Source: Myxococcaceae bacterium
GTDB lineage: Bacteria; Myxococcota; Myxococcia; Myxococcales; Myxococcaceae
Assembly: GCA_019686135.1 (NCBI GenBank)
Contig: JADGHL010000038.1
Location: 1 to 40,125 of the forward strand
Length of the DNA: 40,125 nt
Reading direction: 5' to 3'
Shown in pieces: positions 1-40,125 of this stretch (position 1 is its first letter; each line of letters starts with the position of its first letter). The translations under genes were made by a program, and so were the position numbers. Under the pieces are notes generated by a model. It did not search any database. It was not told where the DNA came from and saw only the letters and a list, made by a program, of their open reading frames with translations.

Positions 1-12
1 GTGGTGGGGGCG

Positions 13-44
13 CCCCCCCCCCCGGCGCAACCCCCCCCCCCCCC
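13..44. repeat. Poly-C homopolymer runs at window edge
   Basis: Two uninterrupted cytosine runs (11 C at 13-23 and 14 C at 31-44) are separated by a few bases. No other run of this length occurs in the window. Around them, positions 1-189 hold no convincing gene. The runs look like the low-quality end of a contig or a compositional artefact, but a real poly-C tract cannot be excluded from sequence alone. Confidence 0.6.
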
Positions 45-189
45 GTGGCCGGCCCCACCCCCGGCCCCGCGGTCCAACTACCCGGGCAGGGACCGGCCGC
101 CCCTCACCACGCACAAAGAACGAAGCAAACCCGGGTAGCGAGCCGCATACCGGCCCTACCCACCCCTCACGACGAACGGAGCGAAGCTC

Positions 190-2118
190 TCAGACGTCCA
201 GCTCCTGCACGTCGGCCGCTCGCTCCATGATGAACCGGAACCGCGCGGAGACGTCCTTGCCGAGCAGGTCGTTGATGGTGCGATCCGTCTCCAGCGGGTT
301 GTCGATCACCACGCGGAGGGCGCGGCGCCGCTTCGGATCCAGCGTGGTCCGCTGAAGCTCCTCCGGCTGCATCTCGCCCAGGCCCTTGAAGCGCATCACG
401 TTGGGCTTTGCGTTGCCCTTCGCGTTCTGGGCGATCAACCGGTCGCGGTCCGCCTCGTCCAGCGCCCAGTAGGTGTTCTTGCCGATGTCGATCCGGAACA
501 GCGGCGGCTGGGCGATGAACACCATCCCGTTCTCGATGAGCGGCCGCAGGTGCCGGTAGAAGAACGTCAACAGCAGCGTGGCGATGTGGTGGCCATCTGA
601 GTCGGCGTCCATCAGAAGGAAGATCTTCCCGTAGCGGAGCTTGCTCAGGTCGATGTCCGCGCCGATCCCGCAGCCCAGCGCGGAAACGATGTCCTGCAGC
701 TCCTTGTTGGAGGCCACCTTGTCGGTGGAGGCCTGCTCGGCGTTGAGCACCTTGCCGCGCAACGGGAGGATCGCCTGGGTCATGCGATCGCGCCCCTGCT
801 TGGCGGAGCCGCCAGCCGAGTCGCCCTCCACGATGAACAGCTCGCTCGAGGCCGGATCGGTGGACGCGCAGTCCGCGAGCTTCCCCGGGAGGTTGAGCCG
901 GTGCGACACGGCGCTCTTGCGCGTCACCGCCTGGGACGCCGCACGGCTGGCCTCTCTCGCGCGTGCCGCCAGCACGATCCGGGCGACGATCGCCTCCGCC
1001 ACGCTCTTGTTGTCGTTGAGCCACTTCTCCAGCGCCGGGCGAAAGACGTTCTCCACCTGCGCGGCGGCCTCGGGGTTGTTCAGGCGGCTCTTCGTCTGCC
1101 CCTGGAACTGCGGCTCCACCACGTACATGGAGAGCACCGCCACCATCCCCTCACGGATGTCCTCCGCGGTGAGCGTGACACCCTTGGGCGTGAGCCCATG
1201 CGTCTCGATGTAGTTGCGGACCGCCTTCACCACGCCCGAGCGCAGCCCCGCCTCGTGGGTGCCGCCCGCGGGCGTGGGGATGCCGTTGACGTAGCTGCGG
1301 ATGTGCTCGTCGGTGGCCTCGGTCCACACCATCGCGGCTTCGAGGCGCGTGCCGTTGTCCCGCTGCACGTAGAAGTACGCGTTCTGCTGCGGGACCGTGG
1401 CCTTGCCGCGCGACTCCACGAGCTTCGGCAGGTACTCGGCGATCCCTCCGTCGTGCTTGAAGGTCTCCTCCACCGGGGGCGACTGGGTCTCGTCGCGGAA
1501 CACGACGGTCATGCCCTTGTGAAGGTAGCTCTTCGCCTCCAGGCGATCGCGGATCAGCGCCGCGTCGAACCGGAGCTTCTCGCCGAAGATCTCCGGATCG
1601 GGCGAGAAGAACGTTGAGGTGCCGGTGCCGCGCGCAGGGCCCACCGTCTTGAGCGGACCGAGCGGCTTGCCTCGCGCGTACGACTGGGTGAACCGCTTGC
1701 CGTCCCGCTTCACCTCCATGACCAGCGACTTCGACAGCGCGTTGACCACGGAGGAGCCGACGCCGTGCAGGCCGCCAGAGTGGATGTAGTTGCCCTGTTC
1801 GAACTTCCCGCCGGCGTGCAGGGTGGTGAGGATGATCTCCAGCGCGGACTTCTTGTACTTCGGCATGATGTCCACGGGGATGCCGCGCCCGTCGTCCACC
1901 ACGGTGACGCTCCGGCCGTCCTTGTGGACGGTGACGCGCACCTCCGAGGCGTAGCCGTTGATGACCTCGTCCACCGAGTTGTCGACGATCTCCCACAAGA
2001 GGTGGTGGTAGCCCGCCGAGTCGGTCCCGCCGATGTACATCGCCGGGCGTTTGCGGACGGGCTCGAGGCCCTCGAGCACCTGGATATCGGCGCCGGTGTA
2101 GCTGCTCTTCTTCGCCAT
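190..2118 (-). CDS. parE: Topoisomerase IV subunit B (ParE/GyrB family ATPase)
   Basis: This is the ATPase subunit of a type IIA topoisomerase, which with ParC decatenates and relaxes DNA. The 642-residue protein starts with the family's [17 protein letters not shown] segment. It carries the GHKL ATPase motifs ([31 protein letters not shown]), then the TOPRIM motifs [14 protein letters not shown] and DADSDGHH. The ATG at 2118 is chosen because GGAGGA sits 6 nt upstream and homology begins right after it; the frame stays open further upstream into parC but that part is not family-like. It lies 26 bp downstream of parC on the same strand, so the two are almost certainly co-transcribed. ParE is preferred over GyrB because of the ParC partner and the compact length; telling them apart fully needs a tree. 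Confidence 0.93.
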
Positions 2119-2144
2119 CGATCGTCCTCCGCAGTCCCTTTGGG

Positions 2145-4574
<2,430 letters not shown>

Positions 4575-4659
4575 GGCGCCCTCCCCGTCTTCCGGGCGCA
4601 AAAAAAAGACGTGTCGTTTCAGGTGCTTGAACGTCTGCTACAGGCCTGATGCGCGCCGG

Positions 4660-4687
4660 ACCATAGCAGCGGTCGATCCGAAGTAAA
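4660..4687 (-). promoter_or_regulatory. Candidate sigma70-type promoter for parC-parE
   Basis: On the minus strand TTTACT and TATGGT are separated by 16 bp, about 85 nt upstream of the parC start, in the gap between parC and the divergent kinase gene. The match to TTGACA/TATAAT is partial and nothing else supports it. The remaining gap (4575-4851) shows no gene. Confidence 0.3.
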
Positions 4688-4851
4688 GAAATCGCGGGGT
4701 TGACGCAGGGCCAGTCAAAGTTGCCGGCCCGGGGCTGTCATTCGTTCAGACGGGTTCGCCCACCCTGACCGACGACTTCGCCAAATGACCGACATCGCTT
4801 GCCTTTCGGAAAGGCAACAGCGGGCACGGCGGTCGCACGGGGTCGACGCCC

Positions 4852-6657
4852 GTGGACGACCTGGCGACCCCTCACCCGGCAGCGGCCCATGCGGGCAGCG
4901 CGTCCGGGCGCGTTGTGCCTCCTTGGGAGGGCGCGTCGCTCGTGGGCGCGCGGGCCGGGAGCTTCCGGCTCCTGCGCGAGCTCGGCCGCGGAGGGATGGG
5001 GACCGTGTATCAGGGCGAGCACGAGCTCATCGGCAGCCGGGTGGCGGTCAAGGTGCTGCACCGGCACCTTTCGGCGCGGCCGGAGACGGTGGAGCGCTTC
5101 TTCGCCGAGCGAAGGTGGTCAACCTGATCGGCCACGAGAACATCGTCCGGATCTTCGACATGAACCGGCTGGCCACGGGCGAGTGGTACCTGGTGATGGA
5201 GTACCTGCCGGGCCAGATGCTCTCGGAGCTGGCAGCGCGGCCGCTGGACGAGCGCGCCGCGCGCCACCTGCTGGGCCAGGTGCTGGACGCGCTGGAGGCG
5301 GCGCACGCGCGCGGCATCGTCCACCGCGACGTGAAGCCGGAGAACGTCTTCGTGGTCCGCCGCGCGGACGGGACGCCGGCGGTGAAGCTGCTGGATTTCG
5401 GCATCGCCCACTTCTTCCAGGGCGCGCACGCCGGGTGCCGGACATAGGCGGGGACCTATCTGGGCACGCCTGCCTTCATGGCCCCCGAACAATGGGATGA
5501 CGGCCCCATCGACGCGCGCACCGACGTGTACGCCGTGGGCGTGCTCGGCTGGCTTCTGGTGACCGGCGAGAACCCGTTCGCCGGGCTTCCAGTCGGCGAG
5601 CTGGTGCTCCGGCAGAAGCGCGGCCCTTCAACGCCAGGCGATCGGCGGATGTCGCCGGGCTATCGTGAGGTGATCGCCCGGGCGCTGGCGCCGCACCCGA
5701 ACGCGCGCTTCGAGAGCGCGGCACAGATGCGCGCGGCGCTGCGCGAGCTGTGCAGCGAGCAGACGCCCGCCGCGGGCACGGTGCACACGCGCGACCTCGT
5801 CCAGCATCCAATCGCCGTGACCGAGGGCGGCCGCACCCACCGGCTCAGGTGCATCGATCTGTCCCGTGCCGGCGCGTACGTCTCGTGCGCCGATCGTCTG
5901 CCCGCGCGGAGGACGCAGGTGGCGGTGTCCATCACCCTGGCCGGCGGCGAATTGCCGGCGCGGGCGGAGGTCGTCCGCGTGGTGCCACCCGAGCTGGCGC
6001 GCGCGTGGAAGCTGCCACCCGGATTCGCGCTTCAATTCCTCGAGCCGCCGCGGCCCTTCGGCGAAGTTGGACCGGCTGCTTCGGGAACGATCCAGGACGC
6101 CGGCCAACCCCACGTCCCCGGGCAGAGAGGACGACGCCGCGGCGCAGCGCCTGCGCGAGCTGGCGTGCCGGCTCAAAGGCGATCCGTACGTGCTGCTGGA
6201 CGTGGTGAGCGACGCGGGGTTCCCGGAGATCCGCCGCAAGTCGCGGCTGCTCGACGACGAACTGCGGTCGCTGGCGCGCGCACCCCTGACGCCGGACTCG
6301 CGCGATCGGCTGCGGCGGCTGCAGGAAAAGGCGCAACACGCCCTCTGGATCCTGGGCGATCCCTCCCGGCGCGCCGAGCACGACGCGAACAAGGGCAACG
6401 ACCGCGCGGTGGCGCGCTGCATCGCCGCCGGCCTCACCGTGTCCGAAATGAACCGGCTCCGTGCCGCCTTCCTCGCCGATCACCCGCGCCACGATCGGCG
6501 CGCACAGGCGTACCGGATCGCCGGCGACCTCCACGCCTCCCGCGGCGAACCGGACGCCGCGTTGCGCGAGTACGAGAAGGCGCTGATGCTGGACCCGCTC
6601 AACCTCGAGGTGCAGCGCGGGTTCCGGGCGCTCCGCCGCACCCGGGCGATGGGCTGA
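4852..6657 (+). pseudogene. Ser/Thr protein kinase-PilZ-TPR protein, broken by two frameshifts and a stop
   Basis: Joined across its lesions this would be a Hanks-type Ser/Thr kinase of about 600 residues. Frame 1 (GTG 4852) carries the P-loop GRGGMGTVY and the VAVK lysine. After a one-base loss near 5110 (FFAE then AKVVNLIGHENIV), the second frame has HRDVKPEN, DFGIA and, past an in-frame TAG at 5445-5447, GTPAFMAPEQ. A PilZ-like domain follows (about 5800-6050, with DLSRAG matching the DxSxxG signature). A third lesion near 6061 shifts back to the first frame, which encodes a helical segment and a TPR-like C-terminus (REYEKALMLDPLN). All catalytic kinase residues survive, so the decay is recent or the lesions are sequencing errors. 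It is divergent from parC. PilZ would suggest c-di-GMP input; the RxxxR half of that site is not clearly visible. Confidence 0.75.
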
Positions 6658-6870
6658 AACGCCCCGCGCTTGACCGTCAGCAAAGCGGGATCTTGACCAC
6701 GCAACCCGTACGCAGGGTGTGGGGGACCGCCCCCGTCCCGGGCGGCGGTAAATCTTTCTGTCGGCGCCCACGAAAACTTTCAGTCCTCCCGGCGACCCAG
6801 TCGGAAAAGCGACGGAAGTTCAAAGGAATCACCATGGCACACCGCTGGCAGGCGGTCGGCCCCGACTGCG

Positions 6871-7152
6871 ATGCGCCGGCTTGAGATCTCCAACTCCGCC
6901 TACAGGGTCGAATTCGCACCCAGCGTCAAACCCCTCCTTGCGGCGTTTTCGCGTGAGCTGAGCGCGCGCATCAACGGCGAGCTGTACGCGCTGGCGGAGT
7001 TGGCGGAGCTCGCGCCCATTCCGTTGCTGGGGTCGCTCATCGGCCCGCACGACGCGCCGCCGCTGCACCTCACCGTGGAGGAGTGGATCATCACCTACGT
7101 CATCGACCGCCGCGGGCGCCTGATCCGGGTGGTGGCGCTCGAACCCACGTAG
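6871..7152 (+). CDS. Small RelE/ParE-toxin-like protein
   Basis: The 93-residue product has the layout of the RelE/ParE toxin superfamily: an N-terminal strand (YRVEFAPSV), two helices (LAAFSRELSARINGELYALAELA), then C-terminal strands (EEWIITYVIDRRGRLIRVVALEP). Members act as ribosome-dependent mRNA interferases or gyrase poisons. The match rests on pattern only, and no antitoxin-like gene is adjacent: upstream is the broken kinase and downstream an exported PEGA protein. The ATG at 6871 lacks a clear ribosome binding site. The preceding gap 6658-6870 shows no gene. It could equally be a domesticated or unrelated small protein. Confidence 0.55.
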   Translation: MRRLEISNSAYRVEFAPSVKPLLAAFSRELSARINGELYALAELAELAPIPLLGSLIGPHDAPPLHLTVEEWIITYVIDRRGRLIRVVALEPT

Positions 7153-7193
7153 CGGAATGGCCTCGCGCGGCTGGGGCCGCTAGCATCCGGCAC

Positions 7194-8426
7194 GTGCGTA
7201 CACTCGCTCTCGCTCTCGTGGTGGCGCCGCTGGCTGCCGCCTCCGCCCAGGACGTTCCCACTCCTCCCGCAGACCGAGCCGCGCCCAGAAAGGCGCCCAC
7301 CGCCGTCGCCGTGTTCGCGCACGCGGACGATCCCGGCGCGGCCGACCTTGCCGGGCGCTTCGAGATCGAACTGACCCGCGCGCTGATCGGCCGGGGCCTG
7401 GACGTCGCCGACTTCGACACCCTCTTCCCGCCCCCCGCGCCCGCGTCGACCGCCGAGGGCGACACGCTGATGCAGGAGGGGATGGAGGCCTTCAACAACC
7501 TCGACCCGGACACGGCGATCCAGAAGTTCACCGACGCGGCGACCTTCTACGCCAGCCACCCGCTGTACGCGCCGCCGGAGAAGATGGCCGCCGCCTACGT
7601 CGCGCTGGGCGCCACCGCGCAGCTCAACGGCCGGCCGGAGCGTGCGCAGGAGGCGTTTCGCCGCGCGCTGGTGCTCGCCCCGAACATCGAACCGGACCCG
7701 CTGTTCGGCGGCGACGCCAAAGAGGCGCTCGAGCAGGTCCGGATGAAGATGGAGGCCGCGCCGCGGGGGACGATCTCCGTCCAGTCCCAGCCGCAGGGCG
7801 CCCGCGTGCTGCTCGATGGCAAGGAACTCGGGCTCACCCCGGTGCCGCCGAAGTCGGACGTGCCGATCGGCCGGCACCACGTCGTGCTGCGGCGGCCGGG
7901 CTACCAGAGCTTCGCCGCGTACCCGGACCTCACCGAAGAAAAGCCTGCAGAGCTGAGGCCTGTGCTCGAGCCCACCGAGGGGATGGCCAGGGCGCTCGAG
8001 GCTGCGGACGGGCTGCTCACCCCCGAGGCGTTCGCCGCTCCCACGGTGTCGCCGGACGCGAACGCGCTCGCGGCGTCGCTGCGGGCGCGCTTCCTCGTGA
8101 TGTCCCGGGTCAGCCAGAAGCCCCACGGCACGGTGACCGCCGCGGTGCAGGCGTGGGACACGTTGACCGGAAACAAGCTGGATGGGCTCTCCGTCGACCT
8201 CGCGCAGGATGACTGGAGGAGCACCGATCAGCTGGCCGAACAGCTCCGGCGGTGGATCACCCACCCTCCGCCGGTGGCGTCGGTGGAGGAAAAAGGCGGC
8301 GAGCCGGTCTTCAAGAAGTGGTGGTTCTGGACCGCGGTCGGCGTCGTCGCAGCGGGTGCCGCCACCACGGTGGCCGTGTCGCAGAGCGGCAGACACCGGC
8401 CCAACTTCGTCGTCGGGCTCCCCTGA
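7194..8426 (+). CDS. Exported PEGA-domain protein with C-terminal membrane segment
   Basis: The 410-residue protein starts with a signal peptide (residues 1-19, cleavage likely after AASAQ). A helical, TPR-like middle (about 85-185, e.g. ERAQEAFRRALVLAP) leads to a PEGA domain at about 192-245 (GARVLLDGKELG, then LRRPGYQ). A single transmembrane segment lies near residues 378-398 (KWWFWTAVGVVAAG). PEGA domains are small extracytoplasmic beta-domains common in myxobacterial surface proteins; the function here is unknown. GTG 7194 is chosen because it starts the signal peptide exactly, although the frame is open further upstream. The next gene encodes a second PEGA protein of the same layout, so the two probably work in one envelope process. 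Confidence 0.75.
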   Translation: MRTLALALVVAPLAAASAQDVPTPPADRAAPRKAPTAVAVFAHADDPGAADLAGRFEIELTRALIGRGLDVADFDTLFPPPAPASTAEGDTLMQEGMEAFNNLDPDTAIQKFTDAATFYASHPLYAPPEKMAAAYVALGATAQLNGRPERAQEAFRRALVLAPNIEPDPLFGGDAKEALEQVRMKMEAAPRGTISVQSQPQGARVLLDGKELGLTPVPPKSDVPIGRHHVVLRRPGYQSFAAYPDLTEEKPAELRPVLEPTEGMARALEAADGLLTPEAFAAPTVSPDANALAASLRARFLVMSRVSQKPHGTVTAAVQAWDTLTGNKLDGLSVDLAQDDWRSTDQLAEQLRRWITHPPPVASVEEKGGEPVFKKWWFWTAVGVVAAGAATTVAVSQSGRHRPNFVVGLP

Positions 8427-8513
8427 GCGACCCGCGGGCCGGCTCTGCTATCGTCTTCGACGTTCATGTCTTCAACCATTGGCGCGGCCGTCCGCGTGCC
8501 CGGGTGCCCCGTG

Positions 8514-9716
8514 ATGAGAGCGATCGTCCTTACCGCGCTATTGCCCGCGGTCGCGCTGGCGTCCCCACCGCCCGGGCACAACCGCACCGGCGTGCTGCTG
8601 ATCCCCATGGATCAGGGCGCCGAGGCCCAGGCGCTGAAGATGGAGACCTGGATGGTGGAGGCGCTGGAGGAGTTCTCCAGCGTCGCCGTCAAACGCACCG
8701 ACGAGCTGTTCGGGCTCCCGCCGGACGAGGAGGCGGAGGCGTCGCTCAAGCGCGCGGAGAAGGGCTACGAGGAGAGTGACCGCGCGTTCACCGCCGGCGA
8801 CCTCGAGGACGCCGAGCGCAAGCTCCGCGCGACGCTCAAGGAGTACCGCAAGGCCGCCGCGGCGATGAGTTCGTGCGGTCACCTGTGCGACGCGTTGGCG
8901 ATGTACGCGGCCACGCTGCACAGGCGCGGAGACAGCGAGGAGGCGAAGCTCGCGTTGATCGACCTGCTCGCGCTCGAACCCTCCTACGACGTGAACGTGA
9001 AGAAGCTCGGCCGCGAGCTGCTCACGCTGAAGACCCAGGTGGCCACCTCCCGCAGCGCCGCCTTCCGCGGCAACGCCAACGTGAAGACCCGCCCGGCGGG
9101 CGCGCGCGTGTACGTGGACGGCGACTTCAAGGGCTTCTCGCCGGTGACCGTGAGCACGCTGCCGGTGGGCAAGCACCTGCTGCGGATCGAACGGCCCGGC
9201 TTCAAGCGCTACGGGGCGATCATCGAGGTCACCCCGGACGACGTGGACGTCTCCACCGAGCTTTTGCCCACCCCGGCGTGGAAGGCCTGGGACGGGCAGA
9301 TGGACCAGGTGGCGGCGGACGCGTCGCGGGGATCGGGACCGTCGCTGAGCGCGGTGGGCAAGAACCTCGCGCTCGACCGCGCACTCATCGGGACCGTCAA
9401 GGAGCTCGACCAGAGCGGCGCCACCGAGGTGAACGTCGGTGTCTTCGAACTGCACAGCGGCAAGCGGCTGGCCGCGAAGAAGGTCATCTATCAGGGCGAC
9501 GAGTTCGGCCAGCTGCGCCACGAGGTGGAGCGGCTGGTGAATCAGCTGTTCAACAGCATCGGCAAGGCGAAGGAGACGGCATCAAGGTCGTCGGATCCAT
9601 TGGAGAACACCAGCGGGACGGAGGACTGGAGCAGCGACGATCGCGGCGGCCGCAACGAGAACAAGCGCAGCAACGGCGATCCGCTCGACGGCATCAGCGG
9701 CATGGAGGACTGGTAG
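8514..9716 (+). CDS. Exported PEGA-domain protein with C-terminal EDW repeats
   Basis: The 400-residue protein has a signal peptide (residues 1-17, MRAIVLTALLPAVALAS). A helical, TPR-like region (about 75-175) precedes a PEGA domain at about 188-240 (GARVYVDGDFKGFSPV, then IERPGF). It resembles its upstream neighbour but lacks the C-terminal membrane segment. Instead it ends in two imperfect copies of a motif of the form DPL-x2-x-SG-x-EDW (DPLENTSGTEDW and DPLDGISGMEDW), the second exactly at the C-terminus, separated by a charged spacer. ATG 8514 is preferred over the earlier ATG 8466 because it begins the signal peptide. Function is unknown; a surface or periplasmic role is inferred. Confidence 0.72.
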   Translation: MRAIVLTALLPAVALASPPPGHNRTGVLLIPMDQGAEAQALKMETWMVEALEEFSSVAVKRTDELFGLPPDEEAEASLKRAEKGYEESDRAFTAGDLEDAERKLRATLKEYRKAAAAMSSCGHLCDALAMYAATLHRRGDSEEAKLALIDLLALEPSYDVNVKKLGRELLTLKTQVATSRSAAFRGNANVKTRPAGARVYVDGDFKGFSPVTVSTLPVGKHLLRIERPGFKRYGAIIEVTPDDVDVSTELLPTPAWKAWDGQMDQVAADASRGSGPSLSAVGKNLALDRALIGTVKELDQSGATEVNVGVFELHSGKRLAAKKVIYQGDEFGQLRHEVERLVNQLFNSIGKAKETASRSSDPLENTSGTEDWSSDDRGGRNENKRSNGDPLDGISGMEDW

Positions 9717-9750
9717 CGCCCATTGCCCTGCCGCGATAAGTCGCGCGCAT

Positions 9751-12225
9751 ATGCGACGACTCATCGCGGCGCTGGTGTTGGCCCCCACCCTCGTCTTCGC
9801 GCAGACCTCCACGCTCGAGCTGGACGACGTCTCCCGCGGGCTGACGCTGCCGCCCACCTCCGCGGCGCTCGCCGATGAGGCGTTCGCGCCGGTGGTGAAC
9901 CCCGCAGGACTCTCGCAGATCACCGGGCTGCAGCTCTTCTACGCGCACGAGCGCGCCATCGCCCGCGGCGAGGTGGGCGACGGGCTGTACCTGGGCGACG
10001 CCTTCGGGCCGATCGGCCTGGGGCTGAACGTCGAGTGGGTCCGTTCCCCGAGCCGGATCGACCGCCGGCGGACGACCTGGGGGCTGTCGCTCGGATCGGA
10101 CGTGCTCGCGCTGGGCGCGGGCTTCGGGTTCTTCAGCTCGGGGGAGGACGCCTTCGTCGACGACGCCAGCACCATCGACCTCGGGCTGATGGCGCGGCCG
10201 GCGCAGTTCCTTTCCCTGGGCGCGGTGGTGCGCAACCTCAACGAGCCGCGCCAAAGCGGCGGCGCGCAGGTGATGCCGCGCAGCTACGCGGGCGCGATCG
10301 GCCTTCGCCCCTTCGGCGAGCGCTTCACCCTGGGCGTGGAGTACCAGTACTTCGAGCACACAGAGAATCCGAACCGCTTCAGCTACGCGGTCCAGGGCGA
10401 ACCGTTGCGCGGCCTCGTCCTCAGCGCCGGCCTCTCGCACGGGCTGGAGCCCTCCCGCGATCTCGGCGTGCAGCTCGGGCTCACCCTGAACCTGCCCAAC
10501 TTCGGCGTCACTGTGGCGGGCGGGAGCGCGGGCGGCGATCCCGACACCGTGGTGATGGCCCGCCTCTCCTCCGCGGCGTACACGTCCTTCGGCGGCGGCG
10601 GGAACGACGTGGTGATGATGGATCTGACCGCCCTGCTCTCCACCGGCGGGAACGCCACCCTCGCGCTCGTGGGCGCCAGCGAGACCGACGCCTACCTCCG
10701 GCTGATGCGGCTATTGGCCCAGGCCGAACAGGACGACTCGGTGGGCGGCGTGGTGGTGAAGATCGAGAACCTCCCCGAGGTCGGGCTGGGCCGGGCGGAC
10801 GAGCTCCGCAAGGCGCTGTTGCGGCTGCGCGCGAAGGGGAAGAAGGTGCTCGCGGTGCTCTTGTCGGCGGGCGACGCCGAGTACCTCGTGGCCAGCGGCG
10901 CGGACCGCATCTATGCGCTGCCCCAATCGATGCTGCTCATCAACGGCGTCGCCGCCCACCTCACCTTCCTCGGCGGCACGATGGAGAAGCTCGACGTCCA
11001 CTGGGACGTGGCGCGGGTCGGCGCGTACAAGAACGCGCCGGACGAGCTCACCCGCACCGAGGCCAGCCCGGAGCAGCGGGAGACGGTGAACGCGTGGCTG
11101 GATGTGGACATCGCCCACCTCGAGAACACCATCGCGAAGATGCGGAACATCCCCGTCGAGCAGGTCCGCGCGGCGATCGCCGAAGGGCTTCTATTGCCCG
11201 GGCGCGCGCAGGAGCTGGGGCTGTTGGACGGAATCATCCAGCCCACCGGGTTGGACGAGGTCCTCAGGAAGGAGCTCCCCAGCGGGCGCTACCGCGGCGA
11301 GTACGCGTTCCTCCGCAACGAGCATCGCGCCTGGGGACACCCACGGCGGATCGCGATCGTCCCGGTGGTGGGCACCATCGCCGCGGGCAAGAGCCGACAG
11401 GATCCGCTCGGGCTGGCGGAGATCGCCGGCGCGGAGACGGTGGTGCGCGCGCTCAAGCAGGCGGAGTCGGACGACGAGGTCGCGGCGATCGTCCTCCGGG
11501 TGGACTCAGGTGGCGGGGATGGGCTGGCCAGTGACCTCATGTACCGGGCGGTGCTGGACGCGAAGAAGAACAAGCCGGTGTTCGCGTCGATGGGGGACGT
11601 CGCCGCCTCGGGCGGCTACTACGCGGCGATGGGCGCGCAGCGGATCTACGCCTCGCCCACCACGCTGACCGGGAGCATCGGCGTGTTCTTCATGAAGCCG
11701 GCTCTGGGCGGACTGTTCGCGAAGCTCGGCGTAAACCAAGAGACGCTCAAGCGCGGCGAGCTGTCCACGCTCATCTCCACCTCCACGCCTTGGACCGACG
11801 CCGAGCGCGCCGCGGCGCAGCGGTGGGTGGACGCCTTCTATGACGACTTCATCACCGAGGTGGCCGCATCGCGGAAGCTGGAGAAGACGAAGGTGGACGC
11901 CATCGCCCGCGGCCGCGTGTGGGCGGGCGCGACCGCGAAGGACCTGGGCCTCGTGGACGAGCTTGGCACGCTGCAGGACGCGGTGGACGGCGCGCGCCGG
12001 GCGGCGGGGATCCCCGACGGCGAACCGTACGACCTGGTGATCCTCGGCGAGGAGAGCGGGCTGCTCTCTACCGTCGCCACCGGCCTCGCGCGCGCCGGTG
12101 CGCCCGCGACATCTCCCCTGGACGCGGCGGCCCGCGAAGCGCTCGGGCAGCTGGGCGTCGCGCCGACCGTTCTCTTTCAACCCGGCCTCAGAGCCGTGCT
12201 CCCCTTCGGGGTCTCGGTCGAATAG
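9751..12225 (+). CDS. sppA: S49 peptidase (SppA-type) with N-terminal outer-membrane-barrel-like domain
   Basis: The 824-residue protein joins two parts. Residues 1-17 are a signal peptide. About residues 18-285 are Gly/aromatic-rich alternating strands that open like PorV/FadL-type outer-membrane proteins (ALADEAFAPVVNPAGL). From about 287 the protein is a two-domain (67K-type) SppA: the catalytic lysine is K427 in GAYKNAP, followed by TRTEASPE as in family members, and the catalytic serine is S620 in VAASGGYYAA. Classical SppA degrades cleaved signal peptides at the inner membrane; the barrel-like fusion suggests outer-membrane or periplasmic placement. The gene begins 34 bp after the PEGA gene and ends 13 bp before the carbonic anhydrase. 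Both catalytic residues are present, so activity is expected. Confidence 0.88.
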   Translation: MRRLIAALVLAPTLVFAQTSTLELDDVSRGLTLPPTSAALADEAFAPVVNPAGLSQITGLQLFYAHERAIARGEVGDGLYLGDAFGPIGLGLNVEWVRSPSRIDRRRTTWGLSLGSDVLALGAGFGFFSSGEDAFVDDASTIDLGLMARPAQFLSLGAVVRNLNEPRQSGGAQVMPRSYAGAIGLRPFGERFTLGVEYQYFEHTENPNRFSYAVQGEPLRGLVLSAGLSHGLEPSRDLGVQLGLTLNLPNFGVTVAGGSAGGDPDTVVMARLSSAAYTSFGGGGNDVVMMDLTALLSTGGNATLALVGASETDAYLRLMRLLAQAEQDDSVGGVVVKIENLPEVGLGRADELRKALLRLRAKGKKVLAVLLSAGDAEYLVASGADRIYALPQSMLLINGVAAHLTFLGGTMEKLDVHWDVARVGAYKNAPDELTRTEASPEQRETVNAWLDVDIAHLENTIAKMRNIPVEQVRAAIAEGLLLPGRAQELGLLDGIIQPTGLDEVLRKELPSGRYRGEYAFLRNEHRAWGHPRRIAIVPVVGTIAAGKSRQDPLGLAEIAGAETVVRALKQAESDDEVAAIVLRVDSGGGDGLASDLMYRAVLDAKKNKPVFASMGDVAASGGYYAAMGAQRIYASPTTLTGSIGVFFMKPALGGLFAKLGVNQETLKRGELSTLISTSTPWTDAERAAAQRWVDAFYDDFITEVAASRKLEKTKVDAIARGRVWAGATAKDLGLVDELGTLQDAVDGARRAAGIPDGEPYDLVILGEESGLLSTVATGLARAGAPATSPLDAAAREALGQLGVAPTVLFQPGLRAVLPFGVSVE

Positions 12226-12238
12226 ACACAGGCCACAG

Positions 12239-12853
12239 ATGCGAACCGCCGAGGAGGCCCTCCAGCGGCTGAAGGAAGGAAACCAGCGCTTCGTCCAGAA
12301 CGTGCGCAGCGCGGAGGCGATGCTCTCGCAGATCCGGCGCGCGGACTTCGCCAACAACCAGGAGCCGTTCGCGATCATCGTCGGCTGCTCGGACTCGCGC
12401 GTGCCCGCGGAGATCGTCTTCGACCAGGGCCTGGGCGATCTGTTCGTGATCCGCGTGGCCGGGAACATCGTGGCGCCCTCGCAGATCGGCAGCGTGGAGT
12501 TCGCCGCCGAATACTGCGGCACCCGGCTGGTGGTGGTGGTCGGCCACACGCGCTGTGGCGGGATCGCCTCCACGGTGGACGCGATCCTCGGCAAGGGCCC
12601 GCCGTCCCGGAACCTCGCGTCGATCGTCGACCGGATCCGCCCCGCGGTGCTGCCGCTGATGCAGACCGAGCTCCGGCACGATCGTGCGAAGCTGGAGCGG
12701 GCGGCGGTGGTGGCGAACGTCCTGGCCGCCACCAATCAGCTCCGCCACGGGTCGGCGATCATCGAGTCGCTCGAACAGACCGGCGGCCTGAAGGTGGTGG
12801 GCGCGGTCTACGACCTGGACACCGGGGTGGTGGAGTTTCTCGAAGGGCTGTAG
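12239..12853 (+). CDS. Beta-class carbonic anhydrase
   Basis: It interconverts carbon dioxide and bicarbonate. The 204-residue protein has the beta-class zinc site: C50, D52 and R54 in CSDSR, and H103 and C106 in HTRCGG, with the usual VIRVAGNIV segment between them. Length fits the family and no signal peptide is present, so it is cytosolic. ATG 12239 lies 13 bp after the sppA stop codon, where family homology starts (RTAEEALQRLKEGNQRF); the longer open frame upstream overlaps sppA and is not family-like. It is likely transcribed with sppA. Confidence 0.93.
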   Translation: MRTAEEALQRLKEGNQRFVQNVRSAEAMLSQIRRADFANNQEPFAIIVGCSDSRVPAEIVFDQGLGDLFVIRVAGNIVAPSQIGSVEFAAEYCGTRLVVVVGHTRCGGIASTVDAILGKGPPSRNLASIVDRIRPAVLPLMQTELRHDRAKLERAAVVANVLAATNQLRHGSAIIESLEQTGGLKVVGAVYDLDTGVVEFLEGL

Positions 12854-13052
12854 ACGCCCGGGCGAATTCTGCTAGCTTGTTGCGCGTTCCACGGATGGCC
12901 GCTTCGGAGGGGCCCCGCGGAACGCCCAGGCAAGGGGCGGCTTCGGACCGCCTCCTCGCGCAGAAGCTGCCGAGGATGTCCCCGCTCCTCTGCCTGTCCA
13001 GACGGCTGAAACGAATCCGGGTCCGGCGCCGCCAGACCCGCGCGAGCACCCC

Positions 13053-14585
13053 ATGACCGAGAACGGCGACAACCGCGACACCCCTGACCAGGCGCCTGTG
13101 GCGCCCCACCCGCCTCCTCCCGAACCGTCCGACGAGCCCCGCGCCCGGGGCGGCGATGACGGCGGCGGCGACGGCGGAGAGGACATGGACGAGGGCGGCG
13201 ACGAGGGCACCGGCGAAACCTGTCCCCAGCAGGCCACGGGCGGCCAGGGACAGCCCGGCCAGCCGGGACCGGGCCGCAAGCGGAGGAGGCGGCGCCGCCG
13301 GCGCGGCGGAGGCGTCCAGTTCACGCCGGATGGCCAGGCCTACCGGATGGTGCAGGGGCCGGACGGCCAGATGGCGCAGGTGTTCCTGACCGCGCAGGAG
13401 CTCGAGCAGTACCGGCAACGCCAGGCCCAACAGCAGGCGCAGCAGCAGCTCCGCCAGCAGGGGCAGCAGGGCGTCGCGGTGGTGCCGCAGCTGGTGCCGG
13501 TGGAGGGCGTGCTCGACACCGATGTGAAGGGCCCGAACGCGTTTCTGCGTCAGCTCAAGAAGAACCTTCTGCCGCAACCCGAGGACCCGGAGCTGCCGAA
13601 GAACCTGGTGCAGAAGTTCCGGCTGCGGAACGGCCAGTACATCAACGCGCTCGCGCAGCCGCGCGGACAGAAGGGGCTGATCCAGAAGATAGAGCTGGTG
13701 GACGGCAAACCGTGGGAACAGACGGTGCGCCACCCGCACTTCAACGACCTCACGTCGATCGACCCGGTGGAGCGGCTGCGGCTCGAGCACTCGCACCGCG
13801 AGATGGTGACGCGGGTGCTGGACCTGATCGCCCCCATCGGCAAGGGCCAGCGTGCGCTGATCGTCGCGCCGCCGAAGACCGGCAAGACGATCATGCTCCA
13901 ACGAATCGCCCAGGCGATCGCCGCCAACCATCCGGAAGTGCACCTGATGGTGCTGCTCATCGACGAGCGGCCCGAAGAAGTCACCGACATGCGGCGGAGC
14001 ATCAAGGGCGAAGTGCTGGCCTCGTCCTCGGATCGTCCGTCGGTCGATCACCTCAAAGTGGCGGAGCTGGCTCTGGAGCGCGCGCGCCGCATGGTCGAAG
14101 GCGGCAAAGACGTGGTGATCCTGCTGGACTCGATCACCCGCCTCGCGCGCGCGTTCAACAAGGAAGTCGAAACCTCGGGACGAACGCTCACGGGCGGCGT
14201 GGACTCGCGCGCGCTGGAGCGGCCGAAGCGGATCTTCGGCTCGGCACGGGCCACCGAAGAAGCCGGTTCGCTCACCATCATCGGCACGGCGCTGATCGAC
14301 ACCGGCAGCCGGATGGATGAAGTGATCTTCGAAGAATTCAAAGGCACGGGGAACAGCGAAGTCACGCTGGACCGGCTGCTCGCGGAGAAGCGCATCTTCC
14401 CCGCCATCAACATCCCTCAATCGGGCACGCGCAAAGAAGAGAAGCTCTTCACTCCGAAGGAGTACGAAAAGGTGAAGAAGCTCCGTCAAATGCTCTTCAG
14501 CGTAAAGCCGGTCGAAGCGATGGAAGCGCTCGTCAAACGCCTGAGCCGGTACACGTACAACTCGGAGTTCCTCGAAGAGCTGTGA
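13053..14585 (+). CDS. rho: Transcription termination factor Rho with atypical N-terminus
   Basis: This is the hexameric RNA-dependent ATPase that terminates untranslated transcripts. Of 510 residues, about 150-510 match Rho: the OB-fold RNA-binding region (KNLVQKFRLRNGQ), Walker A APPKTGKT (272-279), LLIDERPEEVTD and Walker B VVILLDS (D359) with TRLAR. The usual N-terminal helix bundle is not recognisable. In its place are an acidic Gly-rich stretch (30-55), a basic tract with eight consecutive arginines (about 77-84), and a Gln-rich segment (about 116-140). ATG 13053 has no good ribosome binding site. The frame is open back to a TAG at 12873-12875, reading as Pro/Ala-rich protein but without any ATG, GTG or TTG. 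Gap 12854-13052 otherwise holds only this leader. Confidence 0.93.
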   Translation: MTENGDNRDTPDQAPVAPHPPPPEPSDEPRARGGDDGGGDGGEDMDEGGDEGTGETCPQQATGGQGQPGQPGPGRKRRRRRRRRGGGVQFTPDGQAYRMVQGPDGQMAQVFLTAQELEQYRQRQAQQQAQQQLRQQGQQGVAVVPQLVPVEGVLDTDVKGPNAFLRQLKKNLLPQPEDPELPKNLVQKFRLRNGQYINALAQPRGQKGLIQKIELVDGKPWEQTVRHPHFNDLTSIDPVERLRLEHSHREMVTRVLDLIAPIGKGQRALIVAPPKTGKTIMLQRIAQAIAANHPEVHLMVLLIDERPEEVTDMRRSIKGEVLASSSDRPSVDHLKVAELALERARRMVEGGKDVVILLDSITRLARAFNKEVETSGRTLTGGVDSRALERPKRIFGSARATEEAGSLTIIGTALIDTGSRMDEVIFEEFKGTGNSEVTLDRLLAEKRIFPAINIPQSGTRKEEKLFTPKEYEKVKKLRQMLFSVKPVEAMEALVKRLSRYTYNSEFLEEL

Positions 14586-14615
14586 TGCCTTCGAGGGGGC
14601 AGTGCCGGCGCGGGC

Positions 14616-14643
14616 GTGGTCCGTGGTGCGTGGTGACGGGTGA
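14616..14643 (+). repeat. Heptamer tandem repeats after the rho stop codon
   Basis: Four adjacent 7-bp units of related sequence (GTGGTCC, GTGGTGC, GTGGTGA, CGGGTGA) begin 31 nt after the rho stop, followed by GTCGAGT and GAGCGTC. The string GGTGAGTCGAGTG (14639-14651) also occurs, in coding-strand sense, right after the sctV stop. A short inverted repeat GCGACC/GGTCGC (14659-14673) follows, without a T-tract. Function is unknown. Confidence 0.55.
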
Positions 14644-14737
14644 GTCGAGTGAGCGTCCGCGACCTTTGGTCGCTCCCGCTGGGACTCTTCTCTACTCGCT
14701 GCTCACGAGCGACCGGTCACTACGATAAGTTGTTTGT

Positions 14738-15007
14738 GTGATTGGTTCGGGGCGGTGCCACTACCATCCGGAGCGGGCGGGACTCGGGATTTGCGTCGAG
14801 TGCCGCAACGTCATCTGCCGCGAGTGCACCACCCAGTTCGAGGGCATCAACCGGTGCGCCCGTTGCCTGTCGAAGCGGCTTGCCGCGGCAAACGTCGTCC
14901 GGGAACGCCGGGAGTGGTCCTTCGGTCACCTCTTCCTCGCGGTCATCGGCGCGAGCGCGCTCTTCGGCGCGGTCCTGCTGGTCGCCCGGGCTCTGAGCGC
15001 GGCATAG
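14738..15007 (+). CDS. Small zinc-finger (B-box-like) membrane protein
   Basis: The 89-residue protein has an N-terminal Cys/His cluster arranged like a B-box zinc finger (CHYHPERAGLGICVEC, then CRECT, then CARC). One transmembrane segment near residues 63-84 (HLFLAVIGASALFGAVLL) follows. The finger would face the cytosol and the C-terminus is very short. The GTG start at 14738 is one of several overlapping candidates and is chosen because it leaves the Cys/His cluster complete. It sits 3 bp before the DUF4129 gene and probably leads that operon. Function is unknown; such fingers often mediate protein contacts. Confidence 0.65.
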   Translation: MIGSGRCHYHPERAGLGICVECRNVICRECTTQFEGINRCARCLSKRLAAANVVRERREWSFGHLFLAVIGASALFGAVLLVARALSAA

Positions 15008-15010
15008 CGA

Positions 15011-17620
15011 ATGGCCGTCCCCGCCCTAGAGCTCAAGCCCCGCGGCCCGCTGGCCTTGTTCGATTCGGCGGTCCGGCTCTGCGCGCGCTCCAGCGGCGTG
15101 TGGGCGCTCACCCTCCCCGGCGGCGCCATCCTCACCTGGGCGCTGCTCCAGCTGGCCGATGCGGTTCATGACAAGCGCCCTCTGGTCGTTCCGGCGGCCC
15201 TCTTCACCGCGGCGTGGCTGCTGCGCGGCGTGTTCATGGGCGCGGCCTGTCACTACCTCGATGAGCTGGTCATCGGGTCGCAACCTCCCACCACCTGGCG
15301 GTCGCTCCGCGCTGCCTTAAGCCGGCTGCCGAGCCTGCTCATCACCGCGGTCTACCTGCCGTTCTTCACGGCACTCTCTTTGGCGTGCACCGCGGGGCTG
15401 GGCTTCTTCGTCCTCTCCAGCCACATCGTCGGCTACGCGGTCACCATGAAGGGCAAGGGTCACCCGCTCGCGCTCTACGGGACCTGCTCACGGCTCCTCG
15501 GACCGGCACGCACCCACGCGTCCACGGTGCGCTGGCTCTTCACCGTCATCGTCCTCGTGGGGTTCAACCTCCACGTGGCGGCCAACGGACTCATCTTCCT
15601 GGGGCGGAAGCTGATCGGCCTCGACCTCACCTATGCTCAGCGCTTCGCCTCCCTCGACAACGGGGTGTGGCTGACAGTCGTCGCCGCCCTCTCCTTCTCC
15701 CTCATGGAACCGCTCCGCGCTGCGGTCGGCACGCTCCTGCTCATTGACGGCCGCGTCCGCCAGGAGGGCCTCGACCTCCTCGCCACGGTCGAACAGCTCC
15801 CCCGCCGCAGCACGCGCAAGCGCGCCACCTCCTCCGCCGCCGCGCTGCTGTGCCTGCTCACCCTGAGCGCTCCGTCCATCGCCCGGGCCCACGACCTCGC
15901 CCGGACCGCCTCCGTCCCGCGCGAGAAGGGAGTGACGGGCACTGCGATGGCACCCGGCGAGGCCGTGGTTGGGGCCACTGCAGCTGGCGGCGACGTGCCC
16001 GGGGCTGTGTCCTCGGGCGATGCCTGGCGCGGCTGCGCACCGGTTAGTGCCGCGCTGGCCGACGATCAGCCGGCTGGCGATGTGTCGGCCGCTACTGCCG
16101 TTGCCCGCGATCAACTGTCCTGCCCTGCGTTCGCCGCCGCCAGCCTGACCGCCGATGAGCCCGCCGGTGATCCGCTCGCCGGCGATGCGTTGGCTCATGG
16201 TGCCACGGCCGGCGGTCGACTGTTGCGCCCTGCGTTCGCCGCCGCCAGCCTGGCCGTCGATGATCTCGCCGGCGATCCGCTGGCCGGCGATGTGTTGGCT
16301 CATGGTGCCGCGACCGGCGGTCGACTGTTGCGCCCCGCGTTCGCCGCCGCCAGCCTGGCCGCCGATGATCTCGCCGGTGATCCGCCCGCCGGCGATGCGT
16401 TGGCTGATGATGCCGTGGCGGACGACGTGTTGGCCGACGATGTGCTCCCCGGCGATCAGCCGGCCGACGATGCGTGGGCCGAAGATGATCTCTCCGACGG
16501 TGACATCGGCGACGGTGACTGGGCCGGTGACGAGTTGCCCGGTGGCGCGACGGAAAACGGGGAGTGGGGCGGCGGTGCGGTGGGCGCGGGCGCGCCGGCC
16601 GCTGCGGGAGTGGGCGGCGCCCGGGCTCCCGGCGGCAAGGCACCGTCGTCGCTTTCGCCGGGCGATCGAATCATCGCTGCGGCGGAGGCCTGCGAGTACT
16701 CCGGCGACATCCGCGATGAGCTCTCCGGTGTGGAGCGCCTGGGTCCGGCCGAGCGCAAGGCGCTCGAGCGCCTCGCGGATGATGTCGACCTCTACGCCTG
16801 GACCTGGGAGGACTGCCAGAGCGCGCTCGATCGCCTGGAGGCGGCGATGCCGCTGGTCGGCGAGGCGATCGCCGCCAGCAACGCGTCGCCTTCACCCTCC
16901 GCAACCGAGAGGGCGAAGGCGATCCTCTCCCGCCCGGAGTTCGCGCCCATCCCCGAGCGCGTCGCCCCGGCGGAGTCGGACGATCCGGACACGGACGAGG
17001 ACTCGTGCCTTTCGTCGTTCGCGAAGTGGTGGCGAGACCTGCTCGACGAGCTCTTCAAGCCGCATCCCGACAACCGCCACATCGAGCCGCCGCCGACGCT
17101 CGCTCCGGGAAGCGGCATGGCGACGTCCGGGTTCATCGTGGTCTTGCTGGTGCTGGGAGTGATCGTGCTCCTGGTCGTGATGCTCTACCTGGCGTTTCGG
17201 GGCCGGGACGAGGACCGCCCGGCGTACGAGGAGGAGGAGGCTGCGGTCGCGAGCAAGGCCTCCGACGAGCAGAGCGCCCTCTCCCGCCCTCCGGAGGGCT
17301 GGTCGCAGCTGGCCGACGAGCTCGCAGCGCAGGGCGATTTCCGCGCGGCGCTGCGCAGCCTGTACCTGGCGCTGCTCTCGCGGCTGCACCGGATCGGCGC
17401 GATCGACTACGATCCCACGCTCTCCAACTGGGACTACTGCCGGCAGTTCCGCGGCCACCGCGACTGGGTGCCCACGTTCAGGGACCTCACGCTCCGCTTC
17501 GACTTCGCCTGGTACGGACACTCGCCCGTGGATCGCGAGGGCTACGTCGCCTTCAAGCGGCTCACCGAACCCATCCTCTCCGCCCCGGTGCACGGCGGCG
17601 ACGGGGCGCAGCATGCGTGA
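15011..17620 (+). CDS. Multi-pass membrane protein with repeat linker and C-terminal DUF4129 domain
   Basis: In the 869-residue protein, about residues 1-250 hold several hydrophobic helices. A hydrophobic stretch near 275-295 then leads into an Ala/Gly/Asp-rich low-complexity region (about 310-560) with three 35-residue repeats. A transmembrane helix near 700-725 (SGFIVVLLVLGVIVLLVVML) and the DUF4129 domain at the C-terminus follow (LRSLYLALLSRLHRIGAI, then FDFAWYGHSPVDREGY). DUF4129 proteins typically accompany MoxR ATPases and DUF58 proteins, as here. It overlaps the next gene by 8 bp. The role in envelope assembly or stress is inferred from family context only. The length is inflated by the repeats. 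Confidence 0.8.
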   Translation: MAVPALELKPRGPLALFDSAVRLCARSSGVWALTLPGGAILTWALLQLADAVHDKRPLVVPAALFTAAWLLRGVFMGAACHYLDELVIGSQPPTTWRSLRAALSRLPSLLITAVYLPFFTALSLACTAGLGFFVLSSHIVGYAVTMKGKGHPLALYGTCSRLLGPARTHASTVRWLFTVIVLVGFNLHVAANGLIFLGRKLIGLDLTYAQRFASLDNGVWLTVVAALSFSLMEPLRAAVGTLLLIDGRVRQEGLDLLATVEQLPRRSTRKRATSSAAALLCLLTLSAPSIARAHDLARTASVPREKGVTGTAMAPGEAVVGATAAGGDVPGAVSSGDAWRGCAPVSAALADDQPAGDVSAATAVARDQLSCPAFAAASLTADEPAGDPLAGDALAHGATAGGRLLRPAFAAASLAVDDLAGDPLAGDVLAHGAATGGRLLRPAFAAASLAADDLAGDPPAGDALADDAVADDVLADDVLPGDQPADDAWAEDDLSDGDIGDGDWAGDELPGGATENGEWGGGAVGAGAPAAAGVGGARAPGGKAPSSLSPGDRIIAAAEACEYSGDIRDELSGVERLGPAERKALERLADDVDLYAWTWEDCQSALDRLEAAMPLVGEAIAASNASPSPSATERAKAILSRPEFAPIPERVAPAESDDPDTDEDSCLSSFAKWWRDLLDELFKPHPDNRHIEPPPTLAPGSGMATSGFIVVLLVLGVIVLLVVMLYLAFRGRDEDRPAYEEEEAAVASKASDEQSALSRPPEGWSQLADELAAQGDFRAALRSLYLALLSRLHRIGAIDYDPTLSNWDYCRQFRGHRDWVPTFRDLTLRFDFAWYGHSPVDREGYVAFKRLTEPILSAPVHGGDGAQHA
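16123..16410 (+). repeat. Three 105-bp in-frame tandem repeats inside the DUF4129 gene
   Basis: The same sequence (CCCTGCGTTCGCC or one-base variant) recurs at 16123, 16228 and 16333, exactly 105 bp apart, so each unit encodes 35 residues. Units contain PAFAAASL followed by several GDxLA steps, giving an inner period of 5 residues. The third copy decays into a longer Asp-rich stretch of the same flavour (to about 16510). The reading frame is kept throughout. Confidence 0.85.
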
Positions 17621-18935
17621 TCGCTTCCCGCTGCTGGTCGTGGCGGGCCTGCTGCTCTTCGTCGCGGCGGGGTCGTACCTCTTCCGTGGCGCCGCGCGCG
17701 GCCACTTCGCGGATCTGCTCTCGACCCACCGCTCGGAACCGGACGGCGCGCGAGCCATCTACCTCCTCGCCGAAGAGAGCGGCCTTCACGTCGGGCGGAG
17801 CATGACCGACCTGGAGGTCCCTCGCGGAGGCGCGGCGTACGTCCTGCTGGCGCCCTTCTTCGAAGGCACCGAGCTGGTGGCGTCCGACCTCTTCCGCGGG
17901 GACGCGCCGGACGGCGGCGCGGGAGAGGATCGGGAGCGCGAGCTGGAAGCGGAGCAGCGCGGGATGAACCGCTACACGGCGCCGCAGGTCACCGACGACG
18001 AGCGCAAGAAGCTGCTCGAGCACGTGGCTTGGGGCCACACGCTCATCTATGTCCCGGTGGGCGATCCGGACGATCCGCTGCTGAAGGACCTGAACGTGAC
18101 GCTGGTCCCAATCTCCCGGGGCAGCGAGGGTGCCCGCATCCTGGTTCCGCCTCACCCGAGCCCCTGGACGCTGGGGGTCCGCCGCGCGAAGGCGAAGGCG
18201 CGGACGCACCTCAACCTCCCCGTCGGGGCCGCGCAACTCCTCATCGACGAGCAGCTCGGGGGCACGGTCGCAGCGCTCGTACCGCATGGACGGGGGCGCG
18301 TGGTGGTGATCGCCGCGCCCGAGCTGGCGATGAACGCGCGGCTGGCGGACGAGGACAACGCCCAGCTCTGGTTGAGCCTGTTGCGCACGGCTGCCGGCGG
18401 CCCGACGGGCGTGGTGCTCTTCGACGAGTTCCACCACGGCTTCTCCGACGATCGATCGATCGCCGAGTTCGCCAGCCGCTACGGCCTGCAGTTCGCGATC
18501 CTTCAGCTGGTGTTCGGTCTGTGCCTGTGGACGATCGCTCTGCGCCGCTTCGGCAGGCCCAAGGTGCCGCCGGAGGCCGAGCGGATCGGCGCCACCGACG
18601 CGCTCTACGCGGCCAGCCGGATCTACCGGGAGGGCCGGCACCACACGTACGCCGCGTCGCTGTTGGCGCGCGGGCTGGCGCAGGATCTCGCGCGGCACGT
18701 GGGGCTGGCATCCCGCGCGTCTCCACAGGAGATCGTGAGCGCGCTGCGCACCCGGAAGGAGGACGCGCTCGCCACCACGCTCGAGCAGGTCACCGCGCTG
18801 GGCGCTCGCGCCACCAACGACGCCGAGGTGGAGACGGCGGCCACCCTCGCCGCCAACGCCCGTCGCACGCTGCGCGAACGCCACCGCCGCAGGGCAGTGT
18901 CCCTTCTTGCTGAGCCCAGGAGCCCCATGTCATGA
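17613..18935 (+). CDS. DUF4350-type membrane-anchored protein of the MoxR operon
   Basis: The 440-residue protein has an N-terminal membrane helix (residues 6-24), a long extracytoplasmic-type domain and a second membrane helix near 295-315 (LQFAILQLVFGLCLWTIAL), with a cytosolic helical tail. The segments ARAIYLLAEESGL and VVLFDEFHHGF match the pattern of DUF4350 proteins, which sit beside MoxR/DUF58/DUF4129 genes. The ATG at 17613 overlaps the end of the DUF4129 gene by 8 bp, and its stop overlaps the MoxR start in ATGA, so translation is coupled. The biochemical role is unknown. Confidence 0.75.
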   Translation: MRDRFPLLVVAGLLLFVAAGSYLFRGAARGHFADLLSTHRSEPDGARAIYLLAEESGLHVGRSMTDLEVPRGGAAYVLLAPFFEGTELVASDLFRGDAPDGGAGEDRERELEAEQRGMNRYTAPQVTDDERKKLLEHVAWGHTLIYVPVGDPDDPLLKDLNVTLVPISRGSEGARILVPPHPSPWTLGVRRAKAKARTHLNLPVGAAQLLIDEQLGGTVAALVPHGRGRVVVIAAPELAMNARLADEDNAQLWLSLLRTAAGGPTGVVLFDEFHHGFSDDRSIAEFASRYGLQFAILQLVFGLCLWTIALRRFGRPKVPPEAERIGATDALYAASRIYREGRHHTYAASLLARGLAQDLARHVGLASRASPQEIVSALRTRKEDALATTLEQVTALGARATNDAEVETAATLAANARRTLRERHRRRAVSLLAEPRSPMS

Positions 18936-19975
18936 GCGACTCTTCCTCTGCCCCCGTGCTGCCCCCGATCGATCCGGGCATCAGCGCCCCCGGTTCGCCG
19001 CCTGCCGGAGGATCCGGCGCCGCGGTCCAGGCTGCCGCCCACCTACGCGACGCGGCGCTGGCCGAGGTCCGCAAGGCGGTTGTCGGTCAGGACGAGGTGC
19101 TGGAGCTGATGCTGGTCGGCCTGGTCGCCGGCGGACACATGCTGCTCGAAGGCGTGCCGGGCGTGGCCAAGACGCTGATGGCCAAGGCGCTGGCGCGATC
19201 GATCGGCGCGGAGTTCAAGCGGATCCAGTTCACGCCGGACCTGATGCCGGCGGACATCCTCGGCACCAGCGTGTTCGACCTGAAGACCCAGAGCTTCGTG
19301 CTGGTCCGCGGGCCGATCTTCACGGACCTCCTTCTGGCGGACGAGATCAACCGCGCCCCGGCCAAGACCCAGTCCGCGCTGCTGGAGGCGATGCAGGAGC
19401 GGCAGGTCTCCCTGGAGGGCCGGCTGATCGCGCTGCAGCCGATCTTCACCGTGTTCGCCACCCAGAACCCGGTGGAGTCGGAGGGCACGTACCCGCTGCC
19501 CGAAGCGCAGCTCGACCGGTTCCTGCTGAAGATTGACGTCGGCTACCCCTCGGAGGACGAGGAGGACGCGATCCTCGCGGCGGTGCACCAGGGCTTCGAT
19601 TCGGGGGACCTGGAACGCGCCGGCGTGCAGGCCCGCGTGACGCGCGAGCACGTGCTCGCCTCGCGCGCCGCGCTCCGGGAGGTCAACGTCGAACCGCCGG
19701 TGCTGACGTACATCCGCAAGCTGCTCGGAGCGACCCGGGCGTCTCCGCGGATCCGTCTGGGTGCCGGGCCGCGCGCCGGCGTGCACCTTCTGCTCGCGGC
19801 CAAGGCGCTGGCTGCGCTCCGCGGGCGCAACTTCGTCACGCCCGACGACGTCCGCTACCTCGCCGGGCCGGTGCTGCGGCATCGGCTTCTGCTCTCGCCG
19901 GACGCGGAGCTGGACGGCGCCACCGCCGCCGACGTGCTCCGTGAAGTCGTCCAGTCGGTCGAGGTCCCGCGGTGA
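18932..19975 (+). CDS. MoxR-family AAA+ ATPase
   Basis: This is a chaperone-like ATPase of the MoxR family (AAA_3). The 347 residues carry Walker A EGVPGVAKT (73-81), Walker B LLLADEIN (D137, E138), and sensor motifs including FATQNPVESEGTYPLPEAQLDRF. A disordered Ser/Pro/Gly-rich N-terminal tail of about 30 residues precedes the domain. MoxR proteins usually act with a von Willebrand-type partner; here that is the DUF58 product encoded next, whose GTG overlaps this stop by 4 bp. The start is fixed by the ATGA overlap with the DUF4350 gene. The substrate is unknown; roles in cell-envelope integrity or metal insertion are known for relatives. Confidence 0.92.
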   Translation: MSDSSSAPVLPPIDPGISAPGSPPAGGSGAAVQAAAHLRDAALAEVRKAVVGQDEVLELMLVGLVAGGHMLLEGVPGVAKTLMAKALARSIGAEFKRIQFTPDLMPADILGTSVFDLKTQSFVLVRGPIFTDLLLADEINRAPAKTQSALLEAMQERQVSLEGRLIALQPIFTVFATQNPVESEGTYPLPEAQLDRFLLKIDVGYPSEDEEDAILAAVHQGFDSGDLERAGVQARVTREHVLASRAALREVNVEPPVLTYIRKLLGATRASPRIRLGAGPRAGVHLLLAAKALAALRGRNFVTPDDVRYLAGPVLRHRLLLSPDAELDGATAADVLREVVQSVEVPR

Positions 19976-21279
19976 TCCCCACGCCGCGGCTCTGGGTGAC
20001 CATCGCCGTCCTCTCGCTCCCAGCGATGGCGGCGGGGTTCATCCCGGGGCTGTGGAACATCCTGCTGTTCCTCGACATCGCGCTGGTGCTGCTCGCCGCG
20101 GCGGACTGGATGCTGGCGCGCCGCTATCCGCTGGAGGCCCGGCGCGAGCTGCCGGCGCGCCTGTCGGTGGGCGTCTCCAACAAGCTCTTCCTCCACGTCA
20201 TCAACCGCGCCCCGCGGCCGCTGCGGATCCGTGTGAAGGACGACGTGCCCGAGGAGTTCGAGGTCGAGCCAGCAATCGTCGACCTCACGCTCTCGAAGGA
20301 GAGCCGCGCGAAGGTCGTCTACCGCGCCACGCCGCAGAAGCGCGGGCGGTTCGCCTTCGGCGATCTCAACCTGCGGATCAAAGGCCCCTTCGGCCTGGTG
20401 TGGCAGGAACGCACGATCCCCGCGAAGGACCAGGTGGCGGTGTACCCGGACATGCGCGGCGCCAGCCGCCTTCTGCTCTCCGGCGCGGCGATGGACCTCG
20501 TGAACCTGGGCCTGCGCCAGCTCCGCCGCGATGGCCGCGGCAGCGAGTTCGCCCGGCTGCGCGACTACACCCAAGGCGACTCGGTGCGCGACGTCGACTG
20601 GAAGGCCACGGCGCGGCGCAACAAGCCGGTGACCCGGGTGATGGAGTCCGAGCGCTCGCAGTCGGTGCTGATCTGCGTGGACGCGGGCCGGTCGATGGCG
20701 GCGAAGGTCGATGGGCTCACCAAATTGGACCACGCGGTGAACGCCGCGCTGTTCCTGGCCTTCGTGGCGATCCGCAACGGCGACCGGGTGGGGCTGGCGG
20801 TCTTCGCAGACGGCGTGAAGGCCTTCCTGCAGCCGGACGCGGGCCGCAAGCAGTACCGGAAGATCGTCGACACGCTGTTTTCTGCGAAGCCGGAGCTGAC
20901 CTACGTGGACTACCTGGCGCTCTTCAAGGAGCTCAGCGTCCGGGTCCGGCGCCGCAGCCTGTTGTGCGTGTTCACTGACCTCCTCGACGAGGAGCAGGCC
21001 TCCTCCATGGTCTTCCCAGTGCGTCGGCTCGCGCGCCGGCACGTCCCCTTGTGCCTGACCGTGAAGGACACCGCGCTCGAAGAGCTGTTGCGCACGCCGC
21101 CGCCCGGCCCCGAGGAGGCCTTCCAGCACGCGGTGGCGTGCGAGCTGCTCGCGGATCGCGAACAGATGAAGGCGCGCGTGGCGCAGGACGGCGTGCACGT
21201 GATCGACGTGCACCCGGAGGAGCTCTCCCTGGCGGCGGTGAACCGGTATCTGGAAATCAAGGCGCGTGGGACGCTCTGA
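19972..21279 (+). CDS. DUF58 (von Willebrand A-like) protein
   Basis: This is the partner protein of the MoxR ATPase. The 435 residues begin with two membrane helices (about 8-25 and 28-45), then a beta-rich domain. The DUF58 signature follows (GSEFARLRDYTQGDSVRDVDW, in two pieces), then a vWA-like domain in which the metal-site motif reads DAGRSM, i.e. Gly where a canonical DxSxS has the first Ser. Start is GTG 19972, overlapping the moxR stop in GTGA. The stop at 21279 is followed by heptamer repeats. The operon order DUF4129-DUF4350-MoxR-DUF58 is well known in several phyla, although its function is not settled. Confidence 0.9.
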   Translation: MIPTPRLWVTIAVLSLPAMAAGFIPGLWNILLFLDIALVLLAAADWMLARRYPLEARRELPARLSVGVSNKLFLHVINRAPRPLRIRVKDDVPEEFEVEPAIVDLTLSKESRAKVVYRATPQKRGRFAFGDLNLRIKGPFGLVWQERTIPAKDQVAVYPDMRGASRLLLSGAAMDLVNLGLRQLRRDGRGSEFARLRDYTQGDSVRDVDWKATARRNKPVTRVMESERSQSVLICVDAGRSMAAKVDGLTKLDHAVNAALFLAFVAIRNGDRVGLAVFADGVKAFLQPDAGRKQYRKIVDTLFSAKPELTYVDYLALFKELSVRVRRRSLLCVFTDLLDEEQASSMVFPVRRLARRHVPLCLTVKDTALEELLRTPPPGPEEAFQHAVACELLADREQMKARVAQDGVHVIDVHPEELSLAAVNRYLEIKARGTL

Positions 21280-21311
21280 GCGTCCGATGAACGTTTGAGG
21301 AGCCGCCGTAT

Positions 21312-21332
21312 GTCGTGGGTCGTGCGTCGTGC
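21312..21332 (+). repeat. Heptamer tandem repeats after the DUF58 stop codon
   Basis: Three 7-bp units (GTCGTGG, GTCGTGC, GTCGTGC) start 33 nt after the DUF58 stop. They run in frame with an upstream extension of the M55 gene, whose first 15 codons would be made of this repeat; that is why the later GTG at 21360 is taken as its start. Confidence 0.55.
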
Positions 21333-21359
21333 TCGCGCTCTCGCGCGGGCGGGTGGATC

Positions 21360-23072
21360 GTGAGGGTCGCGCTGCTGGTGACGGATCTGGAGGGCGTGGC
21401 CGGCGTGGATGCGCTGGACGCGCTCGTGGCCGGGTCGCCGACCTATGCGGAAGCGTGCCTCCGGCTGACGGAGGAGGTCCTCGCCGCGGTGCGGGGGTTG
21501 CTGGAGGCGGGGTTCGATCGCGTTCGGATCAGCGACTCGCATCGCGCGGGAGCAGGCGGGCCGAATGTCTTCGTGCGTTCGCTTCCGCCCGAGGCTTCCG
21601 TGGAGTTGCTGGACGATGCGTACGCGGCCCCACTCTTCGACGGCGTCAGCGCAGTGGCGTGTCTCGGGATGCACGCGCCCGCGGGCTCTTGCGGCTTCGC
21701 GGCGCACACGGTCGACGCGCACTGTGATTGGCGGCTCGGCGCCCGCCGGTTGAGCGAGGCGGATCTGGTGCTGGGCCTCGCCGCGGAGCGCGACATTCCG
21801 GCGCTCTTCGTCAGCGGGGACGACGTGCTCCAGCAGTCGCTGGCGCGAACGGGCGTCCCCTACGTGCAGACGAAGCGGTCGCTCTCGAATCGGGAGAGCC
21901 GCTCGCACCCGGTGGAGCGCGTGCTGCGTGCGTTGGAGCGGGGAGCGCGGCGCAGGCCGGTGGGGCTGCGGCCGCTCCGGTCGGGGCCTCTGACGCTGCG
22001 GTTCAAGAGCGCCTGGCAGGCCAGAGCGGCGCGCGCCGTTGGCAGCGGGGACGCATCCTCTTCGCGCGCGCGGCGGACGGAGCCATCGGACACCCTCTCG
22101 CGATCGGTCGGAGTCGACTTCGAAGGCGCGGATCTCCGCGAACGGTATGACCGGGCGCTCGCGGCCTGCGCCCGCGTGTCGTCGTCGCTCGGGGAGGTCC
22201 CGCGTGGCTTTCCCGGGACACCAGCGTTCGTGACCGACGCCGTCGCCCTCCTCTCCCGGAAGGCACCGGGCCGTCCCCCGCCGCCTCAACCGGAGCGGGC
22301 ACGCGCGGCGCTGCGGATCGTGCTGGAGCGAACGGCGGGCGAGGCGTCGTGGCAGCGTTCGGATCGCGCCCTCACGCTTCACATGCTCCGACACCTCGCG
22401 CCGGGGTTCTTCGCGCGGCAGCACCTGCAACCGGCATTGCGCTCCGCGATGCGCGCGCTTTCAGAGGTCCCGCGCTCCTTCGAGCCCGGCCTCGACCCGG
22501 CGGAGGCGATGGCTCGCGTGGACGCGGCCTATCTCGAGCGCCTGTACCTGGGCGGCGCGCGCCGCCCGCTCGACGTCGATGCGCTGCGCGGGTACCTCCT
22601 CGTGGGCAGCTTCCAGCACGGCCGCACCTGGGCGTGGCTCCTGGGAGAGCTCGGCACCCGCGCCGGGTTCGACGCGCGCGCGGTCAGCCAGCCCCGCTTC
22701 GGCGCCACGCCGGACCGCACCGAGGAGCTGTACCTCCTGACGCACCTGTTCATGTTGGAGACCGACTACTTCGCCCGTCCGCTTCCGCCTCGTTCGCTGT
22801 GGGCGGAGACCGAGCGGCTGTTGCTCGCATCGTCGTGGATTTTGGAACACCGCGCGGTCGACCTTGCAGCGGAGGCGGTCACCTGCCTGCGCGCCGCCGG
22901 GGAGATGTCCGCCCGCGAGGTCACCGCCCTGCTGCGGCTCCTGGTCCGGTGCCAGCGTGCGGATGGCGCGGTGATCGATCCAACCATCCCGCCCGACGAC
23001 CCGGACCGCGAGCGCCGCATCACCCACGCCACGGCAGCGGGGCTGCTCGCGTTCGCCTCGACACTGGAGTGA
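21360..23072 (+). CDS. M55 family D-aminopeptidase (DppA-like) fused to a helical C-terminal domain
   Basis: About residues 1-265 match zinc D-aminopeptidases of family M55. All expected ligands line up with DppA: D9 and E11 in TDLEG, H61 in ISDSH, H105 in LGMHA, E133, plus the catalytic H116 in AAHTVD. The usual family length is about 270, so the remaining 300 residues are extra. They are helical, with repeated hydrophobic blocks (e.g. LLVGSFQHGRTWAWLLGELG, HLFMLETDYFARPLP), ending in ATAAGLLAFASTLE. The latter part resembles an alpha/alpha-barrel but I do not recognise the family. The protein is 570 residues from GTG 21360. M55 enzymes act on D-amino-acid peptides, so a link to peptidoglycan fragments or D-peptides is plausible. 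It is close to but not overlapping the MoxR operon. Confidence 0.82.
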   Translation: MRVALLVTDLEGVAGVDALDALVAGSPTYAEACLRLTEEVLAAVRGLLEAGFDRVRISDSHRAGAGGPNVFVRSLPPEASVELLDDAYAAPLFDGVSAVACLGMHAPAGSCGFAAHTVDAHCDWRLGARRLSEADLVLGLAAERDIPALFVSGDDVLQQSLARTGVPYVQTKRSLSNRESRSHPVERVLRALERGARRRPVGLRPLRSGPLTLRFKSAWQARAARAVGSGDASSSRARRTEPSDTLSRSVGVDFEGADLRERYDRALAACARVSSSLGEVPRGFPGTPAFVTDAVALLSRKAPGRPPPPQPERARAALRIVLERTAGEASWQRSDRALTLHMLRHLAPGFFARQHLQPALRSAMRALSEVPRSFEPGLDPAEAMARVDAAYLERLYLGGARRPLDVDALRGYLLVGSFQHGRTWAWLLGELGTRAGFDARAVSQPRFGATPDRTEELYLLTHLFMLETDYFARPLPPRSLWAETERLLLASSWILEHRAVDLAAEAVTCLRAAGEMSAREVTALLRLLVRCQRADGAVIDPTIPPDDPDRERRITHATAAGLLAFASTLE

Positions 23073-23079
23073 ACGCCGC

Positions 23080-24081
23080 TCAGCTCGGCGGGACGATGGC
23101 CGAGGTGTCCTTCCGCAGCCAGGCGGAGAACAGGTACAGATACACGCCGCCGCCGACCACGAGCGCGAAGGTGATCTTGAACCACACCGGAAGCTTCGGC
23201 GGGTGGATCTGGGAAATCGTCCCTTCGATGATCCCCGCCAGCACGAACAGCGCGAACGTCCCCAACAACAAAAGCAGCGCGCGCTTGCCCTCGCGCCGCA
23301 GCGCCACGCGCCTGGGCAACCCGCGCGGAGCCAGCATCCCGCGCGCGAGGATCAAGCCCGCCGCACCGGCGATGCAGATCGCCGTCAGCTCGGGGATTCC
23401 GTGGGGGAGGATCCACGCCCAGAACCAGCCGGCCATCCCCTTCGCAGCATACACCTGGGCGAGCGCGCCCAGCATGATCCCGTTGGCGAAGAGCGCCAGC
23501 GCGGTGCCCACGCCCGCGGAAACGCCCAGCGCGAAGGCGAAGATCGCCACCTGGATGTTGTGCGTGAACAGGAACGACGCGAACGCGGCCTGCTGATCCG
23601 CGCTCGCAGTTTCGTTCTTCGCCTCCTCCTTCGCGCGCTCCACCGGGTCCAGCTTCAGGTGCTCCGCGGGGACCAGGTAGTAGGCCGCGGCGGGGTCGAA
23701 CATCATCCCGAGGTAGCCGAACGCCGCGCCGCCGAAGGTGAGCAGCGCGGAGGCGACGAACACGCGCCACTCGGCCCGGAAGAGCGCCGGGAACCCGGTG
23801 CCGAGGAACCTCCACACGTCCTGCGCGCGCGGCTTCTTGCCCGGATAAGTGAGCGCATACGCGCGGCCGACCAGGTCGTTGAGATACTCGGTGACCTCCG
23901 CCGATCCGCCGTGCGCCCGCATCCACAACAGGTCCGACGAAGCGCTGCGGTACAGCCGCGAGAGGTGCCGCGCGTCGTCCAGCGACAGCGACTTGATCCC
24001 GCGCTGCTGCGCCGCCGCCAACAGACCCTCCAGCGCCGACCACTTCGACCGCCGCGCGTCGATGAACTCTGCGATGTCCAT
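23080..24081 (-). CDS. SpoIIM-like (stage II sporulation protein M family) membrane protein
   Basis: The 333-residue protein has a helical cytosolic N-terminus (about 1-105) followed by five or so membrane segments. The family hallmark is visible: FLFTHNIQVAIFAFALG, FANGIMLGAL and LPHGIPELTAICIAGAAG. SpoIIM-family proteins commonly sit beside RDD, MoxR and DUF58 genes outside spore formers, so the name does not imply sporulation. The ATG at 24081 gives the start with a weak GGCGGGG upstream; the longer open frame overlaps the divergent RDD gene. It converges on the M55 gene with 7 bp between stops. Confidence 0.85.
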   Translation of the reverse strand: MDIAEFIDARRSKWSALEGLLAAAQQRGIKSLSLDDARHLSRLYRSASSDLLWMRAHGGSAEVTEYLNDLVGRAYALTYPGKKPRAQDVWRFLGTGFPALFRAEWRVFVASALLTFGGAAFGYLGMMFDPAAAYYLVPAEHLKLDPVERAKEEAKNETASADQQAAFASFLFTHNIQVAIFAFALGVSAGVGTALALFANGIMLGALAQVYAAKGMAGWFWAWILPHGIPELTAICIAGAAGLILARGMLAPRGLPRRVALRREGKRALLLLLGTFALFVLAGIIEGTISQIHPPKLPVWFKITFALVVGGGVYLYLFSAWLRKDTSAIVPPS

Positions 24082-24135
24082 GCCCCGCCAATGTACGCCA
24101 GCCCCGGAGCGGAACGCGCGGTACACTCGGCCGCA

Positions 24136-24960
24136 ATGGCCCACACCCTGCCCGCCGGAACGCTCGACGGCTCCCACACCGTGCTCACGCCCGAGTACGT
24201 GGAGTTCGACTTCGTGCTGGCAGGGCTCTACAGCCGCTTTCTGGCCTGGCTGATCGACGGGGTGATCGTCGTGGCGATCAGCGCGGCGGTGATCACCCTC
24301 ATCGGCGTCGCCAGCATCGCCTTGCCCGGCTTCGGATCGGCGCTCATCTTCATCGTCTACTTCCTGATCGACTGGGGCTACGCGATCTTCCTGGAGACGA
24401 TCTGGAGCGGTCAGACCATCGGCAAGCGGGCGATGGGCCTTCGGGTGATCCAGGAGAGCGGCGTCCGCATCGGCATCTACCAGGCGGCGCTGCGCAACCT
24501 GATCCGCCCGTTCGACCGGCTTCCGCTTTTCTATCTGGTGGGCGGGATCGCCGCGCTCTTCTCCGCGTCCCATCAGCGCCTGGGCGACATGGTGGCCGGC
24601 ACCATCGTGGTCCGCGAGCGCCGGCTGAAAATCCCCTCCTCGGTCACGCAGCCGGAGGGCGAGACCACGCTGCTCAAGGATGCCCGTTTCATCGCTCGGG
24701 CGATGAAGCTGCCTTCAGAGGATCAGGAGGTGCTGTTCAACGCCGCGATCCGCCGCGAGGAGCTGGGGATGGACGCGCGGCTGGGACTGTTCGCGGCGCT
24801 CTCCCGGCGGCTCCAGGAGGAGTACGGCTTCGACAAGCCCGAGCACCTCTCGGACGAAAAGCTGGTGCTGCTGGTGGCCGCAGCGATCGCCAACGAGAAG
24901 GCGAAACCGCGGAAGGCGAAGAAGGTCCCAGTGGCGCCGCTGGTCCACCGCGCCGGCTGA
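24136..24960 (+). CDS. RDD-family membrane protein
   Basis: The 274-residue protein has an RDD domain in its first 160 residues: SRFLAWLIDGVIV (the R and D signature), several membrane helices, QTIGKRAMGLRVI and HQRLGDMVAGTIVV. A cytosolic tail of about 100 residues, ending in a Lys/Ala-rich stretch, follows. It is divergent from the SpoIIM-like gene with 54 bp between starts, so the two could share a promoter region. RDD proteins are membrane proteins of mostly unknown role (some linked to ion antiport); the RDD/SpoIIM/MoxR/DUF58/DUF4129 set recurs in many genomes and probably forms one functional module. Confidence 0.85.
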   Translation: MAHTLPAGTLDGSHTVLTPEYVEFDFVLAGLYSRFLAWLIDGVIVVAISAAVITLIGVASIALPGFGSALIFIVYFLIDWGYAIFLETIWSGQTIGKRAMGLRVIQESGVRIGIYQAALRNLIRPFDRLPLFYLVGGIAALFSASHQRLGDMVAGTIVVRERRLKIPSSVTQPEGETTLLKDARFIARAMKLPSEDQEVLFNAAIRREELGMDARLGLFAALSRRLQEEYGFDKPEHLSDEKLVLLVAAAIANEKAKPRKAKKVPVAPLVHRAG

Positions 24961-24971
24961 GGGGCAAGCGG

Positions 24972-25517
24972 TCAGAACCAGGCCGCGCCGGTGACGAAGA
25001 TCCCCTTCGAGGTCTGCAGCTCTACCCGGTTAGTGAGCGTGGCGTAGACGTTGAACTGTGCCTTGACGCCCACGCTGGCGGTGTCGCCCACGAAGTAGTC
25101 GATCCCCGCGAACGGCCCGATGCCGACGTAGTTCGACGTCCAGTCCACGCCGAGGTTGCCGAAGAAGATGTGCAGGTAGTTGAGCTCCGCGCCGACGTAC
25201 GGACGGAGCGACTCCTCGAGGAAGAGGTAGCGGATGCCCGGCCCGCCGGTGACGCCGATCACCTGGTTCACCTCGCCGCCCACCGGGTGCACCGTGAGCA
25301 GCATCCCCGAGAGCGCAAAGGTCCACTCGAACCCCGCGTCGATGTAGTTCGACGTGGTGATCCCGACCGGGAGCCCCCAGTCGATCACTCCGCCGACCTG
25401 ATCCAGATCGAGGAAGCCCAGCTGCGCGCCGACGCTGTGGTTGGCGAACTGCGCCCGCGCCTCGGTGGAGAGGAACAGTGCGCCCGCGGCGCACACTAGG
25501 CAGAGGAGGCGTTTCAT
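24972..25517 (-). CDS. Small outer-membrane beta-barrel protein
   Basis: The 181-residue protein has a signal peptide (residues 1-22, cleaved after EARA). The remainder is alternating beta strands rich in Gly and aromatics (GAGFEW-type turns, LRPYVGAELNYLHIFFGNLG), ending in GAAWF. The terminal phenylalanine is the usual outer-membrane insertion signal. It looks like an OmpA/OmpW-sized barrel of about 8 strands. It converges on the RDD gene with 11 bp between stops. The function is unknown. Confidence 0.7.
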   Translation of the reverse strand: MKRLLCLVCAAGALFLSTEARAQFANHSVGAQLGFLDLDQVGGVIDWGLPVGITTSNYIDAGFEWTFALSGMLLTVHPVGGEVNQVIGVTGGPGIRYLFLEESLRPYVGAELNYLHIFFGNLGVDWTSNYVGIGPFAGIDYFVGDTASVGVKAQFNVYATLTNRVELQTSKGIFVTGAAWF

Positions 25518-25590
25518 CCCGCGAATCCTAGCGGTCCCACGCGATCCAGGCCCATGAATTCAGTGGGGATTCAGGTAAGGTGTAGGGCCC

Positions 25591-26655
25591 ATGCGGAACC
25601 TCGTCGCAGTGCCGCTGGCAGCCGCTCTGGTCTTGTTCGGCGCCTCCTCCTGTGTGACCACGCCCCAGGTCCACCCCCGCGCGCTCGAGAACAACGAGCT
25701 TTGCGCGCAGTACATCGCCCAGAACGATCTCGTGAAGGCCGAGGTCCACTGCGATCTCGGGCTGCAGTTCTCACCGCAGTACGCCGACCTGTGGGTGAAC
25801 AAGGGATTGATCGCCCTCAAGCGCAGTGACGTGGAGACGGCCAAGGACTGCTTCATCCGGGCGCTCCGGTACAACCAGGATCAGGCGCAGGCCTACAACA
25901 ACCTCGGCTACATCTATTTGAAGGATCGCAGCTACGGGAAAGCGCACGACAACTTCCAGCGCGCGCTCAAGGTGAACCCGGACTACCGGGAGGCCCGGTA
26001 CAACCTCGCTCTTTGCTTCTATTACATGAAGGAGTTCGAGAAGGCGAAGAAGGAGTACCGTACGCTGATCGCCATCGCGCCGGAGCTTGCCGATCCTCAC
26101 CACGATCTCGGGCTGATCGCGATCGAGGAGCAGGCCTGGGATGAGGCGATCGCCGAGCTGAAGGAGGCGGTGCGGTTGGATCCCTCCTACGCGGACGCTT
26201 GGCTCAACCTGGGCATCGCCTATGGCGAGGTGGGCAAGTTCTCGGAGGCGGCGGAGGCGGACACTGCGTGCCTCGAGGCGGATCCGGAGAACCCGCAGTG
26301 CCGGAACAACCTCGCCATCCACAAGCGCAAGGCGGCGCTGGTCGATCCCACGCTTCGGGAGATCCAGAACACCCAGATGGCGGAGAACACGCCGCAGGCG
26401 CTCTACGAGCTCGGGCAGACCTACCGAAGTAAGGGGCTGAAGGCGGAGGAGGAGCGAGCCTATCGCCGGTGCCTGGAGCTGGACGGGAAGTTCCCGGCGT
26501 GCCATTTCGCGCTGTACGAGATCTACAGCGAGGAACGGAAGGACCGGAACGCGCAGATCGCCTGCAAGAACTTCCTCAAGTTCGCGCAGACCGACGACTT
26601 CCCCGACCAGGTGCAGACCTGCGAGCGGTACCTGAGCGCGAACGACAACAACTAG
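25591..26655 (+). CDS. TPR-repeat lipoprotein
   Basis: The 354-residue protein begins with a signal peptide ending in a lipobox-like FGASSC (Cys at residue 21; the -3 residue is Ala, slightly off consensus), so it is probably lipid-anchored. At least seven tetratricopeptide repeats follow (e.g. AQAYNNLGYIYLKDRSYGKA, ADAWLNLGIAYGEVGKFSEA). TPR lipoproteins serve as assembly factors, for instance pilotins for secretins and pili. It is followed after 30 bp by the FHA protein and probably shares its transcript. The pair abuts the T3SS cluster on the opposite strand. A role in assembling that machine is only a guess. Confidence 0.78.
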   Translation: MRNLVAVPLAAALVLFGASSCVTTPQVHPRALENNELCAQYIAQNDLVKAEVHCDLGLQFSPQYADLWVNKGLIALKRSDVETAKDCFIRALRYNQDQAQAYNNLGYIYLKDRSYGKAHDNFQRALKVNPDYREARYNLALCFYYMKEFEKAKKEYRTLIAIAPELADPHHDLGLIAIEEQAWDEAIAELKEAVRLDPSYADAWLNLGIAYGEVGKFSEAAEADTACLEADPENPQCRNNLAIHKRKAALVDPTLREIQNTQMAENTPQALYELGQTYRSKGLKAEEERAYRRCLELDGKFPACHFALYEIYSEERKDRNAQIACKNFLKFAQTDDFPDQVQTCERYLSANDNN

Positions 26656-26685
26656 TCGCCACGGAGAAGGACGGAACGCGCACAG

Positions 26686-27879
26686 ATGGCGGTCAGGCTC
26701 ACCGTCAGACAGCGAGGCGCCGGCGCGGCCGAGAAGGCCACCGAGGTGTTGCTGGATGACGACATCATCACGCTCGGGCGCGACAAGTCCTGCCAGGTGG
26801 TGCTGGCGCAGATGGCCGTCTCCCGGTCCCACGCGCGGATCACCCGGGATGGTTCCTTGTTCTTCGTGGAGGATCTCGGCAGCGCCTACGGCACCACCAT
26901 CAACGGCAAGGCGCTGCCCAAAGGCGAAAAGCGCCTTTTGCGCAACGGTGACCTCATCGCGATCGCCCAGTTCGATGTGACGTTCGATCGCGTGGCGGAC
27001 GCGCCCGCGGAGGGCTCGAGCGACAAGACGTCGTTCATCGCGCGGCACGTGGTGAAGGACGTGATGCGGGGGCTGGGCGTCGGGGAAGGTCCCTACTTCC
27101 GTGTGATGAACGGCCCGCGCGAGGGCCAGCGGATCGAGATCCAGGACGCCCAGGAGCTGGTGATCGGCCGTGAGGACGGCGTCGACGTGGTGCTCAAGGA
27201 CGACCTCGTCTCCAGGCGCCACGCGAAGATCCGCCGGGACTGGTCCGGCACCCACGTGGAGGATCTGGGCAGCCGCAACGGCATCCGCGTCAACCGGAAG
27301 CGGGTGACGCGCAAGACCCTCAAGGACCGGGACGAGCTGGAAATCGGCGCGACGCGGCTTCTGTACATCGATCCGTCCGAGGTGCGCGAAACGCCGCTGG
27401 TCCTGGGGAACGGAACGGAGGAAGCGGAGGAACCCGCCGCCCAATCCGCGCCGGATCCTCAACCGTCGGACCAGCATCCGGTGGAGGCCGCCGCCGAATC
27501 GACCGCCGCACAGGACGAGCCCGCCGCCGAAGCAGAGAGCAGCGAGGAGGCCGACGACTCCGAGAGCGCGGAGGAGGCCTCCGAAGACGAAGCCGCCGAA
27601 GAACAAGCCTCGGACGACGAAGAAGAGGACGAAAGCGAAGACGAGTCGCTGGACGAGGACGAGCCCGCGGACGATGACGAAGAGGAGGAGGACGAAGAAG
27701 ACCTCCCGCCGCGCCGGCAACCGTCGAAGGGACGTGGGAAGAAGAGCGGGCGGTCGGCGGCGTTGAACAACATCACCATCGTGGTGAAGGACGTCCGCCG
27801 GCTGGTGCCGATCGTGGTGATGGGGATCGCGGCGATCCTGGCGATCGTCCTGGTGATCGCGATCTTCGCCGGCGCCTAG
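26686..27879 (+). CDS. Tail-anchored protein with two FHA domains
   Basis: The 397 residues comprise a first FHA domain (about 5-105; LGRDKSCQVVL, SRSHARI, GSAYGTTING) and a second (about 135-230; IGREDGVDVVL, SRRHAKI, GSRNGIRVN). Then comes a very acidic Glu/Asp/Ala/Ser stretch (about 245-345), a short basic patch, and a C-terminal membrane helix (about 374-396) that ends the protein. Both FHA domains keep the Gly-Arg, Ser-x-x-His and Asn-Gly residues used to bind phosphothreonine. The T3SS inner-ring protein SctD also has a cytosolic FHA domain before its membrane helix, but this protein lacks the periplasmic part. Its stop overlaps the convergent barrel gene by 4 bp. Confidence 0.85.
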   Translation: MAVRLTVRQRGAGAAEKATEVLLDDDIITLGRDKSCQVVLAQMAVSRSHARITRDGSLFFVEDLGSAYGTTINGKALPKGEKRLLRNGDLIAIAQFDVTFDRVADAPAEGSSDKTSFIARHVVKDVMRGLGVGEGPYFRVMNGPREGQRIEIQDAQELVIGREDGVDVVLKDDLVSRRHAKIRRDWSGTHVEDLGSRNGIRVNRKRVTRKTLKDRDELEIGATRLLYIDPSEVRETPLVLGNGTEEAEEPAAQSAPDPQPSDQHPVEAAAESTAAQDEPAAEAESSEEADDSESAEEASEDEAAEEQASDDEEEDESEDESLDEDEPADDDEEEEDEEDLPPRRQPSKGRGKKSGRSAALNNITIVVKDVRRLVPIVVMGIAAILAIVLVIAIFAGA

Positions 27880-28490
27880 AACGCCCAGCCCAGGTTGGCG
27901 TGGACACCGAACTCAGGCCGCAGGCCGACGAAGCGGTCGAACACGCCATCGTCGCGGAGCCTGCGGTCGTCGAAGTAGCCCATGCCCAGTCCCGCGCCGG
28001 CGGAGATCGAGAACCCCGAATCGAAGAGGAACGTGTATCCAATCATCCCGAGTGAGCTGAGTGCCCACTCGTTCTCGACGAAGGGGATCCGGTCGAAGTC
28101 CAAGTCCTGAACGTAGTTGATCTCCGGCACCAGTTCGCCGGCGATCCAGAAGCCGCCGGGAGCGCGGTCCATAGGGAAGAAGCGCACGCCGAAGGAGACC
28201 CGGACCCCGCGGGCCACGGTCCCGGTGAGCGCGCCGACACCCGCCCACGGGCGGATCTGTGGTCCCACGTACCAGGACCACCGCTCTCCGGACGCCCGTT
28301 CGTACTCGAAGGGGAGCCACCCGAACATCAAGGGCAGCGGCCCATACGAGACGCGCCGAAGCGGATCACGGGCGAAAGCCGTCCCTGGCGCGGCCAGCAC
28401 CAACAACAAAACGACGAAGGAAGCCCACCTCGAAATAGCGCCTCCAGGCCAACCCCAGTCCGCCGAACGGCGGACCACTCGACTCACCAC
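27876..28490 (-). CDS. Small outer-membrane beta-barrel protein next to sctV; start uncertain
   Basis: The product has a signal peptide (SRWASFVVLLLVLAAPGTAFA), then about 165 residues of alternating beta strands ending in HANLGWAF, with the terminal Phe typical of outer-membrane barrels. The longest frame starts at GTG 28490 inside a heptamer repeat, giving 204 residues and an odd 18-residue extension before the signal peptide. A rare ATT at 28434-28436 has GGAGG 4 nt upstream and would start the signal peptide exactly (186 residues). It is the last gene in the minus-strand T3SS run, 14 bp after sctV, and could be an outer-membrane component of that system. No secretin is visible here. Confidence 0.65.
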   Translation of the reverse strand: MVSRVVRRSADWGWPGGAISRWASFVVLLLVLAAPGTAFARDPLRRVSYGPLPLMFGWLPFEYERASGERWSWYVGPQIRPWAGVGALTGTVARGVRVSFGVRFFPMDRAPGGFWIAGELVPEINYVQDLDFDRIPFVENEWALSSLGMIGYTFLFDSGFSISAGAGLGMGYFDDRRLRDDGVFDRFVGLRPEFGVHANLGWAF

Positions 28491-28509
28491 TCACCAGCCA
28501 CGACTCACC
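28475..28509 (-). repeat. Heptamer tandem repeats at the sctV stop codon
   Basis: On the + strand five adjacent 7-bp units are seen: CCACTCG, ACTCACC, ACTCACC, AGCCACG and ACTCACC. They overlap the last codons of sctV by a few bases and extend to the start region of the barrel gene. In coding-strand sense the tract contains GGTGAGTCGAGTG, which is identical to 14639-14651 after rho. Confidence 0.6.
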
Positions 28510-30622
28510 GTGTCGAGATGCGCGCGACGGGTTGAATGTTGAGGTCCGGCGAAAGCTCCTGGTAGCTGACCACGCTGAAGGGCGGGTTGAACTCGTATTC
28601 GAGGAGCTTGCGGACGTAGCGGCGGATATCCATCGCCGTGAGGATCACCGGCCGCTGCGCGGACGGCGGCAGATGTCCACATTCGTTCTTCACCGCCTGG
28701 ACGATCTCCTGGGCGATGTCCGGCTCCAGCGCCAGGTGGGTTCCCGCCGAGGTGCGCTTGATGCTGCTGCGGATGGCTTCTTCGATCTGGGGATCGAGCA
28801 GATAGACGACGAGCGTGTTCGTCCCGCGCGCGTACTTGTGGGAGACGTAGCGCTTGAGCGCGGCGCGGACGTGCTCGGTGAGCATCACGTTGTCCGCTTC
28901 GATCTGCCCGAACTCCGCCACCGCCTGGAGCACCCCGCGCAGATCGCGGATGGAGATCTCCTCCTCGGCGAGCCGCTGGAGGATGTCGGTGAGCTTGAGC
29001 ACGCTCACCACCTTGGGGACGACCTCCTTCACGACCGCAGGGAACGCCTTCTCCAGCTGGTCCAGCATCGCCTGGACCTCCTGGACGCCGACGAACTCGC
29101 GCGCGTGCCGCCGCAGCACCGCCGCGAGGTGGAGGATGATGTAGCCGGGCACGTCCCACGTGGTCAGCCCCGCCGCCTCCAGAAGCTCCTTGTGCTCCTG
29201 CGGCACCCACGCAGCCGGTTGCCGGGTGGCCGGGTTCACCGCCTCGAAGCCGTCGATGTTCATCAGCTTCAGGCGGTCGACGGTATCGTTGACGAGGATG
29301 TGATCCAGCGTCGTCTGCCCGGTGACCACCGGGACCTCGTTGATCTGGATCTGGTACGCGCCCGGCGGCAGCGCGGGGTTGGCGCGCGCGCGCACGCCGG
29401 GGAAGCGCACCCCGAGTTCGACGAAGAGGCCGTCGCGCATGAAGGGGATAAGCTCGAAGAGGAAGCGGCCGCCGTCCTGGCGCGAGTCCACATAGGGGAC
29501 GAGCGCGTCGGAGACCTCGAGGACGATCGGCGTGACCATGGGGATGAACAGCTCGGAGTCCGGGTTGACCGGCTCCTTCGGCCCCGGCTCCACCGACTGC
29601 GGCGCCTGTTCGCCCTCGGGGATGGACCCGTCCTCGTCGAGCCCGCCCTCCTCGGCCTGCTTCTGCCGCTTCAGCATCACCCAGGCACCCGCCCCGGCCC
29701 CGCCGCCGAGGATCAGGAACGGGATGGTGGGCAGCCCGGGGATAGCGCCGAGCAACACCAGCATCGCCGCGGCGATCGCGATGGCCTTGGGGTACGCGGT
29801 GAGCTGCGCGCCCACGTCCTTGCCGAGGTGATCGCCCTCGGTGTCGCCCTGCACGCGGGTGACGATGATGCCCGCCGCGGTGGAGATGAGCAGCGCGGGG
29901 ATCATCCCCACCAGCCCGTCGCCGATGGTGAGCAGGGTGTACTTCCTGGCCGCCTCCGCGAGCGGCAGCCCCTTCTGGAGCACGCCGATCACCAGGCCGC
30001 CGACGATGTTCACCACGGTGACGATGATCCCGGCGATGGCGTCGCCCTTGACGAACTTCATCGCGCCGTCCATCGCGCCGAAGAGCGCGGATTCGCGCTC
30101 GAGGTCCCGGCGCCGGCGCTTGCCCTCCTCCATGTCGATCGCCCCGGCCCGGAGGTCCGCGTCGATCGACATCTGCTTGCCGGGCATCGCGTCGAGAGTG
30201 AACCGCGCGGCGACCTCGGCGACGCGCTCCGATCCCTTGGAGATGACGATGAAGTTCACCACCACCAGGATGACGAAGATCACCGCGCCGACGACGAAGT
30301 TGCCGCCGACGACGAACTTGCCGAACGCGGGCACCACCTCGCCGGGGTCGCCGGTGAGCAGGATGAGCCGCGTGGTGCTGATGGTCAGCGCCAAGCGGAA
30401 CATCGTGGTGATGAGCAGCAGCGAGGGGAACACCGACAGCCGGAGCGCGCTCGGCACGTACAGCGAGGTGAGGACCAGGATCACCGAGACGCTGATGTTC
30501 AGCGTCAGCAACAGGTCCAACAGGTGCGTCGGCAGCGGGACGATCATCATCCCGACGATGGCGACGACGGCGAAGGCGAGGACGACGTCCGAGTACTTCG
30601 CCAGGAACGAGTTGGCGTTCAT
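28505..30622 (-). CDS. sctV: Type III secretion export gate protein SctV (FlhA/FHIPEP family)
   Basis: This is the large gate subunit of T3SS export, forming a nonameric ring that receives substrates. The 705 residues start with eight or so membrane helices (about 15-330). The FHIPEP signature is in RLALTISTTRLIL, and the cytosolic loop motif is PGKQMSIDADLRAGAID. A cytosolic domain of about 350 residues follows, with the family segments PGAYQIQINEVPV and YVSHKYARGTN. Length is normal for SctV/FlhA. The start is ATG 30622. It follows a TPR chaperone-like gene by 78 bp. The cluster lacks flagellar structural genes in the window, so SctV is used rather than FlhA; sequence alone does not settle which branch it belongs to. 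Confidence 0.93.
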   Translation of the reverse strand: MNANSFLAKYSDVVLAFAVVAIVGMMIVPLPTHLLDLLLTLNISVSVILVLTSLYVPSALRLSVFPSLLLITTMFRLALTISTTRLILLTGDPGEVVPAFGKFVVGGNFVVGAVIFVILVVVNFIVISKGSERVAEVAARFTLDAMPGKQMSIDADLRAGAIDMEEGKRRRRDLERESALFGAMDGAMKFVKGDAIAGIIVTVVNIVGGLVIGVLQKGLPLAEAARKYTLLTIGDGLVGMIPALLISTAAGIIVTRVQGDTEGDHLGKDVGAQLTAYPKAIAIAAAMLVLLGAIPGLPTIPFLILGGGAGAGAWVMLKRQKQAEEGGLDEDGSIPEGEQAPQSVEPGPKEPVNPDSELFIPMVTPIVLEVSDALVPYVDSRQDGGRFLFELIPFMRDGLFVELGVRFPGVRARANPALPPGAYQIQINEVPVVTGQTTLDHILVNDTVDRLKLMNIDGFEAVNPATRQPAAWVPQEHKELLEAAGLTTWDVPGYIILHLAAVLRRHAREFVGVQEVQAMLDQLEKAFPAVVKEVVPKVVSVLKLTDILQRLAEEEISIRDLRGVLQAVAEFGQIEADNVMLTEHVRAALKRYVSHKYARGTNTLVVYLLDPQIEEAIRSSIKRTSAGTHLALEPDIAQEIVQAVKNECGHLPPSAQRPVILTAMDIRRYVRKLLEYEFNPPFSVVSYQELSPDLNIQPVARISTR

Positions 30623-30700
30623 CTGCGGCGAATCCTATGCGGCCTGCGCGCCGGCTCCAACGCGCGTGCTCGCCCGGGGGACGGGCCGTCGTGGGTGGGG

Positions 30701-31522
30701 CTACCTTCGGCGCTTGGCGCCTGCGCGGAGGATGTGCACGAGGCGGTGCGCACGTTCGACGAACGGATCGTCCGCCGGGCCTTCGGCGATCACCTGCGCA
30801 AGCTCAGCCATCGCCTGACGCGTGTGACCCTGGTTGATGCGCAGCTCGCTGCGGTAGACGCGCGCGGCGAGGTCGTGCGGATCGAACTCGAGCGCCTCTT
30901 CGAACAGCGCCATCGCGCGGTCCAGCTTCCCCTGCGCCAGGTACACGGTGCCGAGCATCGTGTGCGGGAACGCGTCCGGGGTGCCCAGACCGACCAGGCC
31001 TTCGAACACCACCCTCGCCTCTTCCAGCCGCCCGGTCTCGAAGAGCTGGTGGCCGAACAGGGCCATCTCCGCGAGCTGCCGCCGGGACAGGGTCCGGAGC
31101 GAGTCCGCCGGCGACTTCGCCGCGAGCAGCTCATCGAGCTTCTGCACGTGGTAGCGGAGTGCGGGATCGGTGTCGATCTCCACGCTGAGCCGCCGGCGCG
31201 AAGGAGCGATCCGCCTCGGCCGGTCACGGAGCGTCGTCCGCGTCCCCGGCCGCACCCTGTCCGAGGAGCGCGTCCGCCTGGCGGAGCGCTTCGAGCCCGG
31301 CACCGACACCGCAGGGATCTCCTCGGTGGGCGTGTCGTTCGGATCGGGTCGCTTCGGCGGAGCGTCGTGGTCGCCAAAGTCGGGCTGGAACTCGACGGTG
31401 CGGCCGTCGTGGGCGGGCGCGTCGTGGAGGCTTTGGCGCGGCGCCCGGGTCCGCTTCGGAAAGTAGTAGACCTCCACGCGCCCCGAATGTCTGCCTCCGC
31501 CGGGGCTGCCGGGTTCGGGCAT
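30701..31522 (-). CDS. TPR protein, LcrH/SycD chaperone-like, with basic disordered N-terminus
   Basis: In the 273-residue protein about residues 1-125 are Arg/Pro/Ser/Asp-rich and probably disordered. From about 135 there are three TPR units closely matching the two other TPR genes of this cluster (LAEMALFGHQLFETGRLEEA, then VFEGLVGLGTPDAFPHTMLG). LcrH/SycD-type chaperones stabilise translocators or needle subunits before export. ATG 31522 is chosen as the first start inside coding-like sequence; the frame is open upstream into the next gene. It lies 16 bp after the preceding TPR gene. The long N-terminal extension is unusual for a chaperone, so a structural or regulatory role is possible. 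Confidence 0.65.
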   Translation of the reverse strand: MPEPGSPGGGRHSGRVEVYYFPKRTRAPRQSLHDAPAHDGRTVEFQPDFGDHDAPPKRPDPNDTPTEEIPAVSVPGSKRSARRTRSSDRVRPGTRTTLRDRPRRIAPSRRRLSVEIDTDPALRYHVQKLDELLAAKSPADSLRTLSRRQLAEMALFGHQLFETGRLEEARVVFEGLVGLGTPDAFPHTMLGTVYLAQGKLDRAMALFEEALEFDPHDLAARVYRSELRINQGHTRQAMAELAQVIAEGPADDPFVERAHRLVHILRAGAKRRR

Positions 31523-31538
31523 CGGTATCCGCCCTTCG

Positions 31539-32177
31539 CTACTTCTTGCGGGCCTTGGCGCCCTTCGCCGCCGCCGACTTCGCAGGGGCCTTGCCGTCGT
31601 CCTTCTTCGCCGGCGCCTTGTTCTTGTTCTCGGCCAGCTTCTGGGCCTGCTCCAGCGTCTCCAACGCGGCGGCCGCGAGGATGCGCGCGCGGTGGGAGAG
31701 CGGGTCCTTGTTCTCCGGATCGAGGTCCACCGCCCGCTTGAAGTCATGGGCGGCCTCGATGATCTTGCCCTGCCGCAGATAGACCTCGCCGCGGTTCACG
31801 AACGAGGCGATCTCTTTGTCGTTGAGCGCGATCGCCGCGTTGAACATGTTGAGCGCGTTGTCCAGATCCTCCTGGGCGAGGAACACCGCGCCGAGCGCCG
31901 TCCGGTAGTAGCCCTCCTTCGGGTCGAGCGTACACAGGCCCTGGAAGATGACCTTCGCCTCTTCGTAGCGCCCCTGCTCGTACATGGAGAAGCCGATCAC
32001 CGCCATCTCCAGCATCTCCGGTCCGGAGATCGCGTTGAGCTCCTGAAGGGTGATCTCGCCCCGGAGCCACTTCTCGACCCGCTCGGGCGCGTAGAGGACC
32101 TTGTCCCAATCCGGCGTCACTTCAGGCTTCCGCGCCTCACCCTTGTTGGGGATCACCGGGTTCGAGTTCTCGGCCAT
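31539..32177 (-). CDS. TPR protein, LcrH/SycD chaperone-like, with Lys/Ala-rich tail
   Basis: The 212-residue protein has three TPR units at about 55-160 (LEMAVIGFSMYEQGRYEEA, VIFQGLCTLDPKEGYYRTAL, then ALNMFNAAIALND), the arrangement of class II T3SS chaperones. The C-terminal 35 residues are almost all Lys/Ala, which such chaperones normally lack. The ATG at 32177 lies just below the terminator of the duplicated gene, so this gene needs its own promoter or read-through. Homology to the 33971 and 30701 genes is evident by eye. It could serve the needle-like proteins encoded directly upstream. Confidence 0.7.
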   Translation of the reverse strand: MAENSNPVIPNKGEARKPEVTPDWDKVLYAPERVEKWLRGEITLQELNAISGPEMLEMAVIGFSMYEQGRYEEAKVIFQGLCTLDPKEGYYRTALGAVFLAQEDLDNALNMFNAAIALNDKEIASFVNRGEVYLRQGKIIEAAHDFKRAVDLDPENKDPLSHRARILAAAALETLEQAQKLAENKNKAPAKKDDGKAPAKSAAAKGAKARKK

Positions 32178-32208
32178 CGGTCAGTTGCCTCGGTGGAGTT
32201 GGAGAGGG

Positions 32209-32244
32209 GAAACAAAAACGGGTGCCCGCTTTCGCGAGCACCCG
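32209..32244 (-). terminator. Rho-independent terminator after duplicate copy A
   Basis: On the minus strand CGGGTGC-T-CGC pairs with GCG-G-GCACCCG around a GAAA tetraloop (32219-32244). The stem holds one U-G wobble and is followed directly by TTTTTGTTT. It lies about 48 nt beyond the stop codon of copy A. This is a textbook intrinsic terminator and isolates copy A from the TPR genes downstream. Confidence 0.85.
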
Positions 32245-32291
32245 CTTCTTTAGTTCGCTGCTGAATTGAAGTCCATTCAGCCCGGGACGAC

Positions 32292-32993
32292 CTAGCGGAT
32301 GTTGGAGACGATCGACTTCGAGATGTCGCCCATGATCCGCATGATGTTCGAGATGAACATCATCAGGTTCTGGTAGTTCTGCAGCTTGAACTGCGCCTCC
32401 ATCTGCGCGCGCTGGGTCGGATCCTTCACCTTCGACAGCAGGTCGTTCTGCTCCGCGGTCAGCGCGGTGCTGAACGCCTGATCGCTGATCGACCCCAGGA
32501 TGCTTCCGCCAGAGCTCGCCGGCGACGCCGTCGACGCGCTCGAGCTCGACGCCGTCGACGCCGCGCTCGTCGAGGCGATCACGTCCTTGTACGCGCCCGC
32601 GCCGATGTCCGCCGCCAGCGACGCCGCCTGCTGCGCCGACACCTGCGCACGGTCCTTCAGCACCGGCACGTCCACCTTCTGCCCGTCCTCCAGCTGCCGC
32701 TTGCCCTGCAAAAACTCGCCGATCCGCGACAGGAAATCACCGACGCTGTCGATCTTCGCGCCCCAGTTCCCGAGCAGCCCGTTCAGACGCGACAGCGGGT
32801 TGGGCAGCGTCAGGCTGAACGAATCCGAGAAGAGCCCGCCCTTGCCGTCCTTGGAGAACGCCGACTGCGCAAGCTGCTTGAGGATGTCGATCCCGATCTT
32901 GCCCACCGGGTTGGAGGCGATCTCGGAGATGACGTTGGTGACCTTCGGGAGAACCTTGCTGACGATGTTGCCGATGGAGCCGAGGAAACCCAT
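32292..32993 (-). CDS. T3SS-associated secreted-protein candidate, needle-like C-terminus (copy A)
   Basis: The 233-residue product is identical to copy B (33200-33901). It has no signal peptide and no cysteine. The N-terminal half is mildly amphipathic; residues about 145-170 are a Ser/Ala linker. The last 45 residues (from LLSKVKDPTQRAQ to SIVSNIR) resemble the C-terminal helix of needle subunits such as MxiH/PrgI, which have a similar NP-start, a mid-helix Tyr and Asn, and end in I-x-x-N-F-R. Needle subunits are usually about 80 residues, so this would be a long variant; an inner-rod, translocator or effector role is also possible. ATG 32993 has AAGGAG 7 nt upstream; the longer frame enters unrelated leader sequence. 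A GATAAT box at 33063-33068 (minus) lies 69 nt upstream. Confidence 0.72.
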   Translation of the reverse strand: MGFLGSIGNIVSKVLPKVTNVISEIASNPVGKIGIDILKQLAQSAFSKDGKGGLFSDSFSLTLPNPLSRLNGLLGNWGAKIDSVGDFLSRIGEFLQGKRQLEDGQKVDVPVLKDRAQVSAQQAASLAADIGAGAYKDVIASTSAASTASSSSASTASPASSGGSILGSISDQAFSTALTAEQNDLLSKVKDPTQRAQMEAQFKLQNYQNLMMFISNIMRIMGDISKSIVSNIR

Positions 32994-33130
32994 GATGAAA
33001 CTCCTTCCTGGGACAGCGGAGTTGAGGTGGATCAGACCGGACGAGCCGGCCTGACGAACTGGATTATCCGCGATCCACCCCGGATGTTTCCTCCGGTTCA
33101 CACGTAAAGGCCATTGACACGCAACTCCGC

Positions 33131-33163
33131 AAAAGCAAAGGCGCTCTCCCCTGGGAGAGCGCC
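33131..33163 (-). terminator. Rho-independent terminator after duplicate copy B
   Basis: On the minus strand GGCGCTCTCCC pairs perfectly with GGGAGAGCGCC across a two-base AG turn (33140-33163; in practice a 4-base loop). It is followed by TTTGCTTTTGC. It lies 37 nt beyond the stop of copy B and upstream of copy A's leader, so each duplicate is its own transcription unit. Confidence 0.85.
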
Positions 33164-33170
33164 CCGCCTA

Positions 33171-33199
33171 CGAACCACTCACCAGCAACGACGAACCGT
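33171..33199 (-). repeat. Heptamer-type element after copy B stop codon
   Basis: On the + strand ACTCACC, AGCAACG and ACGAACC follow one another (33177-33197), flanking the stop codon of copy B. The order matches ACTCACC, AGCCACG, ACTCACC after sctV, with only a few substitutions. It lies between the stop codon and the terminator. Confidence 0.45.
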
Positions 33200-33901
33200 T
33201 TAGCGGATGTTGGAGACGATCGACTTCGAGATGTCGCCCATGATCCGCATGATGTTCGAGATGAACATCATCAGGTTCTGGTAGTTCTGCAGCTTGAACT
33301 GCGCCTCCATCTGCGCGCGCTGGGTCGGATCCTTCACCTTCGACAGCAGGTCGTTCTGCTCCGCGGTCAGCGCGGTGCTGAACGCCTGATCGCTGATCGA
33401 CCCCAGGATGCTTCCGCCAGAGCTCGCCGGCGACGCCGTCGACGCGCTCGAGCTCGACGCCGTCGACGCCGCGCTCGTCGAGGCGATCACGTCCTTGTAC
33501 GCGCCCGCGCCGATGTCCGCCGCCAGCGACGCCGCCTGCTGCGCCGACACCTGCGCACGGTCCTTCAGCACCGGCACGTCCACCTTCTGCCCGTCCTCCA
33601 GCTGCCGCTTGCCCTGCAAAAACTCGCCGATCCGCGACAGGAAATCACCGACGCTGTCGATCTTCGCGCCCCAGTTCCCGAGCAGCCCGTTCAGACGCGA
33701 CAGCGGGTTGGGCAGCGTCAGGCTGAACGAATCCGAGAAGAGCCCGCCCTTGCCGTCCTTGGAGAACGCCGACTGCGCAAGCTGCTTGAGGATGTCGATC
33801 CCGATCTTGCCCACCGGGTTGGAGGCGATCTCGGAGATGACGTTGGTGACCTTCGGGAGAACCTTGCTGACGATGTTGCCGATGGAACCGAGGAAGCCCA
33901 T
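33200..33901 (-). CDS. T3SS-associated secreted-protein candidate, needle-like C-terminus (copy B)
   Basis: This is identical in protein sequence to copy A; see that entry for the domain description. What differs is its control region: ATG 33901 has ACGGAG 7 nt upstream, and a GATAAT box lies only about 30 nt upstream (33932-33937 on the minus strand), versus 69 nt in copy A. It is preceded by an LcrH/SycD-like chaperone gene with a 69-bp gap and followed by its own terminator. The chaperone-substrate order is the usual one for T3SS translocators and for the YscG-YscF pair. Two separately controlled copies would raise or time the dose of an abundant product. Confidence 0.72.
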   Translation of the reverse strand: MGFLGSIGNIVSKVLPKVTNVISEIASNPVGKIGIDILKQLAQSAFSKDGKGGLFSDSFSLTLPNPLSRLNGLLGNWGAKIDSVGDFLSRIGEFLQGKRQLEDGQKVDVPVLKDRAQVSAQQAASLAADIGAGAYKDVIASTSAASTASSSSASTASPASSGGSILGSISDQAFSTALTAEQNDLLSKVKDPTQRAQMEAQFKLQNYQNLMMFISNIMRIMGDISKSIVSNIR

Positions 33902-33970
33902 GTGAGTGCTCCGTGTGAGGTGACTGTCTCCATTATCGGCCGGCCGCCGGGCGGGTTGCGGCCGCGGCCG

Positions 33971-34438
33971 CTACTTCTTCGTCAGGGTCTGCAACAGCGC
34001 GGAGATCTTGGCCTTCAGCTTCTCGTCCTCGCCGATCAGCGCCTGCGCGCGCCGGAGGTCCTCCACCGCCGAAGCCTTCGAATTGCTGGCGATCTTGACC
34101 TCCGCCCGGCCCACCCAGACGCCGGCGTCGTTGGGGGCCAGCTTGATGGCCACATCCCAGGCAGAGAGCGCGCCCTGCACGTTGCCGGCGGCGAATTCGA
34201 TCACCCCGAGCGCTTTGGCGAAATACGGCTCCACCGGGTTCACGGCGTACAGCCCCTGAAAGAGCGTCCGCGCCTGGGGGATCTTCCCCTGGTAGAAGTA
34301 GACCCAGGCGGTGCGGGCGATCGCATACAGCTCCTCGTCGGAGTAGCCGCGCACCTCCTTGAGGGTGGCCTTCCCTTCGGCCCAGCGCTGCAGCAGCTGC
34401 TGCGTGCGCTGCTCCTCCGTCTCCTTCGGCGCGCGCAT
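33971..34438 (-). CDS. LcrH/SycD-like TPR chaperone of the T3SS
   Basis: The 155-residue protein has the size and layout of class II T3SS chaperones. An N-terminal helix with KATLKEVRGYSDEELYAIA precedes three TPRs (VYFYQGKIPQARTLFQGLY, FAKALGVIEFAAGNVQGALS, VGRAEVKIASNSKASAVEDL). LcrH/SycD shares the pattern of a GG/KAT-x-L-x-E lead, an LYSLA-like helix and QSGKYEDAHKVFQ-like TPR1. It would bind a secreted subunit in the cytosol; the duplicated protein encoded next is the obvious candidate. Its ATG directly abuts the stop of the upstream gene, implying coupled translation. It is the most chaperone-like of the three TPR genes in this cluster. Confidence 0.8.
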   Translation of the reverse strand: MRAPKETEEQRTQQLLQRWAEGKATLKEVRGYSDEELYAIARTAWVYFYQGKIPQARTLFQGLYAVNPVEPYFAKALGVIEFAAGNVQGALSAWDVAIKLAPNDAGVWVGRAEVKIASNSKASAVEDLRRAQALIGEDEKLKAKISALLQTLTKK

Positions 34439-34921
34439 CTAGTACCCCATCTCCTTCTGTTCTTCGCGCATCCGCCGCTGGATCTCGTCCACCTCCGCGT
34501 GCAGCTGGGAGATGAGCGCGAGCATCTGGTGTTCGCGCGCGAGCAGCGCCTTGAGCCGCTCCACGCGTTCAGGGGGCGCGTTCAGCTTCGCGAGCTGCCG
34601 TTCGATGGCCCGGGTCTGTTCCTCGCCGGCGCGCTCGGCCACCGACTGCAGGTGCGGCCGCTCGGAGAAGGCGGCGAGGTCGGCGTCGTGGCCTTTGGGG
34701 TGCGGTGGCAGCGGAAGCCGGAGCTCCTCGGAGGAATGCGCCGGACCGATGAAGTCGAGCAGCGCGGCGGAGGGAAGCGCCGGGTTCTTCGGGTCGCTCT
34801 TGCGGCCCTTCTTCTTCGCCCGGTCCAGCTGGGAAGGGTCGACGAGGCGCTCGCGGACCGAACGCGGGCCGCCCCACGGCCACAGGGGTGCACGGGGAGG
34901 CTGTTGGTTGATCTTCGCCAT
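34439..34921 (-). CDS. Unknown coiled-coil protein in the T3SS cluster
   Basis: I do not recognise this 160-residue protein. The first half is Pro/Lys/Arg-rich and probably disordered; the second half (about 90-155) is a heptad-rich helix with many Glu, Arg, Leu and Gln (ERVERLKALLAREHQMLALI, then DEIQRRMREEQKE). No signal peptide or membrane segment is present. It sits between the SctU-C paralogue and the LcrH-like chaperone, abutting the latter. Candidates by position include a gatekeeper, a regulator or a short SctO/FliJ-like stalk protein, but no motif supports a choice. Confidence 0.65.
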   Translation of the reverse strand: MAKINQQPPRAPLWPWGGPRSVRERLVDPSQLDRAKKKGRKSDPKNPALPSAALLDFIGPAHSSEELRLPLPPHPKGHDADLAAFSERPHLQSVAERAGEEQTRAIERQLAKLNAPPERVERLKALLAREHQMLALISQLHAEVDEIQRRMREEQKEMGY

Positions 34922-34937
34922 CGTCTCGCGTCCTCTG

Positions 34938-34965
34938 CCGTCTACCGTCTACCGTCTTCCGTCTG
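34938..34965 (-). repeat. Heptamer tandem repeats after the SctU-C paralogue
   Basis: Four adjacent 7-bp units (CCGTCTA, CCGTCTA, CCGTCTT, CCGTCTG on the + strand; AGACGGN in coding sense) begin 3 nt beyond the stop codon of the SctU-C paralogue and end 16 bp before the next start codon. The unit length is the same as in the repeats after rho, the DUF58 gene and sctV, but the unit sequence differs. Confidence 0.6.
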
Positions 34966-34968
34966 AGC

Positions 34969-35259
34969 TTATCGCGGCTTCGATTGGCTGGCGGCCTGTT
35001 GTTCCGCCTGCAGCGCGTAGACGAAGTTCAGCACCTCGGCGACAGCGTCGTAGAGGTCCTCGGGGATCTCCTCGCCCACCTCGACCCGGAAGAGCGCGTT
35101 GGCCAGGCCCACGTTCCGCATCACCGGGATCCCGTACTCCTTCGCCAGCGCCTTGATCTTGTCCGCCTTGAAGCGGATGCCCTTGGCGACGACCCGAGGG
35201 GCGCCGTCCTTCTCCTTGTCGTACTTCAGCGCGACCGCGATCGGCGTCTCGTCGTCCAT
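34969..35259 (-). CDS. Free-standing SctU/FlhB C-terminal domain protein (FlhX-like)
   Basis: The 96-residue protein consists only of the cytosolic C-terminal domain of the SctU/FlhB switch protein. It begins MDDETPIAVALKYDKEKDG, so it starts just where autocleaved FlhB/SctU would start, without the Asn-Pro cleavage site. Hand alignment with the C-terminus of SctU encoded immediately upstream gives 55 identities in 77 positions, implying local duplication. FlhX proteins of this kind can replace the cleaved C-terminal half of FlhB in some flagella. ATG 35259 has GGAG upstream and lies 15 bp after the sctU stop. A role in substrate switching or export-gate regulation is inferred. Confidence 0.85.
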   Translation of the reverse strand: MDDETPIAVALKYDKEKDGAPRVVAKGIRFKADKIKALAKEYGIPVMRNVGLANALFRVEVGEEIPEDLYDAVAEVLNFVYALQAEQQAASQSKPR

Positions 35260-35274
35260 GGAAGGAGCTCCACT

Positions 35275-36345
35275 CTACGCCGCCCGGGGGTTCTGCTGCT
35301 TGAGCCCGTAGACGAAGTTGAGCACCTCGGCCACCGCGTCGTAGAGCTCCTCTGGGATTTCGGTGTTCACCTCCACCCGCAACAGCGCGTGGGCCAGAGG
35401 CACGTTGCGGAGCATCGCCACCTCGTGCTCCTTCGCCAGCGCCTTGATCCGTTCGGCGCGGTGGTCGATACCTTTGGCCACGACCCTCGGCGCGCTGTCC
35501 TTCTCGCGGTCGTACTGCAGTGCCACCGCCACGTGGTCCGGGTTGGTGATGATGACGTCCGCGCTCTTCACCGCCTCCATCTGCGCGCTCTCGAGGATCT
35601 CCTGGTGCATCTCCCGGCGCTTGGCCTTGTGGTGCGGGTCGCCTTCGGACTCCTTGTACTCCCGCTTGACCTCCTCCTTGGTCATCATCAGGTCCTTCAG
35701 CCAGGCGCGGCGCTGGAACCACACGTCGAAGATCGCGAAGACCAGGAACAAAAGCCCCACCCGCACCGACACCGTGTAGACCAGATCGCCCAGCACTGCG
35801 AGGATGACTCGGGCGTCCCCGCGGATCGACAGCATCACCTCGGGGAGCGCCCCCTTCACCGCGCCGTACACCACGTAGCCGGCGATGCCGATCTTCAGTG
35901 TCGACTTGAGCAGCTCCACCAGCTGCTTCGTCGACACCAGATTCTTCAGCCCGGCGATGGGGTTGAGCTTCTCCAGCTTCGGGGTGAGCGTCTCCTTGGT
36001 GAAGAGCGGTCCGACCATCAGAAAGTCCATCAGCCCGCCGATCACCGCGGTGGAGACCAGCACCGGGAGCGAGAGCACGATCACCGCGCTCACCCCTATC
36101 CACAGGCTCCTGGGGATGGCCTCCACCAGGCGGTCCGGGTGCGCCGCGTTGTCGAAGGCGAAGTCGAACAACGCGCTGGTGCGCGCGTTCACGGTGTCCC
36201 ACGACGCCTTCACCGCTGCCAGCCCCACGAGGAAGACCGCCACGCCGGTGAGGTCCTTGCTCTTCCAGACCTGCCCCTTCTTGCGTGAGTCGTCGATCTT
36301 CTTCTGCGTCGGTTCTTCGGTCTTCTCGCCGGAGTCCCCGGACAC
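35275..36345 (-). CDS. sctU: T3SS switch protein SctU (FlhB family) with NPDH cleavage motif
   Basis: This is the autocleaving export-gate protein that controls substrate specificity. The 356 residues open with GEKTEEPTQKKIDDSRKKG, the family's N-terminal signature, then four membrane helices (about 35-50, 80-105, 150-170, 185-210) and a cytosolic domain. The cleavage motif reads N268-P269-D270-H271 instead of NPTH; the Asn, Pro and His needed for the reaction remain. Start is GTG 36345: GGGAGGTG stands 8 nt upstream. An ATG at 36352 is out of frame with SctU and is ignored. It follows sctT with a gap of 35 bp and precedes its own C-terminal paralogue. Confidence 0.93.
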   Translation of the reverse strand: MSGDSGEKTEEPTQKKIDDSRKKGQVWKSKDLTGVAVFLVGLAAVKASWDTVNARTSALFDFAFDNAAHPDRLVEAIPRSLWIGVSAVIVLSLPVLVSTAVIGGLMDFLMVGPLFTKETLTPKLEKLNPIAGLKNLVSTKQLVELLKSTLKIGIAGYVVYGAVKGALPEVMLSIRGDARVILAVLGDLVYTVSVRVGLLFLVFAIFDVWFQRRAWLKDLMMTKEEVKREYKESEGDPHHKAKRREMHQEILESAQMEAVKSADVIITNPDHVAVALQYDREKDSAPRVVAKGIDHRAERIKALAKEHEVAMLRNVPLAHALLRVEVNTEIPEELYDAVAEVLNFVYGLKQQNPRAA

Positions 36346-36380
36346 GGGCCATCACCTCCCTTCGCACGCACGAAGGGCCG

Positions 36381-37205
36381 CTACCCGAGCCGGCCGATCG
36401 CGTCGTGGAGCATGCGGAACATCGTCTGGAACTCGTGGATGAAGCGGGACGTGAGCAGGTGCAGCGCGACGAGCACCATCAGCACCGCCACCATCGGCTT
36501 GATGCTCATCGAGATGAAGTAGACCTGAATCTGCGGGGCGACCTTGTTGATCATCCCCAGCGACAGGTCGGTGAGGAACGAGGCGAGGATGACCGGCGAG
36601 GCGAGCCCCACCCCGACCAGGAACAGATCCGCGGACACGCGGAGGATGAGGTCGAAGAAGCCCCACATCCCGCCGGACCAGGCGGGGAAGCGATCCAGCG
36701 GGACCGTGCGCAGCGATTCGGCGAGCGCCTCGATCACGATGTGGTGCCCGTGCAGGGTGAGGAACAGCACCACCGCGAACTGGAGCTTGAGGCTGGAGAA
36801 GATCGACACCGTCTGCTGGATCTGCGGCACGTGGAGCTGGGCCATCGCCGTACCGCCCAGGGTATCGGCCAGGCCGCCCGCAACCTTGGCCGCCTCGAAG
36901 ACCATGTTCACCACGAAGGCGATGCAGACGCCGATGAACAACTCCTTGAGCAACACCAGCACGAACGGAAAGGCGCCGGTGGGAATGAGCGTCACCCGGT
37001 CGGCCACGAACGGGTAGAGGACGATCGACAGCATCACCCCCAGGCCGATCTTCACTTCGGTGGGGACCACCTCGCCGCCGAGGAAGGGCGAGAGGATGAT
37101 GACCGGGAGGATGCGGGACATCAGCAACGCCACGGTGAGGATCACCAGCGAGACGTTGACCCGAAGCCCAAACTCCCGGAGCGCGTCGGCGAGATCCGCG
37201 TTCAT
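36381..37205 (-). CDS. sctT: T3SS export apparatus protein SctT (FliR family)
   Basis: This is the membrane protein that closes the SctR5-S4-T1 helical export gate. The 274 residues contain about six hydrophobic segments (LVILTVALLMSRILPVIILS, VLLKELFIGVCIAFVVNMVF, VGVGLASPVILASFLTDLSL). The family signatures LLKELFIG and ASPVILASFLTDLSLG are clear. ATG 37205 starts homology; the longer frame reaches back into sctS. It begins 5 bp after the sctS stop in the order R-S-T-U shared by flagellar and non-flagellar systems. Confidence 0.92.
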   Translation of the reverse strand: MNADLADALREFGLRVNVSLVILTVALLMSRILPVIILSPFLGGEVVPTEVKIGLGVMLSIVLYPFVADRVTLIPTGAFPFVLVLLKELFIGVCIAFVVNMVFEAAKVAGGLADTLGGTAMAQLHVPQIQQTVSIFSSLKLQFAVVLFLTLHGHHIVIEALAESLRTVPLDRFPAWSGGMWGFFDLILRVSADLFLVGVGLASPVILASFLTDLSLGMINKVAPQIQVYFISMSIKPMVAVLMVLVALHLLTSRFIHEFQTMFRMLHDAIGRLG

Positions 37206-37210
37206 CGCCC

Positions 37211-37477
37211 CTACCGGCCGATCATCTCGGGGAAGCGGTCGAACAGCTGGAAGGTGAAGCGCAACAGCTGCGCGCCGATCCACGTGCCCGCCAGCGCCAG
37301 GACCCCGAACACCACCAGCACCTTGGGCGCGAACGTGAGGGTCTGCTCCTGGATCTGGGTGGTGGCCTGGAACACCGAGATGATGAACCCCACCACCAGG
37401 CTCATCACGATCGGCGGAGCCGAGGCGATCAGCACCAGATAGAGCGCTTCCTGCGTGATGAACGTCAGATGGTGCAA
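37211..37477 (-). CDS. sctS: T3SS export apparatus protein SctS (FliQ family)
   Basis: The 88-residue protein has the two hydrophobic hairpins of the FliQ/SctS family: ALYLVLIASAPPIVMSLVVG and KVLVVFGVLALAGTWIGAQL, joined by the conserved FQATTQIQEQTLTFAPK. It makes up four subunits of the export gate. The start at ATG 37477 lies 22 bp after the sctR stop and the stop lies 5 bp before sctT. Size and motifs are fully typical. Confidence 0.93.
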   Translation of the reverse strand: MHHLTFITQEALYLVLIASAPPIVMSLVVGFIISVFQATTQIQEQTLTFAPKVLVVFGVLALAGTWIGAQLLRFTFQLFDRFPEMIGR

Positions 37478-37499
37478 AACCGAACTCCCAAAGAGCTAC

Positions 37500-38309
37500 T
37501 CACAGGTAGCCAACGACGAGGCCCTTCGCGATCAGGTACCAGCCGTCGACCAGGACGAAGAGCAGGAGCTTGAACGGCATCGAGATGGTGGTGGGCGAGA
37601 GCATGTGCATGCCGAGCGCGAGCAGGATGTTCGCGACCACCATATCGATGACGATGAACGGTACGAAAAGGATGAACCCGATCTGGAAGGCCTCCTTCAG
37701 CTCGGACACCACGAAGGCCGGCGTGAGGATGATGAAGTCGTCTTGGGAGATCCCCTCCTTCTCCTCGGGCGTCTTCCGCATCTTCAGGGCCAGGTTGTAG
37801 AAGAGCGCGCGATCCTTCGACGTGACCTTCTTCTCGAGGAACGCGCGCAACGGCTCCTTCGCAGCGTTGGCGGCCTCGATCACCTGGCCCACCGTCCTCG
37901 ACGAGAAGACGCTGCTGCCCTCGAAAGAGTCCAGGCGTGCGGCCTTGAACATCGCCTGGCCGACCGGCGCCATGATGTAGACGGTCAGGATGATCGCCAG
38001 GCCGGTGATGACCTGCGTCGGCGGGATCTGCTGGGTGCCGAGCGCCGATCGGACGATCGACAGCACCACCGAGATTTTCACGAAGCTGGTCACCATCATC
38101 AGCACGAACGGGACCAGCGACAGCGCCGCCAGCGCGAGGATGAGGACGATCGGCCGGTTGGCGAAGGAGTCGGAGTTCACCGTGGTGCTGGCGATGTCCT
38201 TCGCAGTCTCCAGCGGCATCGCGCCGCTGCGTCCGCGCGGACCGGCGTCCACCACGAGCGGGACCAGGAATGCGGCAAGGCCGTAGAGCAGAGGGAGAAG
38301 CCGTCTCAT
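37500..38309 (-). CDS. sctR: T3SS export apparatus protein SctR (FliP family)
   Basis: The 269-residue protein begins with a cleavable-type signal peptide (MRRLLPLLYGLAAFLVPLVV), as in flagellar FliP, and a short periplasmic-side segment. The gate helices follow: LALAALSLVPFVLMMVTSF, VITGLAIILTVYIMAPVGQ and IGFILFVPFIVIDMVVANIL. The FliP signatures TSFVKISVVLSIVRSALGTQQIPP and LTPAFVVSELKEAFQIGF are present. ATG 38309 overlaps the FliO-like gene in ATGA. A signal peptide and an upstream FliO are flagellar traits; many non-flagellar SctR proteins lack both. Confidence 0.93.
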   Translation of the reverse strand: MRRLLPLLYGLAAFLVPLVVDAGPRGRSGAMPLETAKDIASTTVNSDSFANRPIVLILALAALSLVPFVLMMVTSFVKISVVLSIVRSALGTQQIPPTQVITGLAIILTVYIMAPVGQAMFKAARLDSFEGSSVFSSRTVGQVIEAANAAKEPLRAFLEKKVTSKDRALFYNLALKMRKTPEEKEGISQDDFIILTPAFVVSELKEAFQIGFILFVPFIVIDMVVANILLALGMHMLSPTTISMPFKLLLFVLVDGWYLIAKGLVVGYL

Positions 38310-39022
38310 GGATCCTCGGTGCTGCGGGCAGGGGGTTCGTTCTGCGCGGACGACGGCGACGGCGTGGACCGCGCGAGCAGCTTCTGGAGGAAGGGGCTGG
38401 GCTTTGACGCCGTGGGCTGCCGCTGCGAAAGCAGCTTCTGCACCTCGTCCGGCGGCAGCTTCGAGATCAGCGTGAGGTTCTGGTCCGCGCCGCCCACCAG
38501 CAGGTACTCGCCGGCGGCCTCGATCACGAAGAGCGTGCGCTTCGGATCGAGCGGCACCCGCTCCACCACCTTGACCAGTGCCGCGCGCCCCAGCATCGCG
38601 CCGCGCGCGCCCATCAGCTTGCGCAGCCCGTAGTTGAGCGTGACGTAGACGAGCCCGATCACGATCCCCAGGGACAGGAACATCTTCCACAGCGTCCCGA
38701 GCATGCTCTCGGGATCGGGGTTCCCGTCCGGGTCGGGGGCGGCGAACGGATCGTCGGTGAGATCGTCCGAGCCGGTGCGCGCCGCCGCCTGCCGCGCCGT
38801 CCCCACCTGCACCGGTGCCGCCGCCTGCACGTCGTCCGCGCCCGGCTCCACCGCCGACGGTGAGGGCGCCGCAGCCGGTGCGGCCGGCGGGACCTGGGCG
38901 CTGCGGTCCAGAGAACGCGTCGTCGACAGGAAGGGCGCGGGCGGAGGCGCCTCGTCCGCGGCGGGCGCCGCGACCGAGCCCAGGGCGATGCCGAGCGCCG
39001 CCGCCCGGAGGAAGTGGTTCAC
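38306..39022 (-). CDS. FliO-like export-gate assembly protein
   Basis: The 238-residue protein has a signal-peptide-like start (NHFLRAAALGIALGSVAAPAA), then a Pro/Ala-rich linker (about 25-100) and one membrane helix (MFLSLGIVIGLVYVTLNYGL). A FliO-type cytosolic domain follows: LVKVVERVPLDPKRTLFVIE, then GEYLLVGGADQNLTLISKLP. FliO scaffolds FliP5 ring assembly in flagella and is generally missing from non-flagellar T3SS. Its coupling to sctR by a 4-bp overlap supports the assignment. GTG 39022 is chosen because it starts the signal peptide; the frame is open to GTG 39103, adding 27 residues with no obvious signal. Either start is possible. Confidence 0.78.
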   Translation of the reverse strand: MNHFLRAAALGIALGSVAAPAADEAPPPAPFLSTTRSLDRSAQVPPAAPAAAPSPSAVEPGADDVQAAAPVQVGTARQAAARTGSDDLTDDPFAAPDPDGNPDPESMLGTLWKMFLSLGIVIGLVYVTLNYGLRKLMGARGAMLGRAALVKVVERVPLDPKRTLFVIEAAGEYLLVGGADQNLTLISKLPPDEVQKLLSQRQPTASKPSPFLQKLLARSTPSPSSAQNEPPARSTEDP

Positions 39023-39109
39023 GGGACCGAACGGTATTCCAATGGAAGGCGCCTGACCAAAGCTGCGTTGCGCCTTTCCGCACGGTCGGGGAGCGAGCGC
39101 CACGGCCGC

Positions 39110-39582
39110 CTACCGGAGGTGGACGGTGATCCTGCCCTGCGCGGAGGCCCGGTGGAGCTCAATCACCACCGCGTTGCCGGGCTTCTTTGGCAGGCTCAGC
39201 GCCGCGTCGGGTGAGGTGAGCGCCAGCCCGTTGAGGCGGGTGACCACGTCGCCGTTGCACAGACCGACGCGCGCAAGGCCCGAGCCCGCCCGCACCGCGA
39301 AGAGCTTCATCCCGATCGCCTGACCGTTCTCGAACGCGGGGACGATCCGCACCTGCGAGGCGACGCCGTTCGGATCGTCCAGCGCACGCTGCAGGTCCGC
39401 TCGAAGCGCGCTCGTCTCGAACGGCAGCGCCGGGCAGGCATCGGCGGTCGTCTGCCGCCCACCGTCCGGCGGCTTCGCCGCCCCCGGCTCCGCAGCTCGA
39501 CGACACCGGGCGGAGCGACGAGCTCCTCCAGGTCGGCGTCGAAGTCCTCGCCTCCGCTTTCACGGTCCGCGCCCAGCGACAC
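39110..39582 (-). pseudogene. GspC-like PDZ protein, frameshifted at a poly-C run
   Basis: The last 85 residues (39110-39360) form a GspC-type PDZ domain: VRIVPAFENGQAIGMKLFAV, GSGLARVGLCNGDVVTRLNG, SPDAALSL. GspC is the type II secretion protein whose periplasmic parts contact the secretin. Upstream the same protein continues in another frame (VSLGADRESGGEDFDADLEE, VAPPGVVELRSRG). The two join if the C5 run at 39481-39485 had six bases, giving SRG-AAKPPDGG-RQTTADACPALPF. The lesion may be real, a sequencing error, or slippage-based switching. GTG 39582 is the first start in the upstream frame; GTG 39620 would need a second lesion. No membrane helix is visible. It lies 6 bp before the FliO-like frame's longest start. 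Confidence 0.6.
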
Positions 39583-39626
39583 CCAGCGCAGCCCGCGCTC
39601 GTCCTGCGGTCCGCCGTCACGCGCGG

Positions 39627-40125
39627 CTACCCTGCCATCGAGAGGATGCGGACCCCAAGGTGACCCTCCACCTCCACCAGCTCGCCGCGGGCGACGATCT
39701 TCCCGTTCACCGACAGCTCCACCGGTTCGCCGGGGATGCGGTTGAGGTCGATCACCTGGCCCACGCGCAGCGAGACGACCTGTTCGGCCGTGACCGGGAC
39801 GCGCGCCAGCTCCACCGCGATCTGCAGCGGGATGTCGTTCAGGAGCTCTCCACCTTCTCTCAGCGTCGTCTCGTCCACGATGTTCCTCTCGCCGACTGCG
39901 CGGGACCCACTGGGGTTGGTGCTGTCCTCGTCGGGCCCATCGACCCCATCGGCTTCTGCAGACGCATCCTCGCCGCCCTCGGCGCGCGCCGCCAGCGCTT
40001 CCGCCGCCTGCTCCTCCTGCTCGCCCGGCTCCGCGTGGCGCGCGGCTTCGCCGAACACGAATTGGGTGATCTTCGCGCGGTACCGCCCGTCCTCGACGAA
40101 CACCTCCGCGACCATCCGCCCCACC
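39627..40125 (-). CDS. sctQ: T3SS C-ring/sorting-platform protein SctQ (FliN/SpoA family), 5' end cut off
   Basis: The visible 165 residues run off the right edge, so the N-terminus is missing. The last 75 residues are a SpoA (FliN-type) domain: DIPLQIAVELARVPVTAEQV, LRVGQVIDLNRIPGEPVEL, NGKIVARGELVEVEGHLGVR, ILSM. Before it is an acidic Glu/Ala/Asp-rich linker (about 30-90) and a short strand segment (AEVFVEDGRYRAKITQFVFG) that may close a first SpoA domain. SctQ forms the cytosolic platform that gathers substrates for the ATPase. It is the first T3SS gene of the minus-strand run in this window; more T3SS genes may lie beyond the edge. Confidence 0.85.
   Translation of the reverse strand, partial: VGRMVAEVFVEDGRYRAKITQFVFGEAARHAEPGEQEEQAAEALAARAEGGEDASAEADGVDGPDEDSTNPSGSRAVGERNIVDETTLREGGELLNDIPLQIAVELARVPVTAEQVVSLRVGQVIDLNRIPGEPVELSVNGKIVARGELVEVEGHLGVRILSMAG

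Follow-up and report, generated by a model that had tools for sequence, protein, structure and literature searches.

The window analysed here is an entire contig (C133) of 40,125 nucleotides from a Myxococcaceae draft genome of 5.5 Mb (245 contigs, 97% complete). It carries a cluster of T3SS genes (Table 1) that ends in sctQ, which is cut by the right end of the contig. The N-terminal part of sctQ was found on contig C46, followed by genes for a FliK/SctP-type protein, SctO, SctN, SctL, a FliG_C-domain protein, SctJ and SctI, and then for a FliA/WhiG-type sigma factor, a TPR protein and a further needle-domain protein. The ends of C133 and C46 have no common overlap of at least 10 bases; the two contigs probably join, as sctQ is undivided and the gene order identical in relatives. 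The whole cluster is syntenic across related loci. A second system, on contig C226, has the order sctQ-fliO-sctR-S-T-U-V; its small fliO-like ORF was assigned from position, with no profile match behind the assignment. Elsewhere in the window, a large membrane protein with a degenerate internal repeat was observed.

Table 1. Features of the window and of the contigs and loci discussed in the text (positions given without a contig or locus name are those of the window).
Feature	Position	Strand	Evidence or remark
sctQ, N-terminal part	contig C46, L012:1-1026		single gene in relatives
sctQ, C-terminal part (SpoA domain)	39627..40124	-	PF01052 2.7e-20
Short PDZ-like ORF	39110-39352	-	below Pfam cut-offs
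FliO-like protein, 238 aa	38306..39022	-	PF04347 2.1e-12; 47.4 bits vs cut-off 22
sctR, signal-peptide-like N-terminus	37500..38309	-	FliP family 1.4e-69; 4-base ATGA shared with fliO
sctS	37211..37477	-	fliQ and fliQ_rel_III each above cut-off
sctT	36381..37205	-	fliR 1.3e-46, SctT 9e-35, each below cut-off
sctU	35275..36345	-	SctU 370 bits vs cut-off 358 (above)
FlhB/SctU C-terminal-domain paralogue (FlhX-like), 96 aa	34969..35259	-	PF01312 4.7e-27
Conserved coiled-coil protein, 160 aa	34439..34921	-	56-73% identity to relatives
TPR protein, candidate T3SS chaperone adjoining needle-domain genes	33971..34438	-	TPR families; synteny
Needle-domain (SctF-like) protein, copy 2, 233 aa	33200..33901	-	PF09392 4.6e-7, above gathering cut-off
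Needle-domain (SctF-like) protein, copy 1	32292..32993	-	699/702 bases identical to copy 2
LcrH/SycD-type TPR chaperone	31539..32177	-	TIGR02552 4.2e-23, below equivalog cut-off
TPR protein	30701..31477	-	Pfam-type family match and gene call
sctV	28505..30622	-	hrcV 821 bits vs cut-off 692; FlhA 690 vs 772 (below)
SctD-like protein	26686..27879	+	PF16697 Yop-YscD_cpl 1.2e-29; FHA 2.6e-36
Membrane protein, 869 aa	15011-17620	+	Ala/Asp/Gly-rich repeat (LAGDPLAGD...)
FliA/WhiG-type sigma factor	contig C46, L012:8045-8812	-	adjoins sctI; kept in relatives
Second needle-domain type, 148-216 aa	contig C46, L012:9780-10430	-	hydrophobic mid-stretch; near sctI in T3SS*
Orphan needle-type gene, 74 aa	contig C117 15834-16058 (L134:9835-10059)	-	PF09392, residues 10-73, E 0.0018
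Short needle-type gene, M. xanthus AM003	L055 6954-7178
DUF1521 protein, M. xanthus AM003 T3SS* locus	L055:7443-8609	+	GDPH motif

The earlier note had singled out a FliO-type gene overlapping sctR by 4 bp and a signal peptide on SctR, and both were recovered. The FliO-like protein is laid out as a signal peptide, a Pro/Ala-rich periplasmic stretch, a TM segment and, behind it, the FliO domain; it also matched TIGR03500 (1.2e-12), below that model's cut-off. The N-terminus of SctR (MRRLLPLLYGLAAFLVPLVVDA followed by GP), judged by eye, resembles a cleavable signal peptide, and a segment of similar kind is kept in SctR of relatives (e.g. ...LHPLIALA followed by EKK). Across related loci, sctR is adjoined by a FliO-like gene in 61 of 71. 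The LcrH-type chaperone reported earlier is likewise present, though below the equivalog cut-off. The FliO-like gene and the signal-peptide SctR are thus real, yet they are published T3SS* features: FliO has been described in both M. xanthus NF-T3SSs (PNAS 2025, PMC12403147), and the Myxo systems have been placed as basal and intermediate, or 'transitional' (Abby and Rocha 2012, PMC3459982), so the finding as first posed was already known. In the interval between fliO and sctQ, we also observed a short PDZ-like ORF that is unmatched in 80 related loci.

SctV, SctU, SctR and SctN scored above the non-flagellar equivalog cut-offs and below the flagellar ones; for SctR, the values were 231 versus a cut-off of 208.6 with TIGR01102 (yscR) and 207 versus 217.5 with TIGR01103 (fliP). 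The SctJ profiles leaned towards the non-flagellar side, SctS and SctT were ambiguous, and both SctV copies of the genome fell below the FlhA cut-off. The SctV/FlhA tree set T3SS*, T3SS(2) and rhizobial systems apart, at 100/100, from the 20 flagellar proteins included, of which Myxococcota contributed 16. The window contains no flagellar gene, as the earlier note had stated for flagellin, hook, rod and motor genes, and a rod/hook search with PF00460 gave no match in the whole genome, while flagellated controls did match. Beyond the right edge, where inspection had been proposed, the adjoining contig holds sctJ, sctN, sctL and sctI and no rod or hook genes. With non-flagellar SctRSTUV, SctN, SctJ, SctL and SctQ together in a single conserved cluster, the window locus is, by its sequence, the myxobacterial T3SS* locus (a name reportedly due to Thiery et al. 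2022), and is non-flagellar according to SctV phylogeny.

This cluster nevertheless has flagellar-type parts, namely FliO and the SctR signal peptide within the window and, beyond it, the FliG_C protein, a FliM-like N-terminal part of SctQ, a FliK-type domain and the FliA/WhiG-type sigma factor. The last of these, which adjoins sctI, is a possible dedicated regulator of T3SS*. FliO, the SctR signal peptide, the FliG_C protein and the sigma factor would also suit a degenerate flagellum, that is, a flagellar export gate whose filament was lost in the lineage. We rejected this explanation as extremely improbable: SctV lies outside every flagellar FlhA at 100/100, those of Myxococcota flagella included, the profiles of SctV, SctU, SctR, SctN and SctJ prefer non-flagellar models, and flagellated relatives have such systems besides their flagellum. 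The suggestion of a mosaic or transitional system is supported in part, as a non-flagellar cluster with flagellar-type parts, with 'transitional' being consistent though previously published. The clade check, made with SctV, agrees with the non-flagellar placement given in the earlier note; whether the myxobacterial systems branch first is not settled by this tree, in which the branching order of T3SS*, T3SS(2) and rhizobial systems came out unsettled.

The protein in the sctK position scored above the FliG_C cut-off (PF01706) in all five loci tested (3e-9 to 3e-5). FliG also led the PDB search with its profile, with a weak E of 0.034, and took the first 13 places in a fold search with its model (best E 1.1e-3); whole-chain TM-scores were about 0.2, the support for FliG coming solely from E-value ranking and domain matches. 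The SctD-like protein is composed of two FHA domains, an acidic linker and a C-terminal TM segment, with no periplasmic part; since it ends in this hydrophobic segment, it has no ring in the periplasm that could contact a secretin. No secretin was found in the T3SS* locus, which is split over two contigs with a small gap possible. Three secretins are encoded in the genome, all off the T3SS contigs, including one with Tad-secretin architecture and a BON domain (contig C225) and one that is GspD-like (contig C63).

In the two near-identical proteins encoded beside the TPR genes, which the earlier note had missed, the needle domain spans residues 175-232 of 233 and scores just above the PF09392 cut-off (30.4 versus 29.4); these proteins are larger than needle size. 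Homologues were found at the corresponding spot, which is bounded by the first TPR gene on one side and by the second TPR gene or sctV on the other. Their length is 62-75 aa in Myxococcus, Pyxidicoccus, Corallococcus, Citreicoccus, Hyalangium and Archangium; other lineages, known from MAGs, have forms of 170-240 aa. Tandem copies were seen in Archangium lansinium (six), Hyalangium (four), Citreicoccus (three) and Pyxidicoccus (three), and the genes lie opposite the operon strand in M. xanthus, Myxococcus sp. CA023 and Pyxidicoccus. Of the loci that extend this far, nearly all have a needle-type gene after the TPR gene; in two (L058 and L069), the flanking genes are present and no needle was detected. 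Many draft contigs stop just past the first TPR gene, which could stem from tandem repeats. All ORFs inspected had plausible ribosome-binding sites, mostly GGAG, and dN/dS was about 0.26-0.36 in close pairs, distant pairs being uninformative.

Other needle-type genes were observed outside this position. The orphan copy on contig C117 encodes a protein with 59% identity to the window needle domain, and is adjoined by genes for a 272-aa protein of no known family and a histidine kinase. A second needle-domain type, near sctI in T3SS*, lies directly beside sctI in T3SS(2) loci L137 and L138 and could be a translocator or tip protein. Moreover, large expansions of profile matches were seen in some Myxococcota, with 32 matches in genome G100 and 14 in G118; the examples listed sit within long open frames.

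The needle assignment was examined with profiles against 177,635 PDB sequences. With a 21-member profile, matches included 7y6c_F (2.3e-5), MxiH (2.9e-4) and PrgI (2.5e-3); the record of 7y6c_F is labelled as a co-chaperone, and the 43 residues of its sequence align in the manner of a needle C-terminus. Three repeat proteins also ranked amid the needles, merely by summing sub-significant repeats. A profile of ten short proteins gave five matches up to E = 10, all of them needles (best 2.2e-4). In a control set of 1181 ORFs from eight reference loci, rhizobial and E. coli K-12 loci among them, the sole significant match was the annotated Bradyrhizobium needle (1.1e-9; 2e-6), the next being at 0.3; Bradyrhizobium SctI gave no significant match in this set. 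When an E-value of up to 1 was allowed, PF09392 was matched by nine of the 21 profile members and the HrpA pilin family by two. PF09392 exceeded its cut-off in one of 96 family genomes, the source genome, and the new profile matched 95 of the 96, the remaining genome being without sctR too. At the phylum level, the profile was absent from four genomes that have one FlhA-family match each, of flagellar type, and a hand cross-tabulation of 19 genomes without SctV/FlhA found it absent in 16 and present in three.

These three genomes would fit convergence, in which short amphipathic helical hairpins acquire a needle-like profile through composition, as would the low individual Pfam scores: singly, the short proteins had no match in Pfam/NCBIfam, and the 74-aa copy had no significant phmmer match in the PDB (best 0.55, a needle chain). 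The AlphaFold needle monomer, of low confidence (pLDDT 58) and too weak for a fold search, points the same way. We nonetheless hold convergence to be distinctly improbable, given the near-exclusive needle matches in the PDB and control searches, the fixed position of the genes in the locus and the absence of the profile where T3SS is absent or flagellar only.

LcrH-type chaperones usually serve translocators, and some long members weakly match the SseC translocator family or WXG100, which makes a translocator or tip role possible for them. Both observations suit a truly needleless NF-T3SS, already known and with its published FliO, whose small helical proteins would be translocator, tip or rod substrates. 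Such a system agrees with the published view of T3SS* as needleless, without secretin, needle or translocon (PMC12075869, PMC10433427), and with the argument that SctF, if present, should have been found (Abby and Rocha 2012, PMC3459982). It appears unlikely to us, as the PDB and reference-locus searches yielded needles rather than translocators or rods, sctI exists as a gene of its own next to sctJ, and the proteins measure 62-75 aa in many genera.

What was less expected is that T3SS*, supposedly needleless, has genes resembling those of a needle subunit, which are conserved and frequently duplicated. As SctF-type proteins are encoded, in tandem and flanked by TPR genes, the label 'needleless' is probably wrong, and from these genes we infer that T3SS* may build a needle. 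T3SS* is published as having no needle subunit gene, but both the window locus and that of M. xanthus encode SctF-type proteins; we read this as a putative correction of the T3SS* description rather than as placing either locus outside the family. Needle genes in T3SS* were unreported in the searchable literature up to 2025, in which locus-tag searches used guessed M. xanthus tags.

Overall, we consider it probable that the locus encodes a T3SS* with a FliO-aided gate, FliG_C at the SctK position, a ringless SctD and SctF-type needle-domain proteins. In such a system, FliO would have its flagellar role, that of a membrane chaperone or stabiliser of the SctR-SctS-SctT export gate. The FliG_C protein, in the place of SctK, would couple SctD/SctJ to SctQ, and SctN, SctL, SctO and SctQ would pass substrates to SctV and SctU. 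The TPR proteins might keep the needle-domain subunits until export, which SctV/SctU would carry out early or first, and the exported subunits could polymerise into a needle or a periplasmic filament. With no secretin in the locus, the outer-membrane channel would come from elsewhere; our guess, from a published functional link, is the Tad/Kil secretin.

M. xanthus needs T3SS* (MXAN_2434-2464) to lyse prey, and T3SS* works together with the Tad-like Kil system (PMC10433427, PMC12075869). Papers of 2023-2025 leave open how this system affects prey if it has no needle; from the missing SctF it had been inferred that T3SS* cannot deliver proteins. If the SctF-type genes in the locus are functional, that inference falls and the needle predates the split of the myxobacterial systems. 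In the M. xanthus AM003 locus, we also observed a DUF1521 protein (metal-ion-inducible autocleavage), a domain family in common with T3-secreted NopE1. Such proteins also lie near TPR and needle-type genes in L014, L015, L020, L023, L026, L033, L035, L061 and L082. DUF1521 occurs in 46 of 96 family genomes and is absent from the source genome; the T3SS*-locus protein is a candidate secreted substrate.

Among known systems, the window locus is like the M. xanthus T3SS* ('Myxo' NF-T3SS) in gene content, order, FliO, LcrH-type chaperones and lack of a secretin; that system is described as needleless and FliG-less, whereas the window system has SctF-type genes and a FliG_C protein. With the flagellar FliO-FliP-FliQ-FliR gate, it shares fliO beside sctR and the FliP/SctR signal peptide, but it is without rod, hook and filament genes, and its SctV, SctN, SctJ and SctU are of non-flagellar type. 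The sctK-position protein is like flagellar FliG in its domain and leading fold matches, but has a long low-complexity tail here and sits with sctJ, sctL and sctN, with no rod or hook genes. Unlike canonical SctF (MxiH, PrgI, YscF and Bradyrhizobium SctF), the myxobacterial needle-type genes occur as two to six near-identical tandem copies in several genera, have 170-240-aa forms in some lineages, the window included, and stand in a locus without a secretin; their short forms are like canonical SctF in size, C-terminal helix pattern and profile, and both have a TPR protein gene nearby.
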